Positions 1 to 64,000 of a stretch of 64,000 bases of DNA are shown in pieces. The DNA lies in assembly GCA_029782355.1 (NCBI GenBank), contig JAKOUY010000011.1, forward strand, positions 124,001 through 188,000, read 5' to 3'. Position numbers and translations under genes: made by a program. The notes beneath the pieces were generated by a model. It had not been told where the DNA came from. It ran no database searches and saw only the letters and a list, made by a program, of their open reading frames with translations. How positions within the stretch are numbered: the stretch's first letter is position 1; each line of letters opens with the position of its first letter. This DNA comes from Actinomycetes bacterium (GTDB taxonomy: Bacteria; Actinomycetota; Acidimicrobiia; Acidimicrobiales; Ilumatobacteraceae).

Positions 1-1
1 C

Positions 2-535
2 AAGCGTCTGATCGATGCCGGCACCCAGTTGGGGGAGACGTCCCGGGAGAACGCCGAGCGCGTCGTGTCCGACATGGTCAAGTCCGGCAAGGTTCGCCGC
101 CGCGACGCCGAACACACCGTGCAGACGTTGGTCGATCGCGGCCGGGAGACCACCGAGAAGATCGTCACCCTGATCCAGGCCGAGGTGTCCAAGCAGCTGC
201 GCACGATGGCCGAGCGTCTCGACAGTGCCGAGGCTCGCCTCGAGGGGCTGGCCGGCGAACTGGCCAAGGCCTCCGCCCCGGTGACCCGCCGGCCGGCCAA
301 GCGCGCCGCCCCCGCCACGCAGGCCCCGGCCGTCCAGCAGGTGGCGCCGGTCAAGAAGGTGGCGCCGGTCACGAAGGTGGCGGCGGTCAAGAAGGCTGCG
401 CCGGTGAAGAAGGCTGCGCCGGTGAAGAAGGCTGCGCCGGTCAAGAAGGCTGCCCCGGTGAAGAAGTCCGCGCCCGTGAAGAAGGCTGCGCCGGTGAAGA
501 AGTCCGCAGCCGGCGCAGCGACGCCGTCAGCCTGA
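2..535 (+). CDS. Phasin-like protein with Lys/Ala/Pro-rich tail (5' end outside window)
   Basis: The frame is open from the first bases of the window, so the real start lies upstream; the first in-frame start-like codon (TTG at 29) is probably internal. The visible N-terminal half (about 95 residues) is charged, heptad-like and probably coiled-coil, as in phasin/poly(hydroxyalkanoate) granule regulators. The C-terminal half is a run of K-K-A-A-P-V repeats, a basic tail resembling histone-H1-like or mycobacterial Lys/Ala-rich tails that bind DNA or granules. The next gene (tlyA) starts one base after the stop, so the two are probably co-transcribed. The granule/DNA role is inference from composition; no enzyme motif is present. 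Confidence 0.7.
   Translation, partial: KRLIDAGTQLGETSRENAERVVSDMVKSGKVRRRDAEHTVQTLVDRGRETTEKIVTLIQAEVSKQLRTMAERLDSAEARLEGLAGELAKASAPVTRRPAKRAAPATQAPAVQQVAPVKKVAPVTKVAAVKKAAPVKKAAPVKKAAPVKKAAPVKKSAPVKKAAPVKKSAAGAATPSA
341..511 (+). repeat. Tandem 18-bp coding repeat (KKAAPV units)
   Basis: About nine imperfect copies of an 18-bp unit of the form ccggtSaagaaggctgcg lie head to tail inside the preceding gene. The unit is a multiple of three, so copy-number changes keep the frame. Variants swap Ala-Ala for Ser-Ala or Val-Ala. Confidence 0.85.
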
Positions 536-536
536 G

Positions 537-1295
537 TTGCGTCGCCGGCAGCGCCTCGACTCGGATCTGGTGCGCCGGGGGCTGGTGACCAGCCGGGTCG
601 ACGCGGCCCGGCGAATCGAATCCGGCCAGGTCCTGGTCAACGGGGCCGTGGCCGACAAGTCCGCTCGGCTGGTCCATCCCGGCGACGCCGTGGTGCTCGT
701 CGGGGAGCCGCCGCGCTTCGTCAGCCGTGGCGGTGACAAGCTGGCCGCGGCGCTGTCCGCCTTCGCCATCGATCCCGCCGGTTGGCGAGCCCTCGACGCC
801 GGTGCCTCCACCGGTGGGTTCACCGACTGCCTGCTGCAACACGGTGCGGCACACGTCGTGGCGGTCGACGTGGGCCACGGACAGCTGCATCCACGGCTGC
901 GCCAGGACCGGCGCGTCACCGTTCACGAACGGCTGCACGTTCGTGACGTGAACCTGGCCGTCACCGGGGGGCCGATCGACCTGGTCGTCGCCGACCTGTC
1001 GTTCATCTCCTTGCGGCGGGTGCTGGAGCCGTTGTTCGCCGTCTGCCGCGCCGACGCCCGGTACGTGCTGCTGGTCAAGCCGCAGTTCGAGGCCGGCCGC
1101 CAGGAGGCCAGCCGGGGTCGCGGGGTGATCACCGATCCGGCGATCCACCAGCGGGTGCGCGGGGAGATCGACGCCGCGCTGGACGCAGCCGGTGCCGCCG
1201 TCGACGGATGGATCGACTCACCGATCACCGGTGCCGACGGGAACCGCGAGCTGCTTGTGTCCGGTCGAGTCCGTCCACCAACATGCACGCCATGA
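537..1295 (+). CDS. tlyA: TlyA-family 16S/23S rRNA 2'-O-methyltransferase
   Basis: S-adenosylmethionine-dependent rRNA (cytidine-2'-O)-methyltransferase of the TlyA/hemolysin A family, 252 aa. The N-terminal S4 RNA-binding domain (about 1-60) is followed by a Rossmann methyltransferase with SAM loop LDAGASTGG at 86-94. The catalytic tetrad is visible as K68, D153, K181 and E238, almost the same numbering as M. tuberculosis TlyA (K69/D154/K182/E238). The start is TTG one base after the upstream stop. The TGA overlaps the ATG of the NAD kinase. In mycobacteria TlyA methylation is needed for capreomycin sensitivity; the same modification is expected here. The tlyA-nadK-recN order is a classic actinobacterial trio. 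Confidence 0.95.
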   Translation: MRRRQRLDSDLVRRGLVTSRVDAARRIESGQVLVNGAVADKSARLVHPGDAVVLVGEPPRFVSRGGDKLAAALSAFAIDPAGWRALDAGASTGGFTDCLLQHGAAHVVAVDVGHGQLHPRLRQDRRVTVHERLHVRDVNLAVTGGPIDLVVADLSFISLRRVLEPLFAVCRADARYVLLVKPQFEAGRQEASRGRGVITDPAIHQRVRGEIDAALDAAGAAVDGWIDSPITGADGNRELLVSGRVRPPTCTP

Positions 1296-2137
1296 CCGCC
1301 GTGCTCCTCGTGGCCCACCACGAGCGCGCCGAGGCCGCGGCGCTGGCTCGCCAGGCCGTCGTCTGGCTGGAAGGCCACGACCTCGCCGCGGTGATGACCC
1401 CGGAGGATGCCGATCGCATCGGTCTGGCGACCTTCGCCGACGAGCGCGCCGTCGAGCGGGCCTCGCTGTGCCTCAGCCTGGGTGGGGACGGCACCATGCT
1501 GCGGGCCATGCACCTCGTCGCCGATCGCGGCACGCCGGTGCTGGGGGTCAACGTCGGCCTGCTCGGCTACCTGACCGAGGTCGAGCCGGCCGGGCTGGAC
1601 TCCGCCCTCGACCGGTGGTCGGCCGGGCAGGCCGCCGGGGGATGGCACATCGAAGAGCGGATGATGCTCGACGTGCGCTTCGGGGAGCGTCGCTGGACGG
1701 CGTGCAACGAAGCCGTGATCGAGCGGCGCGAGCCCGGCCACACGGTGCGGGTGCTGGTCCACCTCGACGGCTCGCCCTTCACCAGCTACGCGGCCGACGG
1801 GATGATCGTCTCCACGGCCACCGGCTCGACGGCCTACTCGTTGTCCGCTCGTGGCCCCGTGGTGTCGCCGACCCACCGAGCCATCCTGGTGACGCCGGTC
1901 GCCGCCCACATGCTGTTCGACCGGACCCTGGTGCTCGGACCCGACGAGCGGGTCGACCTCGAGGTCCTCGGCCATCGCCAGGCGGTGCTGACCGTCGACG
2001 GCCAGCTGGCCAGCCTGGTGGACGCCGGCGACGTGGTCGCGGTGCGCGCCGCCACCGAGGTGGCCCGGCTGATCCGGTTCGGCGAGCGCACCTTCCACCA
2101 GATCCTCAAGGCCAAGTTCGGTCTGGCCGACCGCTGA
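1292..2137 (+). CDS. nadK: NAD kinase
   Basis: ATP-NAD kinase making NADP in the cytosol, 281 aa. The GGDGT nucleotide motif is at 64-68 and the ACNEAV segment contains the conserved Asn-Glu pair. I chose the ATG at 1292 because it overlaps the tlyA stop (ATGA); an in-frame ATG at 1283 would add three residues, and neither has a clear Shine-Dalgarno sequence. The stop overlaps the recN start at 2137, so tlyA, nadK and recN are translationally coupled. Confidence 0.95.
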   Translation: MTAVLLVAHHERAEAAALARQAVVWLEGHDLAAVMTPEDADRIGLATFADERAVERASLCLSLGGDGTMLRAMHLVADRGTPVLGVNVGLLGYLTEVEPAGLDSALDRWSAGQAAGGWHIEERMMLDVRFGERRWTACNEAVIERREPGHTVRVLVHLDGSPFTSYAADGMIVSTATGSTAYSLSARGPVVSPTHRAILVTPVAAHMLFDRTLVLGPDERVDLEVLGHRQAVLTVDGQLASLVDAGDVVAVRAATEVARLIRFGERTFHQILKAKFGLADR

Positions 2138-3708
2138 TGCTCGCCGAGCTGCACATCGAGGCACTCGGGGTCATCGACCGGTTGACGGTCCAACTCGGCC
2201 CGGGGCTGACGGCGATCACCGGGGAGACCGGGGCGGGCAAGACCATGCTGGTCGAGGCCCTCGGGCTGCTGCTCGGTGGCCGGGCCGATCCGGGCGTGGT
2301 CCGCCACGGGTGTGCCGAGGCCCGCGTCGAGGGACGCTTCGAGCACGACGGCGGCGACGTGGTGGTCAGCCGGGTGGTCGCCGCCGAGGGTCGCTCGCGG
2401 GCGTACCTCGACGGACGGCTGATCACCGCAGCCGGCCTGGCCGAACTGGTGGGCAGCTGGGTCGAGCTGCACGGCCAGAACTCTCATCAGCGCCTGGCGG
2501 GCGTGGCCGACCAGCGCCAGGCCCTCGATCACTGGGCGGGCACCGACCCGGCCCCGCTGCAGGCGGTGCGCGCCGAGCTGGCCGGCATCGATCGGGAGCT
2601 CGACCGGCTGGGCGGGGACAGCCGGGCCCGGGCCCGCCAGATCGATCTGCTGGCCTTTCAGGTCGACGAGCTCGCCGCCGCCGGGCTGGCGGATCCGCAG
2701 GAGGATCGGCGCCTGGCCGAGGAGCAGGAGGTGCTCGCCGAGGCCGAGGCGCTGCGCGGCGCGGCAGCCGGCGCCGTCGCGGCGCTGCGCGACGAAGGCG
2801 GGGCCCTCGACGCGGCCCGGGCCGCGGTGCAGGAGCTGGGCCATCACCCCTACGTCGCCGCGCTGGCCGAGCGGCTGCGCGGGGCGATCGCCGAGCTCGA
2901 CGACGTGGCCGTGGAGATCCGCCGCGCCGGTGAGGCGGTGGTCGACGACCCCCAGCGGGCCGAGTGGATCCGCACCCGCCGCCAGCTGCTGCGCGACCTG
3001 CGCCGCAAGTACGGCGAGACGCTGGCCGACGTCATCGCCTTCCGCGAGGGAGCGGCGGCCGAGCTGGATGCGCTCCGCCACCACGACGAGCAGCGCGAGG
3101 CGCTGGAACGCCGCCGGGACGCCGTCGTGGCCGACGAGGGCGCGGCCGCGGCCGCCCTCGGGCGAGCCCGCCGGGCAGGAGCCGGCGGGCTGGCCACGCA
3201 GCTCACGGCCCGGCTGCGGACCCTGGCCATGCCACATGCCACGGCGGACGTGGTCGTCGGCGCCGAGGATCCGGGTGACGAGGTGGCGATCCTGCTGTCG
3301 GCCAACCCTGGCTCGCCACCGCTGCCGCTGGCCAAGGCGGCGAGCGGCGGGGAGCTGGCGCGCACGATGCTGGCGCTCCGCCTGGTGCTCTCGGCGGACC
3401 CGGACACCATGGTCTTCGACGAGGTCGATGCCGGCATCGGCGGCGAGGCTGCCGGGGTGGTGGGCGCCGCCCTGGCCGAACTGGCCTCCACCCGCCAGGT
3501 GGTGGTGGTCACCCATCTGGCCCAGGTGGCCGCCCTGGCGGACCATCACCTGGTGGTCGACAAGTCCGTGGACCACGGCACCACCAGCACGACGGTGCGG
3601 GCCGTGACGGGGGCGGAGCGCGTGGCCGAGGTCGCTCGGCTGCTCAGCGGGCGGACGACGAGCGCCAACGCCCGGGCTCACGCCGAGGAGTTGCTCGGGA
3701 GCCGCTGA
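2137..3708 (+). CDS. recN: DNA repair protein RecN
   Basis: SMC-like ATPase of double-strand-break repair, 523 aa, a little shorter than the usual 550-590. Walker A GETGAGKT is at 29-36, a long coiled-coil-prone Arg/Glu/Ala-rich middle follows (about 150-380), then the signature SGGELAR and Walker B VFDEVDAGIGG near 426-436. The ATG overlaps the nadK stop. The 3' end runs 31 bp into the convergent PAP2 gene. Confidence 0.95.
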   Translation: MLAELHIEALGVIDRLTVQLGPGLTAITGETGAGKTMLVEALGLLLGGRADPGVVRHGCAEARVEGRFEHDGGDVVVSRVVAAEGRSRAYLDGRLITAAGLAELVGSWVELHGQNSHQRLAGVADQRQALDHWAGTDPAPLQAVRAELAGIDRELDRLGGDSRARARQIDLLAFQVDELAAAGLADPQEDRRLAEEQEVLAEAEALRGAAAGAVAALRDEGGALDAARAAVQELGHHPYVAALAERLRGAIAELDDVAVEIRRAGEAVVDDPQRAEWIRTRRQLLRDLRRKYGETLADVIAFREGAAAELDALRHHDEQREALERRRDAVVADEGAAAAALGRARRAGAGGLATQLTARLRTLAMPHATADVVVGAEDPGDEVAILLSANPGSPPLPLAKAASGGELARTMLALRLVLSADPDTMVFDEVDAGIGGEAAGVVGAALAELASTRQVVVVTHLAQVAALADHHLVVDKSVDHGTTSTTVRAVTGAERVAEVARLLSGRTTSANARAHAEELLGSR

Positions 3709-4568
3709 GCGGCGCCGGGGTGCTCGGCGCGATCCTCGTCGGTCGGCCGCACGGCGACCCGGCGGCGGTCGAGATGGTCCATCAGCTTGACCGCCGCCCA
3801 GAAGGTGATCGCCCCACCCACGGCATCGAGGAAGTAGTGGTTGGCGGTGACGACGATGGCGAACAGGGTCAGCGTTGGGTAGGCGACGACGAACCATCGA
3901 CGCCAGCGACCGCTGGCGTAGCGGGCGACGACGTAGGCGCACCACACCGACCAGCCGAAATGCAGGCTGGGCATGGCGGCGAACTCGTTGGCCACGGCCT
4001 TGACCGCCGAGCTCTGGTACGACCACAACCCGCCGACGCGGGCCAGGGTGTCGACGAAGCACTTGCCGATGATCTGGGTGTGTTGTGGTCCGGGCGCGGG
4101 GATGGTGGCATTGCACACCAGCATTCGCGGGGGCGTGAGCGGGAAGGCGTAGTACCCGATGAGCGCCAGCCCGGTGGTGGCCCCGAGCAGGTTGCGGACC
4201 CGGAGATATCCCCACGGCCGCTTCAGGAACATCCATCCGAGGATCCCGGCGGTGACCAGGAAGTGCAGGGTGCCGTAGTAGATGTTCATCGTCTTGATCA
4301 GCCACCGGGCACCGAGGAACACGCTCTGGATGGCCTGCTCGCCGAAGATGTGCACGAACCGTTCGATGCTGACGACCCGCTTGGCGTTGGCATAGGCCCG
4401 GGTCTCCACACCCCCCACCTTCGCCAGGCGCTGGATGGTGCGGTACACGTAGTAGAAGACGAAGACCAGCACGGCCTCGCGCGCCGTGGCCTTGGCACGG
4501 ACCCGCCAGGGCAGGCCCTGGTCGACGACGTTGGCCGGATACGTCCCGGCGCCCGTCTCCGTGCCCAT
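3678..4568 (-). CDS. PAP2-superfamily membrane protein (AUR1/inositol-phosphorylceramide synthase-like)
   Basis: Polytopic membrane protein of 296 aa with about six hydrophobic segments. The PAP2 phosphotransfer motifs are visible: PSLHFG with His203, and NHYFLD with His244 and Asp248. The family contains lipid phosphate phosphatases and phosphoinositol transferases; the long N-terminal part before the motifs resembles the AUR1-like branch found in actinobacteria, so it may transfer or remove a phospho-head group on a membrane lipid. The start is the ATG preceded 7 nt upstream by TAGGAT on the minus strand, a leaderless arrangement. Substrate unknown. Confidence 0.85.
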   Translation of the reverse strand: MGTETGAGTYPANVVDQGLPWRVRAKATAREAVLVFVFYYVYRTIQRLAKVGGVETRAYANAKRVVSIERFVHIFGEQAIQSVFLGARWLIKTMNIYYGTLHFLVTAGILGWMFLKRPWGYLRVRNLLGATTGLALIGYYAFPLTPPRMLVCNATIPAPGPQHTQIIGKCFVDTLARVGGLWSYQSSAVKAVANEFAAMPSLHFGWSVWCAYVVARYASGRWRRWFVVAYPTLTLFAIVVTANHYFLDAVGGAITFWAAVKLMDHLDRRRVAVRPTDEDRAEHPGAAQRLPSNSSA

Positions 4569-4575
4569 CCCGGTG

Positions 4576-4581
4576 ATCCTA
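4576..4581 (-). promoter_or_regulatory. -10 hexamer TAGGAT, leaderless start of the PAP2 gene
   Basis: TAGGAT on the minus strand ends 7 nt before the ATG at 4568, so transcription should start at or next to the start codon. Confidence 0.55.
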
Positions 4582-4609
4582 GCGAGGGGGCGATGCGCCC
4601 GACCGGGAG

Positions 4610-6040
4610 TCAGCGGTGGGCGTACAGGGTGCAGCCGTCGACCACGGCCACCGCGCGGTATTGCGTGCGGACCAGGTCGGCGATCGGTGCCAGCAGCGTG
4701 ATCGGGTAGGCCCCGTAGTGCAGGTCCGCGGCCGTCGAGGTGTCGACGATCACCGCCGGCGGGGCGGCGCGGAGGTCGGCGACCATCCACTCGAGCGCAC
4801 CCGGCGTGGCAGCCCGCAGCGTCGCCGGGCCGTCGGTCCGGCCCCCGCTGCGGCCGGTGACGAAGTCGCTGTGAACCTGGGTGCCGGCGATCGGTCGATC
4901 GACGGCGACGGCCAGTTCCGGGTCGTTGCCCCAGATGAAGACGCGCTGCTCGGCCGAGGTCAGGCGCTGGACGGCGGAGGCCACGGCGGCCGGGTCGTGG
5001 CGATGGCGGAACACCCCGGGCATCCACAGGAAGACCCCGGCGACCAGCGATGTCGCCGCCAGCCCCGAGGCGGCACGGCGGCGCCACCGCTCGCCAGCAC
5101 GCACGACGGCCGGTGTGGCCAGCAGCGCCAGGGGCGCCACGACCTGCAGCCAGTAGTGCCCGAAGAAGCGGAACCCGGCAGCGGTGGCGGCCACGCCGGT
5201 GAGCACCCAGCCCCACAGATCGGCGTCGTCCCGCCAGGTTCGCCGGCCGCGGGCCGCCCCGGCCACCTGGACCAGGTGGAAGGCGACGAAGATGCCCACG
5301 CTGGCCAGGGCCCGCCACACCACGCCCAGGATCCCGGCACCGGCGAAGACGAAGCTCGGCGCGCTGGCGAAGGTCCAGAACCAGAACCGGTGCCAGGGTA
5401 CGAACCAACCCACCGAGGCGATGACGCCGGCGAACGCTGCGGCCGCCGTCACCACGCCGCGCCAGCGGGTCGCCATCCAGGCCGAGAGTGCCGCGGCCGG
5501 GAGGCAGAACACCCAGCTCTGCCGGGCCAGCACGGCGACCGCGACCAGCGCGCCACCCGCCAGGCTCCACCACAGCCCGCGGCGCCGGAGGGCGAGGATG
5601 GCCAGGGTGGCGGCCGGCAGGGCGAACTGGGCGAAGTTGGCAGCACCGCCGTCGCCCGGCATGAAGGCGATGGCCCCGGCCCCGTACAGCGCCGCTGCCC
5701 AGCATCCGCCGGCGCGGCCCCACCGGCGGGTTCCGTCGAGACCCACGGCAACGGTCACGGCGACCATGATCCCGGCGAGGAGCACGCGGACCGGGCGGGG
5801 ATCCGGGCCGGAGAACAGCTCGAAGCTCCACCGGTTGACCATCGCCGGGATCGGCGGCTTGCGGTCGGCCATGTCGACGTACAGCCGCCCGCCGCGCTGC
5901 ATCGCCTGGGCGGCCATGGCGATGCTGGCCTCGTCGGGGTCGTACCAGCGCGAGGACAGCAGGGTCGGCAGGCGGACCGCCACGGTGCCGGCCGTGATCG
6001 CCGCCAGGCAGCGCCAGGACAGGCTCGGTCCGCGCCGCAT
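4610..6040 (-). CDS. GT-C family membrane glycosyltransferase (PMT/ArnT-like)
   Basis: Integral membrane protein of 476 aa with about ten membrane segments. The first periplasmic loop carries RWYDPDEASIAMAAQAM; the Asp-Glu pair is the typical GT-C catalytic/metal position, and the ADRKPPIP segment shortly after matches the family. Such enzymes take sugar from a polyprenyl-phosphate donor on the outer face of the membrane. I place the start at ATG 6040, not the in-frame GTG at 6049, because the TAGCGT -10 hexamer (6048-6053) overlaps that GTG and sits 7 nt before the ATG. Acceptor unknown. Confidence 0.82.
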   Translation of the reverse strand: MRRGPSLSWRCLAAITAGTVAVRLPTLLSSRWYDPDEASIAMAAQAMQRGGRLYVDMADRKPPIPAMVNRWSFELFSGPDPRPVRVLLAGIMVAVTVAVGLDGTRRWGRAGGCWAAALYGAGAIAFMPGDGGAANFAQFALPAATLAILALRRRGLWWSLAGGALVAVAVLARQSWVFCLPAAALSAWMATRWRGVVTAAAAFAGVIASVGWFVPWHRFWFWTFASAPSFVFAGAGILGVVWRALASVGIFVAFHLVQVAGAARGRRTWRDDADLWGWVLTGVAATAAGFRFFGHYWLQVVAPLALLATPAVVRAGERWRRRAASGLAATSLVAGVFLWMPGVFRHRHDPAAVASAVQRLTSAEQRVFIWGNDPELAVAVDRPIAGTQVHSDFVTGRSGGRTDGPATLRAATPGALEWMVADLRAAPPAVIVDTSTAADLHYGAYPITLLAPIADLVRTQYRAVAVVDGCTLYAHR

Positions 6041-6047
6041 CGCCCGC

Positions 6048-6053
6048 ACGCTA
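6048..6053 (-). promoter_or_regulatory. -10 hexamer TAGCGT that decides the GT-C start
   Basis: Minus-strand TAGCGT, 7 nt before the ATG at 6040. It overlaps an alternative in-frame GTG at 6049, which would lie inside the promoter. Confidence 0.55.
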
Positions 6054-6126
6054 GCGGGCGGCCCGTACGTCGCCGGGGCCGCGTCCCCCGGCCGCTTCCC
6101 CGGCCCGAGGCGCCAACGCGTCGTGT

Positions 6127-6132
6127 CACAAT
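6127..6132 (+). promoter_or_regulatory. Possible -10 element CACAAT before the HAD gene
   Basis: CACAAT, a one-base departure from TANNNT, ends 6 nt before the GTG at 6139. This fits a leaderless transcript but is weaker than the other examples. Confidence 0.35.
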
Positions 6133-6138
6133 GGGTCG

Positions 6139-8522
<2,384 letters not shown>

Positions 8523-8526
8523 TGCC

Positions 8527-9090
8527 GTGAGCGAGTTCCGCCGCCTCGGCGAGCGACTGGTCTATCAGGGGTACATCTGGCGGGTGGTGAACGCCGACTT
8601 CGAGTCGCCCACCGGGGAACGCTTCGAACGCGACATCGTCCGCTCGCCCGGCGCGGTCGCCGTGCTGCCGATCGGTGAACCCGACCCGGAGAGCGGGGAG
8701 CGCACCGTCGTGCTGGTCGAGCAGTTCCGCGCCGCGTACGAGCGGGCGATCGTCGAGGCGCCGGCCGGCATGCGCGACGTGGCCGACGAGCCGATCGAGG
8801 TCACCGCGGCGCGCGAGCTGGCCGAGGAGGTCGGGCTGGCGGCCGCCCGGCTGGAGCCGCTCGGATCGTTCCTGCCGTCGGTCGGGATGACCGACTCCGT
8901 GACCCATCTGTTCGCCGCCTTCGGCCTGTCGGAGGTCGGTCAGGACGTCCACGGCCCCGAAGAGCAGCACATGGCCGTGGTCCGGGTGACGCTGACCGAG
9001 GCCGTGGCGATGGTGCTCGACGGGCGGATCGACGACGCCAAGACGGTCATCGCCATCCTGCGCGCCGAGCGGCTGCTGCGGCCGGCATGA
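8527..9090 (+). CDS. Nudix hydrolase (ADP-ribose pyrophosphatase-like)
   Basis: Hydrolyses a nucleoside diphosphate-X compound, 187 aa. The Nudix box lies in PAGMRDVADEP...RELAEEVGL, matching the ADP-ribose pyrophosphatase pattern except for one extra residue between the Gly and the first Glu. The preceding EQFRAAYE segment is also typical of ADP-ribose pyrophosphatases. GTG start 4 nt after pyrG; its TGA overlaps the ATG of the next gene. Substrate inferred from family only. Confidence 0.88.
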   Translation: MSEFRRLGERLVYQGYIWRVVNADFESPTGERFERDIVRSPGAVAVLPIGEPDPESGERTVVLVEQFRAAYERAIVEAPAGMRDVADEPIEVTAARELAEEVGLAAARLEPLGSFLPSVGMTDSVTHLFAAFGLSEVGQDVHGPEEQHMAVVRVTLTEAVAMVLDGRIDDAKTVIAILRAERLLRPA

Positions 9091-10673
9091 GCCAGCCGGG
9101 CCAGCGGACACTACTGCGCCGCCACCCGGCGACGTTCTCGGCCACCGCCACGGCGGCCGCCCTGGCCGGCCTGTACCTGGTGATCCGGCCGGTGTCCAAG
9201 GACTTCGTCAGCGGCCAGCTGCGCACCCGGCTGGCCGAGCACGGTGCCTGGCTGTGGAGCTTCCGCTGGTTCGGTGGCCACCAGCTGCCGGCCTTCGGGG
9301 TGGTCGGCCCGTGGCTCGGCGCCCGGATCGGCGTGCACGCCACGGCCATCGTCGCCCTGCTCGTCGCCGCGGCCGTGTTCGGCCTGCTGGTCGACCGGCA
9401 CATCGGCGGGGATCGGGCGACCGCCGCGGCGGTGCTGTTCGCCGTGACCGGCGCGGTCAGCCTGTGGGGCGGGCGGCTGACGTTCGGGCCGTCGGTGGCG
9501 CTCGGCGTGATCGCCGTCGCCGGGTTGGTGGAGCGGTGGTGGTGGCTGGCCGTGCCCGCGGCGACCCTGTGCGGACTGGCCTCGCCGGTCGGCGCGGCGC
9601 TGCTGGCCATGTGCCTGCTGGCCGTTGCAGTGGCCGACCCCTCCCGCCGCCGGGCGGCGATCGGTGCGATGGTCGCCACCCTGGTGCCCATCGCCGCCGT
9701 GGCCAAGGCCTTCCCCCAGCAGGGGTGGTACCCGTTCACCGGCGGAGCCCTGGCCCTGCTGCTGGTGTCCCTCGCGGCGGTGATCGGCATCTGCCGCCTG
9801 CACCGGGCAGTCGTCGTCGCCGCCGGGCTGTACGTCCTGGCCGGCATCGGCGCCTTCGTCGTGCGCACCGGTCTGGGAGGCAACGTCTCCCGCCTGGCGT
9901 GGCTGATGGTCGCCCCGGCGCTGGCCCTGTGGCACGACCGGACGCGTCGGGCGGTGACGGTGGCCATGTGCACCGTCGCCACGGTCTGGCCGTGGGTCTA
10001 CCTGAGCATGGGGTTCTCGTCCACGGTGCACGTCGTGAACGCGGCTCCGTTCGGCCCGCTGATCGAGTTCGTCCATCGCGCCGAGCGGGAGGCCGGCCAG
10101 GTGCTGCGCGTCGAGGTCCTGCCGGTGGAGACCTACGCCGAGAGCGACCTGCCGGCCCTGTCGATCCTGATCGCCCGCGGCTGGGAGACCCAGCTGGACC
10201 GCTACCTCAACCTCGAGCTGTACCGGCCGCTCGACGCGACGACGTATCAGCGTTGGTTGCAGCGCAACGCCGTCAGTCTGGTCGCCGTTCCGCTGCACGA
10301 CCGGGCCAACTCGGCGGCGCACGAGGCCGAGATGATCGACACCCATCCGGCGTACCTCACCGAGGTGCGCCGCACTGCCGACTGGGCGATCTACCGGGTG
10401 GCGGGAGCCGAGTCGCTGGCCGGGCCGGGGCTGGCCGTGGAGCAGGTGGGCATCGACACCATCACGCTGCACGCCGAGCGCGCCGTCGACACGGTCGTCC
10501 GCTTCCGCTACACGCCCTACCTCGTCGCCGGGGACGGGGCGTGCGTGACCGAGGGTCCCGACGGGTGGATCCGGCTGGTGACCGGCCACCCCGGGACCAT
10601 CCACCTCGGGGTCCACTTCACCGTGCGGGCGGCGCTCGGGCGGGCCTCGAACTGCGCGGCCGGCGGCGGATGA
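9087..10673 (+). CDS. Polytopic membrane protein of unknown function
   Basis: 528 aa. Residues about 20-310 form eight to ten hydrophobic segments separated by short loops; the last 200 residues are soluble and probably extracytoplasmic. I do not recognise a catalytic motif. The layout (GT-C-like membrane half plus an outside domain) is like actinobacterial membrane glycosyltransferase-related proteins, but no DD/DE loop motif is evident, so no function is claimed. It overlaps both neighbours by 4 nt and so belongs to the pyrG-nudix-xerD operon. Confidence 0.75.
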   Translation: MSQPGQRTLLRRHPATFSATATAAALAGLYLVIRPVSKDFVSGQLRTRLAEHGAWLWSFRWFGGHQLPAFGVVGPWLGARIGVHATAIVALLVAAAVFGLLVDRHIGGDRATAAAVLFAVTGAVSLWGGRLTFGPSVALGVIAVAGLVERWWWLAVPAATLCGLASPVGAALLAMCLLAVAVADPSRRRAAIGAMVATLVPIAAVAKAFPQQGWYPFTGGALALLLVSLAAVIGICRLHRAVVVAAGLYVLAGIGAFVVRTGLGGNVSRLAWLMVAPALALWHDRTRRAVTVAMCTVATVWPWVYLSMGFSSTVHVVNAAPFGPLIEFVHRAEREAGQVLRVEVLPVETYAESDLPALSILIARGWETQLDRYLNLELYRPLDATTYQRWLQRNAVSLVAVPLHDRANSAAHEAEMIDTHPAYLTEVRRTADWAIYRVAGAESLAGPGLAVEQVGIDTITLHAERAVDTVVRFRYTPYLVAGDGACVTEGPDGWIRLVTGHPGTIHLGVHFTVRAALGRASNCAAGGG

Positions 10674-11638
10674 TCGAGACCGCTCCGCTCCCGCTGGAGG
10701 TCGAGGACTTCCTGGTGTGGTTGGCCGCCGAGCGAGGGCGGGCGGCCAACACCCTGGCCGCCTACCGCGGCGATCTCACCGCCTACGTCACCTGGCTCGC
10801 CCGGCGCGGCTCGACCGTGGCCACGGCCAGCACCGCCGAGCTGGAGGCGCTGATCGCCGAGCGCCGGGCGGCCGGTGCGGCACCGGCCAGCGTCGCCCGC
10901 CAGTTCGCCGCCATCCGCACGTTCCATCGGTTCTGGATGGAGGAGGGCGGGCGGGCCGACGACCCCAGCGCCGACGTCGAGGGCGTGCGCGTGCCGGCTG
11001 GCATCCCCCATCCATTGAGCGAGGACGAGGTCAACCGTCTGCTGGCCGCGGTCACCGGGACCGATCCGCTGGCCCGGCGCGATCGGGCCCTGCTGGAACT
11101 GCTCTACGCGACCGGGGCGCGGATCTCCGAAGTCGTCGGGCTCTCGCTCGACGACGTGCGCGGCGAGGACTCCCTGGTCCGCCTGGCCGGCAAGGGGTCC
11201 AAGGAGCGCCTGGTGCCCTTCGGGCGGCTCGCTGCCGCAGCACTGGCCGATTGGCTCGGGGACGGCGGCCGGCCGTTGCTGGAGCCGGCCCGCTGGGCCC
11301 GGCGCGGCGACATGGAAGCGGTGTTCCTCAACCAGCGCGGCTCGCGCCTGACCCGTCAGGCGGCCTGGCTGGTGGTCAAGAAGTACGCCGACCGGGTCGG
11401 GCTGGCCGCCAAGCTGTCGCCGCACGTGCTGCGCCACAGCTGCGCCACCCACCTGCTGGACCACGGCGCCGACCTGCGCGTCGTGCAGGAGATGCTGGGC
11501 CACGCCAGCATCTCGACCACCCAGGTGTACACCAAGGTCAGCCAGGAGCGCTTGTTCCGCGAATATCGCCGAGCCCACCCGCGGGCCAAGAAGCGCCGAC
11601 CCGAGCCACCGGGCGGTTCGAGGCGTCTGCAAGACTGA
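10670..11638 (+). CDS. xerD: Tyrosine recombinase XerD
   Basis: Site-specific recombinase that resolves chromosome dimers at dif with XerC and FtsK, 322 aa. The N-terminal core-binding domain covers about 8-105. The complete catalytic set is visible: R151, K175, H252, R255, H278 and nucleophile Y287. The length and position behind pyrG/nudix mark it as the housekeeping protein and not an integrase; no attachment site or phage gene is nearby. The C-terminal extension after Tyr287 is basic and about 35 residues long, longer than usual. Confidence 0.93.
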   Translation: MIETAPLPLEVEDFLVWLAAERGRAANTLAAYRGDLTAYVTWLARRGSTVATASTAELEALIAERRAAGAAPASVARQFAAIRTFHRFWMEEGGRADDPSADVEGVRVPAGIPHPLSEDEVNRLLAAVTGTDPLARRDRALLELLYATGARISEVVGLSLDDVRGEDSLVRLAGKGSKERLVPFGRLAAAALADWLGDGGRPLLEPARWARRGDMEAVFLNQRGSRLTRQAAWLVVKKYADRVGLAAKLSPHVLRHSCATHLLDHGADLRVVQEMLGHASISTTQVYTKVSQERLFREYRRAHPRAKKRRPEPPGGSRRLQD

Positions 11639-11644
11639 CCGCCC

Positions 11645-12424
11645 ATGGCCGAGCGCAGCGACCAGCCGGCCGGAGGAGGGGACCTGGCCCTGGCGTTCCA
11701 CGACGTCGGGATGACCTTCGCCGACGGCACCGAAGCGGTCCGCGACGTCACCGTCGACGTGCGCCGCGGCGAGTTCGTCACCATCGTCGGGCCGTCGGGG
11801 TGCGGCAAGTCGACCCTGCTGCGCATCGCCGCCGGATTGCAGACCCACAGCGCCGGCGAGGTGGTCGTCGACCGCTCACGGATCGGGTACGTGTTCCAGG
11901 ACCCGACCCTGCTGCCGTGGCGGACGGTCCGCCAGAACGTCGAACTGCTGCCCCAGCTCCACGGGATGGACAAGGCCACCCGCCGCCGCCTGGCGGACGA
12001 GGCGATCGCCACGGTCGGGCTGGCCGGGTTCGAGCAGCACTACCCGAAGACGCTGTCGGGCGGCATGCGCATGCGCTGCTCGCTGGCCCGCTCGCTGACC
12101 CTTCGTCCACCGCTGTTCCTGTTCGACGAGCCGTTCGGCGCGGTCGACGAGATCACCCGCGAGCGGCTCAACGACGAGACCCAACAGCTGTTCCAGGCCG
12201 AGCGCTTCGCCGGGCTGTTCATCACCCACTCGATCAGCGAGGCGGTGTACATGAGCACGCGGGTGCTGGTCATGAGCGCCCGTCCAGGCACGATCACCCG
12301 CGGCTTCACCGTGCCGTTCGGGTATCCCCGCCAACCGGAGCTGCGCTTCGAGGCGTCCTTCGCCGACCTGTGCCACGAGATCAGCGTCGAGCTGCGCGAG
12401 GCATCCGCCGGAGCCGGGCGGTGA
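11645..12424 (+). CDS. ABC transporter ATPase, nitrate/sulfonate/pyrimidine-precursor type
   Basis: Nucleotide-binding subunit, 259 aa. Walker A GPSGCGKST at 49-57, Q-loop VFQDPTLLPW, signature LSGGMRMR, Walker B LFLFDEPFGAVDE, and the switch His in FITHSI. This is the SsuB/TauB/ThiZ class. The 19-residue block from FLFDEP to ERLN is identical in the truncated ATPase at 63477-64000. GTGA overlap with the permease downstream. Confidence 0.93.
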   Translation: MAERSDQPAGGGDLALAFHDVGMTFADGTEAVRDVTVDVRRGEFVTIVGPSGCGKSTLLRIAAGLQTHSAGEVVVDRSRIGYVFQDPTLLPWRTVRQNVELLPQLHGMDKATRRRLADEAIATVGLAGFEQHYPKTLSGGMRMRCSLARSLTLRPPLFLFDEPFGAVDEITRERLNDETQQLFQAERFAGLFITHSISEAVYMSTRVLVMSARPGTITRGFTVPFGYPRQPELRFEASFADLCHEISVELREASAGAGR

Positions 12425-13272
12425 GCGAGCTGCGGCCGCGCCGCTACGGGCCGCGGCCCCAGACCCTGCCCGGCCGCAGCCGCCGCCTGGCGGCCGTCGT
12501 CGTCCCGCCGCTGATCCTCGGCGCGATCCTGACCGGCGTGTGGTACTACGCCAGCTACGTCTGGCTCCGCGGCCGGCGGCGAGTGCTGCTGGCGCCCCCC
12601 CACAAGGTGATCACCGACGGCTTCGGCGACTCCACCCACCTGGGCGAGATCCTTGCCGCCGCCGGGCGCAGTGGCGACGTGGCGCTGCGCGGCCTGATCA
12701 TCGCCATCCTGATCGGACTGACCCTGGCCACGCTGATGAGCCAGTGGCGCAGCGTCGAGCGGGCGGTGTGGCCGTACATGATCAGCCTGCAGGCCATCCC
12801 GATCCTGGCGATGGTGCCGGTCATCGCCCTGCTGTTCGACACCGGCAAGACCAGCCGGATCATCGTCTGCGTGATCTTCTCGTTGTTCCCGATGGTGGTC
12901 AACGCCCTGTTCGGGCTGAAGTCGGCCGACCAGGGGCACCACGACCTGTTCACGCTGAACAACGCCAGCCGCTGGACCCGGCTGACCAAGCTGCTGATCC
13001 CCGGGGCGATGCCGGCGGTGTTCGCCGGGCTGCGGATCAGCGCCAGCCTGGCCCTGATCGGCGGGATCGTCGCCGACTTCTTCTTCGGCCGCGGCCAGGT
13101 CGGGCTGGGGCAGATGATCGTCCGCTTCAAGAGCGAGACGAACAGCCCGCTGACCCTGACGGCCATCGCCGTGGCCTGCATCTTCGGGGTGATCGTCTTC
13201 CTGGTGTTCAGCTGGATCGAGCGCCGGGTGGTAGGAAGGTGGTACGTGTCAGCAGGCCGCAACGGACCGTGA
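12421..13272 (+). CDS. ABC transporter permease, SsuC/ThiX-like
   Basis: 283 aa with about six membrane segments and the BPD-type cytoplasmic loop LFTLNNASRWTRLTKLLIPGAMP, the coupling EAA-like region. The GTG start overlaps the ATPase stop. It pairs with the ATPase before it and the binding protein after it; its counterpart at 62590-63480 shares the QAIPILAMVP-type and LFTL..AS.WTR segments. Confidence 0.92.
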   Translation: MSELRPRRYGPRPQTLPGRSRRLAAVVVPPLILGAILTGVWYYASYVWLRGRRRVLLAPPHKVITDGFGDSTHLGEILAAAGRSGDVALRGLIIAILIGLTLATLMSQWRSVERAVWPYMISLQAIPILAMVPVIALLFDTGKTSRIIVCVIFSLFPMVVNALFGLKSADQGHHDLFTLNNASRWTRLTKLLIPGAMPAVFAGLRISASLALIGGIVADFFFGRGQVGLGQMIVRFKSETNSPLTLTAIAVACIFGVIVFLVFSWIERRVVGRWYVSAGRNGP

Positions 13273-13300
13273 ACCGGCCGTGAACCGTAGGGGAGAACCG

Positions 13301-14545
13301 ATGACCAAGACCGCAACCCGCAGGATCGGCGCCCTCGCCGGCCTGACCTCCCTGGCGCTGGTGGCCGGGGCCACCGCAGCCCGGGCGACGACGCCGCCCG
13401 CCACGGCCGGGACGGCGGCCGCCGCCGGCGTGTCGCTGCAGGGCACCTGCCCCGACACGGTGACGATCCAGACCGACTGGTGGCCGGAGGCCGAGCACGG
13501 CGGCCTGTACGAACTGGTCGGGCCGGGTTACACCATCGACAAGGACGCCAAGAACGTCACCGGGCCGCTGGTCAGCAAGGGTCAGGACACCGGCGTCAAG
13601 GTGCAGATCCGCGCCGGCGGCAGCGCCATCCCCGGGTCGGTGGCCGACGAGATGGTCGCCCACGACGACATCATGCTGGGCTACTTCAACATCGAGGGGT
13701 CGGCCACCAACAAGGCGGTCAAGCTGCTGTCGGTGGTGGCCCCGCTGGAGAAGAACCCGCAGATGATCATGTGGGATCCGGCGACCTACCCGGACGTCAC
13801 GGCGATCAAGGACCTCCAGCAGCACGACGTCCCGGTGTTGGTGTTCGGCAAGGGCATCGTCGCCAAGTGGATGATCGCCAAGGGGATCCTCAAGGACGGG
13901 CAGTTCGACACCTCCTTCGACGGCTCGCCGGACCGCTTCGTCGCCGACGGCAAGGTGGCCATGCAGGGCTTCGCCACCGCCGAGCCGTACAAGTTCGAGC
14001 ACGACCTGCCGTCGTGGAACAAGCCGATCGCGTTCCAGACCTACTACGACGCCGGGTGGAAGACCTACAGCCAGACGCTGGCGATCCTGGCCGACGACAA
14101 GGCCAAGCTGGCACCGTGTCTGAAGCTGCTGGTCCCGATCATCCAGCAGGCCCAGGTCGACTACATCCAGTCGCCCGACACGGCGAACGCGATCATCGGT
14201 GAGGCGGTCAAGGCCTACGACAACTTCTGGACGCAGAGCCCCGAGTTGATGCGCTTCTCCGACGAGCAGCAGCTCAAGCTGGGCATCGTCGGCAACGGCG
14301 ACGATGCCACCCTGGGCAACATGGACGAGGCCCGCATCCAGACGGTGATCGACGAGCTGAAGGCCACGCCGGGCGTCGACCTGCGTCCCGACGTCACGGC
14401 CGGCGACCTGTACACCAACGAGTTCATCGATCCCTCGATCGGCCTCCCGGCCGGCTCGCCGGCCACGGGGGGCACGACTGCGGCCACCACGCCCGCACCC
14501 ACCACACCCGGCACGATGACCGCCGGGACCACTGCGCACAGCTGA
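13301..14545 (+). CDS. NMT1/THI5-type periplasmic substrate-binding protein
   Basis: 414 aa with a signal peptide (about 1-29, positive n-region, hydrophobic core, cleavage near ARA-TT). No lipobox Cys is seen. The QTDWWPEAEHGGLY segment right after the signal matches the family's D-W-x-P...H-x-G-x-Y ligand segment. The last 35 residues are Thr/Pro-rich, perhaps a cell-wall spacer. ATG 13301 has GGGGAG upstream and is preferred to GTG 13280. Ligands of this family include hydroxymethylpyrimidine, riboflavin, nitrate and sulfonates; which one applies cannot be read here. Paralog of the protein at 61342-62532. Confidence 0.88.
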   Translation: MTKTATRRIGALAGLTSLALVAGATAARATTPPATAGTAAAAGVSLQGTCPDTVTIQTDWWPEAEHGGLYELVGPGYTIDKDAKNVTGPLVSKGQDTGVKVQIRAGGSAIPGSVADEMVAHDDIMLGYFNIEGSATNKAVKLLSVVAPLEKNPQMIMWDPATYPDVTAIKDLQQHDVPVLVFGKGIVAKWMIAKGILKDGQFDTSFDGSPDRFVADGKVAMQGFATAEPYKFEHDLPSWNKPIAFQTYYDAGWKTYSQTLAILADDKAKLAPCLKLLVPIIQQAQVDYIQSPDTANAIIGEAVKAYDNFWTQSPELMRFSDEQQLKLGIVGNGDDATLGNMDEARIQTVIDELKATPGVDLRPDVTAGDLYTNEFIDPSIGLPAGSPATGGTTAATTPAPTTPGTMTAGTTAHS

Positions 14546-14546
14546 G

Positions 14547-14564
14547 CGCCCGCGGCGGCGGGCG
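14547..14564 (+). terminator. GC-rich hairpin after the binding-protein gene
   Basis: Perfect 7-bp stem cgcccgc/gcgggcg with a 4-nt loop directly after the stop codon and before the Shine-Dalgarno of the next gene. There is no U-tract, so it may attenuate or stabilise rather than fully terminate. Confidence 0.5.
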
Positions 14565-14587
14565 GTCCCCGAGGAAAGGACACCAAC

Positions 14588-14986
14588 ATGATGCGGCTGA
14601 CGATCACGGCGGAGGTCACCGCCCGCTGGGGCCACCGGGTCGACGGGCTGATCCACAGCCACGCCTGGACGGTGGGCGCCACCGTCGAGGGTCCGGCGGA
14701 CGCGGCGATCATCATCCCCGCCGACGATCTCGAGGCGCTCCTGCTGGCCAAGGTGGCCCCGTGGGTCGGTCACTACCTGACCCATGAGGACGTCGGACCG
14801 TGGAAGTCCTATCAGCCGCTGGTATGGGATCGGGAGCCGACCGTCGAGGAGATCGCCCGGCGGCTGTGGTCGGCGGTCGCCGACGACGTCCCCGGACTGG
14901 TCGAGGTGTTCCTCGTCGAGGCCACCGAGTTCGACCGGACCCGTACCGTCCGGCTGTCGCGCGAGCACAGCTACGCCGACGCCTGA
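14588..14986 (+). CDS. 6-pyruvoyl-tetrahydropterin synthase/QueD-like protein
   Basis: 132 aa, the usual length of the T-fold PTPS/QueD family. The HSHAWTVGATVEG segment matches the family's H-x-H zinc strand, and the PTVEEIARRLW and VEVFLVEA...R.VRLS segments match the conserved helix and final strand. The Cys/His catalytic pair of canonical QueD is not obvious, so the reaction is uncertain. ATG 14588 (or 14591) follows GAGGAAAGGA by 7 nt. Its position directly after a pyrimidine/vitamin-type importer hints at a pterin or deazapurine link, but that is inference. Confidence 0.7.
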   Translation: MMRLTITAEVTARWGHRVDGLIHSHAWTVGATVEGPADAAIIIPADDLEALLLAKVAPWVGHYLTHEDVGPWKSYQPLVWDREPTVEEIARRLWSAVADDVPGLVEVFLVEATEFDRTRTVRLSREHSYADA

Positions 14987-14987
14987 G

Positions 14988-16631
14988 CTGGGCCCGGCAC
15001 ACCGCCGGGCCCGGCTGCTCCAGCGGCTGTACGGCGAGGCCGCCGGACCCGTCGCCGCCCAGCTCGATGCTCTGATCGATCGTTCGCCGCGCCGCTCCGT
15101 GGCCCCGGCCGGTCCGTCGACCAACTTCCTGATCGCCTACCCGGACCACGTGACCGCGCCGGGCCGGCCGTCGCTGGCCGTGCTCGACGAGTTCGTCACC
15201 CGCCACCTCGCCCCGCGGATCGGCGGCGTGCACACCTTGCCGCTGCACCCGAGCACCAGCGACGGCGGGTTCAGCGTGGTCGACCCGGGTGTCGTCGACG
15301 ACGCCTACGGTGACTGGGACGACGTTCGCCGCCTGGCGGCGCACCACCGGTGGATGGCCGACGCCGTGGTCAACCACGTCTCGGCGTCGAGCCCGTGGCT
15401 GGCGGGATACCTGGCCGGCTCGCCCCAGCGGGCCGGCTTCTTCCGCGAGCTGCCGGCGGGCACCGACGTCTCCGCGGTGGTCCGCCCACGGACCTCGCCG
15501 CTCGGCCACGACTTCACCCGCCCCGACGGCAGCACCGTGCGGCTGTGGACCACCTTCTCCGCCGACCAGGTCGACCTCGACCTGGCCAATCCGGCCGTAC
15601 TGGTTGCCGTGGCCGAGATGGTCCTGCGCTACGTGCGCGCCGGTGCGGCGGCGGTGCGCCTCGACGCGGTGGCCTTCCTCTGGAAGGATCCGGCACGTTC
15701 GTCGATGAGCCTGCCGGAGACCCACGCCGTGGTCCAGGTGCTGCGCACACTGCTCGACGAGGCGGCCCCGGGCTGCCTGCTGGTCACCGAGACCAACGTG
15801 CCCGCCGCCGAGAACGTCGCCTACCTCGGCGGGCCGAGCACGCCCGAGGCCGGTGCCGTGTATCAGTTCCCCCTGCCGCCGCTGGTGCTCGACGCGCTGC
15901 TGGGCGGGGATGCCACGGTTCTCAACGGCTGGCTGGGGGCACTGCCCGCGCCACCCTCGGGGGCCACCTACCTGAACATGCTGGCCACCCACGACGGCAT
16001 CGGCCTGCGTGGTGCGGAGGGCTTGCTGGACGACGCCCGGATCACCCGACTGATCGCCGCCACCGAGGCCAGCGGGGGCACCGTCAACCGCCGGGACGCC
16101 CCCGGCGGGGCCGTCCCCTACGAGCTGTGCACCACCTGGTACTCCGTGCTGGCCGAGGGACACCCACCGGCCGCGGCGATGGCCCGTCACCTGGCCGGCC
16201 ATGCCATTGCCCTGGCCCTCCAGGGCATCCCGCTCCTCTACCTCGGTGCACTGGCCGCCGCAGCCAACGACCGCGATCGCCTCGCCGCCACCGGTCACGG
16301 GCGCGACCTGAACCGCACCCGCTTCGACGCCGACGACCTGTCCCGCCGCCTGGCCGACCGACGCACGCCGGCGGGCGCCTCGTGGACCGGTCTCGCCGGT
16401 CTGCTCGATCGCCGAGCGGGCGATGGAGCGTTCGCCCCCGAGGCCGCCCAGGTCGTCGCCGACACGGGCCGGCACGCCGTCGTCATCGAGCGCCGCGCCG
16501 CCGGCGGGCACACGACCTGTGTCGCGGTGAACGTCACGGGTGCGGTCCAGCGGGTCGAGCTCGCCGACGGCTCGGCGGTCACGCTGGGGCCGTGGGCCGT
16601 TCACTGGCCGGTCGGCGCTGGGACATACTGA
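14988..16631 (+). CDS. GH13_18 sucrose-phosphorylase-like enzyme (probable CTG start)
   Basis: Alpha-glucosidic phosphorylase-type enzyme, 547 aa, with the GH13 residues in the sucrose phosphorylase setting: nucleophile D226 in VRLDAVAFLWK, acid/base E268 in VTETNVP, and D336 in ATHDGIG. Members phosphorolyse sucrose, glucosylglycerol or glucosylglycerate; the substrate cannot be set here. The homologous region starts right after the PTPS stop, but no ATG, GTG or TTG occurs in frame there. The nearest codon is CTG at 14988, 2 nt after that stop. Frames further upstream read as out-of-frame PTPS sequence. Confidence 0.88.
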   Translation: MGPAHRRARLLQRLYGEAAGPVAAQLDALIDRSPRRSVAPAGPSTNFLIAYPDHVTAPGRPSLAVLDEFVTRHLAPRIGGVHTLPLHPSTSDGGFSVVDPGVVDDAYGDWDDVRRLAAHHRWMADAVVNHVSASSPWLAGYLAGSPQRAGFFRELPAGTDVSAVVRPRTSPLGHDFTRPDGSTVRLWTTFSADQVDLDLANPAVLVAVAEMVLRYVRAGAAAVRLDAVAFLWKDPARSSMSLPETHAVVQVLRTLLDEAAPGCLLVTETNVPAAENVAYLGGPSTPEAGAVYQFPLPPLVLDALLGGDATVLNGWLGALPAPPSGATYLNMLATHDGIGLRGAEGLLDDARITRLIAATEASGGTVNRRDAPGGAVPYELCTTWYSVLAEGHPPAAAMARHLAGHAIALALQGIPLLYLGALAAAANDRDRLAATGHGRDLNRTRFDADDLSRRLADRRTPAGASWTGLAGLLDRRAGDGAFAPEAAQVVADTGRHAVVIERRAAGGHTTCVAVNVTGAVQRVELADGSAVTLGPWAVHWPVGAGTY

Positions 16632-16662
16632 GTCCCCGTCCACCCGACCGGAAGGACCGACG

Positions 16663-18465
16663 ATGGCCGACGACGGCGCGGCGACGTTCCGCAAGCCGGC
16701 ACGCTCCTACGAACGCTTCATGGGCCGCTACTCCCGGGCGTTGGCGCCCGGCTTCGCCGACTTCGTCGGGGCGCGGGCCGGGCTGCGGGCCCTCGACGTC
16801 GGCTGCGGCCCGGGCGCACTGACCGCCGTGCTCGTCGATCGTCTGGGTGTCGACCAGGTCGTCGCCGTCGACCCGTCGGAGAGCTTCGTCGAGGCGTGTG
16901 CCGCGCAGCATCCCGGCCTGGCGGTGTCCGCCGGCACGGCCGAGGCCACCGGCCAGGCGGCGGCATCGTTCGACCTGGCGGCCGCCCAGCTCGTGTTCCA
17001 CTTCGTCGGCGACGCCGCCGCGGCCGCAGCCGAGCTGCGCCGGGTGGTCCGCCCGGGCGGCACCGTGGCGGCGTGCGTGTGGGCCGAGGACCCCGGCGGG
17101 ATGGAGATGCTCGACCGCTTCTGGGAGGCCGCGGCGATCGCCGACCCCGGTCACGACGCCGTCGTCGACCTGCGCTTCGGGCGCCCCGGCGAGCTCGCTG
17201 CCGTGTTCGGCGACGCCGGGCTCGAGCACGTCGTCGAGGACGTGCTGACCGTGAGCTCGACCTACGCCGACGTCGCCGAGTTGTGGGACGGCTTCCTGCA
17301 GGGCATCGGCCCAGCCGGGGCGTATCTGACCAGCCGGCCTGCTGCGGTCCAGGCAGCCATCGCCGAGCAACTCACGACCGCACTCGGTCGTCCGGCCGGA
17401 CCGTTCACGCTGACGGCCGTGGCCCGCGCCGTGCGCGCCACGGTGCCGGGACGCGGTCGTCGGGGACGCCGCTGCGTCGACCTGCTCGGTCCGGAGGCGC
17501 CCGAGCGCCAGGCCCGCCTGGCGAGCCGGGTCACGGAGGCCGATCTCGACCCGGAGCTGCGCCTCCCCCTGGCGGCCATGCCCACGGTGCCGTTCGACGT
17601 GGACGATCTCGCCGAACGGCGGGCCGCGACGCTGGCGATGTTCGCCCATCTGCCCAGCCCGGCGTCGGCGGTACGGTCGACGGATCACGTGGTCGACGCC
17701 GATCGCGGAGTGGTCGTGCGCATCCACCGTCACCCCGACGGCGGCGCCGAGACCCTGCCGTGCCTGTTCACCATCCACGGTGGCGGATACGTCACCGGGA
17801 GCCGGGTGATGGACGATCCGATGCACCACGCCCTGTGCGGTCCGCTCGGGGTGGTCGGTGCCAGCGTCGAGTACCGCCTGGCACCCGAGTGCCCGTATCC
17901 CGGGCCGCTGGAGGACTGCTACGACGCGCTGGCCTGGGTGGTCGACCATGCCGACGAGGTGGGCGTCGACCCGGCACGCCTGGGGATCTACGGGGCCAGT
18001 GCCGGCGGCGGCCTGGCCGCGGCCCTGGCGTTGCTGGTGCGCGACCGGGATGAGTTCGACCTGCGTTTCCAGGTGTTGATGTGCCCGATGCTGGACGACC
18101 GCCAGCTGACCCCGTCGAGCCGTCTCGATGGGCTGCCGATCTGGAACCGGGAGGCCAACGAGTTCGGCTGGCGGGCGTACCTCGGCGCCCGGTACGGCGC
18201 CGACGACCTGGCCCCCTACGCGGCCCCGGCCCGGGCACGAGACCTCGCCGGGCTGCCTCCGGCCTACGTGGCGGTGGGGGGTGTCGACGGCTTCCGCGAC
18301 GAGAACATCGACTACGCGATGCGCCTCAACCAGGCCGGTGTCCCGTGCGAGCTGCACGTCTACCCGGGCGGCCCGCACGGGTACCAGATGTTCCTCGACT
18401 CGGCCGTCGCGGTGCGCAGCGGGCGCGACCTGCGCGACTGGCTGGGCCGCCAGCTGGCCCAGTGA
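16663..18465 (+). CDS. Methyltransferase-esterase fusion protein
   Basis: One 600-aa frame carries two usually separate enzymes. Residues 1-265 form a class I SAM methyltransferase (motif I LDVGCGPG at 44-51) that ends in FTLTAVARAVRATVPGR, a typical C-terminus of such enzymes. An Arg-rich linker (about 266-310) leads to an HSL-type alpha/beta hydrolase with HGGG at 372-375 and catalytic triad S446 (GASAGG), D542 and H572. GAAGGA lies 6 nt before the ATG. A natural fusion or an old read-through of two adjacent genes both fit; no stop is present at the junction. Substrates unknown. Confidence 0.88.
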   Translation: MADDGAATFRKPARSYERFMGRYSRALAPGFADFVGARAGLRALDVGCGPGALTAVLVDRLGVDQVVAVDPSESFVEACAAQHPGLAVSAGTAEATGQAAASFDLAAAQLVFHFVGDAAAAAAELRRVVRPGGTVAACVWAEDPGGMEMLDRFWEAAAIADPGHDAVVDLRFGRPGELAAVFGDAGLEHVVEDVLTVSSTYADVAELWDGFLQGIGPAGAYLTSRPAAVQAAIAEQLTTALGRPAGPFTLTAVARAVRATVPGRGRRGRRCVDLLGPEAPERQARLASRVTEADLDPELRLPLAAMPTVPFDVDDLAERRAATLAMFAHLPSPASAVRSTDHVVDADRGVVVRIHRHPDGGAETLPCLFTIHGGGYVTGSRVMDDPMHHALCGPLGVVGASVEYRLAPECPYPGPLEDCYDALAWVVDHADEVGVDPARLGIYGASAGGGLAAALALLVRDRDEFDLRFQVLMCPMLDDRQLTPSSRLDGLPIWNREANEFGWRAYLGARYGADDLAPYAAPARARDLAGLPPAYVAVGGVDGFRDENIDYAMRLNQAGVPCELHVYPGGPHGYQMFLDSAVAVRSGRDLRDWLGRQLAQ

Positions 18466-18469
18466 GGGG

Positions 18470-19459
18470 TCAGTTGCGCGGCAGCATCCCGATCGCCGCG
18501 TAGGCCCGGGCCAGGGTGGCCGAGGCAACGGCCTGCGCTCGATCGGCGCCGACACGCAGCATCCGGGTCAGCTCTGCCCGATCGGCGAGCAGATCGTGGT
18601 AGCGCTGCTGCACCGGGCGAACCAGTTCGACCACCGCCTCACCGGTGTCCGACTTCAGTGGGCCGTACTGGTGATAGCGGCCGGCTAGCTCGGCGGGGGA
18701 GACGCCCGTGCACGCCGAGAGGATCTCCAGCAGGTTGCTGACTCCGGGCTTGGTGGCCCGGTCGAAGCGGACCTCGGTCTCGCTGTCGGTGACGGCCCGC
18801 TTGAACTTGCGCAAGATCACCGCCGGGTCGTCGAGCACGTTGACCAGCCCGGCGTCGCTGTCGGTCGACTTGGACATCTTCGACGTCGGATCCTGGAGGT
18901 CCATCACCCGCGCCCCGGCAGCCGGGTGAACGGCCGTGGGCAGCACGAAGGTCTCCCCGAACCGGCTGTTGAAGCGGATCGCCAGATCGCGGGTGATCTC
19001 GATGTGCTGGCGCTGGTCCTCGCCCACCGGCACCTCGTCGGCGTCGTACATCAGGATGTCGGCGGCCTGCAGCGCCGGGTAGGTGAACAGTCCGGCAGAG
19101 ATGTGCTCGCCGGACCGGCGGGCGGACTTGTCCTTGAACTGGGTCATCCGGCTCAGCTCGCCGACGCTGGCCTGGCACTCCATCACCCAGCCGAGCTGAT
19201 TGTGCTCGGGCAGGTGGCTCTGGACGAAGACCGTGGAGCGCAGCGGATCGAGGCCGACGGCGAACAGGATCGCTGCCTGGCGCAGGGTCCGCTCGGCCAG
19301 GACGCCGGGCTCGTCGAGGATGGTCAGGGCGTGCAGGTCGACCAGGCAGTAGAAGGCGTCGGCGCGGTCCTGCAGCGTCACCCAGTTGCGCAGTGCTCCG
19401 AAGTAGTTGCCGAGATGGATCTCGCCGGTGGGTTGGATGCCGGACAGCACGCGGGTCAC
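18470..19459 (-). CDS. trpS: Tryptophanyl-tRNA synthetase
   Basis: Class I aminoacyl-tRNA synthetase charging tRNA-Trp, 329 aa. The HIGH-type motif is HLGN at 15-18 and the KMSKS loop is at 194-198. GTG start with TAGCCT ending 8 nt upstream, a leaderless arrangement. It ends 4 bp from the convergent fusion gene. Confidence 0.97.
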   Translation of the reverse strand: MTRVLSGIQPTGEIHLGNYFGALRNWVTLQDRADAFYCLVDLHALTILDEPGVLAERTLRQAAILFAVGLDPLRSTVFVQSHLPEHNQLGWVMECQASVGELSRMTQFKDKSARRSGEHISAGLFTYPALQAADILMYDADEVPVGEDQRQHIEITRDLAIRFNSRFGETFVLPTAVHPAAGARVMDLQDPTSKMSKSTDSDAGLVNVLDDPAVILRKFKRAVTDSETEVRFDRATKPGVSNLLEILSACTGVSPAELAGRYHQYGPLKSDTGEAVVELVRPVQQRYHDLLADRAELTRMLRVGADRAQAVASATLARAYAAIGMLPRN

Positions 19460-19467
19460 GGCCCGAC

Positions 19468-19473
19468 AGGCTA
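19468..19473 (-). promoter_or_regulatory. -10 hexamer TAGCCT of trpS
   Basis: Minus-strand TAGCCT, 8 nt before the trpS GTG; leaderless geometry. Confidence 0.5.
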
Positions 19474-19536
19474 CCGGCGCGACCCTCGCCGGCCGGGACG
19501 GATTCGGGGTGCCGCGCCGCTCCGCACCCCACCCGG

Positions 19537-19542
19537 TACCAT
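19537..19542 (+). promoter_or_regulatory. -10 hexamer TACCAT of scpA
   Basis: TACCAT ends 9 nt before the scpA ATG; leaderless or nearly leaderless start. Confidence 0.5.
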
Positions 19543-19551
19543 CGCCTGGCC

Positions 19552-20325
19552 ATGTCCCTCGACGTCAGCACGCCCGTCTTCGAAGGACCCTTCGACCTGC
19601 TGCTGCACCTGATCCTCAACGAACAGGTGGACATCTACGAGGTCTCCCTGGCGCGCATCGTCGACCAGTACCTGGCCGAGATCGAGCGGATGCAGGCCCT
19701 CGACCTGGACGTCGCCACCGAGTTCCTGCTGATCGCCTCGACCCTGGTCGAACTGAAGGCTCGCCGGTTGCTGCCCGGGCGCGACCGGGTCGATCTCGAC
19801 GACGAGCTGGCCCTCTGGGAGGAGCGCGACCTGCTGCTGGCCCGGTTGCTGGAGTGCAAGACCTTCAAGGACGTCGCCGCGGTGATGTCCCGACTGGCCG
19901 ACGATGCGGCACTCTCCGTTCCTCGCCAGGCCGGGCCGGACGAGCGCTTCGCCGATCTGGTCCCCGACCTGATGGACGGCGTCACCGCACTGCGCCTGCA
20001 GCGGGCCATGCTGCGGGCGATCACCCCACGTCCCGTGCCGCGCATCGACCTGTTCCACGTCGCCCCGATCCGCGTCAGCGTGGCCGACGCCGTCGCCGAG
20101 TTGCTCGACGAACTGCCTCGCGCCGGGCGGATCTCCTTCCGCCGGCTGACCGACGGCCTGGTCGAGCGGCTGGAGGTCATCGTCCGCTTCCTGGCACTGC
20201 TGGAGCTGTTCAAGCAGGGTCAGGTGGACCTGGACCAGGGCGAGCGATTCGGCGACATCGACGTGGTCTGGACCGGTTCGGGCCGAGACGGCGAGCCCGT
20301 GACGATCGACGACTACGACGGGTGA
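19552..20325 (+). CDS. scpA: Segregation and condensation protein A
   Basis: Kleisin subunit that bridges SMC heads in chromosome condensation, 257 aa. The N-terminus FEGPFDLLLHLILNEQVDIYEV is diagnostic, followed by IASTLVELKARRLLP; the C-terminal winged helix contains FLALLELFKQGQVDLDQ. scpB follows after 10 bp. Confidence 0.95.
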   Translation: MSLDVSTPVFEGPFDLLLHLILNEQVDIYEVSLARIVDQYLAEIERMQALDLDVATEFLLIASTLVELKARRLLPGRDRVDLDDELALWEERDLLLARLLECKTFKDVAAVMSRLADDAALSVPRQAGPDERFADLVPDLMDGVTALRLQRAMLRAITPRPVPRIDLFHVAPIRVSVADAVAELLDELPRAGRISFRRLTDGLVERLEVIVRFLALLELFKQGQVDLDQGERFGDIDVVWTGSGRDGEPVTIDDYDG

Positions 20326-20335
20326 GGAGGCCAAC

Positions 20336-20962
20336 GTGGACGACCTGACCGACCGGGGCCCGTCGAGCTGGCACGACGCGGCCGGCGCGGACACGGTGCG
20401 CGCCATCGAGGCGATGCTCATGGTCGCCGTCGAGCCGGTCCCGGCGGCGCTGCTGGCCCAGCTGCTGGAGTGCCCGGTGGCGCTCGTCGAGCGACTGTGC
20501 GACGAGCTGGCCGCGGCCTACGAGGTGGCCGGCCACGGCTTCCAGCTGGTCTGCGTGGCCGGCGGGTATCGCTATCAGTCGCACCCCGACCTGGCCCCCT
20601 ACGTCGAGCGCTTCCTGCTCGACGGGCAGCGGGCTCGGATGAGCCCAGCGGCGCTGGAGACCTTGGCCATCGTGGCCTACAAGCAACCGTTGAGCCGGGC
20701 CCAGATCGCGGCGATCCGTGGCGTCGATCCGGACGGTGTGCTGCGAACCTTGCAGGCCCGTGGCTACATCACCGAGGTGGCCCGGGACCAGGGGCCGGGC
20801 CAGGCGATCCTGTTCGGCACGACGGCGCTGTTCCTGGAGAAGCTCGGCCTGGCCGACCTCGGTGACCTGCCACCGATCGCCGAGTTCGTCCCCGGCGCCG
20901 ACGTGGTCGAGGCCCTGGAACACAGCCTGCGCGTCGACGTCGACCCGCCGACCGCGTCGTGA
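20336..20962 (+). CDS. scpB: Segregation and condensation protein B
   Basis: Partner of ScpA and SMC, 208 aa, with two winged-helix domains. The middle holds the family signature SPAALETLAIVAYKQPLSR and RGYI. GTG start shortly after scpA; its TGA overlaps the GTG of the pseudouridine synthase. Confidence 0.94.
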   Translation: MDDLTDRGPSSWHDAAGADTVRAIEAMLMVAVEPVPAALLAQLLECPVALVERLCDELAAAYEVAGHGFQLVCVAGGYRYQSHPDLAPYVERFLLDGQRARMSPAALETLAIVAYKQPLSRAQIAAIRGVDPDGVLRTLQARGYITEVARDQGPGQAILFGTTALFLEKLGLADLGDLPPIAEFVPGADVVEALEHSLRVDVDPPTAS

Positions 20963-21672
20963 CCGGCCAGGACCCGGCGGGCGAACGGCTGCAGAAGGTC
21001 CTCGCCGGCCGGGGGTGGGGCAGCCGGCGAGTGTGCGAGCAGCTGGTGGCCGATGGCCGAGTGGCCGTCAACGGGGTGGTCGCTGCGCTCGGCCAGCGCG
21101 TCGACGTCGAGCGTGATCTGGTGACCGTCGACGGGCGCCCGGTCGGCGTCCGGCCCGGCCTGGTCTACTACCTGCTGAACAAGCCGGCCGGGGTGGTATC
21201 CACGGCGCGGGACACCCATGGCCGTCCCACCGTGGTCGACCTCGTCCCCTCGTCGCCACGCGTGTTCCCGGTCGGGCGCCTGGACGTCGACACCGAGGGC
21301 CTGCTGCTGCTCACCAACGACGGAGAGCTGGCCAACCGGTTGACCCATCCCAGCCACGGTGTGGAAAAAGAGTACCTGGCCGAGCTGGACGGCCCGCTCA
21401 CCGCCGGCGACCTGCGCCGGCTGCGCCAGGGGATCGCGCTCGACGACGGGCTCACCGCGCCGGCGGCCGCCAGCCAGCCCACGCCGGGCGTGCTCCGCCT
21501 CACCATCCACGAGGGCCGCAACCGCCAGGTCCGGCGGATGTGCGAGGCCGTCGGGAGGCCGGTGCGCCGGTTGGTCCGGGTGCGCATCGGCCCGCTGCGC
21601 GACGCCCAGCTCGGTCCGGGGCAGTGGCGTGAGCTGACGGTCGAGGAGCGCATCGCCCTGCAGTCGTCGTGA
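20959..21672 (+). CDS. RsuA/RluB-family rRNA pseudouridine synthase
   Basis: Converts a uridine in rRNA to pseudouridine, 237 aa. An N-terminal S4 domain (about 8-55) precedes the catalytic domain with GRLDVDTEGLLLLTNDG, catalytic Asp109, and the NRQVRRM motif near the end. RluB (23S) or RsuA (16S) specificity cannot be assigned; the scpA-scpB-rluB order favours RluB. Confidence 0.93.
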   Translation: MTGQDPAGERLQKVLAGRGWGSRRVCEQLVADGRVAVNGVVAALGQRVDVERDLVTVDGRPVGVRPGLVYYLLNKPAGVVSTARDTHGRPTVVDLVPSSPRVFPVGRLDVDTEGLLLLTNDGELANRLTHPSHGVEKEYLAELDGPLTAGDLRRLRQGIALDDGLTAPAAASQPTPGVLRLTIHEGRNRQVRRMCEAVGRPVRRLVRVRIGPLRDAQLGPGQWRELTVEERIALQSS

Positions 21673-21701
21673 TCCGCCACGAGCACCGCCCGGAACGCGA
21701 G

Positions 21702-21738
21702 CGAGGGTGCCCCGCCCACCCTGGCAGGGGCACCCTCG
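21702..21738. terminator. Bidirectional terminator hairpin between convergent genes
   Basis: Perfect 12-bp stem cgagggtgcccc/ggggcaccctcg with a 13-nt loop, placed between the pseudouridine synthase stop (21672) and the minus-strand small gene stop (21756). No U-tract, as is common in actinobacteria. Confidence 0.8.
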
Positions 21739-21755
21739 TCGACCGGCCGACCTCG

Positions 21756-21911
21756 TCAGCGACGGCGGCGGAACACCGAGTAGCCGCCGGGGCCGATCAA
21801 GGCGGCGACCACGCAGAGGATGATGCCGAACAGGATCTGACCCTGGATGATCTGGACGACGCCGACGATGGCGACGATCACGGCGATGATCCACAGCACC
21901 GTGGCGTTCAT
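21756..21911 (-). CDS. Small membrane protein with GPGGYSVFRRR tail
   Basis: 51 aa, start ATG 21911. Two hydrophobic helices (about 4-22 and 26-40) are followed by GPGGYSVFRRRR, a basic cytoplasmic end. Short proteins with this layout and ending are widespread in actinobacteria with no assigned role. The ATG overlaps the TGA of the acidic 57-aa gene, so it is the third gene of the csbD operon. Confidence 0.8.
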   Translation of the reverse strand: MNATVLWIIAVIVAIVGVVQIIQGQILFGIILCVVAALIGPGGYSVFRRRR

Positions 21912-22081
21912 GGCTCGATCCGCCCCTCGCCCTCGACCTCGGCCCCGGTTGCCATCATCTCCTCGGCGTGCTCGGCGACCCGGTCGACGTCGACGTGATC
22001 AGCGGCTCGCTCGGCCGCGGCGGACTCGTCGGCCGTCGGCGGGCGGTCGGCGTTGGGGTGCCCGCCCATGTCAGTTCCCAT
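21908..22081 (-). CDS. Small acidic hydrophilic protein
   Basis: 57 aa from ATG 22081; an ATG at 22069 (Met5) would avoid the 11-nt overlap with csbD and leave one base between the genes. The sequence is rich in Asp, Glu, His and Ala with no hydrophobic segment and no recognised domain. The codon pattern and the ATGA overlap with the next gene make it a real gene. Probably stress-related by context. Confidence 0.65.
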   Translation of the reverse strand: MGTDMGGHPNADRPPTADESAAAERAADHVDVDRVAEHAEEMMATGAEVEGEGRIEP

Positions 22082-22274
22082 CCCGGTGGAAGGCGTCCGT
22101 GACGCGATCGACGACGTGCTCGGCCTGGTCCTTGACGGTCTCCAAGGCCTCCTTGACCTTGCCGCCGGCTTCGTCGGCCTTGCCCTCGCGGCGAAGGTCG
22201 TCGTCGCCGGTGAGGTCGCCGGCAGCCTGCTTGACCTTGCCCTTGATCTGATCGAACTGGTCCTCGATGCCCAT
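22071..22274 (-). CDS. csbD: CsbD-family stress protein
   Basis: 67 aa, the typical size for CsbD. It opens with GIEDQFDQIKGKVKQAAGDLTGDD, the family hallmark, and contains the repeated GKADEAGGKVKEA amphipathic segment. CAGGAGC lies just before the ATG. In Bacillus csbD belongs to the sigma-B general stress regulon; a matching sigma-B/sigma-F-type promoter is visible upstream here (22325-22352). It heads a three-gene operon. The molecular function of CsbD is not known. Confidence 0.92.
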   Translation of the reverse strand: MGIEDQFDQIKGKVKQAAGDLTGDDDLRREGKADEAGGKVKEALETVKDQAEHVVDRVTDAFHRDGN

Positions 22275-22298
22275 GGCAGCTCCTGTCTGGTCGGTGAG

Positions 22299-22313
22299 GC
22301 ATCCCGTGGATGC
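22299..22313 (-). promoter_or_regulatory. Short inverted repeat in the csbD leader
   Basis: GCATCC-cgt-GGATGC, perfect 6-bp arms with a 3-nt centre, 25 nt upstream of the csbD start. Could be an operator or an RNA hairpin. Confidence 0.35.
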
Positions 22314-22324
22314 TGGGCCACCCG

Positions 22325-22352
22325 CTACCCCTCGGCCACCAGCCGCCAAACC
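22325..22352 (-). promoter_or_regulatory. Sigma-F/sigma-B-like promoter of the csbD operon
   Basis: On the minus strand GGTTT (22348-22352) and GGGTAG (22325-22330) are separated by 17 nt, close to the actinobacterial sigma-F pattern GGTTT-N17-GGGTA. Transcription would start near 22318, giving a leader of about 44 nt. The match to the known stress control of csbD homologs supports it. Confidence 0.6.
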
Positions 22353-22423
22353 GCAACGACCCACGTTCATCCATTGGGGCGACGGAGCCGTCGAACGGCC
22401 GTGAGCCGAGCGGGCCGCGGCGG

Positions 22424-22429
22424 TACGAT
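22424..22429 (+). promoter_or_regulatory. -10 hexamer TACGAT of tyrA
   Basis: TACGAT ends 8 nt before the tyrA GTG, implying a leaderless message for the tyrA-aroA-HAD-ubiA unit. Confidence 0.55.
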
Positions 22430-22437
22430 CGGTCGAC

Positions 22438-23514
22438 GTGACCGACGCCGACTCGTCCGCACGCCGGGCCAACGTGATCGGCCTCGGACTGATCGGCGGG
22501 TCCGTGGCCCTGGCCCTGGTGGAGCTGGGCTGGACGGTGTGTGGCGACGACGCCAAGCCGGACCGGATCGACGAGGCCCTCCGCCGCGGGGTGATCCACC
22601 GCGCCGGTCTGGACCGCGAGGCTGCCGTGACCATCGTCGCCACGCCGGTCGCCGCCGTCGCCGATCAGGTCCGCCGAGCCTTGGCCGAGACCGAGGGCCT
22701 GGTCACCGATACCGGCTCGGTCAAGGGGTCGATCCTCGGATCCATCGACGACCCACGGTTCGTGGGTGGCCACCCGATGGCCGGATCCGAGCTGGACGGG
22801 CTCGACGGCGCCGACCCGGCCATGTTCGCCGGATCGGTGTGGGTGCTGACGCCCACCGCGGTCACGGCCGACGCGACGTTCAGTGCCGTGGCCTCGCTGG
22901 TCGCCCAACTCGGCGCCGACGTCGTCGCCCTGGACCCGGCTCGTCACGACCAGGTCGTCGCGGTGATCTCCCATGTGCCCCATCTGACCGCGGCGACGCT
23001 GATGGGCCTGGCCGCCGAGCGGGCCGAGGAGCACGGGGCCCTGCTGCGTCTGGCAGCGGGCGGCTTTCGTGACATGACCCGCATCGCCAGCGGCCATCCG
23101 GCGATCTGGCTGGACATCTGCGCCGACAACCGCAGCGCGATCCTGTCGGCCCTCGACGGGCTGATCGACGGGCTGACGTCGATGCGCCGGGTGGTCGGCG
23201 AGGACGATCGGGCTGAGCTGCATCGCCGCCTGGCGGGGGCTCGGGAGGCCCGGACCAACCTGCCGGCACGAGTCCGGCGGCCGTCCGAGCTGGCCGAGCT
23301 GCGCATCCCGATCCCCGACCGGCCGGGCGCCGCGGCCGAGGTGTTCACCCTCGCCGCCGAGCTGGGCGTCAACATCGACAGCTTCGAGGTGGTCCACTCC
23401 CCGGAGGGCAATCGTGGCGTCGCCGTGGTGCTCGTCGACGCCGACCTGGCCGAGCGGTTCCGGGGTGGGTTGCTGGCGCGCGGGTACCGGCCGTCCGTGC
23501 AGCGCCTCTCATGA
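22438..23514 (+). CDS. tyrA: Prephenate dehydrogenase
   Basis: Oxidative decarboxylation of prephenate (or arogenate) in tyrosine synthesis, 358 aa. The Rossmann GLGLIGGS is at 15-22, then DTGSVKGSI and GGHPMAGSE, the latter containing the catalytic His. A C-terminal ACT-like domain (from about 285, RIPIPDRPGAAAEV...) suggests feedback control by an aromatic amino acid. GTG start; the TGA overlaps the aroA ATG. Confidence 0.94.
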   Translation: MTDADSSARRANVIGLGLIGGSVALALVELGWTVCGDDAKPDRIDEALRRGVIHRAGLDREAAVTIVATPVAAVADQVRRALAETEGLVTDTGSVKGSILGSIDDPRFVGGHPMAGSELDGLDGADPAMFAGSVWVLTPTAVTADATFSAVASLVAQLGADVVALDPARHDQVVAVISHVPHLTAATLMGLAAERAEEHGALLRLAAGGFRDMTRIASGHPAIWLDICADNRSAILSALDGLIDGLTSMRRVVGEDDRAELHRRLAGAREARTNLPARVRRPSELAELRIPIPDRPGAAAEVFTLAAELGVNIDSFEVVHSPEGNRGVAVVLVDADLAERFRGGLLARGYRPSVQRLS

Positions 23515-24803
23515 CGTCCGGGCACCGGTGCCGGGTGGCCGGGTCACCGGTGCACGCCACGGTGGTCGTACCGGGCAGCAAGAGCATCGCCAACCGGGCT
23601 CTGGTGTGCGCCGCGCTGGCGGACGGCACCTCCACCCTCCGCCGGGTTCCCGGCGGCGACGACACCGCGGCGATGGTGGCCGGGCTGGCCGCCCTCGGCG
23701 TCGTGGCCCGCTCGGCCGACGGCGCCGTGTCCGTCACCGGCCCGATGGCCGGCTGCGGGGCGCCGGTGCGCGTCGATGCCCGGCTGGCGGGCACCACCTC
23801 CCGCTTCCTCACCGCCCTCGGGACACTGGCCGGTCGTCCGGTGACCGTGGACGGCGAGCCGGCGTTGCGCCGCCGGCCGATGGTGCCGCTGCACGACGCC
23901 CTGGCTGCACTGGGGGCCCAGGTCACACCGGGTGGGCGTCGGGGGCACCTGCCGGTGACCGTCGACGGGACCGCCGGGCTGCGTGGCGGGGCGGTCGCCG
24001 TGGCCGGCGACGTCAGCAGCCAGTTCCTGACCGCGTTGATGCTGATCGGGCCGCGGTTGCCGGGTGGGCTGACGATCGAGCCGAGCACTGCACTGGTCTC
24101 CGTGCCCTACCTGACCATCACCGCCCGGGTGATGGCCGCCTTCGGCATCGACGGCGTGACGGTCGGCGAGGGGCGCATCGTCGTCCCGCCCGCGACGTAC
24201 CGCCCGGCACTCGACTGGACCATCGAGCCCGACGCCACGTCGGCGAGCTATCCGTGGGCGGCGGGCGCGCTCACGGGCGGGCGGGTGACGGTGTCCGGCC
24301 TCGGACCTGAGTCGATCCAGGGCGACGCCCACTTCCCCGAGGTGCTGGCCCGGATGGGCTGCGCCGTCGAGACGTCCGGCGGCGCGAGCCCGGCGACTGC
24401 GGTAGGGGGAGCGGACGGACTGACCGGGATCGACGTCGACCTCGGCTCGATGAGCGACCTGGTGCCGACGATGGCCGCCCTGGCCCTGTTCGCCGCCAAC
24501 CCGAGCCGGATCCGCGGGGTCGGGTTCATCCGTGCCAAGGAGAGCGACCGGCTGGGCGATCTGGCCGGCGAGCTGCGCAAGCTCGGGGCGGACATCGACG
24601 TCCTCGACGACGGCCTGGACATCCGCCCGGCCGTGCTGCACGGCGCGGCGCTGGACACCCACCACGACCACCGCCTGGCGATGGCCTTCGGGCTGGTCGG
24701 GTTGCGCGTGCCCGGGGTGGTCGTGGACGATCCCGCAGTGGTGTCGAAGAGCTGGCCAGACTATTGGGCGATGCTCGACGAGCTGGTGGAGGGGTCGCGG
24801 TGA
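23511..24803 (+). CDS. aroA: EPSP synthase (3-phosphoshikimate 1-carboxyvinyltransferase)
   Basis: Sixth step of the shikimate pathway, 430 aa. The N-terminal PGSKSIANRAL holds the substrate Lys24 and Ser, RLAGTTSRFLTALG stands where classic enzymes have LGNAGTA, and the C-terminal RAKESDRL and DHRLAMAF motifs are intact. The divergent PEP-loop makes it a less common subclass, possibly with altered glyphosate sensitivity. In many actinobacteria cmk follows aroA; here a HAD phosphatase does, coupled by a GTGA overlap. Confidence 0.95.
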   Translation: MTSGHRCRVAGSPVHATVVVPGSKSIANRALVCAALADGTSTLRRVPGGDDTAAMVAGLAALGVVARSADGAVSVTGPMAGCGAPVRVDARLAGTTSRFLTALGTLAGRPVTVDGEPALRRRPMVPLHDALAALGAQVTPGGRRGHLPVTVDGTAGLRGGAVAVAGDVSSQFLTALMLIGPRLPGGLTIEPSTALVSVPYLTITARVMAAFGIDGVTVGEGRIVVPPATYRPALDWTIEPDATSASYPWAAGALTGGRVTVSGLGPESIQGDAHFPEVLARMGCAVETSGGASPATAVGGADGLTGIDVDLGSMSDLVPTMAALALFAANPSRIRGVGFIRAKESDRLGDLAGELRKLGADIDVLDDGLDIRPAVLHGAALDTHHDHRLAMAFGLVGLRVPGVVVDDPAVVSKSWPDYWAMLDELVEGSR

Positions 24804-25438
24804 ACCGCCGGCCGGTGGTGGCCGCGTTCGACGTCGACGGAACCCTGACGGTGCGCGACTGCGTCGCCCCGTTCCTGATCCGACTCGGTGGCCGGCGGGC
24901 GCTGCTGCGGGCAACCCTGCGCCGCCCCCTGGCGACGGCCGTCGCCCTCCTGCGTCGCGATCGCGACCGCCTCAAGGAGGTGGTCGTCGGTGGGGTGCTC
25001 CGCCGCCGCGCCGTGGCCGACGTCGAGCGGGCCGGCGCCAGCTTCGCCCAGCAGATCAGCGAGCGCTGGCTGCGCAGCGACACCGTCGCCCGGCTGCGCT
25101 GGCACCAGCGACACGGCCACCGCACCGTCCTGGTCAGCGCCAGCCTCGGGCCGTACCTGCGCCCCCTCGGACGGCTGCTGGGCGTCGACGCGGTGATCTG
25201 CACCGACGGCCGAGCCGACGGCGACACGTACGCCGACCGACTCGACGGGTCGAACTGCCGCGCCGCCGAGAAGCCCCGGCGGCTGCGCGCCTGGATGGGG
25301 GAGCACCAGCTCGCCGACGCCGAGCTGTGGGCCTACGGCGACAGCCGGGGCGACCGCGAGCTGCTGGCCGCCGCCGACCATGCCCACCTGGTGGGGGCCG
25401 CGCCACTGGCCGAGGTCCCCGCTGGGGCTGCGGCATGA
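24800..25438 (+). CDS. HAD-IB family phosphatase, coupled to ubiA
   Basis: 212 aa, SerB-like subfamily IB. Motif I FDVDGTLT at 10-17 has both Asp residues; VLVSASLGPYL is motif II and YGDSRGDRELL motif IV. The GTG start overlaps the aroA stop and the TGA overlaps the ubiA ATG. Mycobacteria have a separate, uncertain phosphatase (Rv3807c, PAP2 type) for removing the 5-phosphate from decaprenyl-phosphoryl-5-phosphoribose; this cytosolic HAD enzyme is well placed to do that step. That role is inference. Confidence 0.85.
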   Translation: MNRRPVVAAFDVDGTLTVRDCVAPFLIRLGGRRALLRATLRRPLATAVALLRRDRDRLKEVVVGGVLRRRAVADVERAGASFAQQISERWLRSDTVARLRWHQRHGHRTVLVSASLGPYLRPLGRLLGVDAVICTDGRADGDTYADRLDGSNCRAAEKPRRLRAWMGEHQLADAELWAYGDSRGDRELLAAADHAHLVGAAPLAEVPAGAAA

Positions 25439-26304
25439 TCCGCGGCCTGCTCGCCGAGGCCCGTCCCAAGCAGTGGTCGAAGAACGTCCTGGTGGCCGCG
25501 GCCCCGGGCGCGGCCGGCGTGCTCAGCCATGGCGGAGCGTTGTGGCGGACCGTGGTGGCCTTCGCCGCCTTCTGCCTGGTGAGCAGCGGGACGTACTACT
25601 GGAACGACATCCTCGACGTCGCCGCGGACCGCCAGCACCCCACCAAGCGCCACCGGCCGATCGCCGCCGGCGTGATCCCCCTCGGCGTCGGGCGGGTGGT
25701 CGGGACGGTGCTGTTGGCCGCCGGGGTCGGGGTCGGGATGCTGCTGTCGTGGCAGCTGGCCGTGGTCCTGGCTGCCTACGTGGCGGTCACCCTGGCCTAC
25801 AGCCGGTGGTGCAAGCACGTCGCCGTGGTCGATCTGGTCATGGTGGCCAGCGGGTTCGTCCTTCGTGCGGTCGCCGGGGCCGTGGCAGTCGACGTGCGGA
25901 TGAGCACCTGGTTCCTGCTGTGCACCAGCTTCGGCTCGCTGTTCATCGTCACCGGGAAGCGTTTCGCCGAACTGCGCGAGTTCGGCGACGACGCCGTCGG
26001 CCACCGCCCGGCGATGCAGGAGTACACGCTCGGCTACCTCCAGCTGGTGCTCACCGTCAGCCTGGCCGCCACCGTGGTCAGCTACTGCATCTGGGCCTTC
26101 GACACCAAGGAGCTGAGCGGCAGCACCTGGCCGTTCTACGAGCTGTCGATCATCCCGATGGTCACCGCCGTGCTGCGCTACGCCCTGGTCATCGAGCAGG
26201 GTCACGGTGCGGCACCGGAGGAGATCTTCCTGGCCGACCGCCCCTTGCAGGTCCTCGGCGTGCTGTGGGCGGTGGTCTTCGGCCTCGGGGTGTACGTCGG
26301 TTGA
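25435..26304 (+). CDS. ubiA: UbiA-type decaprenyl-phosphate phosphoribosyltransferase
   Basis: Integral membrane prenyltransferase-fold enzyme, 289 aa, about nine helices. It should join 5-phosphoribosyl diphosphate to decaprenyl phosphate, the first committed step of decaprenyl-phosphoryl-arabinose. The polar motif NDILDVAADRQHPTKRHRP (57-75) holds the Asp-rich metal site with D61 and D65, and the second motif is in YSRWCKHVAVVDLVMVASGF. HPTKRHRP is characteristic of the Rv3806c branch rather than menaquinone or heme UbiA proteins. dprE1 and dprE2 nearby support the assignment. Confidence 0.92.
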   Translation: MIRGLLAEARPKQWSKNVLVAAAPGAAGVLSHGGALWRTVVAFAAFCLVSSGTYYWNDILDVAADRQHPTKRHRPIAAGVIPLGVGRVVGTVLLAAGVGVGMLLSWQLAVVLAAYVAVTLAYSRWCKHVAVVDLVMVASGFVLRAVAGAVAVDVRMSTWFLLCTSFGSLFIVTGKRFAELREFGDDAVGHRPAMQEYTLGYLQLVLTVSLAATVVSYCIWAFDTKELSGSTWPFYELSIIPMVTAVLRYALVIEQGHGAAPEEIFLADRPLQVLGVLWAVVFGLGVYVG

Positions 26305-26312
26305 GCGGCGCA

Positions 26313-26318
26313 TAGCGT
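26313..26318 (+). promoter_or_regulatory. -10 hexamer TAGCGT starting the dprE1 transcription unit
   Basis: TAGCGT ends 7 nt before ATG 26326. It overlaps an alternative GTG (26317), which makes the ATG the better start, and it separates the methyltransferase-dprE1-dprE2-AftD unit from aroA-HAD-ubiA. Confidence 0.5.
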
Positions 26319-26325
26319 GGCGGGC

Positions 26326-27069
26326 ATGAGATCGTTGGACGAGGTGCTCCGTCGCGTCGACGGGGTCGAGGGATGGATGTCGGCCGATCAAGCCGAGCGG
26401 CTGTACCGGGCCGCGGCCGGCACGCACGCCGGCGACACCATCGTCGAGATCGGCAGCTTCCGCGGTCGCAGCACCATCGTGCTGGCGTCGGCCGCGCCGG
26501 ACGGCGTCGAGGTCGTGGCCATCGACCCCCATGCCGGCAACGATCGCGGCCCGAACGAGATCAGCGGCTTCCAGAACGAGGCCAACGCCGACCACGAGGC
26601 GTTCAACGCCAACCTTGCGGCAGCCGGGGTCGCCGACCGGGTCCGCCACGTCCGGGCCTTCAGCGACGCCGCCCACACCGACGTCGACGGCCCGATCGAG
26701 GTGCTGTACATCGATGGCGCCCACCGTTACGGGCCGGCCCGCCAGGACATCCGTGACTGGGGCCGCCGGGTGGCCACCGGCGGCACGCTGCTGATCCACG
26801 ACACGTTCTCCAGCGTCGGGGTGACCCTGGCCGTGCTGCGCGAGCTGGTCCTCGGCGGCCGGTTCCGCTACATCGGGCGGGCCCGCTCGCTGGCGGTCTA
26901 CCGCGCCGACCTGGAGGCCACCGCTCGTGCCCGGGCGCTCAACGCCCTGCGCCAGCTGGCCCAGCTGCCGTGGTTCCTGCGCAACCTGGCCATCAAGGCG
27001 TTGATCTCCCTGCGGCTCGGCAAGCTGGTCCGCAAGCTGACCGGACGCCAGCCGGAGTGGCCGTATTGA
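26326..27069 (+). CDS. Class I SAM-dependent methyltransferase
   Basis: 247 aa. The SAM-binding loop is EIGSFRGRST, followed by VVAIDPHAG, and YIDGAHRYG marks the Methyltransf_24-type fold often found in cell-surface polysaccharide loci. A basic, partly hydrophobic C-terminus (last 50 residues) may attach it to the membrane. Its TGA overlaps the dprE1 ATG, so it is tied to arabinan biosynthesis; a methyl group on the glycan or its lipid carrier is a guess. Confidence 0.82.
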   Translation: MRSLDEVLRRVDGVEGWMSADQAERLYRAAAGTHAGDTIVEIGSFRGRSTIVLASAAPDGVEVVAIDPHAGNDRGPNEISGFQNEANADHEAFNANLAAAGVADRVRHVRAFSDAAHTDVDGPIEVLYIDGAHRYGPARQDIRDWGRRVATGGTLLIHDTFSSVGVTLAVLRELVLGGRFRYIGRARSLAVYRADLEATARARALNALRQLAQLPWFLRNLAIKALISLRLGKLVRKLTGRQPEWPY

Positions 27070-28442
27070 TGACCCGGGAGGCACTGGCCGGTTGGGGGAG
27101 CACCAGCCCGACGGTCGCCGACGTTCGCTGGACCACCGCCCAGCGTCTCCCGGCGCAGCTGGGCGAGGTGGGCGAGCGCGGCGCGCTGCTGCGCGGTCTC
27201 GGGCGGAGCTACGGCGACGCCGCCCAGAACGCTGGCGGCACGGTGTTCCGTCTCGACGACAGCGTCCACGGGGTCGTCCTCGATCCGCAGGCGGCCACGG
27301 TCACGGTGGGCGGGGGAGTCAGCATCGACGAGCTGCTGCGGGTCATCGTGCCCGCCGGGTTCTTCGTGCCGGTGACCCCGGGGACCCGCTTCGTGACCAT
27401 CGGCGGGGCGATCGCCAGCGACATCCACGGCAAGAACCACCACCGCGACGGCTCGTTCGGCAGCTTCGTCGAGTCGATCGAGCTGGTGCTGGCCGACGGG
27501 CGGGTCACCAAGGTCTCGCCCGCATGCGACCCCGAGCTGTTCTGGGCGACGCTGGGCGGGATCGGCCTGACCGGGGCGATCCTCTCGGCCACCATCCGGC
27601 TGATCCCGATCGGCACCAGCCGCTTGCTGGTCGACACCCTGCGCTGCGCCAACCTCGACGAGCTGATGAGCCAGATGTTGGCCAACGACCACCGCCGCCG
27701 CTACAGCGTCGCCTGGCTCGATCCGCTGGCCACGGGCGCCGCCCTCGGGCGCAGCGTGCTGACGATCGCCGACCACGCCGAGCCCGGCGACCTCGGCGCC
27801 GCGGCCGGCGCCGATCCGCTGTCGTACCGCGCCGCGCAGCGGGCGACGCTGCCCGCCCTGGTGCCGCCCGCCGGGCTGATCAACCGGATGACCGTCGGGC
27901 TGTTCAACGAGCTGTGGTACCGCAGGGCGCCGCGGCGGCGGGAGGGCGAACTGCAGACCATCCCGTCGTTCTTCCATCCGCTGGACGCCGTCGGGCGATG
28001 GAACCGGGTGTACGGCCGGCGGGGCATGATCCAGTTCCAGTTCGTCGTCCCCGAGGACCGACCGGACGTCATCCACACGGTGGTCAGCGCCCTGGCCGAG
28101 CACGGTACCCCCAGCTTCCTGGCCGTGCTGAAGCGGATGGGTCCCAGCGGCCCGGCCCCACTGAGCTTTCCGGCGCCGGGGTGGACGTTGGCGCTCGACG
28201 TCCCGGCCGGCGGGCGCAGCCTGGCCCCGCTGCTGCACGGGTTCGACGACCTGATCCTCGACGCCGGCGGCCGGCACTACTTCGCCAAGGACGCCCACAC
28301 CGTGCCGGCAGCGATCCGCCGCGGGTATCCACGCCTCGGCGAGTGGCAAGCCGTGCAGCGCCGGGCCGACCCGCACGGCCTGTGGCAGAGTGACATGTCC
28401 CGCCGTCTCGGGCTGACGCATGCCGAAGGAGACCATCGATGA
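27069..28442 (+). CDS. dprE1: Decaprenylphosphoryl-beta-D-ribose 2'-oxidase
   Basis: FAD enzyme that oxidises decaprenyl-phosphoryl-ribose to the 2'-keto form, 457 aa. The VAO-type FAD domain has GLGRSYGDAA and GGAIASDIHGKNHH (His120, the counterpart of His132 in M. tuberculosis). The C-terminal substrate domain aligns closely: SFPAPGWTLALDVP, then HYFAKDAHT with catalytic Lys407 (Lys418 in M. tuberculosis), then MSRRLGL. The benzothiazinone-reactive Cys387 corresponds to Ala375 here. dprE2 overlaps by 4 nt. Confidence 0.95.
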   Translation: MTREALAGWGSTSPTVADVRWTTAQRLPAQLGEVGERGALLRGLGRSYGDAAQNAGGTVFRLDDSVHGVVLDPQAATVTVGGGVSIDELLRVIVPAGFFVPVTPGTRFVTIGGAIASDIHGKNHHRDGSFGSFVESIELVLADGRVTKVSPACDPELFWATLGGIGLTGAILSATIRLIPIGTSRLLVDTLRCANLDELMSQMLANDHRRRYSVAWLDPLATGAALGRSVLTIADHAEPGDLGAAAGADPLSYRAAQRATLPALVPPAGLINRMTVGLFNELWYRRAPRRREGELQTIPSFFHPLDAVGRWNRVYGRRGMIQFQFVVPEDRPDVIHTVVSALAEHGTPSFLAVLKRMGPSGPAPLSFPAPGWTLALDVPAGGRSLAPLLHGFDDLILDAGGRHYFAKDAHTVPAAIRRGYPRLGEWQAVQRRADPHGLWQSDMSRRLGLTHAEGDHR

Positions 28443-29200
28443 ACAACGGCCTGGGCGAGCCCCAGCGCGTCGTGCTGCTCGGCGGCACCAGCGACATCGG
28501 TCTGGCCATCGTCCGCGCCCTGTGCAGCCCGGCGCTCCGTCGCATCGACCTGGCCTGCCGCGACACCGCCGCCGGGGAGCGGGCCGCCGCCGACCTGCGC
28601 GCCGACCACCCGGCCGTCGAGGTCGAGGTGGTCGGCTTCGACGGGGCCCAGCCGGAGACGCATCAGACCGCGCTCGACGACCTGGGCCGCACCGGAGACC
28701 TCGACGTGGTGATCGTCGCCTTCGCCCAGCTGGGCGAGGACGGCGGCGTTCGCGACGCCGCGGCTGCCGCCCGGCTGGCCACCGTCAACTTCGCCGGCAA
28801 CGTCTCGGCCATCATCGCCGCCGGCAACGTGTTGCGCCGTCAGGGTCATGGGACGGTCGTCGTGCTGTCCAGCGTGGCCGGCGAGCGCGTCCGCCAGGCC
28901 AATCCGGTGTACGGCGGATCGAAGGCCGGCATCGACGGGTTCGCCCAGGGCTACGGGGACGCCGTGGCCGCCGACGGGGTGCACGTGCTGGTGGTCCGCC
29001 CCGGGTTCGTGCACAGCGCGATGACCGCCGGGCGCCAGCCGGCCCCGTTCGCCACCACCCCGGACCGCGTGGCCGCGGCCACCGTCGCCGCGCTGCGCGC
29101 CGGACGGCGGATGGTCTGGGCGCCGGGCGTGCTGCGGTACGTGTTCAGCGCGTTGCGTCACCTGCCCGCACCGGTCTGGCGCAAGCTGCCGATCAACTGA
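28439..29200 (+). CDS. dprE2: Decaprenylphosphoryl-2-keto-beta-D-erythro-pentose reductase
   Basis: NAD(P)H-dependent short-chain dehydrogenase, 253 aa, completing the ribose-to-arabinose epimerisation with DprE1. The cofactor loop is GGTSDIG at 15-21; the catalytic residues are S145, Y158 and K162 (YGGSK). The C-terminus VTAALRAGRRMVWAPG-like segment is typical of DprE2. The AftD-like gene starts 1 nt after the stop. Confidence 0.94.
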   Translation: MNNGLGEPQRVVLLGGTSDIGLAIVRALCSPALRRIDLACRDTAAGERAAADLRADHPAVEVEVVGFDGAQPETHQTALDDLGRTGDLDVVIVAFAQLGEDGGVRDAAAAARLATVNFAGNVSAIIAAGNVLRRQGHGTVVVLSSVAGERVRQANPVYGGSKAGIDGFAQGYGDAVAADGVHVLVVRPGFVHSAMTAGRQPAPFATTPDRVAAATVAALRAGRRMVWAPGVLRYVFSALRHLPAPVWRKLPIN

Positions 29201-29201
29201 C

Positions 29202-32200
29202 GTGGACCGCCTGCGCCGGCGCGTCCCGGCGATCCTGGCCGCGCTGGCCTATGCGCCGATGCTGCTCACCCGGCCCGGTTGGGTGTCGGCCGACACCAAG
29301 TCGTACCTGACCCTCGACCCGGGCCGGCTGCTGTCCCGGGCCGTGTCGATGTGGGACCCGTCCGTGGGCGCCGGCACCGTGACCCACCAGAACATCGGCT
29401 ACCTGTTCCCGCTCGGCCCGTACTACTGGGTGATGGACCGCGTCGGAGTCCCCGACTGGATCACCCAGCGGGCGCTGTGGGGCACCCTGGTGTTCGCCGC
29501 CGCGCTCGGGGTCTGGCGGCTGCTGCGGTGGCGCGGCTGGGCACCGGGAGCGGCGTTCGTCGCCGCCGTCGCCTACGGCTGGTCGCCGTACCTGTTCAGC
29601 TACCTGGCACGGCTCAGCGTGATCCTCGGGCCGTGGGCGGCGATGCCCTGGCTGATCTGGTTCGCCGCCCGGGCGTCACGCCGAGGTGGGTGGCGCGACC
29701 CGGCGTGCTTCGCCCTGACCGTGGCCCTGGTCGGCAGCAGCAATGCCACGTCCCTGCTGCTGGCCCTGCTCGGCCCGGTGCTGTGGGTGCTGGTCGACCT
29801 GCTCGACCGCCAGGTCGTCCGGCGCGCCGTGCTGGCCGCCACGGTGCGCATCGCCGTGCTGGTGGGTGGCGTGTCGCTGTGGTGGATCGCCGGCCTCCGG
29901 GTCCAGGGCACCGCCGGCATCCCCATCCTGCGCTACACGGAGACCTACGAGACCGTCGCTCGAGCCAGCACGCCGGCCGAGCTGCTGCGCGGCCTGGGGT
30001 ACTGGTTCTTCTATGGCGGCGACAAGCTCGACCAGTGGGTCGGGCCGTCCAAGCCGTACCTGACCAACCCGGCGCTGATGATCCTCGGGTTCACCCTCGC
30101 CGGGGCGTCCCTGCTCGGCCTGTTCGTGGCCGGCGCGGACCGCCGCCGGGCGGCGGCGTTGGTCCTGGTCGGGCTGGCCGTCAGCGCCGGGGCGGCACCG
30201 TGGCCCGGGGGCTCATGGTACGGGGCCGCGTTCCGGGCCTTCGCCGGGACCACCTCGGGCATGGCCATGCGCTCGACCCCGCGAGCCGTGCCGCTGGTGG
30301 CCCTCGGGGCGGCCATCGGGTTGGCGCGCGGCGCCGCATGGGCGGGGAGCTGGCTGGCGGCCCGCCGCGGCCGCCCGGCGCTGCGTCGGGCGCTGACCGC
30401 CGTGGTCCTCGGCGCGCTCGCTGCCCAGGCCTGGCCGTGGTTCACCCTCCAGGCCCTGACGCCGTCACTGCTGCGCCGCGAGACGCTGCCCGGCTACGAA
30501 CGCGACCTCGCCGCCTGGCTCGACACCCACGGCGCCGGGCGGGTGTGGGAGCTGCCCGGGAGCGACTTCGCCAACTACCGCTGGGGCGGCACGGTCGATC
30601 CGGTCCTGCCCGGCCTGATCGATCGGCCGTACCTGGCTCGCGAGCTGGTCCCCCAGGGTGGGGCGGGGACGATGAACCTGCTCAACGCCCTCGACCGGCG
30701 CCTGGCCGAGGGATGGTTCGAGCCGGCTGCGTTGCCCGCCGTGGCCCGGCTGTTCGGCGTGGACACGGTGGTGGCCCGCAACGATCTCGAGTACGAGCGC
30801 TACCGGTTGGCCCGGCCGGCGCCGCTGGACGTCGACCTCCGCCAGGCCCTCGGCGACCCGCAGTTCCAGGGTCCGCTGGTCGCCGACTCGCCGCGGATCC
30901 CGATGTACGACCCGACCTGGTACGGCCGACCCGACGCCCCGACCTCGTTCCCGGCGGTCGCCGCCTACGCCGTGCCGGGTACGGCCGGGCTGGTCAGCGC
31001 CCGCCCGGCCCGATCCGCCGTGGTGCTGGTGGGGGACGGCGAAGGCCTGGTCGACGCCGCCGCAGCCGGCCTGCTGGACGGCTCCCGCCCGGTGCTGTAC
31101 GCAGCCAGCGACCCGCAGCGGGCGACCACCGCCGCCGGCGGCCCGGGCTCGTGGCTGATCCTCACCGACAGCAACCGCAAGCAGGGCCAGCGGTGGTCCG
31201 GTGTCGGGTCCAACGAAGGCGCCCTGGAGATGGCCGGGGTGGCACCGGTGGCCGACGACCGCGACCAGCGCCTCGACGTGTTCCCCGGGTTGGCCGATGG
31301 AGCGCGCACGGTGCTGGCGGCCGGCGGGCAGTTGGCGGTGGTGACCGCCAGCGGATACGGCAACCGCTTCTCCTACACCCCGGAGGACGCCGCGGCGTTC
31401 GCCGTCGACGGCGACCCGCTCACCGCCTGGCGCGGCGCGGTGTTCGACGACGCCCGCGGCCTGCACCTCGACGTGACCCTCACCGCCCCGGTGACGGCCG
31501 ATCACCTGACCGTCGTCCAACCCCAGCGGGGGGTGGTCGACCGGTTCATCACCCGGGCCCGGCTGACCCTCACCGACACCGCCACGGCGGCCAGCCGGCA
31601 CGTGGATGTCGACCTCGGCCCGGCGTCACGTCAGGTGACGGGGCAGCGCATCGATCTGCCGGCGGGCTCGGCCTTCGATCGGGTCCGGTTCGAGGTGCTG
31701 GCCGACAACCTCGGACCGCTCAGCTCCTACGCCGGCGAGCCGGGCGTCGGCCTGGCCGAGCTGTCGATCCCCGGGGTCACCATGTCGACCACGGTGGCCA
31801 TGCCACTGCCGGCGTCCGTGGCCGGCTCCACACCGGCCCGGCTGTCGGTGGTGATGACCCGCCAGCGAATCGACCCCGGCACGCCGAACCGCTTCGACCC
31901 CGAGCCGCGCCTGTCCCGGCGGTTCCAGCTGGGATCGGCACGGACGATGACCCTCGGTGGGCAGGCCCGGCTGGCGCCGAGCGCCGACGACTCCCAGGCG
32001 GCCGCCCTGGCCGGGGGCGGGCCGATCCGGGCCACCGCCGACCGGCGGATGGACGGTGCCCCCCAACTCGGCGCCCAGGCCGCAGTCGACGACGACCGGG
32101 CCACGGTGTGGACCACCCCGCTCGGCGCGCCCGACGGATCCGGGGGCGCCGTCGGCGCCGTCCTGCGGGTGACCACGCCCACCCCTCAGGCCGGCTCGAC

Positions 32201-33419
32201 CTGGACCCTGCGCCTGGCCAGTGGCCCGGCGTACTCGACGATCACGGCCCTGTCGATCCAGCTCGCCGACGGGTCGTGGACCACCCTCCCGGTGCCACCC
32301 GCCGATCCACTGGTCACCCTGCCGGCCGGTGTCGGATCGAGCTTCGCGGTGCGCATCGATGCCATCCGGCCGACCCTGACCGCCGAGTACTTCACCGGTG
32401 CCCGCCAGAGCCTGCCCGCCGGCATCGTCGACCTGGTCCCGGCCTCGGGTGCCGGCCGGCGCAGCGGTGGATCGCTGGGGCAGTGCCGGGACGACCTGGT
32501 CACCCTCGACGGACGTCCGCTGCGCGTCCGTCTGACCGGCACCGCCGCTGATGCCCTGGCCCGCCGGGCCCTCGGCGTCGAGTCGTGCGGGCCGGCCGTG
32601 CAGCTCAGCGCCGGGCCACACCGGCTCGAGGCCGTGGCCGGGACGCACAGCGGGATCGACCTCGACCGGTTGGTGTTCGACTCCGGCGCCACTCCGGTGG
32701 CCACTCCGGCGGCGACGACCGCCACCGTGCACCTCGGCGCCCAGTCGGCCACGTCGCTCGACGGGACGCTCGACGCGCCCACCGACACCTGGCTGGTGCT
32801 CGGCGAGAGCTGGAACCCGGGATGGACCGCCTCGGTCGGTGGGCGCGACCTCGGCGCTCCGGTGCTCATCGACGGCTACGCCAACGGGTGGCTGGTCCCG
32901 GCCGGCACCAGCGGGGCGATCCACCTGCGCTGGACCCCGCAACGCTCGGTCACCGTCAGCCTGTGGATCTCGCTGGTGGCTGTGCTCCTCACCACGGCCC
33001 TGGCGATCCTGGCCCGCAACCGGCCACCGGGCCCGTGGATCTGGAACGGGCCGGTGATGTCCGGCCGGTGGTGGACGGTGACGGTCGTGGTCGTGGCCGG
33101 CGTCGTCGGGGGGCTCGGCGGCCTGGCCGGCGCCCTGGTGGCGGTCGCCGTGCCCCACCTGGCTCGCCGCGGCGCGCCGCCCCGCTGGTCGGCCCCGCTG
33201 GCGGTCGTGGTGGCCGGGGCGCTGTCGGCCGGGTGGATCGTGATCAGCCAGTTCGGCCACGACTACCCGGCGGGCGCGGCCTGGCCGGACCACTTCCGGG
33301 TGGTCACCCCCCTGGTGTGGTTCGCCGTCGCCGTGGCGTGCGTCAGCGCGCTGCTCGGTGGCGAGTCGCCGAGCGGACCACCAGCGCCAGGTGCTCCGCA
33401 GCCACCGAGTCCCAGCTGA
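29202..33419 (+). CDS. AftD-like arabinofuranosyltransferase (GT-C plus carbohydrate-binding modules)
   Basis: 1405-aa membrane protein. The N-terminal GT-C half (about 1-420, ten or more membrane segments) carries the AftD/DUF3367 signature SADTKSYLTLDPGRLL (Asp31) and THQNIGYLFP. The long outside part has two discoidin-like modules around 730 (VDGDPLTAWRG) and 960 (VDDDRATVWTTP), and the C-terminus has several more membrane helices (about 1250-1390). In mycobacteria AftD adds alpha-1,3-arabinofuranose branches from decaprenyl-phosphoryl-arabinose. GTG start, directly behind dprE2. The last 77 bp overlap the convergent glycosyltransferase gene. Confidence 0.9.
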   Translation: MDRLRRRVPAILAALAYAPMLLTRPGWVSADTKSYLTLDPGRLLSRAVSMWDPSVGAGTVTHQNIGYLFPLGPYYWVMDRVGVPDWITQRALWGTLVFAAALGVWRLLRWRGWAPGAAFVAAVAYGWSPYLFSYLARLSVILGPWAAMPWLIWFAARASRRGGWRDPACFALTVALVGSSNATSLLLALLGPVLWVLVDLLDRQVVRRAVLAATVRIAVLVGGVSLWWIAGLRVQGTAGIPILRYTETYETVARASTPAELLRGLGYWFFYGGDKLDQWVGPSKPYLTNPALMILGFTLAGASLLGLFVAGADRRRAAALVLVGLAVSAGAAPWPGGSWYGAAFRAFAGTTSGMAMRSTPRAVPLVALGAAIGLARGAAWAGSWLAARRGRPALRRALTAVVLGALAAQAWPWFTLQALTPSLLRRETLPGYERDLAAWLDTHGAGRVWELPGSDFANYRWGGTVDPVLPGLIDRPYLARELVPQGGAGTMNLLNALDRRLAEGWFEPAALPAVARLFGVDTVVARNDLEYERYRLARPAPLDVDLRQALGDPQFQGPLVADSPRIPMYDPTWYGRPDAPTSFPAVAAYAVPGTAGLVSARPARSAVVLVGDGEGLVDAAAAGLLDGSRPVLYAASDPQRATTAAGGPGSWLILTDSNRKQGQRWSGVGSNEGALEMAGVAPVADDRDQRLDVFPGLADGARTVLAAGGQLAVVTASGYGNRFSYTPEDAAAFAVDGDPLTAWRGAVFDDARGLHLDVTLTAPVTADHLTVVQPQRGVVDRFITRARLTLTDTATAASRHVDVDLGPASRQVTGQRIDLPAGSAFDRVRFEVLADNLGPLSSYAGEPGVGLAELSIPGVTMSTTVAMPLPASVAGSTPARLSVVMTRQRIDPGTPNRFDPEPRLSRRFQLGSARTMTLGGQARLAPSADDSQAAALAGGGPIRATADRRMDGAPQLGAQAAVDDDRATVWTTPLGAPDGSGGAVGAVLRVTTPTPQAGSTWTLRLASGPAYSTITALSIQLADGSWTTLPVPPADPLVTLPAGVGSSFAVRIDAIRPTLTAEYFTGARQSLPAGIVDLVPASGAGRRSGGSLGQCRDDLVTLDGRPLRVRLTGTAADALARRALGVESCGPAVQLSAGPHRLEAVAGTHSGIDLDRLVFDSGATPVATPAATTATVHLGAQSATSLDGTLDAPTDTWLVLGESWNPGWTASVGGRDLGAPVLIDGYANGWLVPAGTSGAIHLRWTPQRSVTVSLWISLVAVLLTTALAILARNRPPGPWIWNGPVMSGRWWTVTVVVVAGVVGGLGGLAGALVAVAVPHLARRGAPPRWSAPLAVVVAGALSAGWIVISQFGHDYPAGAAWPDHFRVVTPLVWFAVAVACVSALLGGESPSGPPAPGAPQPPSPS

Positions 33420-34554
33420 ACGACGCAGCGTGGCGCACCGCGCCCATGCGCAGCTTGTCGACCAGGCCGGGCTGGCCGAGCAGATCGGCGAGACGTGGCC
33501 CGAGATCGGCCACGTCGGGGACCAGCACGCCGCTGACGTCGGGGTCGATGGCCCCACGGTGGCCGGCGATGTCGGTGGCCAGGCCAGGCGTGGCGCACGC
33601 CGCACCCTCCGTCAGCGACATCCCCCAGCCCTCGGCATGGGACCCGCTCACCACGAACCAGGCCCGCTGGTAGGCGCGGACCAGGGCGGCGTCGTCCACC
33701 CGCCCGGCGAGGGTGACCCACCCGGACGCCTCGTGGGCGGCGATCCAGGCCTCCAGCACCGGACGCATGGCTCCCTCGCCGACGATCTCCACCGACAGCG
33801 ACGGGATCCGGGCCGCCACCGAGGCCAGCGAGTCGAGCACCTCGGCCATCCGCTTGACCGGCGCCAGCCGGCCGACGACCACCACGTGCGGGGTCGCCGA
33901 GCGACGCGCCGGATCGGGCGTGAACCGGGCGTGCACGCCGGGTGGGATGACGGTGATGTTCGATGAGGGGATGCCGATCGACTCGATCTCCTGGCGGGAC
34001 GAGTCCGACAGGGTGGCCACCACGCTGCGGCGGTACAGCGGCGGGGCGATCCGGGCCTCCAGCACCCGTCCGGCATGGTTCAGCGGGCGGTGCACGGCAG
34101 CGTCCCACATCGCCCCGTGGACGTGGTGCAGCCAGACCACGCCGGCGGCGGCGCGCCACAGCGGGGTGAACCACGGCACCCCGTTCCAGATCTCCACGAC
34201 GGCAGTGTCGGCCGGCTGGCGGCGGAGCACCTCGCGGGGGATCACCCGGGCGAAGACCCCGTAACGGCCGCCACGGTGCAGGGTGGCGTAGCCGGTTGCC
34301 CCGGCCGACGGCTCGGTCCCCGCCGGTCGACCGGCCAGGGCGGAGGTGCGATGCTCGACGGGCAGGCCGGCTGCCTGCCACCGCCGGAAGATCTCGTCGG
34401 CGTGGACCTCGGACCCGCCCGCGTCGACGTCGCCCAGATCGCGCCAGGCGAAGCTGCGCACCCGGGTGATCCCCCGCTCGGCCAGCCGGCGGACGTGGTC
34501 CTCGAGCGACCCGGCCGGTGCCGGCGATCGGGGGGCAGGGGTGGCGTCGTCCAT
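33343..34554 (-). CDS. GT4-family glycosyltransferase
   Basis: Cytosolic GT-B fold transferase, 403 aa. The acceptor half contains DAGGSEVHADEIFRRW and WLHHVHGAMW; the donor half begins near VVVVGRLAPVKR and has SGSHAEGWGMSLTEGAACATP, the E-x7-E region that binds the nucleotide sugar. It should add one sugar from a nucleotide donor to a lipid or glycan acceptor in the envelope pathway. No leader or clear Shine-Dalgarno is visible. Confidence 0.88.
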   Translation of the reverse strand: MDDATPAPRSPAPAGSLEDHVRRLAERGITRVRSFAWRDLGDVDAGGSEVHADEIFRRWQAAGLPVEHRTSALAGRPAGTEPSAGATGYATLHRGGRYGVFARVIPREVLRRQPADTAVVEIWNGVPWFTPLWRAAAGVVWLHHVHGAMWDAAVHRPLNHAGRVLEARIAPPLYRRSVVATLSDSSRQEIESIGIPSSNITVIPPGVHARFTPDPARRSATPHVVVVGRLAPVKRMAEVLDSLASVAARIPSLSVEIVGEGAMRPVLEAWIAAHEASGWVTLAGRVDDAALVRAYQRAWFVVSGSHAEGWGMSLTEGAACATPGLATDIAGHRGAIDPDVSGVLVPDVADLGPRLADLLGQPGLVDKLRMGAVRHAASFSWDSVAAEHLALVVRSATRHRAAR

Positions 34555-34609
34555 CGATGATCGGGGTTGACGAACGATCGGCGAGCGGCCGCCGCGGTAC
34601 GCCGACGGC

Positions 34610-34615
34610 TACGAT
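34610..34615 (+). promoter_or_regulatory. Candidate -10 TACGAT of the acyltransferase operon
   Basis: TACGAT (followed by ATA) is the most AT-rich stretch between the divergent genes and would give a leader of about 37 nt. Confidence 0.35.
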
Positions 34616-34658
34616 ATCGCCACGGCCTGCCGCCCTCCGACCCGCTCATGACCCGGCG

Positions 34659-35846
34659 ATGACCACTCTGACCGCTCCCGGCGTGACCGTGGCGCGCCCG
34701 TCGGGATCGGAGCGAGTGCCGGCCGCCGACGGCCTGCGCGGCCTGGCGGCGCTGGGCATCGTCCTGCACCATGCCGCCTTCGTCGCCGGGGTCTCGCTGC
34801 GCCCGGACCACTGGGGGGCGCTGTTCTCCCGACTCGACGTCGGGGTGCCGGTCTTCTTCGGCCTCTCCGGATTCCTGCTGTTCCGCCCGATGGTGGCTCG
34901 ACTGGCGACCGACCAGCCCCAGCAGGGGTGGTGGCGGTTCTGGCGGCGCCGCCTGCTGCGCATCTTCCCGGGGTACTGGGTGGCCTTCCTCGTCCAGCTG
35001 GCGGTCGGCGCCGTCGCCGTGCTCGGCGTGCGTGGCTTCCTGCTCAGCGCCTCCCTGACCCACGTCTACGCCGGGCCGCGGGCGCTGTCGGGCATCACCC
35101 AGTCGTGGAGCCTGGCCACCGAGTTGGCGTTCTACCTCGTCCTGCCGCTCTACGCCGCGTTGATGGTCCGACTGACCCGCCGCCGTCATCCGCTGCAGCG
35201 GATCCTGGTCCTGCTGGCCGGGTGCGTGGTGTGGTGCGCCGTCAGCGTGCTGAGCCGCGCCGGCGCCTTGGCCCTCAACGGTCGGTGGCAGACGAACTGG
35301 CGCTACACCGTGTTCGCCAACGCCGACTTCTTCGCCGTCGGCATGGCCTGCGCCTGCCTGGCGGTCGGCGCCCAGCTGTCGGCGGACCTCGAGCGTCTGC
35401 GGGCGACGTGGTTCGCCCGGCCGTGGTTGTGGTACCTGGGGGCGGCCGCGGCCTACTACCTGACCGCCACCCAACTCGGTCTGGGGCGCGGGCTGGCCGA
35501 CTCCGACGCCCAAGCCGAGCTGGCCCGGCAGATGGGCTACCTGCTGGTGGCCGTCGGGACCGTTGCCCCGGCCTGCCTGGCCGGCCCGGCACACGCCAGC
35601 TCGCGGGCGCTGTCGTGGCGACCGATGGTGTTCCTCGGCACCGTGTCGTACGGCGTGTACCTGTGGCACCAGGTGTTCCTCAGCGCCCCCAGCTCACGGC
35701 GCGGCCTGCTGCTGGCCGTGTTCGACTGGCAGCTGTTCCACGCCCCGCTGGTGCCGATGTTCCTCCTGGCCGCGGCGGGTGGCGTGCTGCTCGGTTCGCT
35801 GAGCTGGTACCTGATCGAGAAGCCGATCCTGGACCGCTTCCGGTGA
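34659..35846 (+). CDS. Acyltransferase 3 family membrane protein (OafA-like)
   Basis: 395 aa with about ten membrane segments. It begins with VPAADGLRGLAALGIVLHHAAF, holding the catalytic-type His of the family, and later has FFGLSGFLLFRP and ITQSWSLATELAFYLVLPL, then LIEKPILDRF at the end. Such proteins O-acetylate or acylate cell-surface sugars. The ATG at 34659 begins just before the conserved domain. The stop overlaps the GTG of the next gene. Confidence 0.88.
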   Translation: MTTLTAPGVTVARPSGSERVPAADGLRGLAALGIVLHHAAFVAGVSLRPDHWGALFSRLDVGVPVFFGLSGFLLFRPMVARLATDQPQQGWWRFWRRRLLRIFPGYWVAFLVQLAVGAVAVLGVRGFLLSASLTHVYAGPRALSGITQSWSLATELAFYLVLPLYAALMVRLTRRRHPLQRILVLLAGCVVWCAVSVLSRAGALALNGRWQTNWRYTVFANADFFAVGMACACLAVGAQLSADLERLRATWFARPWLWYLGAAAAYYLTATQLGLGRGLADSDAQAELARQMGYLLVAVGTVAPACLAGPAHASSRALSWRPMVFLGTVSYGVYLWHQVFLSAPSSRRGLLLAVFDWQLFHAPLVPMFLLAAAGGVLLGSLSWYLIEKPILDRFR

Positions 35847-36523
35847 AGGTGGTGCTGATCACCCCGGCCTTGAACGAGGCAGCCTCGATCGGACCGGTCC
35901 TCGACCGGGCGATGGCTGCCGGGTACCCGGTGATCGTCGTCGACGACGGGTCGACCGACGGGACGGGCCGCATCGCCCGCGAGCGCGGTGCAACGGTGCT
36001 CCGCCATCCGTTCAACCTGGGCGTCGGCGCGGCGCTGCAGACCGGGTTCCGCGAGGCCCTGCTCCGCGGCGCCGACGCCGTCGTCCAGGTCGACGCCGAC
36101 GGCCAGCACGACGTGTCCCAGGTGGAGACCCTCGTCGCCCAGCTCGGCGGCGAGGTGCAGATGGTGATCGGGTCGCGTTTCGTCCACCGCCCGCACCCGC
36201 GCACGCCGCGCGGGCTGGCCATGCGCACCCTCGCCCGGCGAGCCAGCAAGGTCGCCGGCACGACGGTCACCGACTCCTCCAGCGGGTTCCGGGCCATCGG
36301 ACGGCCGCTGCTCGAACTGTTCGCCCGGCGCTTCCCGAGCAGCTACCTGGGCGACACGTTCGGGTCGATCCTGCTGGCCTGCCGCCACGGCTATCGCGTC
36401 GCCGAGGTGCCAGCGCTGATCCATGATCGTCAGGCCGGCGTGCCGTCGACCAGCCCCGGGCGGGCCGCCTTCCTGGTGCTGCGGGCCATCGCCTCGGAGA
36501 CGACCTCGGAGACCAAGCGGTGA
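35843..36523 (+). CDS. GT2-family glycosyltransferase (DPM/polyprenyl-sugar synthase-like)
   Basis: 226 aa, cytosolic GT-A fold. VVDDGSTDGTG and QVDADGQHD are the nucleotide-sugar and metal motifs; SSGFRAI is the late family motif. No C-terminal membrane helix. Proteins of this kind make polyprenyl-phosphate sugars or act in rhamnan/glucan assembly. GTGA overlap with the acyltransferase; a DUF2304 membrane protein follows, a common pairing. Confidence 0.85.
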   Translation: MKVVLITPALNEAASIGPVLDRAMAAGYPVIVVDDGSTDGTGRIARERGATVLRHPFNLGVGAALQTGFREALLRGADAVVQVDADGQHDVSQVETLVAQLGGEVQMVIGSRFVHRPHPRTPRGLAMRTLARRASKVAGTTVTDSSSGFRAIGRPLLELFARRFPSSYLGDTFGSILLACRHGYRVAEVPALIHDRQAGVPSTSPGRAAFLVLRAIASETTSETKR

Positions 36524-36545
36524 TGACCTCCAGCCGGATGCCACG

Positions 36546-36965
36546 ATGGGTGCTGCCGTGATCGCCGTTGCCGAGTCCGTCGTCCAGGGGGTGCTCATCG
36601 CCGTCGCCGCCGTCGTCTTCGCCGGCGTGGTGACCGTCGCCTTCCGCCGGACGATGGTGTCGTTCCGCTACTGGTTCGGGTGGCTGGCGGTGGCCGGGGT
36701 GCTGCTGGCGGCCGGGGTGATCCTGGCCGCGCTGCCCGATGACGTCCGCCTGTTCGGCTTCGGACCGCTGCAGATCGGTGGGGTGCTGTTCCTGCTGGTC
36801 AACCTGCTGATCGCCGTGCAGCTGTCGATCTCGATCAGCGGCCATCAGCACCAGATCACCAGCCTGGCCCAGGACGCCGCCGAGCTGCGCCGGCGGATCG
36901 AGCGCCTCGAGGCCTCGGTGGATGGAGCGGTCGCGAGCGACGCGGCCGGCGACGTGCCCGGCTGA
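36546..36965 (+). CDS. DUF2304 membrane protein
   Basis: 139 aa from ATG 36546 (GTG 36558 is possible). Three hydrophobic segments (about 5-27, 38-60 and 69-90) lead to a cytoplasmic coiled coil (QHQITSLAQDAAELRRRIERLE). The family commonly accompanies GT2 polyprenyl-phosphate glycosyltransferases and may anchor them to the membrane. It abuts the next, convergent gene. Confidence 0.78.
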   Translation: MGAAVIAVAESVVQGVLIAVAAVVFAGVVTVAFRRTMVSFRYWFGWLAVAGVLLAAGVILAALPDDVRLFGFGPLQIGGVLFLLVNLLIAVQLSISISGHQHQITSLAQDAAELRRRIERLEASVDGAVASDAAGDVPG

Positions 36966-38414
36966 TCAGCCAGCGGGCTGGGCCCAGGTGCGCCGGATCC
37001 ACCGGCCGAGGGCGACCATCGCCGATGCGCCGAACAGGACGAACGTCGGCTCGGCGATCGCCCGGTAGCGGGTGTTGCCGAACGTCATCGCCACGGTGAG
37101 CAGGACCGTGGCCAACGGGACGAGCAGGACCACGGTCTGGGCCCGCCGGCGCCGCCACCCGGCCACGGCCCCGGCGACGGCGAAGGGCAGCACGGCGTAG
37201 TACCCCAGCCAGGCCATGACCGCGATCGGACGCTTGCGCCCGTCGGGGATCGTGTCCAGACCGATCTGCTGCAGGGGGTGGTACAGCCCGAGCACCCGGC
37301 CGAGGCGGGCGGGGATGGCCCGGGCCTCGTACCCGGGATGGTCTTCGATCCACTGGACGGTGGCGTGGCGCAGCAGGGCGTCGCGCTCGGACTCGTCGAG
37401 GGCGCTGAACCGCAGGATGGCCTGCGCCGGGGCCAGGATCCGCTCCCCACGTGCCCGAGCCGTCTCGTAGTCGGCCACCGTGTCCGCCACCGGCAGCTGC
37501 GGGGTGCCCGGGTGCTCGGCGAACCAGGCGTCCACCGTGGCCTGGGCGGCCTCGCCGGCACAGGTCGGGCTCCAGTAGCCGAGCATCTCGCCGTCCAGCG
37601 CCGGGCAGTGGGTCGACGACAGGGTGATGCCGAACCCGTTGGAGAGCGTCGTCGGTTGGGAGAAGCGGGACAGGTTGTAGGCCACCCACGGCGTCAGGCA
37701 GGCCAGCATGATCACCGCCACGCCGAGCATTGCCGGCAACGCCCGCCGCCAGCGGTTGGCGAACAGCACGACGAGCGCCAGCAGCGCGATGCCGGCCACC
37801 AGCTCGGCGCGCACCAGGGGGGCGAATCCGCACGCTAGGCCGGCCAGGAGGACGGCGCGCCGCCGGAACGGTCGACCCTGATCGGCGGCGTCGCCACCCA
37901 TCCGCTGCGGCAGGAGCGGGAGGAACGCGCCGACCAGCAGCAGGCTGGCCAGGATGGCCATCGGTTCCTGCAGGACCATGCCGTCCCAACTCCAGAACGA
38001 CGGGTGCAGGGCGGCGAGGAAGGCGGCGACCACCCCGACGGCCGGCCCCCAGATCCGCCGGCCGACGACGGCGCACAGCACGATGCTGGCCAGTCCGATC
38101 GGCTGGGAGACCAACTGGTGGCCGAGCACCGATCGGACCCCGAGCCACGACCACAGCGCCAGGTAGGCCGGGTACGACGGCGGGTGCATGGCCAGCTGGC
38201 GGGTGAAGCCGGTGGATTGGAAGAAGAACGGGTCGATCCAGCCGCGCCCGTCGGCGATGACCAGGCCCTCGCCGTGGTAGATGCGGGCGTCCCCGATCAG
38301 GAAGTCCCCGGCGTGGTGCAGGTAGGCGATCCCGGCCAGGCGGATCACCAGTCCGAGGCCGACCGCCACGGCCACCCGCCGCCAGAACCACGACGCGCCG
38401 GGTGGGTGATTCAC
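36966..38414 (-). CDS. GT-C (GT39-like) membrane glycosyltransferase
   Basis: 482 aa with about ten membrane segments. The first outside loop has GDARIYHGEGLVIADG, with the Asp typical of the GT-C active site; MHPPSYPAY follows, a recurrent motif in such enzymes. Uses a polyprenyl-phosphate sugar donor. GTG start 8 nt after a TACCCT hexamer (leaderless). Acceptor unknown. Confidence 0.83.
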   Translation of the reverse strand: MNHPPGASWFWRRVAVAVGLGLVIRLAGIAYLHHAGDFLIGDARIYHGEGLVIADGRGWIDPFFFQSTGFTRQLAMHPPSYPAYLALWSWLGVRSVLGHQLVSQPIGLASIVLCAVVGRRIWGPAVGVVAAFLAALHPSFWSWDGMVLQEPMAILASLLLVGAFLPLLPQRMGGDAADQGRPFRRRAVLLAGLACGFAPLVRAELVAGIALLALVVLFANRWRRALPAMLGVAVIMLACLTPWVAYNLSRFSQPTTLSNGFGITLSSTHCPALDGEMLGYWSPTCAGEAAQATVDAWFAEHPGTPQLPVADTVADYETARARGERILAPAQAILRFSALDESERDALLRHATVQWIEDHPGYEARAIPARLGRVLGLYHPLQQIGLDTIPDGRKRPIAVMAWLGYYAVLPFAVAGAVAGWRRRRAQTVVLLVPLATVLLTVAMTFGNTRYRAIAEPTFVLFGASAMVALGRWIRRTWAQPAG

Positions 38415-38422
38415 GGAGCCTG

Positions 38423-38428
38423 AGGGTA
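38423..38428 (-). promoter_or_regulatory. -10 hexamer TACCCT of the GT-C gene
   Basis: Minus-strand TACCCT, 8 nt before the GTG at 38414. Confidence 0.45.
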
Positions 38429-38448
38429 TCGGCCTGGACCTCGACCGG

Positions 38449-38454
38449 TAGGCT
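38449..38454 (+). promoter_or_regulatory. -10 hexamer TAGGCT of the polyprenol-phosphate mannose synthase
   Basis: TAGGCT, 9 nt before ATG 38464; leaderless geometry. Confidence 0.5.
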
Positions 38455-38463
38455 CACCGACTC

Positions 38464-39195
38464 ATGCGCGCGGTCGTGGTGCTGCCGACCTACAACGAAG
38501 CGGAGAACATCGCCCGGCTGCTCACGGCGATCCGTCAGGCGTCGCCCGGCACCGATGTGCTCGTCGTCGACGACGCCAGCCCGGACGGCACCGGTCGGAT
38601 CGCCGAGACCACCGGGGCCGAGCTCGGCGGCGTCACCGTGGTCCACCGTCCCGGGAAGCAGGGGCTCGGCGCGGCCTACCGCGACGGCTTCGGCCGGGTC
38701 CTCGGCGAGCACTACGACGTCGTCGCCTCGATGGATGCCGACTTCTCCCACGACCCGGCGGTGCTGGCGGCGATGGTCGACGCCATCGCCGGTGGGGCCG
38801 ACGTGGTGATCGGGTCGCGCTACGTCCCGGGTGGCGGCTCGCAGGACTGGCCGCTGCACCGCCGGCTGCTGTCGCGCTGGGGCAACCGCTACACGGCGGC
38901 CGCGCTGCGGCTGCCGGTCACGGACTGCACGTCCGGGTTCCGTGCCTACCGAGCCAACCGCCTGGCCGCCATCGACCCGGGATCGACCACCTCGGAGGGG
39001 TACGCCTTCCTGACCGAGCTGCTCCGCCGCCTGCACCACGATGGGGCGACGATCCGCGAGGTTCCGATCCTGTTTCGCGATCGCGAGCGGGGAACCTCGA
39101 AGATGTCGGCGGCGATCATCGCCGAGTCGATGGGCGTGGTCACCCGCTGGGGTCTGGCCGACGCCTGGGCGCGGGTGCGGCGCCGAGCCGGCTGA
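38464..39195 (+). CDS. Polyprenol monophosphomannose synthase (DPM1/Ppm1-like)
   Basis: 243 aa GT2 enzyme transferring mannose from GDP-mannose to polyprenyl phosphate. Motifs VVLPTYNEAENI, VVDDASPDGTG, SMDADFSHDP and DCTSGFRAYR match Ppm1/DPM1. It is the soluble single-domain form; no membrane domain or Lnt-like fusion as in some mycobacterial Ppm1 proteins. Its product would feed the GT-C and PIG-V-like mannosyltransferases around it. The 3' end overlaps the AftD-like gene by 56 bp. Confidence 0.92.
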   Translation: MRAVVVLPTYNEAENIARLLTAIRQASPGTDVLVVDDASPDGTGRIAETTGAELGGVTVVHRPGKQGLGAAYRDGFGRVLGEHYDVVASMDADFSHDPAVLAAMVDAIAGGADVVIGSRYVPGGGSQDWPLHRRLLSRWGNRYTAAALRLPVTDCTSGFRAYRANRLAAIDPGSTTSEGYAFLTELLRRLHHDGATIREVPILFRDRERGTSKMSAAIIAESMGVVTRWGLADAWARVRRRAG

Positions 39196-42100
39196 TCGCC
39201 GGCCCGAGGACTGCGGCGGCGAGCACCACGACGATCACCAGGCCGGTCTGGTGCAGCGTCCCGGAGCTGCCCGGCCAGAATCCGTTCGGCGCCCACCGAT
39301 CGTGGATCTGGGCGACCACCAGGATCAGGCCCTGCATCACCGTGACAGCGGTGAGCAGCGACCACAGCCAGCGGGTCCGCCGGGAGAGCAGCACGGCCAG
39401 GGCCACCGTGAGCGTCGCGGCGAACCCGAGCGAGCCGCACACCAGGGCGCCGAGGGCGACCAGCACGGCGGCGGTCGACGCCCGGCGGGCGAGCGGATCC
39501 GGTGGTCCGCCGCGCCACCCCCGCCAGGCCGGTTCGGCGCGCAGCCGGGCGGCGGTCAGCGCCGCTGCCGAGGTGTTGCGCTGGCGGATCACCACGATCA
39601 GCAGGACGGCGGCCAGCGCGGCGGTGAGCACCAGCACGATGTCGGCCAGGGCCTGCACCCCACCGCCCGGCGCGGCCGGCACCTGCCAGGCGGCCAGGGC
39701 GACCGTGCCGCCGCGATGGGCCGGCCGCACATCGCCGCTGGTCAGGACGAGGCGGTCGACGTCGATGCCGGTGCTCGATGCCGGCGTGGCTCGAGCCACG
39801 TGGTCCCCGGCACGCAGAGCCAGCGGCGTCGGCGAGCACCACGGGGCGGTGACGGTCTCGCCGTCGGCCAGCCGGGCCAGGTCGGCGGGCGTCACCTCGA
39901 TGCCCAGCGGCTCGCCGTCGAGGGTGACCAGGTCGCTGCGGCAGCCCGCCGGCGCCGGCGCCGTCGGCGCCAGCGGTCCGAGCCCGACCAGCTCGTCGAT
40001 CGCCGCCGGGAGCTCGACCGGCTCGCCGTAGCGCCGGTCGATGGTGGAGCGGGCCTCGACGGCATCGACGGTCACGGTGATGGCCGTCCCGCGCAGCGGG
40101 CGGGACAGGGTGATGGCGCTGATCCCGTCGGCGCCCGCGGCCGGCACCTCCACCGCCACCGGGCCGGTCTGGTCGGTGACCGTCAGCCGGGTGATCGGGG
40201 AGTGGCGCCCATCGACGGGCTGGCGGACGGTCAACGCGCTGACCGGTGCGGTGCCGGCCCGGGTGATGGTCAGGGTCGACCCGCGGGCCTGACCGAACGG
40301 CGTGGTCCAGGCGGTCGCCGGGTTGCCGTCGACCGCGGCCCACCCGCCCTGCAGCGAGCCGGCCATCCGCCCGGACGCCACCACCGTCGGGCGCCCCCCG
40401 AGGGCGTTCAGCACCGCGTCGCCGACCCGGCGGTCGGCGCGCAGCGTGACCGTGGCGCCGAACGTGCGGGTCACCGGCAGCGTGAACCGGCGGACGATCG
40501 CCCGCTCGGGATCGTCCCGCCACCGATCCAGCGGATCGATGCGCAGGCGGGTCAGGACGACGGCGAGCGGGGTGTCGTCGGCGACGATCCCGGCGGGTAC
40601 CCGCGGCAGGTCGACGGTCTCGAGTGCCACCGGCCCGAGTTCGGCGAACCCGACCGCCGAGGGACCGCTGTCGGTGCCACCGGGTCGAGCTTCGACCCGG
40701 GTGATCACCACCCGGCGGGTTCCGGCGCCACCGTCCACCGGCTGGCCGGCCGGAGTGTCGGAGCGGGCGTCGAGCACCACCGTGCGCGAGCCCGGCGCCG
40801 GAGACGTCCACTCGACGCGGACTTCGGCGATCCGCCGGGTGCTGCCGGGCGTGGCGGCCTGGCGGAGAACCAGCGGGGCATCGGTGCCGGCCACCTCGAT
40901 CGCCTGCCCGACCGGATCGGCCCGGTCGGCCACCAGCCAGGCGGTGCTCGGATCGCCGTCGACGGCCATCGCCGGGCGATCCTCGGGCCGGTAGGCGTAG
41001 GGCTCGCCGTACCCGGTGGCGCGCACGGTGACGCCGCCGGCCAGCTCGGTGGTGGTCCGGTCGGCCGGCTGCTGGTCGGGGAACGTCGGCAGGCGGGCGT
41101 CGGCCGGGTCGGGCACCAGCGGGTCGAGGCCCGGCCCGCTGGTGTAGCCGTGGACGTCCTGGCTGCCCCGCCACTGCCGGGCACGATCGCGGTTGGAGTC
41201 CGTGAGCACGACCAGCTGGGCCGGCGGGGACGGCTGGTGGGCGGCGGCGTAGGCGACCGCTTCGGTGCCGTCGAGCAAGCCGCTGGCGGCGGCATCGACG
41301 ACCCCGTCCCCACTGCCGATCACGACGACCTGGCGGGTCGACGTCCCGCCGGTCGCGCGGGGCTCGGGCACGGTGACCAGCGCCACCGGCGCCAGGTCGG
41401 TGGGCGGGTCGGCCACGGTGTGCTCGTCGACGGTCGGGAACCGATCGCTCGGTGGCTGGGCTGCACCGACATCGGTGATCGGGCCCAACCCGGCGGCGGC
41501 GATCAGCCGGCGGACGGTCCCGGGCGCCGGGGTGCGGAACCGGGCGGCGTCGAGGTCCTGGGTCAGCCAGATCGTGTCGGCACCGAGCATCCGGGCGAGC
41601 GGGGCGATGGCAGTGGGCTCGGCGGTGCCCTCCTGGATGCGGTCGTCGAGCGCGTACAGCAGGTCCATCAGGCCGGCGCTGCCCAGGGGCAGGAGGTCGC
41701 GGGTGATCAGCGGTTTGTGCGTCAGGCTGGCCAGCGGGGGGTCGACGGTGTAGCCCCAGGCGAAGGCGCCGAACTCCTGGCCGGGGAGTTGCAGGACCCG
41801 CCACCGCCGGTCGGTGCTGTCGAGGATGGCCGCGGCCCGGCGCCAGGCGTCGGGTGGTCGGGCGTCGCGGCGCAGCGCCGGATCGACCAACCGGGCCTGC
41901 CACAACGCCGGCAGGTTGAGCACGGCGAGGACGGCGGCCATGACCCCGGCCAGCCGTCCGAGGTGGCGATGGGCGCCGGACAGTGCGGTGAGCCCGGCGC
42001 CGAGGCCGAGGCTGGCGCCGAGCAGGACGACGGGCACGGCGCGCGTGCTGCTGCGGATGGCCAGGCTGAGCGACCCGTCGCCGAGGGCCCGCCACAGCAG

Positions 42101-43141
42101 CGAGGGATGGCCGAGTGGGTGCGGGCCGACGGCCAGGATCACCCCGACGGTGATGCACAGGGCGGCGAAGCCGCGCCATCGCCACCGGCTGGCGGCCAGG
42201 CCGGCGACCGCACCGACCACCAGCGACCACCCGGCCAGGATCAGTGCCGGGTTGGTCATGTAGGGCGGCGCCGCGGTGGTGGTGCGGGCGTAGGCGTCGC
42301 CCACGTAGAACAGCCAGTACCCCAGGCCACGCAGGGCCTCGGTGGACGTCGCGGTGCGGGAGACGTCCGTCAGGGTCTCCGAGTAGGCCAGGACGTCGGC
42401 GCCGTAGCGCCGCTGGATGACCACCATGACCAGCCACCACATCGAGGCGAGCACGCCGATCAGGGCGATGCGCCCGGCGGCCATCAGCACCTGGCGGCGG
42501 GGCACCAGTCGCTGCCAGCCGAGGTGGGCGAGGAGCAGCACCGGCGCCGGGACCACCATCAGCAGGGCGGTGGCGTTCACCGCCCCGACGGTGAGCACGA
42601 TCAGCCCGATCAGCGCCGGTTCGCGCCACCGCCGGCGGACGACGGCGAGCCCGCTGAGCCCGGTCAGCCAGCCGAGTGCGGCCCACGGCAGGAGCATGAC
42701 CGAGGTGCGGGAGATGTAGGCCAGCAGGTACGGGCTGCACTGGTAGGTCAGGGCGGCCGCCACCGCCGGGCCGCGGCGCAGGCCGAGCAGCCCGGCCAGC
42801 CAGCGCACCCCCGCTCCGGCGGCGACGAGCAGGGTGCCGATCCACAACCGGTGGGCGACCCAGACGGGCACGCCGAGGTGGGCGGCGACCCAGTACCACG
42901 GCCCGCTGGGCCACAGGTAGGCGACCATCTGGTGGGGGACCCACCCGCCGAACAGCCCCGGATCCCAGGTGCGGTGGGCACCGGCCATGAGCCGACCGGG
43001 GTCGAGGTACAGGCCGAGCTTGGTATCGGCGGGCATCGCCCCCGGTGAGCTGAGCAGCGCCGGCAGGTAGGCGAGCAGGGCGAGGACGAGCGTCTCGGGA
43101 TGGGGTCGGCGACGGCGGGTCCCGGGCGACCCTGCGGTCAC
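39140..43141 (-). CDS. Second AftD-like arabinofuranosyltransferase
   Basis: 1333-aa membrane protein, same plan as the one at 29202: an N-terminal GT-C half with PADTKLGLYLDPGRLM (Asp39), a long outside region with discoidin-like modules near 723 (VDGDPSTAWLVA) and 937 (VDGNPATAWTTP), and C-terminal membrane helices. The acceptor or linkage may differ from the first copy, whose sequence is clearly divergent. The GTG start overlaps the stop of the upstream PIG-V-like gene (GTGA), which fixes the start; much longer open frames upstream belong to that gene's other frame. Confidence 0.88.
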   Translation of the reverse strand: MTAGSPGTRRRRPHPETLVLALLAYLPALLSSPGAMPADTKLGLYLDPGRLMAGAHRTWDPGLFGGWVPHQMVAYLWPSGPWYWVAAHLGVPVWVAHRLWIGTLLVAAGAGVRWLAGLLGLRRGPAVAAALTYQCSPYLLAYISRTSVMLLPWAALGWLTGLSGLAVVRRRWREPALIGLIVLTVGAVNATALLMVVPAPVLLLAHLGWQRLVPRRQVLMAAGRIALIGVLASMWWLVMVVIQRRYGADVLAYSETLTDVSRTATSTEALRGLGYWLFYVGDAYARTTTAAPPYMTNPALILAGWSLVVGAVAGLAASRWRWRGFAALCITVGVILAVGPHPLGHPSLLWRALGDGSLSLAIRSSTRAVPVVLLGASLGLGAGLTALSGAHRHLGRLAGVMAAVLAVLNLPALWQARLVDPALRRDARPPDAWRRAAAILDSTDRRWRVLQLPGQEFGAFAWGYTVDPPLASLTHKPLITRDLLPLGSAGLMDLLYALDDRIQEGTAEPTAIAPLARMLGADTIWLTQDLDAARFRTPAPGTVRRLIAAAGLGPITDVGAAQPPSDRFPTVDEHTVADPPTDLAPVALVTVPEPRATGGTSTRQVVVIGSGDGVVDAAASGLLDGTEAVAYAAAHQPSPPAQLVVLTDSNRDRARQWRGSQDVHGYTSGPGLDPLVPDPADARLPTFPDQQPADRTTTELAGGVTVRATGYGEPYAYRPEDRPAMAVDGDPSTAWLVADRADPVGQAIEVAGTDAPLVLRQAATPGSTRRIAEVRVEWTSPAPGSRTVVLDARSDTPAGQPVDGGAGTRRVVITRVEARPGGTDSGPSAVGFAELGPVALETVDLPRVPAGIVADDTPLAVVLTRLRIDPLDRWRDDPERAIVRRFTLPVTRTFGATVTLRADRRVGDAVLNALGGRPTVVASGRMAGSLQGGWAAVDGNPATAWTTPFGQARGSTLTITRAGTAPVSALTVRQPVDGRHSPITRLTVTDQTGPVAVEVPAAGADGISAITLSRPLRGTAITVTVDAVEARSTIDRRYGEPVELPAAIDELVGLGPLAPTAPAPAGCRSDLVTLDGEPLGIEVTPADLARLADGETVTAPWCSPTPLALRAGDHVARATPASSTGIDVDRLVLTSGDVRPAHRGGTVALAAWQVPAAPGGGVQALADIVLVLTAALAAVLLIVVIRQRNTSAAALTAARLRAEPAWRGWRGGPPDPLARRASTAAVLVALGALVCGSLGFAATLTVALAVLLSRRTRWLWSLLTAVTVMQGLILVVAQIHDRWAPNGFWPGSSGTLHQTGLVIVVVLAAAVLGPAISRLGAAPAPRRRPDPSG

Positions 43142-44352
43142 GGGATGACCCCGAACACCCCGAACAGGGCGACCAGCCAGACCAACCCGGCCGCACAGGC
43201 GCTGACGGTCAGCGTCCAGGCCTCGCTGCCCGGTCTGGTCTCGACACGGTGCTCCAACCAGGCCGCGGCGGAGATCAGCAGCGGGAAGGCGGTGAACAGG
43301 AAGCGCGGCCGCGCCGTCACCGTGGCCGGCAGCAACATCAACGCCAGGACGACCACCACGTAGGCCACAACGGGCGCGGGCAGCGGGTGGCGACGCAGCG
43401 CCCACAACAACAGGACCATGGCCACCACGGTGGCCACCGTGACCGTGTTGGTGCCCGACGACCATGGGTGCAGCACCGCCTTCACCGAGCGCTCGATGGC
43501 CGTGTAGCCGAAGCTGGCCCCCTCGCCCCAGGCCTGGGTCTGGACGCGGAACCAGACCGCGGCCTCGCCGGTGTGCCGGCCGAGCCACAGCTGGAAGCCG
43601 ACGAAGCCGAGCGGTGCGAGGGCCACGGCCACGAGCGGGCGCCACTGCCAGCGGTGGCGGATCTCGACGAACGCGGCCACGGCGCACGCCGCCACGAGGG
43701 CCAGCCCGTTGGGCCGGGTGGCCGTGCCGATGGCGGCGAACAGGCCGGCGATCCACCACCGGCGCTGGAGCAGGGCCAGGAGGCAGGCCGCGGCGACGAC
43801 CAGCAGCAGGGCCTCGGTGTAGGCGAAGGAGAACACGAACGCGCCGGGGAACAGTGACATGAGGATCATCGTCCGATCGGCGACGCGCTCGCCGTACAGC
43901 CGCCGGGCGAGCAGCCCGGCCAGGTACACGGCCAGGGCCCCGAGCGCCAGGTTGGTGGCCAGGCAGGCGCTGACGTCACCTCCGGGCAGTACGGCGTCGA
44001 CCCCACGCACCAGCATCGGGTAGGCCGGGAAGAACGCCGCCCGGGCATCGGGCGTGTCGTAGGTGATGTGCGGGCGAACCACCCGCGGGTACCCGTGCTC
44101 GACGATCCGCTGGTACCACAGCCCGTCCCACGACATCATCACGTCCACGGCCAGCGACAGCCCCGACGCCGGGATGGCCTTGTCGCGGTAGTCCGGATCG
44201 GGGGTGGTGGCCGGGGCTCGCTGCTCGTCGACCTTGTTGACGTCGTGACGCAGCTCGGCCGCGACGATGCTGGCCCCGAGGAGCACGAGGATCCGGGAGA
44301 CGACGAAGACCACGGCGGCGCGTCGCAGGATCCGCTTCCAGCTGGTGGTCAC
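43138..44352 (-). CDS. PIG-V-like (GT76) membrane mannosyltransferase
   Basis: 404 aa, about nine membrane segments. The SWDGLWYQRIVEHGYP segment matches the W-D-x-x-W/H-Y...I-A-x-x-G-Y motif of PIG-V/GPI18-like GT-C mannosyltransferases, and FFPAYPML is the next family feature. It would use the polyprenyl-phosphate mannose made at 38464. GTG start 4 nt after the DNA glycosylase gene, whose promoter it shares. Confidence 0.85.
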   Translation of the reverse strand: MTTSWKRILRRAAVVFVVSRILVLLGASIVAAELRHDVNKVDEQRAPATTPDPDYRDKAIPASGLSLAVDVMMSWDGLWYQRIVEHGYPRVVRPHITYDTPDARAAFFPAYPMLVRGVDAVLPGGDVSACLATNLALGALAVYLAGLLARRLYGERVADRTMILMSLFPGAFVFSFAYTEALLLVVAAACLLALLQRRWWIAGLFAAIGTATRPNGLALVAACAVAAFVEIRHRWQWRPLVAVALAPLGFVGFQLWLGRHTGEAAVWFRVQTQAWGEGASFGYTAIERSVKAVLHPWSSGTNTVTVATVVAMVLLLWALRRHPLPAPVVAYVVVVLALMLLPATVTARPRFLFTAFPLLISAAAWLEHRVETRPGSEAWTLTVSACAAGLVWLVALFGVFGVIP

Positions 44353-44356
44353 GGGG

Positions 44357-45253
44357 TCACCAGGTGGCCATCGGCAGGATCCGCCGGCGGGGGCCGTAGG
44401 CCGGTGCCCGCCACCCGTCGGCCAACAGGGCGCGGACCACCCGGCCGCGTTGGCCGGCGTACGGCGCGAGCAGCTCCAGCATCCGCTGGTCGGTGCCGCG
44501 GGCCTCGCCGGCCAACGCCCAGCAGACCTGGTTCTTCAGGTGGAAGTCGCCCACGGCGACGGCGTCGGGATCCCCGAGGGCCGGGCCGAGGACCGAGCCG
44601 ATGGTCCACTCGCCCACGCCGTCGAGGCCGACGAGACGGGCGGCGCACGCCGCCGGCGACAACCCGGCCCAGCCCCACAGGTGGGCGGCAGCACGGGCGA
44701 CGGCCTGGAGCGTGGCGGCCCGGCGGCGCTCGATGCCGAGGCGGTGCAGCGCCCAGCTGGGCAGGTCGGCCAGGGTGTCGGGAGCCGGAGGCACGCGCAA
44801 CGCCGGATCGGGACCGGGGGCCGGCTCCCCGTACCGGTTGACCAGGGCGCGCCACTGGCGCACGGCCTCGCCGCCGGTGATCCGTTGGGCGAGGATCACC
44901 GGGAGCAACTCGTGGTACAGGTCGAGGCTGCGCCCGATGGGCACCGACCCGTGCTGGCGCAGGGCCCGAGCCACCGCCGGATGCACCGCGACGATGTCCG
45001 CCGGGACGTCGGACCGGCCGAGCAGGTCCGGCACCCGTGCGGCCAGCCACGGGCCGCCCTGGCCCCACTGGTCGACGGCGAGGACGCCGCCCGCCAGCCG
45101 GACGCGCACGGTTCCCGGCCCGTCCGGGGTCCAGGTCGCCCGCCACCACTCGCCGGCCGCCAGCCGGGTGGTGGGATCACCGCCACCGTGGCGGAACACG
45201 GCCAGGGTGGCCAGGACCGCCGGGCGCGGTGGGGCGAAGGCGGAGCGGACCAT
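44357..45253 (-). CDS. AlkA-like DNA-3-methyladenine glycosylase
   Basis: Base-excision repair enzyme of the HhH-GPD superfamily, 298 aa. The helix-hairpin-helix is in LVGLDGVGEWTIGSVLGPA and the catalytic Asp236 is in VAVGDFHLKNQV. The first 110 residues are a AlkA-N-like beta domain. The ATG at 45253 follows TACCGT by 8 nt (leaderless). It leads the PIG-V-AftD unit although its role is unrelated. Confidence 0.87.
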   Translation of the reverse strand: MVRSAFAPPRPAVLATLAVFRHGGGDPTTRLAAGEWWRATWTPDGPGTVRVRLAGGVLAVDQWGQGGPWLAARVPDLLGRSDVPADIVAVHPAVARALRQHGSVPIGRSLDLYHELLPVILAQRITGGEAVRQWRALVNRYGEPAPGPDPALRVPPAPDTLADLPSWALHRLGIERRRAATLQAVARAAAHLWGWAGLSPAACAARLVGLDGVGEWTIGSVLGPALGDPDAVAVGDFHLKNQVCWALAGEARGTDQRMLELLAPYAGQRGRVVRALLADGWRAPAYGPRRRILPMATW

Positions 45254-45261
45254 CGGTCGCC

Positions 45262-45267
45262 ACGGTA
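45262..45267 (-). promoter_or_regulatory. -10 hexamer TACCGT of the DNA glycosylase
   Basis: Minus-strand TACCGT, 8 nt before ATG 45253; probably drives glycosylase, PIG-V-like and AftD-like genes together. Confidence 0.5.
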
Positions 45268-45306
45268 GCAAGGGGGTGCGCGGCGGAGCCGGACACGCCG
45301 GAGCGG

Positions 45307-46311
45307 TCAGGTGAGGCCGGCGACCAGCGGATGGTGGCAGGCGACGAACTGGTCGTCGCCGACGGGGCGCATCGTCGGCTCGGTGGTGGCGCACAGCTCG
45401 GTGGCGGCCGGGCAACGCGGGTGGAACCGGCAGCCGCTCGGCGGCAGGACCGGCGAGGGGGGTTCGCCGTCGGCGGTCACGGGGACGTCCGGCGCGGCCG
45501 GATCGGGGATGGGGATCGAGTCGAGCAGCAGCCGGGTGTAGGGGTGTGCCGGGGCGCGGTAGAGGGTGGCGCAGTCGCCCACCTCGCACAGCTTGCCGAG
45601 GTACATCACGGCCACCCGATCACTGATGTTCTTGACCACCGCCAGGTCGTGGGCGATGAACAGCAGGGTCAGCCCGTGGGCCGCCTTCAGATCCTCGAGC
45701 AGGTTGATCACCTGGGCCTGGACGCTGACGTCGAGGGCGCTGACCGGTTCGTCGCAGATCAGCAGGGTCGGGTCGAGCACCAGGCTGCGGGCGATGGAGA
45801 TCCGCTGGCACTGCCCGCCACTGAACTGATGGGCCCGGCTCTCGGCGGCGCGCGCCGGGTCGATGCCCACCTCGGCCAGCAGCGCGTCGACCTTGGCCGA
45901 CTGCTCGGCGGCGGTGCCGCGCTTCCAGATCCGCAGCGGTTCGAGGACCACGTCGCGCACGGTGCGCCGCGGGTTCAGCGAGGAGATCGGGTCCTGGAAG
46001 ATCATCTGCATGCGGGTTCGCGCCCGGCGCAGCGCCTCGCCGGACAGCGTGGTCAGCTCGACCCCGTCGAAGCGCACCGAGCCGGCGGTCGGGCGCAGCA
46101 GTTGCATGAGCAGCTTGCCGGTGGTGCTCTTGCCGCATCCCGACTCGCCGACCAGCCCGAGGGTCTCGCCGCGGCGCACGTCGAGGCTGATGCCGCTGAC
46201 CGCCTGGACGGTCAGTCCGGTCCGCCCGACGGGGAACTCGACCACCAGACCTTCGACGCGCAGGACGATGTCGTCGGCGTCGCGCAGGTGGGCGGTGCCG
46301 GTGCCGGCCAT
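45307..46311 (-). CDS. Oligopeptide/dipeptide ABC importer ATPase (DppF/OppF-like)
   Basis: 334 aa. Walker A GESGCGKST, Q-loop IFQDPISSLNPR, signature FSGGQCQR, Walker B LLICDEPVSALD and switch His in FIAHDL. The C-terminal extension has GCRFHPRCPAATELC, the Cys-rich segment that binds an iron-sulfur or stabilises Opp/Dpp ATPases. ATGA overlap with its DppD-like partner. Last gene of the five-gene operon. Confidence 0.93.
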   Translation of the reverse strand: MAGTGTAHLRDADDIVLRVEGLVVEFPVGRTGLTVQAVSGISLDVRRGETLGLVGESGCGKSTTGKLLMQLLRPTAGSVRFDGVELTTLSGEALRRARTRMQMIFQDPISSLNPRRTVRDVVLEPLRIWKRGTAAEQSAKVDALLAEVGIDPARAAESRAHQFSGGQCQRISIARSLVLDPTLLICDEPVSALDVSVQAQVINLLEDLKAAHGLTLLFIAHDLAVVKNISDRVAVMYLGKLCEVGDCATLYRAPAHPYTRLLLDSIPIPDPAAPDVPVTADGEPPSPVLPPSGCRFHPRCPAATELCATTEPTMRPVGDDQFVACHHPLVAGLT

Positions 46312-47375
46312 CAGCCCACCGCCGCTGGGTCGGCGGGCCGCAGCGCGACCGGTTCGACGGTGCCCACCGGATACCAGCAGGCATAGTGGTGGTCGGGGTC
46401 GTCGCTGCTGGCCACCAGGGACGGCTCCTCCGCATGGCACCGCTCGCGGGCGTAGGCGCAGCGGGCGGCGAAGCGACACCCCGGCGGCGGCTCGACCAGA
46501 TCGGGTGGCCGGCCGGGGATGGCTGCCAGGCGGGTGTGCGGTGGGTCGTCCACCGTCGGGATGCTGCGCATCAACGCCTCGGTGTAGGGCATCCGGGTGC
46601 GCCGGAACAACGCCGCGGTCGGCGCCCGCTCGACGACCTTCCCCCCGTACATGACGGCCACCTCGTCGGTGTGCCGGGCGACGACGCCGAGATCGTGGGT
46701 CACGAGCACCAGGGTCATGTTCCGCTCCCGGCGCTCCTCGCTGAGCAGGGCGAGGATCTGCGCCTGGACGGTCACGTCCAGCGCCGTCGTCGGCTCGTCG
46801 GCCAGCAGGGCGGTGGGCCCGCAGGCCAGGGCGATGGCGATCATCACTCGTTGGCGCATGCCACCGGACAGCTCGTAGGGGTACTGGCGGAGGCGCTCGG
46901 CGGGGGACGGGATGCGGACCTCGGTCAGCAGGCGAATGGTGGTGTCTCGCGCCTCGGCGCGTGACTGACCGAGGTGGATGCGCAGCGGTTCGGCGATCTG
47001 CTCACCGACGCGCATCAGCGGGTTCAGCGAGGTCATCGGGTCCTGGAAGACCATCGCCATCTCCCGGCCCCACAGCGAGCGCAGCGTCGAGCGTGGGGCA
47101 TCGATCAGCTCGGTGCCCTCGAAGCGGATGCTGCCCGAGCGGACCACGCCGCGGCGGGGGAGCAGCCCCATGATCGAGCGCGACAGCACGGTCTTGCCCG
47201 AGCCGCTCTCGCCCACCAGGCCGACGGCCCGGCCGCGCTGGATGGTGAGCGTGACGCCGTCCACCGCTCGCACCAGGCCGCGCTCGGTGGCGAAATGGGT
47301 GCGCACGTCGGTCAGCTCGATGAGCGGGCCCTCGGCGGGCCGGCCGGCGGTCTGCAACGGGCGGGGGCGGGTCAC
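46311..47375 (-). CDS. Oligopeptide/dipeptide ABC importer ATPase (DppD/OppD-like)
   Basis: 354 aa. Walker [10 protein letters not shown]-loop [11 protein letters not shown], signature LSGGMRQR, Walker [13 protein letters not shown], and [15 protein letters not shown] near the C-terminus. GTG start overlaps the stop of the upstream permease. Confidence 0.93.
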
Positions 47376-48247
47376 GTGATCACCTCGCGCACGTCGAAGC
47401 GCCGCGACAGCCGGTCACCCAGCAGGTTGAAGGCCATCACGGTGACGAAGAGCATCAGGCAGGGGAACACCGTGGCCCACCAGGCCTTGTCCAGCCGGCG
47501 GCGGTTGGCCTCGATCAGGTACCCCCACGACTCGCCCAGCCCGACCCCGAGGAAGGCCAGCGTGCCTTCGGCGGCGATCAGCAGGCCAAGGCCGGTGGAG
47601 GCGACCGTGACCATCGTGGGCACCAGGTTCGGGAGGATCTCGGTGGCGATGACCCGCCGCGAGGTGGCCCCGAGGCTGCGCGCCGCGAGGACGAACTCTC
47701 GCTCGCGCAGGGCCAGCGTCTGGGCGCGGACGATGCGCGCCAGCGGGGCGACGGCCAGCAGGCTGAGGGCGGCGACGACCTGCCAGCGGCGGGTCACCCA
47801 GCCGAGCCCGGGGAGTTCCTGGCGGATGTCGTCGAGCCGGCTGACCAGGACGATGGCCAGCACCAGCGCCGGGATCGACAGGATGCAGTCGATGACGACC
47901 GACACGATGCGGTCGACCCAGCCGCGGAAGTACCCGGCGGCGACGCCCAGCGCCCCGCCGACCAGCAGCCCGATGACCGTGGCGGACACGCCGACCAGCA
48001 GGCTGTTGCGGGCGTAGTGGATGCAGCGGGCGAAGATGTCGAACCCGCTGTTGTCGACCCCGAAAAGGGCATGGCGGCCCGGGCCCAGCCGGTAGCGGCT
48101 CTGCAGCTTGCCGCCGACGCGCACCTTCTCGTCGGCGGCACGGACGAACGGCAGCCACGGGGCGGTCACTGCCAGCCCGACGAGGGCGACCAGCCAGGTG
48201 GCGGCGAACCATCCGCCGGCGCGGCGCAGTCGGCGCAGGACGGTCAT
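47372..48247 (-). CDS. ABC importer permease (DppC/OppC-like)
   Basis: 291 aa, six membrane segments, with GVDNSGFDIFARCIHYARNSLLVG, the DppC-type entry, and an EAA loop in EFVLAARSLGATSRRVIATEILPN. The ATG overlaps the DppB-like stop. Confidence 0.92.
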   Translation of the reverse strand: MTVLRRLRRAGGWFAATWLVALVGLAVTAPWLPFVRAADEKVRVGGKLQSRYRLGPGRHALFGVDNSGFDIFARCIHYARNSLLVGVSATVIGLLVGGALGVAAGYFRGWVDRIVSVVIDCILSIPALVLAIVLVSRLDDIRQELPGLGWVTRRWQVVAALSLLAVAPLARIVRAQTLALREREFVLAARSLGATSRRVIATEILPNLVPTMVTVASTGLGLLIAAEGTLAFLGVGLGESWGYLIEANRRRLDKAWWATVFPCLMLFVTVMAFNLLGDRLSRRFDVREVIT

Positions 48248-49209
48248 GCCAGGGCCCTCGCCATCCGCACCCGCGGATCGATCAGCGAGTACGACAGGTC
48301 GACGACGAGGTTGACGACGACGACGATGAACACCACGAAGGCCACGCAGGCCTGCACGGTGAACAGGTCGCGGGACAGTACGGAGATGACCATCTGGCTG
48401 CCGATGCCGTCGAGATCGAACAGGGTCTCGACCACCACGGCCCCACCCAGCAGCCCACCGAGCGAGGTGCCCACGCTGGTCACGATGGACAGCAGCGAGT
48501 TGCGCAGGGCGTGGCGCCACAGGATCCGCCGGGTCGGCATGCCCTTGGCGCTGGCCAGGACGACGAAGTCGCGCTGCAGGGTGGCCACCATGTCGGCGCG
48601 CAGCAGGCGGGTGTAGATGGCCGCCTGGGGAATCGCCAGGGTCAGGGTGGGGAGCAGGAAGTTGCGCACGTGGGCGCCGAACTGCTGCCACGGGTAGATG
48701 CTGTCGCCGATGGCCGGGAACAGGTGCCAGTGCAGGGAGAAGGCCAGCTGCAGGAAGATGCCGAGCACGATGGCCGGCACGCCGAAGCCGATGAACGAGG
48801 CCACGTTGCCCAGCCGGTCGATCCACGAGTCCCGCCGGTGGGCCTGGATCACTGCGGCCGGCACGGCGAGCAGCAGACCGACGGCGATGGCGTAGATCCC
48901 GAGCAGGGCGGTGGTCCAGAACCGCGGGGCCAGCAGCTTGGCCACCGACATGCTGTTGGCCGAGGAGTAGCCGAGGTCGAAGGTGACGAAGCCCTTCAGC
49001 CAGTACAGGTACTGCACCAGGTAGTTGCTGTCGAGGTGGTAGCGACGGACCGCCTCGTCGACCTGCTGGTCGGTGACGTTGCCGCCGAGCATCCGTCGGG
49101 CCAGCTCACGGTGGCCACCCGCTCCGAGGCGCATGGCGACGAGCACGGCGAAGGTCACGACGACGAACACGACCAGCAGTTGGCCGATTCGTTGGAGTGC
49201 GTACCTCAC
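48244..49209 (-). CDS. ABC importer permease (DppB/OppB-like)
   Basis: 321 aa, six membrane segments. N-terminal MRYALQRIGQLLVVFVVVT is typical, and the EAA loop is in DFVVLASAKGMPTRRILWRHALRNS. GTG start 40 nt after the binding-protein gene. Confidence 0.92.
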   Translation of the reverse strand: MRYALQRIGQLLVVFVVVTFAVLVAMRLGAGGHRELARRMLGGNVTDQQVDEAVRRYHLDSNYLVQYLYWLKGFVTFDLGYSSANSMSVAKLLAPRFWTTALLGIYAIAVGLLLAVPAAVIQAHRRDSWIDRLGNVASFIGFGVPAIVLGIFLQLAFSLHWHLFPAIGDSIYPWQQFGAHVRNFLLPTLTLAIPQAAIYTRLLRADMVATLQRDFVVLASAKGMPTRRILWRHALRNSLLSIVTSVGTSLGGLLGGAVVVETLFDLDGIGSQMVISVLSRDLFTVQACVAFVVFIVVVVNLVVDLSYSLIDPRVRMARALA

Positions 49210-49248
49210 GGGACCGACGTCCGGGCGGTCAGGACGGGCTGGGCGGGA

Positions 49249-50973
49249 TCAGGCCTTCGGATCGAGCCACAGGGTGGTCGTCCAGAACCAACCGGCGAAC
49301 CCGGCGCCGTCGGCGGCCATCGCCCCGTCGGGGGTGGGCATGGTGGCGAAGCCCTTCAGCGCCTTGACGTGGGGGGTACCCCACGTTGTGAAGCTGAACG
49401 GGATGGCGTAGCACTCCTTGGCCATCTGCCGGTTGACGGCCTCGGCAGCTGCCTTGCGGGTCGCGTCGTCGGTGGCGCTGCGCGCCTTGTCGAGGTTCTC
49501 GTCGATGACCGGATCGTTGAGCCGGCTGAAGTTCAGGGACAGCTGGCCGAGCGGGGCCGACGCCGACGAGTGCCACCAGATGTACTGCTGGTCGACGATC
49601 GTCCCACCATGCAGCCGCCACCCGAGGATCTGGAACTTGCCGAGCAGGGCGGTGGTGATGAAGGCGTCCTGGGGGACCTGCTCCCAGGTCATCGTCACGC
49701 CGATGTCCTTCCACCAACCCTTCAGCAGCTCGGCGCGCTGGGCGTTGAGCGCACTGTTGGTGGTGCCGTAGAAGATCACCACCGGCTTGCCGGTCTCCTT
49801 CACGTAGTCGTCGATCAACTGCTTGGCGGCGTCGACGTTGCGCTCGGTGCTGAACCCGTTGTCGGCCAGGTTGCCCTCCTGGCCGGGGGAGAACAGCCCG
49901 TTGGCCGGCTGGGTGATCCCGGCGTCGAGGGTGTCGACGTACTCCGCCCGATCGACGGCCATCGAGAGCGCGCAGCGCACCCGGCGGTCCTTCAGCGGGG
50001 TATCGGCGGCCAGGTTGACCAAGCCGTAGTTGGTCTCCACGTACTTGGTCTGCTCGTTCATCGGGAACTGGTCAGCCTGGTCACGGAAGTCGGCGACGAC
50101 CGCGCTGGCCGAGGTGGAGAACACCTGGATGTCGCCGGCCTGCAGGGCCTTGGCGGAGGTCTCGCTGTCCTCGATGACCCGGAACTCGATCTTGTCGAGA
50201 TAGGGCAGCTGGCGGCCGGCGGCGTCCTTCAGCCAGTAGTTCGGGTTGCGTACCACCACGAGTTTGGCCCGCGGCGCGTAGCTCTCGACCATGAACGGCC
50301 CGGTGCCGACGGGCTTGGTGGCGTCGCCACCGGCCGCGACCGAGTCGAGGTACTTCGGGGAGGCGATCAGGCCGAGCTGCGAGGTCAGGGCGAAGGGGAA
50401 GCTCGGCCAGGGGAACGGCTTGGCCGGGTCACCGCCCTTGCCCGTGTACAGCACGAAGGTCATGTCGTCGAGCTTGTCCACCTTCAACGCCGTGGCGTTG
50501 GCGTCGGCCGCGGTCGGCGCCGGCACCTTGGCCAGGTCGCCCACCACGGCCCGCAGCAGGAACCCCGACGAGGCGTCCTGCAGGTTGCGGATGACCGCGT
50601 CGGCGTTCAGCGGCGTGCCGTCCGTGAAGGTGATGCCGGAGCGGATCTTGATGGTCCACTGGGTGAAGTCGGCATTGGGGGTGACCGACTCGGCAAGGAA
50701 CGGGTGGACCTTCTCATCCTGGCCGATGACCACGAGCGGGTCGTAGAACGTCCGGGCCCGCTGCTGGCAGTACGAGTCGCACTGCATCGCCTTGGGCGTC
50801 CACGGGTTGGTCACCTCGGCGTCGCCGGCCACGACCAAGGTCCCACCCATCACCGGGTCGCCCTCGGCGGCCGGTGGTGTGGTGCCCCGTGCGGGTCCCG
50901 CCACGGACACGAGGGCGACGGTGACGGTGGCGATGGCGGCGCCGGCGCGGCGCCGGGTGACGACTGAACGCAT
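49249..50973 (-). CDS. Dipeptide/oligopeptide-type substrate-binding protein (SBP family 5)
   Basis: 574 aa secreted protein. A signal peptide covers about 1-30 (MRSVVTRRR n-region, hydrophobic core, PARG-TTP). No lipobox. The family signature falls around DPLVVIGQDEKVHPFLAESV and TFTDGTPLNADAVI. The ATG at 50973 has GGAGGGA 8 nt upstream. The ligand may be a peptide, but family 5 proteins also carry nickel, glutathione or sugars. First gene of a five-gene operon. Confidence 0.92.
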   Translation of the reverse strand: MRSVVTRRRAGAAIATVTVALVSVAGPARGTTPPAAEGDPVMGGTLVVAGDAEVTNPWTPKAMQCDSYCQQRARTFYDPLVVIGQDEKVHPFLAESVTPNADFTQWTIKIRSGITFTDGTPLNADAVIRNLQDASSGFLLRAVVGDLAKVPAPTAADANATALKVDKLDDMTFVLYTGKGGDPAKPFPWPSFPFALTSQLGLIASPKYLDSVAAGGDATKPVGTGPFMVESYAPRAKLVVVRNPNYWLKDAAGRQLPYLDKIEFRVIEDSETSAKALQAGDIQVFSTSASAVVADFRDQADQFPMNEQTKYVETNYGLVNLAADTPLKDRRVRCALSMAVDRAEYVDTLDAGITQPANGLFSPGQEGNLADNGFSTERNVDAAKQLIDDYVKETGKPVVIFYGTTNSALNAQRAELLKGWWKDIGVTMTWEQVPQDAFITTALLGKFQILGWRLHGGTIVDQQYIWWHSSASAPLGQLSLNFSRLNDPVIDENLDKARSATDDATRKAAAEAVNRQMAKECYAIPFSFTTWGTPHVKALKGFATMPTPDGAMAADGAGFAGWFWTTTLWLDPKA

Positions 50974-51033
50974 TTGGAAGGTCCCTCCCACGTTGCACCG
51001 GGTTCCCCAACCGTCCCGGCTGCTTCGACCGGC

Positions 51034-51061
51034 ACTGTAGTCGGGTGGCGGGCGGGCGCAA
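51034..51061 (-). promoter_or_regulatory. Sigma-A-like promoter of the Dpp-type operon
   Basis: On the minus strand TTGCGC (51056-51061), a 16-nt spacer and TACAGT (51034-51039). The leader would be about 53 nt and carries the Shine-Dalgarno. Confidence 0.5.
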
Positions 51062-51063
51062 GG

Positions 51064-51069
51064 TAGCGT
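51064..51069 (+). promoter_or_regulatory. -10 hexamer TAGCGT of ppk2
   Basis: TAGCGT ends 7 nt before ATG 51077. It lies 2 bp from the -35 of the divergent Dpp-type promoter, so the two polymerases would compete. Confidence 0.5.
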
Positions 51070-51076
51070 GCCGCGC

Positions 51077-51889
51077 ATGACCGACAAGCTGCTCAACTCG
51101 TTGCGGGTCAAGCCCGGCTCGACCGTCGAGGTGTCCAAGCACGACACCCGGGCCACCTTCGGCTGGGACAAGGACGAGGCCAAGGCCGAGCTGCAGGAGG
51201 TCGTCGCCCGGATCGACGTGCTCCAGGAGCGGCTGTACGCCGAGGCGACGCGCAGCGTCCTGCTGGTCATCCAGGCCATGGATGCCGCCGGCAAGGACGG
51301 CACCGTGCGGGGCATCCTCAGCGGGCTCAACCCGGCGGGCGTGAGCGTCACCTCGTTCAAGGCCCCGGGCGGCCGGGAGACCCAGCACGACTACCTCTGG
51401 CGGGTCCACGAGGTGGCCCCCGCCAAGGGCACGATCGGGGTGTTCAACCGCAGCCACTACGAGGACGTGCTCGTGGTGCGGGTACGCAACTTCGTCCCCC
51501 CGGCCGTGTGGCGCAAGCGTTACGACCAGATCGTCGCCTTCGAGCGCCTGCTGCACGACGAGGGCACCCGGGTGGTCAAGGTCTTCCTCAACGTGTCCAA
51601 GGACGAGCAGGCCCAGCGGTTCCGCGATCGGGTCGCCGATCCGACCAAGCGGTGGAAGTTCCGCGAGGGCGACTTGGAGGACCGCAAGCTGTGGCCGCAG
51701 TTCATGAAGGCCTATGACGCCGCCCTGTCCAAGACTTCGACGGCCCACGCCCCGTGGTACGTGGTCCCCGCCGACCGCAACTGGGTGCGCAACCTGGTCG
51801 TCGCCAAGATCCTGCTGGCGACCCTGGAGGACATGGATCCGCAGATCCCCGAGCCCACCATCGACCCGGCGAGCATCGTCATCGAGTAG
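51077..51889 (+). CDS. ppk2: Polyphosphate kinase 2 family protein
   Basis: 270 aa. PPK2 enzymes use polyphosphate to phosphorylate nucleoside mono- or diphosphates. Walker A MDAAGKDGT is at 68-76, the Walker B-like FNRSHYEDVLV follows, and the lid region is rich in Arg/Lys. Single-domain short form (class I or III type). I prefer ATG 51077 to the GTG at 51068, which overlaps the -10 hexamer. Confidence 0.9.
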   Translation: MTDKLLNSLRVKPGSTVEVSKHDTRATFGWDKDEAKAELQEVVARIDVLQERLYAEATRSVLLVIQAMDAAGKDGTVRGILSGLNPAGVSVTSFKAPGGRETQHDYLWRVHEVAPAKGTIGVFNRSHYEDVLVVRVRNFVPPAVWRKRYDQIVAFERLLHDEGTRVVKVFLNVSKDEQAQRFRDRVADPTKRWKFREGDLEDRKLWPQFMKAYDAALSKTSTAHAPWYVVPADRNWVRNLVVAKILLATLEDMDPQIPEPTIDPASIVIE

Positions 51890-51919
51890 CCCCCCGTCGG
51901 GCGGATGCCCGACTCCGAG

Positions 51920-51936
51920 CTGTACGAAATGTACAG
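51920..51936 (+). promoter_or_regulatory. Operator-like palindrome CTGTAC-N5-GTACAG
   Basis: Perfect 6-bp inverted repeat with a 5-nt AT-rich centre, overlapping the -10 hexamer TACAGT and lying 9 nt before the first codon of the hydroxylase operon. A dimeric repressor (TetR, GntR or similar) is expected to bind; no regulator gene is present within the window near it. Confidence 0.65.
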
Positions 51937-51937
51937 T
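51932..51937 (+). promoter_or_regulatory. -10 hexamer TACAGT of the hydroxylase operon
   Basis: TACAGT ends 8 nt before ATG 51946; its first five bases are the right arm of the palindrome. Confidence 0.5.
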
Positions 51938-51945
51938 CCGGACCC

Positions 51946-52797
51946 ATGTCCGTGGTCGTGGCCGATTCCCTCGAGCAGGCCCTCGACGCCCTCGCCGCGG
52001 CCCCGCACGCCACCGTCCTGGCCGGTGGCACCGACGTGATGGTCGAGCTCAACCTCGGTCACCGGCGCACCGATGCCGTGGTCGCCGTCGCCCGCGTCCC
52101 GGAGCTGTGCTCGTGGACCTACGACGCCCGGCGGGCCACCGTGCGCCTCGGTGCCGCCGTCCGCTACGCCGAGATCCACGCCGATCCGCTGGCCGCCTGG
52201 CTGCCCGCCCTGGCCCAGGCCGGCCGCACGGTGGGCTCCCCGCAGATCCGGGCCGCTGCCACGGTGGGCGGCAATCTGGCCACCTCGTCGCCGGCCGGCG
52301 ACGGCATCACCGTGCTGGCCGCGCTCGACGCGACGGTCCATCTGGTGTCGAGCGCCGGCCGCCGCGACGTTCCGGTCGGGCAGTTCACCGTCGGCCCGAA
52401 GCGCAACGTGCTGGCGCCCGGTGAGCTGATCGAGGCCATCACCGTGCCGGTGGCCCGCGGCTGGCAGGGCTTCAGCAAGGTGGGGGTGCGCAATGCGATG
52501 GTCATCGCCACGGCCAACGCCTGCTTGGCGGTCGACGAGCCGGCGGGGAGCGTCGCCCTGGCGCTGGGCTCGGTCGGGCCGGTGATCCTGCGCTGCCCGG
52601 AGGCCGAGGCGATCGCCGCCGCCCAGTGCGACGTCGCCGCCCGGCGGGCCTCGCCGGCCACCGTCGCCGCCTTCGCCGAGGCGGCGATGGCCGCCGCCCG
52701 GCCGATCGACGACCACCGCTCCACCGCCGCCTACCGCCGACACGCCGTGCGGGTGATGGCGGGGCGGCTGCTCCGGAGGGCGATGCCCCATGAGTGA
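51946..52797 (+). CDS. FAD-binding subunit of xanthine-dehydrogenase-family hydroxylase
   Basis: 283 aa medium subunit carrying FAD that passes electrons from the 2Fe-2S clusters to the final acceptor. TVLAGGTDVMVELN and TVGGNLATSSPAGD are the two FAD-contacting motifs. The C-terminal CODH-FAD domain is complete. The ATG overlaps no gene; its promoter is covered by an operator-like palindrome. Its stop overlaps the next start by 8 bp. Subunit order FAD-2Fe2S-Mo is like CoxMSL. Confidence 0.93.
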   Translation: MSVVVADSLEQALDALAAAPHATVLAGGTDVMVELNLGHRRTDAVVAVARVPELCSWTYDARRATVRLGAAVRYAEIHADPLAAWLPALAQAGRTVGSPQIRAAATVGGNLATSSPAGDGITVLAALDATVHLVSSAGRRDVPVGQFTVGPKRNVLAPGELIEAITVPVARGWQGFSKVGVRNAMVIATANACLAVDEPAGSVALALGSVGPVILRCPEAEAIAAAQCDVAARRASPATVAAFAEAAMAAARPIDDHRSTAAYRRHAVRVMAGRLLRRAMPHE

Positions 52798-53272
52798 GCA
52801 GTACACCCTGCGGGTCAACGGTGCGGACCGCCCGGTGCAGGACGCCTGGGTGGGCGAGAGCCTGCTCTACGTGCTGCGCGAGCGGCTCGGACTCCTGGCG
52901 GCCAAGGGCGCCTGCGAGCAGGGGGAGTGCGGATCCTGCAGCGTGCTGGTCGACGGCGAGGTGGTCTGCTCGTGTCTCGTGCTGGCGGCGTCGGCGGTCG
53001 GCCAGGAGATCACCACGGTGGAGGGTCTGGCCGAGCCCGGCGCGCCGACCGATGTCCAACAGGCCTACGTCGACGCCGGTGCGGTGCAGTGCGGGTTCTG
53101 CACGCCCGGGCTGATCATGGCCACCCACGCCCTGCTGGAGCGCACCGCGGCGCCCAGCGAGCTGGAGATCCGGGAGGCCCTGTCCGGCAACGTGTGCCGC
53201 TGCACCGGCTACGGGCGGATCATCGAGGCGGTCCAGCAGGTTGCCGCCCGCCGTGGCGAGGCCGGCCGATGA
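52790..53272 (+). CDS. 2Fe-2S subunit of xanthine-dehydrogenase-family hydroxylase
   Basis: 160 aa small subunit with two [2Fe-2S] clusters. The plant-ferredoxin-type cluster is in [19 protein letters not shown] and the second in CGFCTPG...CRCTGY; all eight Cys ligands are present. ATGA overlap with the Mo subunit. Confidence 0.95.
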
Positions 53273-55539
53273 CCGACGTGACCGTGCGCCCGGTGGTCGA
53301 TGGCCGTCTGGGCACCAGCGCGCTGCGCCCGGACGGACTGGCCAAGACCCAGGGGACGTTCGCCTTCAGCGGCGACCTGTCGGCGGACGGGATGCTGTGG
53401 GGTGCCACCCTGCGATCCCCGCACCCCTTCGCCAGGATCCGCTCGATCGACCTCAGCGGCGCCTGGCAGATCGCCGGAGTGGCCGCCGTGGTCACGGCCG
53501 ACGACGTGCCCGGCAAGCCGACCTATGGTCTGATCAGCGCCGACCAGCCGGTGTTCGCCCGGGACGTCGTCCGCTACGCCGGTGAACCCGTAGCCGCCGT
53601 GGCCGGTGACCACCCGGAGACCTGCCGGCGGGCGCTGGCGGCGATCCGCGTCGACTACGAGGTGCTGACGCCGCTGGTCGACCCGGAGCTGGCGATCGCC
53701 GGTGCCGAGCCGATCCACCCCGACGGCAACATCCTCCGTCACCAGCGCATCGTCCGCGGCGACCAGGACCTCGTCGGCGAGGTGGTCGTCGAGGGCACCT
53801 ACGAGATCGGGATGCAGGACCAGGCGTTCCTCGGCCTGGAGGCCGCCCTGGCGATCCCGGATCCAGGCGGGGCCGGGGTCGAGCTGTTCGTCGCCACCCA
53901 GTGGCTGCACGAGGACCTCGGTCAGATCGCCGCCTGCCTCGACCTGCCGGCCGACCGGGTGCGCCTGACCCTCGGCGGGGTCGGCGGGGCCTTCGGGGCT
54001 CGGGAGGACATCAGCCTGCAGGTCCACACCTGCCTGCTGGCCCTGCGCACCGGGCGCCCGGTGCGCATCGCCTACAGCCGCGAGGAGAGCTTCTACGGCC
54101 ACGTCCATCGCCACCCGGCACGGATCTGGATGCGACATCACGCCACCCGCGACGGCCGCCTGCAACGGGTCGAGGCCCGCTTCGTGCTGGACGGCGGGGC
54201 CTACGCGTCGACCTCCTCGGCGGTCCTGGTCAACGCCATCACCCACGCCCAGGGCCCATACGTGTGCGACAGCGCCACCGTCGAGGGCTTCGCCACGCGT
54301 ACCAACAACCTGCCCTGCGGGGCGATGCGCGGCTTCGGCGTGGTCCAGGCCTGCTTCGCCCACGAGGGCCAGATGGATCGCCTGGCAGAGGCGTGCGGGC
54401 TCGACCCGGTGGAGATCCGGCTGCGCAACGCGATGCGCACCGGTGACCGGCTGATCACCGGCCAGGTGATCGCGGACGTCGCTCCGGTGGCCGAGTGCAT
54501 CCGGGCCACCGCCGCCCTCCCGCTCCCGGACGAGCCGGTGGGCGGCCGTGACGGCGACCCATTGCGGCTCCCCGGCGGGGCCGGGCTGACCGCCGACGTC
54601 GGGCACATCCGCCGGGGGATCGGCTGGGGCGTCTCGATCAAGAACCTGATGTACAGCGAAGGGTTCGACGACTTCTCCACCGCCCGGTGCCGCCTGGCGG
54701 ACGGGTCGGTCACACTGAAGTTCGCCACCGCCGAGGTCGGCCAGGGGTTCGTCACCCTGGCACCGCAGATCGCCCGCACGGTGCTCGGCGTCGAGCGGGC
54801 GGTCTGCGAGCCGATCGACACCACGATCGGCTCCGCCGGGTCGACGTCGGCGTCCCGCCAGACCTGGATGAGCGGCGGAGCGGTGCTCGGCGCCTGCCGG
54901 GCGGTCGCCGAGCAGGTCGTCGCCCACGCGGCCCAGTCGTGGGGGGTGAGCACCGCGGAGGTCGAGCTGGTCGACGGTGTGCTCACGTCCCCCGACGGCC
55001 GCCAGGCCACCGTCGGCGAGCTGTCCGCCGGGCGGGTGTTCGAGGCAACCTTCGAGCACCACCACCCGCCCACCGAGGACCTCGACGAGGACGGCCAGGG
55101 CAACTGCCACACCGCCTTCGCGTTCGTCGCCCATCGCGCCGTGGTGGACGTGGACGTCGAGCTGGGCCTGGTCAAGGTGGTCCAGATCGCCACCGCCCAG
55201 GACGTCGGCCGAGCGTTGAATCCGCTCAGCGTGCGCGGCCAGATCGAGGGCGGGATCGCCCAGGGGGTCGGCCTGGCCGTCATGGAGGAGATCGTCCAGA
55301 CGGACGGCCGGGTGCGCAATGCCAGCTTCACCGACTACCTGCTGCCCACCATGCTGGACATGCCCGAGGTCGTCGCCGAGCTGATCGAGATCCCCGAGCC
55401 ACGCTCGCCACTCGGCGCCAAGGGGGTGGGGGAGCCGCCGTGCATCTCGTCGACGCCGGCGGTCCTCGCCGCGATCCGGGACGCCACCGGCAAGGACCTT
55501 CGCCGGGTCCCGGTGCGGCCCTTCGACATCGCGCTGTGA
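53269..55539 (+). CDS. Molybdopterin-binding subunit of xanthine-dehydrogenase-family hydroxylase
   Basis: 756 aa large subunit holding molybdenum-pterin cofactor and the active site. GGVGGAFGARE binds the cofactor, Arg354 in AMRGFGVVQ stands where xanthine dehydrogenase has its substrate Arg, and catalytic Glu722 lies in GAKGVGEPP. The CO-dehydrogenase loop (AYRCSFR) is absent, so this is not a CO dehydrogenase. Purine or another N-heterocycle is the likely substrate, supported by the phosphoribosyltransferase next to it. Confidence 0.93.
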   Translation: MTDVTVRPVVDGRLGTSALRPDGLAKTQGTFAFSGDLSADGMLWGATLRSPHPFARIRSIDLSGAWQIAGVAAVVTADDVPGKPTYGLISADQPVFARDVVRYAGEPVAAVAGDHPETCRRALAAIRVDYEVLTPLVDPELAIAGAEPIHPDGNILRHQRIVRGDQDLVGEVVVEGTYEIGMQDQAFLGLEAALAIPDPGGAGVELFVATQWLHEDLGQIAACLDLPADRVRLTLGGVGGAFGAREDISLQVHTCLLALRTGRPVRIAYSREESFYGHVHRHPARIWMRHHATRDGRLQRVEARFVLDGGAYASTSSAVLVNAITHAQGPYVCDSATVEGFATRTNNLPCGAMRGFGVVQACFAHEGQMDRLAEACGLDPVEIRLRNAMRTGDRLITGQVIADVAPVAECIRATAALPLPDEPVGGRDGDPLRLPGGAGLTADVGHIRRGIGWGVSIKNLMYSEGFDDFSTARCRLADGSVTLKFATAEVGQGFVTLAPQIARTVLGVERAVCEPIDTTIGSAGSTSASRQTWMSGGAVLGACRAVAEQVVAHAAQSWGVSTAEVELVDGVLTSPDGRQATVGELSAGRVFEATFEHHHPPTEDLDEDGQGNCHTAFAFVAHRAVVDVDVELGLVKVVQIATAQDVGRALNPLSVRGQIEGGIAQGVGLAVMEEIVQTDGRVRNASFTDYLLPTMLDMPEVVAELIEIPEPRSPLGAKGVGEPPCISSTPAVLAAIRDATGKDLRRVPVRPFDIAL

Positions 55540-55544
55540 TCGGT

Positions 55545-55550
55545 TAGGTT
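55545..55550 (+). promoter_or_regulatory. -10 hexamer TAGGTT of the phosphoribosyltransferase
   Basis: TAGGTT ends 7 nt before GTG 55558. It rules out the TTG at 55549, which lies in the hexamer. Confidence 0.45.
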
Positions 55551-55557
55551 GGCTCGG

Positions 55558-56052
55558 GTGAACGACGCGCGCGAGATCATGACCTGGGACGTGTTCGGTG
55601 AGGCCTCGCGGGCCCTGGCGCAGTCGATCGCCGACGACTACGAACCGGACATGATCCTGTCGATCGCCCGTGGCGGTCTGCTGATCGGCGGGGCGCTCGG
55701 CTACGCCCTGTCCGTCAAGAACGTGTACACGATGAACGTCGAGTTCTACACCGGGGTCGACGAGCGCCTCGAGGTGCCTCGGATCCTGCCACCGGCGCCG
55801 GACTTCGTCGACGTCAGCCACGCCAAGATCCTGATCGCCGACGACGTCGCCGACACCGGCCACACCCTGCGCAGCGTCCAGGACTTCTGCGAGGGCAAGG
55901 TCGCCGAGGTCCGTACCGCCGTGCTGTACGAGAAGTCGCACTCGGTGGTCAAGTGCGACTACGTCTGGAAGCGCACCGACCTGTGGATCAACTTCCCGTG
56001 GAGCGACAAGGACCCGGTGGCCAGGCGCGACTGGAGCGTCAAGGACGCGTGA
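55558..56052 (+). CDS. Phosphoribosyltransferase (hypoxanthine/xanthine-guanine type)
   Basis: 164 aa type I phosphoribosyltransferase. The PRPP loop is LIADDVADTGHTL and the N-terminal ILSIARGGL holds the pyrophosphate loop. The size and the WINFPW ending fit xanthine/hypoxanthine-guanine enzymes that convert a purine base to its nucleotide. Next to a purine-type hydroxylase this would salvage or compete for the base. GTG 55558 follows the TAGGTT hexamer. The last 14 bp overlap the convergent hydrolase gene. Confidence 0.88.
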   Translation: MNDAREIMTWDVFGEASRALAQSIADDYEPDMILSIARGGLLIGGALGYALSVKNVYTMNVEFYTGVDERLEVPRILPPAPDFVDVSHAKILIADDVADTGHTLRSVQDFCEGKVAEVRTAVLYEKSHSVVKCDYVWKRTDLWINFPWSDKDPVARRDWSVKDA

Positions 56053-56596
56053 AGTCGACCTCGGCCGTGGTGACCGTGCCACCCCTGCGGCCGGGGGCGC
56101 GCTGCTCGTTCCAGTACAGGTTGGTGTGGGCGACGATCTGCTCTGGCGGGGGAGCGCCCCACTGGCTGAGGTCCTCGGTGGTGTGGGCGTCGCCCACCAG
56201 CGTGGCGTCGTAGCCGCGTACGAGGGCACCGTGCAGGGTGGAGCGGATGCAGGCATCGGTCTGCGCTCCGGCCACCACCAGATGGCCGACGCCCCGCTCG
56301 GCCAACGCTGACTCGAGATCGGTCTCTTCGAAGCTGTCGCCGTAGTGCTTGTGGATCAGCGGTTCGCCCGCGGCGGGATGCAGCTCGGAGACGTACTGCC
56401 AGGCGTCGGTGCCTTCGGGAAGGCCGTCGTCGGCGTGCTGCACCCACACCACCGGCACGCCGCCGGCCCGAGCCCGGTCGACCAGGGTGTTGATGTTGGC
56501 GATCATCTCGTCGCGGTTGTGCGTCCCGGCGACGACGCCGTTCTGCACATCGACGATCACCAGGGCGGTGTTCGGGCGGTCGGGCAGGGTGGTCAT
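56039..56596 (-). CDS. Isochorismatase-family cysteine hydrolase
   Basis: 185 aa. The catalytic triad is D16 (IVDVQNG), K83 (IHKHYGD) and C116 (GAQTDACIRST), the latter with the cis-peptide V-A-G before it. Family members hydrolyse nicotinamide, ureidoacrylate, N-carbamoylsarcosine or isochorismate; the context favours an amide from ring opening. Start ATG 56596 is chosen because TCCTCC (GGAGGA on the minus strand) lies 4-9 nt upstream; ATG 56611 is also in frame but has no such site. Confidence 0.88.
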   Translation of the reverse strand: MTTLPDRPNTALVIVDVQNGVVAGTHNRDEMIANINTLVDRARAGGVPVVWVQHADDGLPEGTDAWQYVSELHPAAGEPLIHKHYGDSFEETDLESALAERGVGHLVVAGAQTDACIRSTLHGALVRGYDATLVGDAHTTEDLSQWGAPPPEQIVAHTNLYWNEQRAPGRRGGTVTTAEVDFTRP

Positions 56597-56600
56597 CGGG

Positions 56601-56606
56601 TCCTCC
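56601..56606 (-). promoter_or_regulatory. Shine-Dalgarno deciding the isochorismatase start
   Basis: Minus-strand GGAGGA, 4 nt before ATG 56596; it lies inside the codons that would follow ATG 56611. Confidence 0.6.
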
Positions 56607-56611
56607 GTCAT

Positions 56612-56909
56612 GGATGGATGGTCGGTCAGGCGGCTGGGAACCCGACGGACTCAGCCGGGCCATGACGATACGGCGGATCTCGGCGATGGTTGGCTCGCCG
56701 TCCTCGAGATGGACGGAGTGGTCGTCGGGGGGAGCGTTCGGTGCGTCGGGATCGTACGGGTGATGGGCGTGGCAGCGCAGCCGGCCATGCTCCCGGGTGG
56801 TCGGGCCGCGCTGCGACTCCGGCAGGAACCGATCGCTGCTGGCCGACGTCCTCTGCTCGTGGAACTGTTGTACCGACGGATGCCGTCACCGTGGTCGAAG
56901 GGATTGCGC
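56612..56909. other. Intergenic region with coding-like minus-strand remnant
   Basis: About 300 bp between divergent genes. On the minus strand, below a TGA at 56886-56888, one frame reads QQFHEQRT..., then TREHGRLRCHAHHPYDP and SVHLEDGEPTIAEIRRIVMAR with gene-like composition, but no start codon is present near the TGA and no stop before it runs into the hydrolase gene. It may be a decayed or unrecognised small gene. The plus strand ends with the GAAGGG Shine-Dalgarno of the next gene. Confidence 0.3.
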
Positions 56910-57683
56910 ATGTACCTCACCTCTTGCACCCGAGCCCGAGTCGGGGCCTCGCTCCTGGTCGTCGTGCTCGCTGTTGGCATCGGGGCATCGACCGGCTCCG
57001 CCACCGTTCCACCGAGCACCCCCGCTGCGGCGGTGGCCGTCGACCGCTCGACGCCCGACGGCGTCGTCCGGGCCCTGGTGGCCGCCATCGCGGCCGGTGA
57101 CGGGTCGGCGGCGATGGGGCTCAGCGCGGCGCCGGCGATGGCCGAGCGGATGGACGTGGTCGGCTGGATCGACTGGCTCCGGTTCGTCGATCCCTCGGCA
57201 CCGCTCCCGGGTTCGGGGTCGCTGTCGCAGGACGTCAATCGGGCCGCCTTCGAGGGTCAGTTCGCCGGCCAACTGAAGATCGTGCTCGGCGGCCTGGTCG
57301 ACGTCGATCGGACCCACGGATTGCCGGTCAGCGAGGGCCAGGCGGCCACCGTCCTGGCGGCCATCGACCCGGCCAAGCTCTCCGACCTGACGCTGGTGAA
57401 GTCCAGCCTCCTCCCGGCCCGGTACGCGACCGACTCGCGGGTCGGCACGCAGTTGGAGCGCCGGGCCAAGGTCTTCGGCGCCGACGAGGCGACGGAAGTC
57501 TCGGCGTTGGTGGCCACCCACGGGACCACCTATTGGATCGGTGCCACGCTCCTGCGGTACGGATCGACGTGGGCGATCCAGACGCTCACCGCCCCGTTCA
57601 GCGCGCCGGACGGCGGGAACGGATCGGTCCAGCGACTCAGCGAGGCCGACTACGACGCGGCCATGTCCGCGACCGGGAGCTGA
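56910..57683 (+). CDS. Secreted protein of unknown function
   Basis: 257 aa with a clear signal peptide (positive n-region to Arg11, hydrophobic 12-27, cleavage near GSA-TVP). The mature part has mixed alpha/beta character and no Cys clusters or metal motifs; I recognise no family. GAAGGGA lies a few nt before the ATG at 56910. It ends 3 bp from the convergent flavoprotein gene. Confidence 0.75.
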   Translation: MYLTSCTRARVGASLLVVVLAVGIGASTGSATVPPSTPAAAVAVDRSTPDGVVRALVAAIAAGDGSAAMGLSAAPAMAERMDVVGWIDWLRFVDPSAPLPGSGSLSQDVNRAAFEGQFAGQLKIVLGGLVDVDRTHGLPVSEGQAATVLAAIDPAKLSDLTLVKSSLLPARYATDSRVGTQLERRAKVFGADEATEVSALVATHGTTYWIGATLLRYGSTWAIQTLTAPFSAPDGGNGSVQRLSEADYDAAMSATGS

Positions 57684-57686
57684 CGG

Positions 57687-59228
57687 TCAACCGCGGGCCA
57701 GGACGGCCAGCGCGGCATTGCGCCCGCTGGCGCCCCACACGCCGGCACCCGGGAAGGTGGCCGCACCGGTGAGGTACAGCCCGCGCACCGGCGTGGTGTA
57801 CCGGGTGAGCTCGGGATGGCGGTTCAGCAGCGCGGCGAGCGGACCACCGGCGAAGCTCGTGGCATGCCCGGCGGGGAGGAAGAACTCCCGCTCGTAGCGG
57901 TCCGGGGTCATCGCCCGCCACTCGCCCAGTCCGTCGAGCCAATCCGGCTGGACCATCTCGGCGAAGCGCTCCAACCACCGGCGCGGCTCCGCTGTGCTCG
58001 ACCACCCGCCGGCGAAGCGATACGGGGTGAACAGGGCTTCCAGGCTGAACATGTGTGCTCCGGACGGGGCCACGGTGGGGTCGGCCACGCTGGGCGTGTT
58101 GCCGATCAGCGCCGGTCGGTCGAGGATCCGGCCCTCGGCGATCATCGTCGCCCCCCGAGCCATGTCGGCCAGGCTCGGGGCCAGCACGAACGTGGCACCG
58201 AGTTCCTCGTCGCCAACCGAGGCCGGCAGGGTCCGCAGCCGGGGCACGCTGGTGACCACGGCGTCGATCTTCGACTCGTAGCCCTCGTCGTGGGGAATCG
58301 CCCGCCATCGTTCCACCAGCCGGTCGGCCTGGGGCGGGGGCGATTCCAGCCACTGCAGGAAGGTGTCGTGGGGATTGCACGCCGAGACCACCCGAGCGGC
58401 GGTGATCTCCGTGCCGTCGGCCAGGCGCACCCCTCGGACGCGCTCGCCGGCGCAGGTGATGCCCCCCACCGGCGACCCGAGGCGCAGGTCGCCCCCGGCG
58501 GCGCGGAACGCAGCGAGGATCGACTCCGGCACCATCCGGCTCCCGCCGACCGGCCGGCCGAGGCGGCCGACGTGGCGCATGGCGTAGGTCAATGCGCCGA
58601 GCCCGGAGCCGGGCGTCTCCGGGGAGATGCCCCACACCATCGGTCCCACCGCCAGCCCCGGCGCCCGGAGCGCTTCGCTGGTGAAGTAGCGACGCATCAC
58701 GTCGGCGGCGCTCATCCGGCTCCAGCGCAGGAGCGTGGCAACGCCGCGGCCGCGACGGGCCAGGACCTTGCCGGTCAACCCACCCAGGCTGGGGGCGTCG
58801 TTGGCCGCGGCGAACACCATCTGCACGGCCGGCATCGCCGCCCGGGCGTAGCGCCGGTACCCGTCGACCTCGCCCGGGTGGCTGGCGGCCAGGCCGTCGA
58901 GGGTGCGCTCCAGCGAGTGGTACGAGGCCCAGGCCGGGGCCTCGCTCCAGGTGGCGTTGAACTGCGCCGGGTCGATGTCCACGTAGCGCAACCCGTGCCC
59001 GGCCAGGCCGAGCTCCTCGATGACCGGAGTGGTCCGGAAGGTGAGGTGGTCGCAGTTGCAGATGTTGGCGATCCCCCCGCCGAACGGCGTGCTGGTCGCC
59101 GTCCCACCGACGCCGTCGCGGGCCTCGACCAGCAGCGTGCGCAGACCGCCCCGGGCGAGGTAGGCGGCGCAGACCAGGCCGTTGTGTCCGGCGCCGATGA
59201 CGATCGCGTCGTAGTCCGTGGATGCCAC
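57687..59228 (-). CDS. Phytoene-desaturase/NAD(P)-FAD oxidoreductase-like protein
   Basis: 513 aa flavin amine-oxidase/CrtI-type enzyme. The Rossmann FAD motif IVIGAGHNGLVCAAYL opens the protein and GLYLTGAATFPGAGVWGASGRNAA closes it, as in carotenoid desaturases and all-trans-retinol saturases. No carotenoid partner genes are seen, so the substrate is open. The GTG start directly abuts AGGAGG with no spacer; a leaderless start from the CAGACT hexamer (59235-59240) is more plausible. Confidence 0.85.
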   Translation of the reverse strand: MASTDYDAIVIGAGHNGLVCAAYLARGGLRTLLVEARDGVGGTATSTPFGGGIANICNCDHLTFRTTPVIEELGLAGHGLRYVDIDPAQFNATWSEAPAWASYHSLERTLDGLAASHPGEVDGYRRYARAAMPAVQMVFAAANDAPSLGGLTGKVLARRGRGVATLLRWSRMSAADVMRRYFTSEALRAPGLAVGPMVWGISPETPGSGLGALTYAMRHVGRLGRPVGGSRMVPESILAAFRAAGGDLRLGSPVGGITCAGERVRGVRLADGTEITAARVVSACNPHDTFLQWLESPPPQADRLVERWRAIPHDEGYESKIDAVVTSVPRLRTLPASVGDEELGATFVLAPSLADMARGATMIAEGRILDRPALIGNTPSVADPTVAPSGAHMFSLEALFTPYRFAGGWSSTAEPRRWLERFAEMVQPDWLDGLGEWRAMTPDRYEREFFLPAGHATSFAGGPLAALLNRHPELTRYTTPVRGLYLTGAATFPGAGVWGASGRNAALAVLARG

Positions 59229-59233
59229 CCTCC

Positions 59234-59239
59234 TAGTCT
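59234..59239 (+). promoter_or_regulatory. -10 hexamer TAGTCT of the creatininase-like gene, overlapping a minus-strand -10
   Basis: TAGTCT ends 6 nt before GTG 59246. On the other strand CAGACT (59235-59240) ends 6 nt before GTG 59228. The divergent -10 elements overlap within a 17-bp gap. Confidence 0.45.
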
Positions 59240-59245
59240 GGCCGG

Positions 59246-60016
59246 GTGATCCGACGCTTCGCCGATCTGCGCGGCCCCGACATCGCCACCCGGCTGACCG
59301 AGCGCAGCCTCCTGCTCCAGCCGCTCGGTGCCATCGAGCAGCACGGACCACACCTGCCGCTGTCCACCGACTCGGTGGTGGCCACGGCCGTGGCGGAGGC
59401 GGCGGTGGAGCGCTGTGGCGAGGCCCTCGACGTCTGGCTGCTGCCGACCCTGGACTACACCAAGTCCAACGAGCACGCCTGGTCACCCGGAACCGTGTGG
59501 CTCAGCGCCACCACCCTGCTCGCCGTGCTCGACGACCTCGGTCGCTGCCTGGCCACCACGCCGGCGCGCAAGCTGGTGTTCCTCAACGGTCATGGCGGCA
59601 ACAGCGCCCTGCTCAACGTGGCCAACCGAGAGCTGCGCCTGGCCCACGGCTTGCAGACCTTCCTGGTCCATCCCGGCCTGCCGGTCGACCAGGGCGGCAC
59701 GGCACCCGCCTCCGAGCTGGGCATGGGGGTGCACGGTGGCACGGACGAGACCTCGATCATGTTGCACCTGGCACCCACGCTCGTCGACATGACGCGGGCC
59801 GCACGACGAATCCCCGAGCACCTGGCGGCCAACCGCCACGTCCGCTTCGGCGGGCGGGTCAGCTTCGGGTGGTTGTCCGACGACTTCTTCCCCGACGGGA
59901 TCATCGGCGACCCCACGGGAGCGACGGGGGAGCTGGGCGCCCGCCTGTTCGAGGGCGCCGTCGCTGGGCTGTGCGAGGCCCTGGCCGAGATCGCCGACTT
60001 CGAGTTCCGCCCATGA
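59246..60016 (+). CDS. Creatininase-family amidohydrolase
   Basis: 256 aa. The metal site lies in GAIEQHGPHLPLSTDS (Glu31, His33, His36, Asp42), then LNGHGGN and the later Glu of GGTDETS. Relatives hydrolyse creatinine, open pterin/FAPy rings, or mature mycofactocin (MftE). Here the neighbours favour opening an N-heterocycle. GTG start; ATGA overlap with the M20 enzyme. Confidence 0.87.
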   Translation: MIRRFADLRGPDIATRLTERSLLLQPLGAIEQHGPHLPLSTDSVVATAVAEAAVERCGEALDVWLLPTLDYTKSNEHAWSPGTVWLSATTLLAVLDDLGRCLATTPARKLVFLNGHGGNSALLNVANRELRLAHGLQTFLVHPGLPVDQGGTAPASELGMGVHGGTDETSIMLHLAPTLVDMTRAARRIPEHLAANRHVRFGGRVSFGWLSDDFFPDGIIGDPTGATGELGARLFEGAVAGLCEALAEIADFEFRP

Positions 60017-61278
60017 GCCGTGCCACCGCGGACTCGCTGCGCGTCGACGCCTCGCGTCTGTGGGCCCGGCTGGAGGCGCTCGGGGAGATCGGCGCGGTGC
60101 ACGGTCCGAACGGGGAGCGCGGCTGTGCCCGCCTGGCGCTGACCGACGCCGACCGGGACGGGCGCGACCTGGTGGTCCGGTGGATGACCGACCTCGGGAT
60201 GGCCGTCAGCATCGACGCGGTGGGCAACGTCGTCGCCGTGCACGCCGGGGCCAACGACGAGCTGGCGCCGGTGATGGTCGGATCGCACATCGACACCGTT
60301 CGCACCGGTGGCCGGTTCGACGGCAACCTGGGGGTGCTGGCCGGCCTCGAGGTGGTGGAGACGCTGATCACCGCCGGCGTGGTCACCGACCGGCCCGTTG
60401 CCGTGGCCGTCTTCACCGACGAGGAGGGCGCCCGGTTCCAGCCGGACATGCTCGGCAGCCTGGTCTACGTGGGCGGGATGGCCCTGGAGGACGCGCTCGA
60501 CGTCCGTGCCGCCGATGACGGCGCCCGCCTCGGCGACGAGCTGGTCCGGATCGGCTACGCCGGGCCGACGCCCTGCCCGGCGGCTGGGGCCCCGCACCGC
60601 TACCTGGAGCTGCACATCGAGCAGGGCCCGGTGCTGGAGGACGAGGGCGTCGCCATCGGCGTGGTCACCGGTGTCCAGGGCATCTCCTGGACCGAGCTGA
60701 CCATCACCGGCCAGTCGGCCCACGCCGGGACCACACCGATGCGCCTGCGCCACGATCCCGGCTTCGTCGCCGCCTCGATCACGGCCGGGGTCCGGCGCAT
60801 CGCCGCCGAGCTCGGCGGCACGCAGGTGGCCACCGTCGGGCGCTGCGAGTTCAGCCCCAACCTGGTCAACGTCATCCCGGCCACGGTGACGATGACCGTC
60901 GACCTGCGCAACACCGACGAGGCCATCCTCCAGGACGCCGAGGGCCGCCTGGCCCACCTCTGCGCCACCCTGGCCGCAGCGGAGGGCGTGGCCGTGGCCC
61001 AGCGGACCTTGGCACGCTTCGAGCCGGTGGCCTTCGATCCGGCGATGGTCGACCTGGTCGAGGCAACGGCGACGGCTCTCGGGCACCGGACGAGGCGGAT
61101 GCCGAGCGGCGCCGGCCACGACGCCCAGATGCTGGCCCGGGTGTGCCCGACGGCGATGATCTTCGTGCCCAGCGTGAACGGTCTGTCGCACAACATCGCC
61201 GAGCACACCGAACCGGAGCACATCGCCGCCGGGGCCGACGTGCTGTTGCAGGCCGTGCTCGCCTGCGCCTCGGCCTGA
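60013..61278 (+). CDS. M20-family hydrolase (allantoate amidohydrolase/N-carbamoyl-L-amino acid hydrolase-like)
   Basis: 421 aa dinuclear zinc amidase. Zn ligands: His in GSHIDTV, Asp in FDGNLGVL, Glu in TDEEGARF, His in LELHIEQGP and His in GLSHNIAEHT. The dimerisation insert starts at GQSAHAGTTPMRLR. Typical reactions release carbamate or ammonia from ureido compounds such as allantoate, fitting purine breakdown. The ATG overlaps the creatininase-like stop. Confidence 0.9.
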   Translation: MSRATADSLRVDASRLWARLEALGEIGAVHGPNGERGCARLALTDADRDGRDLVVRWMTDLGMAVSIDAVGNVVAVHAGANDELAPVMVGSHIDTVRTGGRFDGNLGVLAGLEVVETLITAGVVTDRPVAVAVFTDEEGARFQPDMLGSLVYVGGMALEDALDVRAADDGARLGDELVRIGYAGPTPCPAAGAPHRYLELHIEQGPVLEDEGVAIGVVTGVQGISWTELTITGQSAHAGTTPMRLRHDPGFVAASITAGVRRIAAELGGTQVATVGRCEFSPNLVNVIPATVTMTVDLRNTDEAILQDAEGRLAHLCATLAAAEGVAVAQRTLARFEPVAFDPAMVDLVEATATALGHRTRRMPSGAGHDAQMLARVCPTAMIFVPSVNGLSHNIAEHTEPEHIAAGADVLLQAVLACASA

Positions 61279-61286
61279 ACGCGCCG

Positions 61287-61314
61287 GGGGCGCCGACCCT
61301 GCGGCCGGCGCCCC
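61287..61314. terminator. Terminator hairpin between convergent genes
   Basis: 9-bp stem ggggcgccg/cggcgcccc with a 10-nt loop in the 63-bp gap between the M20 gene and the minus-strand binding-protein gene. No U-tract. Confidence 0.75.
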
Positions 61315-61341
61315 TGTCTGGCGGTCAACGCGTCGTCGTGC

Positions 61342-62532
61342 TCAGAGCTTGATCGACGGGTCGAGGTACTTGTTGGTGACGATGTCCTCCGGCTTGAGGT
61401 CGGCCTTGACCTTCGAACCCTGCGCCTGGTACACGGGCGTGGCGTTCTTGATCAGCTCGGCCACCCGGGCGCTGTCGAAGCTGCCGATGGTGCCGTCGGC
61501 ACCGTTGGCCAGCAGGCCGTCCTTCAGCATGGTTGCATGGCCGTACTCGGCGGTGCCCTGGTCGTACTCCCAGCCGAACGCCTTGCCGAACGCGGTGTCG
61601 GCGGCCAGGATGACGTCGTTGCCGTGCTTGGGATCCTTGGCGTAGGCCACCGTGCCGGCCTGGATGACGGGCACCAGCTTCTTGAAGCAGGCGTCGTACT
61701 TGGTCAGGTTCTCGGGCTTGGTGGCGATCGACTGGGCGTAGTTGTTCCAGCCGACTTCGCTCGTGTACTGGTAGGCGACGTCCTTGCCCCAGTCCTTGAT
61801 CACGTTCTTGTACAGGTACGGCTCGGCTGAACCGAAACCCTGCTGGGCCGCCTTGCCGCCATCGGTGACGAACAGCGACGGGTCACCTTGGTAGGAGCCG
61901 TCGACCTGGTCCTTCTTCAGCAATCCCGAGCTCGTCAGGTAGTCCATGTAGGCCGCGCCACCGAAGTAGCGGACCTTGATGCCCTTCTTGCCGATGTCGG
62001 CGATGCCCTTGACGTCGGGGTAGGTGTTCGGATCCCACATGATCATCTGCGGGTTCTTCTCCAGACCGGACTCGATGGCCACGGTGGGGAAGTCGCCGCT
62101 GAACTGGATGGCCTCGTCGGTGTAGACGAAGGCGAACAGGATGCTGTCGTCCCCGTAGAGGATCTCGGTCGGCTTGCGGAACTGCTGGGGCGAGCCACCG
62201 GAGCGGATCTGGAGCTTGACGCCGGTGTCATTCCCGGAGGCGTCCATCAGTGGCCCGGTCACGTAGGCCTTGTCCTTGTCGATCTGGTACCCGTCGCCGA
62301 TCAGCTGGTACAGCCAGCCGTGCTCGGCCTCGGGCATCCAGTCCGTCTGAATGACGATGGTGTCCGGGCAGTCACCCTTCAGCGAGACGGGTGCAGCCGC
62401 AGCGCCGGCCGTGCCCGCGGTGGTGCCGCCCGTGGGCGGGGTGGTGGCCGACGCCGACGCGCCGGCGACGGCGATCAACGACGAGGTCAGCAGGGATGCT
62501 GCGAGCACCTTCGTGCTGCGGCGCTGTTGCAT
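61342..62532 (-). CDS. NMT1/THI5-type substrate-binding protein, paralog of 13301
   Basis: 396 aa. Signal peptide about 1-30 (MQQRRSTK n-region, then AASLL...ASAS-ATT). It shares with the protein at 13301 the segments QTDWMPEAEHG, VTGPL and EKNPQMIMWDP, and lacks the Thr/Pro-rich C-terminal tail. AAGGAG precedes the ATG by 5-7 nt. The binding protein sits last in the operon after a truncated ATPase and a permease. The neighbouring purine-type genes suggest a base, pyrimidine or related ring as ligand. Confidence 0.9.
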   Translation of the reverse strand: MQQRRSTKVLAASLLTSSLIAVAGASASATTPPTGGTTAGTAGAAAAPVSLKGDCPDTIVIQTDWMPEAEHGWLYQLIGDGYQIDKDKAYVTGPLMDASGNDTGVKLQIRSGGSPQQFRKPTEILYGDDSILFAFVYTDEAIQFSGDFPTVAIESGLEKNPQMIMWDPNTYPDVKGIADIGKKGIKVRYFGGAAYMDYLTSSGLLKKDQVDGSYQGDPSLFVTDGGKAAQQGFGSAEPYLYKNVIKDWGKDVAYQYTSEVGWNNYAQSIATKPENLTKYDACFKKLVPVIQAGTVAYAKDPKHGNDVILAADTAFGKAFGWEYDQGTAEYGHATMLKDGLLANGADGTIGSFDSARVAELIKNATPVYQAQGSKVKADLKPEDIVTNKYLDPSIKL

Positions 62533-62589
62533 GTGGTTCTCCTTGATGATGGTTGACGCGGTAGGGCCGCGGCCCGTTGTTGGATGGGA

Positions 62590-63480
62590 TCAGCTGCGTT
62601 GGGACTCGTACCAGTGCCCGACGACGAGGCGGGACAGCAGTCCGAAGACGAAGAAGACGACGATGCCGAGCAGGCAGGCGACGATGATGGCCCCGTACAT
62701 CGGTGGGCGCTGCAGGCGGGTGCGGAACTGGTCGATGGCCACGCCGAGACCCGGCTTGGCGCCCTCGCGGAAGAACTGCTCACCAACCACCGCGCCCACC
62801 ACCGACAGGCCGGCAGAGATGCGGAACCCGGTGAAGATGGCCGGCATGGCGTTGGGGAACTGCAGCTTGCGCATCCGTGTCCAGGTACTGGCGTGACGCA
62901 GCGTGAACAGGTCGTGCTGGCTGGCGTCGGCCGAGGTCAGCCCGAACAGGGTGTTGGTGACGATGGGGAAGATCGCGATCATGATGCACACGTAGATGCG
63001 CGCACCCAGGCCCCCGCCGAACACGGTGTAGATGATCGGCACGATGGCCAGTACCGGAGTGGCCTGCAGGGCGACCAGGTACGGATAGAGCGATCGTTCC
63101 ACCCAGGCCTTCTGGGCCATGACGATGGCCAGTGCCATCCCGATGACGATGGTGATGCCCAGTCCCACGAAGGCCACCAGGCACGTCCACCCCAGCCCGG
63201 TGATCAGTTGGTCGCGGAAGATCTTGTTGAACAGGGACTGGTCGATGATGGTCACCGGTGACGGCAGGACCGACGGCTTGCGACCGAGCCAACGCTGGAT
63301 GCCGTCTCGGTGCATGTACTCCCACAACACGATGAACAGGACGAACACCAGAAGCGGCCCGACGTAGTCACCGAGGCGCCTGCCGCGTTGCTTGGTGGCG
63401 GCGATGAGCTGATCCTCGATCTGGGCGGCCGCATCGAGGCCTGCCCCCGTCCCGTCCACCACGACCGGAGCGCTGGTCAT
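62590..63480 (-). CDS. ABC transporter permease, paralog of 12421
   Basis: 296 aa, about six membrane segments. The BPD-type loop DLFTLRHASTWTRMRKLQFPNAMP matches the permease at 12421. The ATG (63480) overlaps the ATPase stop. Confidence 0.92.
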   Translation of the reverse strand: MTSAPVVVDGTGAGLDAAAQIEDQLIAATKQRGRRLGDYVGPLLVFVLFIVLWEYMHRDGIQRWLGRKPSVLPSPVTIIDQSLFNKIFRDQLITGLGWTCLVAFVGLGITIVIGMALAIVMAQKAWVERSLYPYLVALQATPVLAIVPIIYTVFGGGLGARIYVCIMIAIFPIVTNTLFGLTSADASQHDLFTLRHASTWTRMRKLQFPNAMPAIFTGFRISAGLSVVGAVVGEQFFREGAKPGLGVAIDQFRTRLQRPPMYGAIIVACLLGIVVFFVFGLLSRLVVGHWYESQRS

Positions 63481-64000
63481 ACGTGAGCTCCTCGCAACGA
63501 GTGCGAGATCTCCCCGCTCAGCCGGGCGAACTCCGGGTCGAAGCGCAGCTCCGGCGAGCGCGGATAGGCGAACGGCACGTCGTAGCTGGCCACCAGCTTG
63601 CCGGGGCGAGCGCTCATCACCAGCACTTTGGTGGACAGGAACACCGCTTCGGCGATCGAGTGGGTGATGAACAGCCCGGCGAAGCGGCGCTGCTGGAACA
63701 GCGAGATGACCTCGTCGTTGAGCCGCTCGCGGGTGATCTCGTCGACGGCACCGAAGGGCTCGTCGAACAGGAACACGTCGGGCTCGAGCACCAAGGTGCG
63801 GGCCAGCGAGGCGCGCATCTTCATCCCACCGGAGAGCTGCTTGGGGTACTTGGCCTCGAAGCCGGCGAGGCCGACGGTGCGGATGGCGTCGGTGGCCCGC
63901 TTGGCCCGCTCGCCCTTCGGCATGCCCTCCAACTCGGCGAGCAGCTCGACGTTGCGCTGCACCGAGCGCCACTGCAAGAGGGTGGCGTCCTGGAACACGT
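63477..64000 (-). CDS. ABC transporter ATPase, 5' end outside window
   Basis: The frame runs off the right edge, so about 80 N-terminal residues with Walker A are missing. Present: Q-loop VFQDATLLQW, signature LSGGMKMR, Walker B VFLFDEPFGAVDE and switch His FITHSI. First gene of the second importer; the real start lies beyond 64000. Paralog of the ATPase at 11645. Confidence 0.92.
   Translation of the reverse strand, partial: VFQDATLLQWRSVQRNVELLAELEGMPKGERAKRATDAIRTVGLAGFEAKYPKQLSGGMKMRASLARTLVLEPDVFLFDEPFGAVDEITRERLNDEVISLFQQRRFAGLFITHSIAEAVFLSTKVLVMSARPGKLVASYDVPFAYPRSPELRFDPEFARLSGEISHSLRGAHV

Follow-up and report, generated by a model that had tools for sequence, protein, structure and literature searches.

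Chains that carry both a methyltransferase and an alpha/beta hydrolase are known from biotin systems. In Bacteroides fragilis, BioG and BioC are fused through a ten-residue linker into BioGC; according to the available part of the report, a comparison of Bacteroides genomes showed this fusion in B. fragilis only (PMC3494674). A second fusion, BioHC, is described in the accessible text for Cellvibrio japonicus and Saccharophagus degradans, where the proteins have 502 and 558 aa and the fused gene takes the place of adjacent bioH and bioC (PMC9894557). In cystargolide biosynthesis, as far as the excerpted text goes, the methyltransferase CysG masks a carboxylate which the hydrolase CysE frees later, and a hydrolase fusion, CysF-CysE, exists (PMC11427300).

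The window analysed here, a stretch of 64,000 nucleotides, contains a gene that joins a methyltransferase to an esterase of the hormone-sensitive lipase (HSL) type. We consider it probable that this gene is a true in-frame fusion, restricted to its lineage, of two enzyme genes that are common in stand-alone form. Listed below are the gene, its parts and its neighbours (residue numbers are those of the fusion protein).

16663..18465, + strand: fused methyltransferase-esterase gene, 600 aa, ATG start (translation, Pfam, GGAAGGA 5' of the ATG)
16663..17451, + strand: class I SAM-dependent methyltransferase domain, residues 1-263, matched over ~4-263 (Methyltransf_11, AlphaFold2, stops of stand-alone relatives)
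17452..17532, + strand: linker, residues 264-290 (~27 residues), Arg-rich at its start (low pLDDT, no start codon)
17533..18462, + strand: HSL-type (Abhydrolase_3) esterase domain, residues 291-600 (Abhydrolase_3, structure matches, AlphaFold2, motifs)
13280-14545: protein adjoining ABC transporter genes, without Pfam or NCBIfam match
14588-14986: 6-pyruvoyl tetrahydropterin synthase (PTPS)-like protein, between the transporter and GH13-type genes (Pfam E 2.4e-6, 28 bits against 22.4)
14784..16631, + strand: GH13-type enzyme, nearest sucrose phosphorylase; open frame, start probably at ~14988 (Alpha-amylase Pfam E 9.8e-12)
18470..19459, - strand: probable trpS, class I tRNA synthetase of the W/Y family (tRNA-synt_1b E 2.1e-69), convergent with the fusion gene

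With BioGC the window fusion shares a methyltransferase, an alpha/beta hydrolase and a short linker, but in BioGC the order is BioG then BioC, the hydrolase is BioG rather than an HSL-type enzyme, and the protein belongs to biotin synthesis (PMC3494674, available part). BioHC likewise unites a methyltransferase and an esterase, the latter of the methyl-ester type, on one chain; it differs in its order, BioH then BioC, and in having BioH as its hydrolase (PMC9894557, accessible text). CysG and CysE, in the part of the cystargolide report at hand, are not fused to each other, unlike the two halves here (PMC11427300). The first-pass annotation of this DNA had considered a methyl ester forming and cleaving pair on one chain unusual; fusions of a methyltransferase with a hydrolase have precedents in BioGC and BioHC. 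The window fusion is of a kind already known, methyltransferase plus alpha/beta hydrolase, as a variant with reversed order and an HSL-type hydrolase. The literature searched, taken at the level of titles and the openings of abstracts, held no fusion of a methyltransferase with an HSL-type esterase. Some fungal polyketide synthases have, at their end, a methyltransferase and after it an esterase-like domain; no such ending was found in those same portions of the literature searched.

The first-pass annotation had also proposed a single 600-aa frame with both catalytic motif sets, and here translation, Pfam and the motif positions agree: the plus-strand frame runs through 600 codons with zero internal stops, computed directly from the DNA, and GGAAGGA lies a short way 5' of the ATG at 16663. 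Pfam Methyltransf_11 matches residues 44-136 (E 4.6e-18, 66.1 bits against a gathering score of 21.2) and the glycine-rich motif I, DVGCGPG, occupies residues 45-51 (nt 16795), so that the N-terminal half belongs to the class I SAM methyltransferases by both profile and motif. Its AlphaFold2 model, built from 11 sequences, has a mean pLDDT of 88.5 and a pTM of 0.85, resembles solved methyltransferases and ends its final confident strand at residue 260. Curated family models gave 22 matches for this half, all 22 under their cut-offs, and because of this the methyl acceptor is not fixed by curated families; the best of these models include BioC and trans-aconitate methyltransferase, both of which are carboxyl methyltransferases. 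The structural matches are mixed, with trans-aconitate (2p35), juvenile hormone acid (7v2s) and LahSB (6uak) methyltransferases standing beside S-methyltransferases (TmtA by title) and some further entries that we take to be N-methyltransferases. Class I methyltransferases that occur alone in the same order and family (L044-L051, L107-L110) show 36-55% identity over window residues ~4-263 and stop at about residue 263, whereas the fusion reads on; apart from L107, where an esterase gene lies ~9 kb away, no esterase adjoins them in the stretches examined. The best methyltransferase matches listed, found among the family genomes, reach 55% identity. As a separate observation, one Thermoleophilia MAG (L014:706-2263) carries a methyltransferase of the window's type twice in tandem.

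In the C-terminal half, Pfam Abhydrolase_3 (PF07859) matches residues 369-575 (E 2.2e-58, 197.9 bits against a gathering score of 25), and HGGGY (372-376, with HGGG at 372-375), S446 in GASAGG, D542 in DGFRDE and H572 in GPHGY are all present; an alignment of 40 sequences shows no variation in the columns of HGGG and of the Ser, Asp and His. Profile and motifs together place this half in the HSL-type family, and we take HGGG to be the oxyanion loop and S446/D542/H572 the catalytic triad of that family. The AlphaFold2 model (40 sequences) has a mean pLDDT of 91.6 and a pTM of 0.89, with pLDDT of at least 90 in 278 of the 340 modelled residues, and becomes confident from about residue 291. Its nearest solved structures are 7wol (E 4e-82), 7b4q (E 2.2e-74) and the heroin esterase 1lzk (E 7.8e-63), whose alignments span nearly all of the C-terminal half; they are chains of 320-333 residues without the methyltransferase half. 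Among the curated HSL subfamilies (LipP1, GESAG, GTSAG, GCSAG and chloramphenicol hydrolase) none scored above its NCBIfam cut-off, LipP1 giving 211.8 bits against 350, and the esterase half belongs to a broad family. The best esterase matches listed, in this case among the class genomes, reach 61% identity. HSL-type esterases in tandem pairs, with 56-58% identity to the window's esterase half, were seen at two loci (L024:559-2409, L025:533-2385).

The junction was proposed to fall where stand-alone methyltransferases end and stand-alone esterases begin, and the alignments bear this out, with 14 of 14 methyltransferase relatives ending at window residues 261-264 and a possible start at 284-294 in 37 of 39 esterase relatives. 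Twelve of the methyltransferase relatives end at 261-263; the other two, L044 and L048, end at ~264 in one alignment, and in a second alignment their last residue was drawn out by the aligner as far as the window fragment extends. A stop directly follows the column of residue 263 in eight of the 14 (TGA in seven, TAG in one). The esterase relatives were scored on possible start codons (ATG, GTG or TTG) and not on known starts, and equal-width controls further in gave 23-29 of 39, so that the boundary on this side is supported, though not sharply. Between the two domains the block means of pLDDT are low, 43-67 over residues 261-293 in the methyltransferase model and 49-63 over 261-290 in the esterase model, and both models place a low-confidence helix in the second part of the linker. 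The halves were modelled separately, a joint alignment of both half-families having misplaced the methyltransferase rows and been left out of the modelling. The window has zero in-frame ATG, GTG or TTG from residue 262 to 305; the nearest in-frame GTGs (253, 257 and 261) fall inside the methyltransferase end, and a start at ATG 306 would lose the LDPE segment at 295-298. At 72% GC stops make up ~1.1% of codons in any frame, and by our own arithmetic chance alone would leave a stretch of ~30 codons between two genes open ~70% of the time. The open linker alone proves little, since stops are this rare, and the absent esterase start codon is better evidence for fusion than the open linker.

In order to see whether the same domain order occurs in other genomes, as the first-pass annotation had suggested checking, the full-length protein was compared with 61 relatives and with 395 class, 396 phylum and 221 family genomes; the window's own genome is in every set, and the four sets overlap to give 958 distinct genomes in total. 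Matches were found in 61 of 61 relatives, 382 of the class, 344 of the phylum and 217 of the family genomes, and among the matches listed only the window itself spans both halves without a stop. In the class, phylum and family sets this is a comparison of three to five scored candidates per genome, in which a strongly diverged fusion could be missed. Not one of the 752 matching plasmid records covers 80% of the fusion protein, and a search of genome contigs gave two loci, both matched in the methyltransferase half only. Only one other listed match extended far into both halves, that of G1066 in the family set over query residues 107-597, and it was rejected as a second fusion: a DUF2520 protein precedes the esterase there, with no such methyltransferase. 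Seventeen further regions and four other loci, in which listed matches cross the junction or come near it, hold one partner each and no fusion. Both partners occur in four of 130 loci, most of which reach only 1.5 kb beyond the match; three of the four are copies of the window's own locus, and the fourth (L107) is a 16-kb stretch with the two genes on opposite strands. Counted over 93 loci, the two partners were present together at two copies of the window's own locus and nowhere else. In the loci examined the methyltransferase and esterase genes do not travel together, and the fusion thus does not grow from a gene pair seen elsewhere. The first-pass annotation had named, as an outcome that would refute the fusion, that all close relatives have the two genes apart. 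All relatives listed do fit that description; however, none of the 220 other family genomes searched shares the genus, and the result therefore says no more than that the fusion is limited to this genome or its genus.

Given this restricted distribution, the origin of the frame has to be weighed. A local sequencing or assembly error that lost a stop or merged two separate genes would agree with a fusion seen in one genome only, among the matches listed, and with the seven codons between residues 263 and 292 that lie one substitution from a stop, but we regard it as unlikely. Where the relatives most often have their stop, the window has CGC, two substitutions from any stop, and if the linker did contain a stop, the esterase would have no start codon in 262-305. 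In the other two frames the first stops after 17451 lie at 17807 and 18051, far from the methyltransferase end, so that reverting one frameshift would not yield two normal genes. The genes on either side also belong together. The fusion gene sits well inside a 520 kb contig of an assembly of 40 contigs and is flanked by an integrase-family gene (Pfam Phage_integrase), which from its position we take to be xerD, and by scpA (Pfam SMC_ScpA). In nine of the ten genomes searched these two share a contig and a strand at a distance of 0.6-5.3 kb, with weak matches (26-32% identity) in G069, which is among the nine; in the tenth (G015) an end fragment of xerD lies ~1.6 kb from scpA. Since the flanks form a conserved xerD...scpA block, a long-range misassembly is unlikely. 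A reading in which two polypeptides are made, the esterase also or only from an internal GTG (253, 257 or 261) or by a cut of the fusion in its linker, has in its favour the presence of those in-frame GTGs and a low-confidence, Arg-rich linker; it is nevertheless highly improbable, for no purine-rich ribosome site is visible 5' of the three GTGs, whereas the ATG at 16663 has one. Two points weigh against the preferred reading: among the matches listed no second genome has the fusion, and, stops being rare at this GC, a frame of this kind could result from losing a single stop neutrally.

The chemistry of the chain invites a further alternative, the pair of methyl ester forming and cleaving activities that the first-pass annotation had envisaged: the methyltransferase would cap a carboxylate and the esterase on the same chain would uncap it after an intermediate step, as in the BioC-BioH or cystargolide systems. 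Fused proteins with such chemistry do exist, as the available text on BioGC (PMC3494674) and BioHC (PMC9894557) indicates. BioC and trans-aconitate methyltransferase are among the best curated models of the N-terminal half, and 2p35, 7v2s and 6uak are among its structural matches. However, the two BioC models score 59 bits against a cut-off of 342 (NF007610) and 47.1 against 184.95 (TIGR02072), and the S-methyltransferases (TmtA) and the presumed N-methyltransferases are found among the same structural matches. Unlike the biotin systems of BioGC and BioHC, the window genome, 98.04% complete, has no bioB above cut-off, the best match giving 42.7 bits against 225 in a search that passes the cut-off in seven of 14 named control genomes; for bioF there is one match, at 374.1 bits against 426.45, a cut-off passed by just five of the 14. 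The partner genes are not neighbours at the other loci examined, and a word search in the available text of three papers on BioH-type esterases met no mention of hormone-sensitive lipases (PMC7026016, PMC6138646, PMC9302846). With all 22 curated matches below cut-off, structural neighbours mixed and an esterase family that is broad, the proposed pair is not supported, and we judge a methyl-ester cycle of this kind very unlikely. Slimmer still are the chances of its specific form outside biotin synthesis, in which a carboxyl methyltransferase and an HSL-type methyl-ester hydrolase on a single chain cap and uncap the same metabolite, perhaps in connection with the GH13 and transporter genes.

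The preferred reading, a lineage-restricted in-frame fusion, would give a protein that is presumably made and active. Its N-terminal half would transfer a methyl group from SAM to a small molecule, and its C-terminal half would act as an HSL-type serine esterase, cleaving a carboxylic ester through the Ser-Asp-His triad. Each half is predicted to retain a complete fold and its own active site, tethered by the ~27-residue linker, and a single start codon would yield the two activities in equal amounts. We infer that the halves act independently, and the protein is most likely bifunctional only in the sense of two independent activities, not of opposite steps on one methyl ester. Should the fusion prove real and active, it would represent a new architecture, methyltransferase first and HSL-type esterase second, beside the few methyltransferase-alpha/beta hydrolase fusions known, and would hint that the substrates of both halves are related. 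On the present evidence it consists of two very common enzymes fused in one genome and is chiefly a lead toward those substrates.

Regarding the surroundings of the gene, a 658-aa antisense open frame lies opposite it on the minus strand (window 16579-18555), a common outcome at 72% GC and no evidence of a gene. The tRNA synthetase gene downstream presumably has tryptophan rather than tyrosine specificity. Upstream, the GH13-type gene scores 150.6 bits with the sucrose phosphorylase model TIGR03852 (E 5.1e-44), under the cut-off of 334.4, and gives no pointer to the substrate; it ends 31 nt 5' of the fusion gene's start codon, a gap at which a shared transcript is possible. The product of 13280-14545 is, by position, perhaps the substrate-binding part of the ABC transporter. 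In the window the gap between xerD and scpA (11638-19543) measures 7.9 kb, against 0.6-5.3 kb in the nine genomes measured, and holds the ABC transporter, PTPS-like, GH13, fusion and tRNA-synthetase genes; it has the look of a variable site of insertion within a conserved block.
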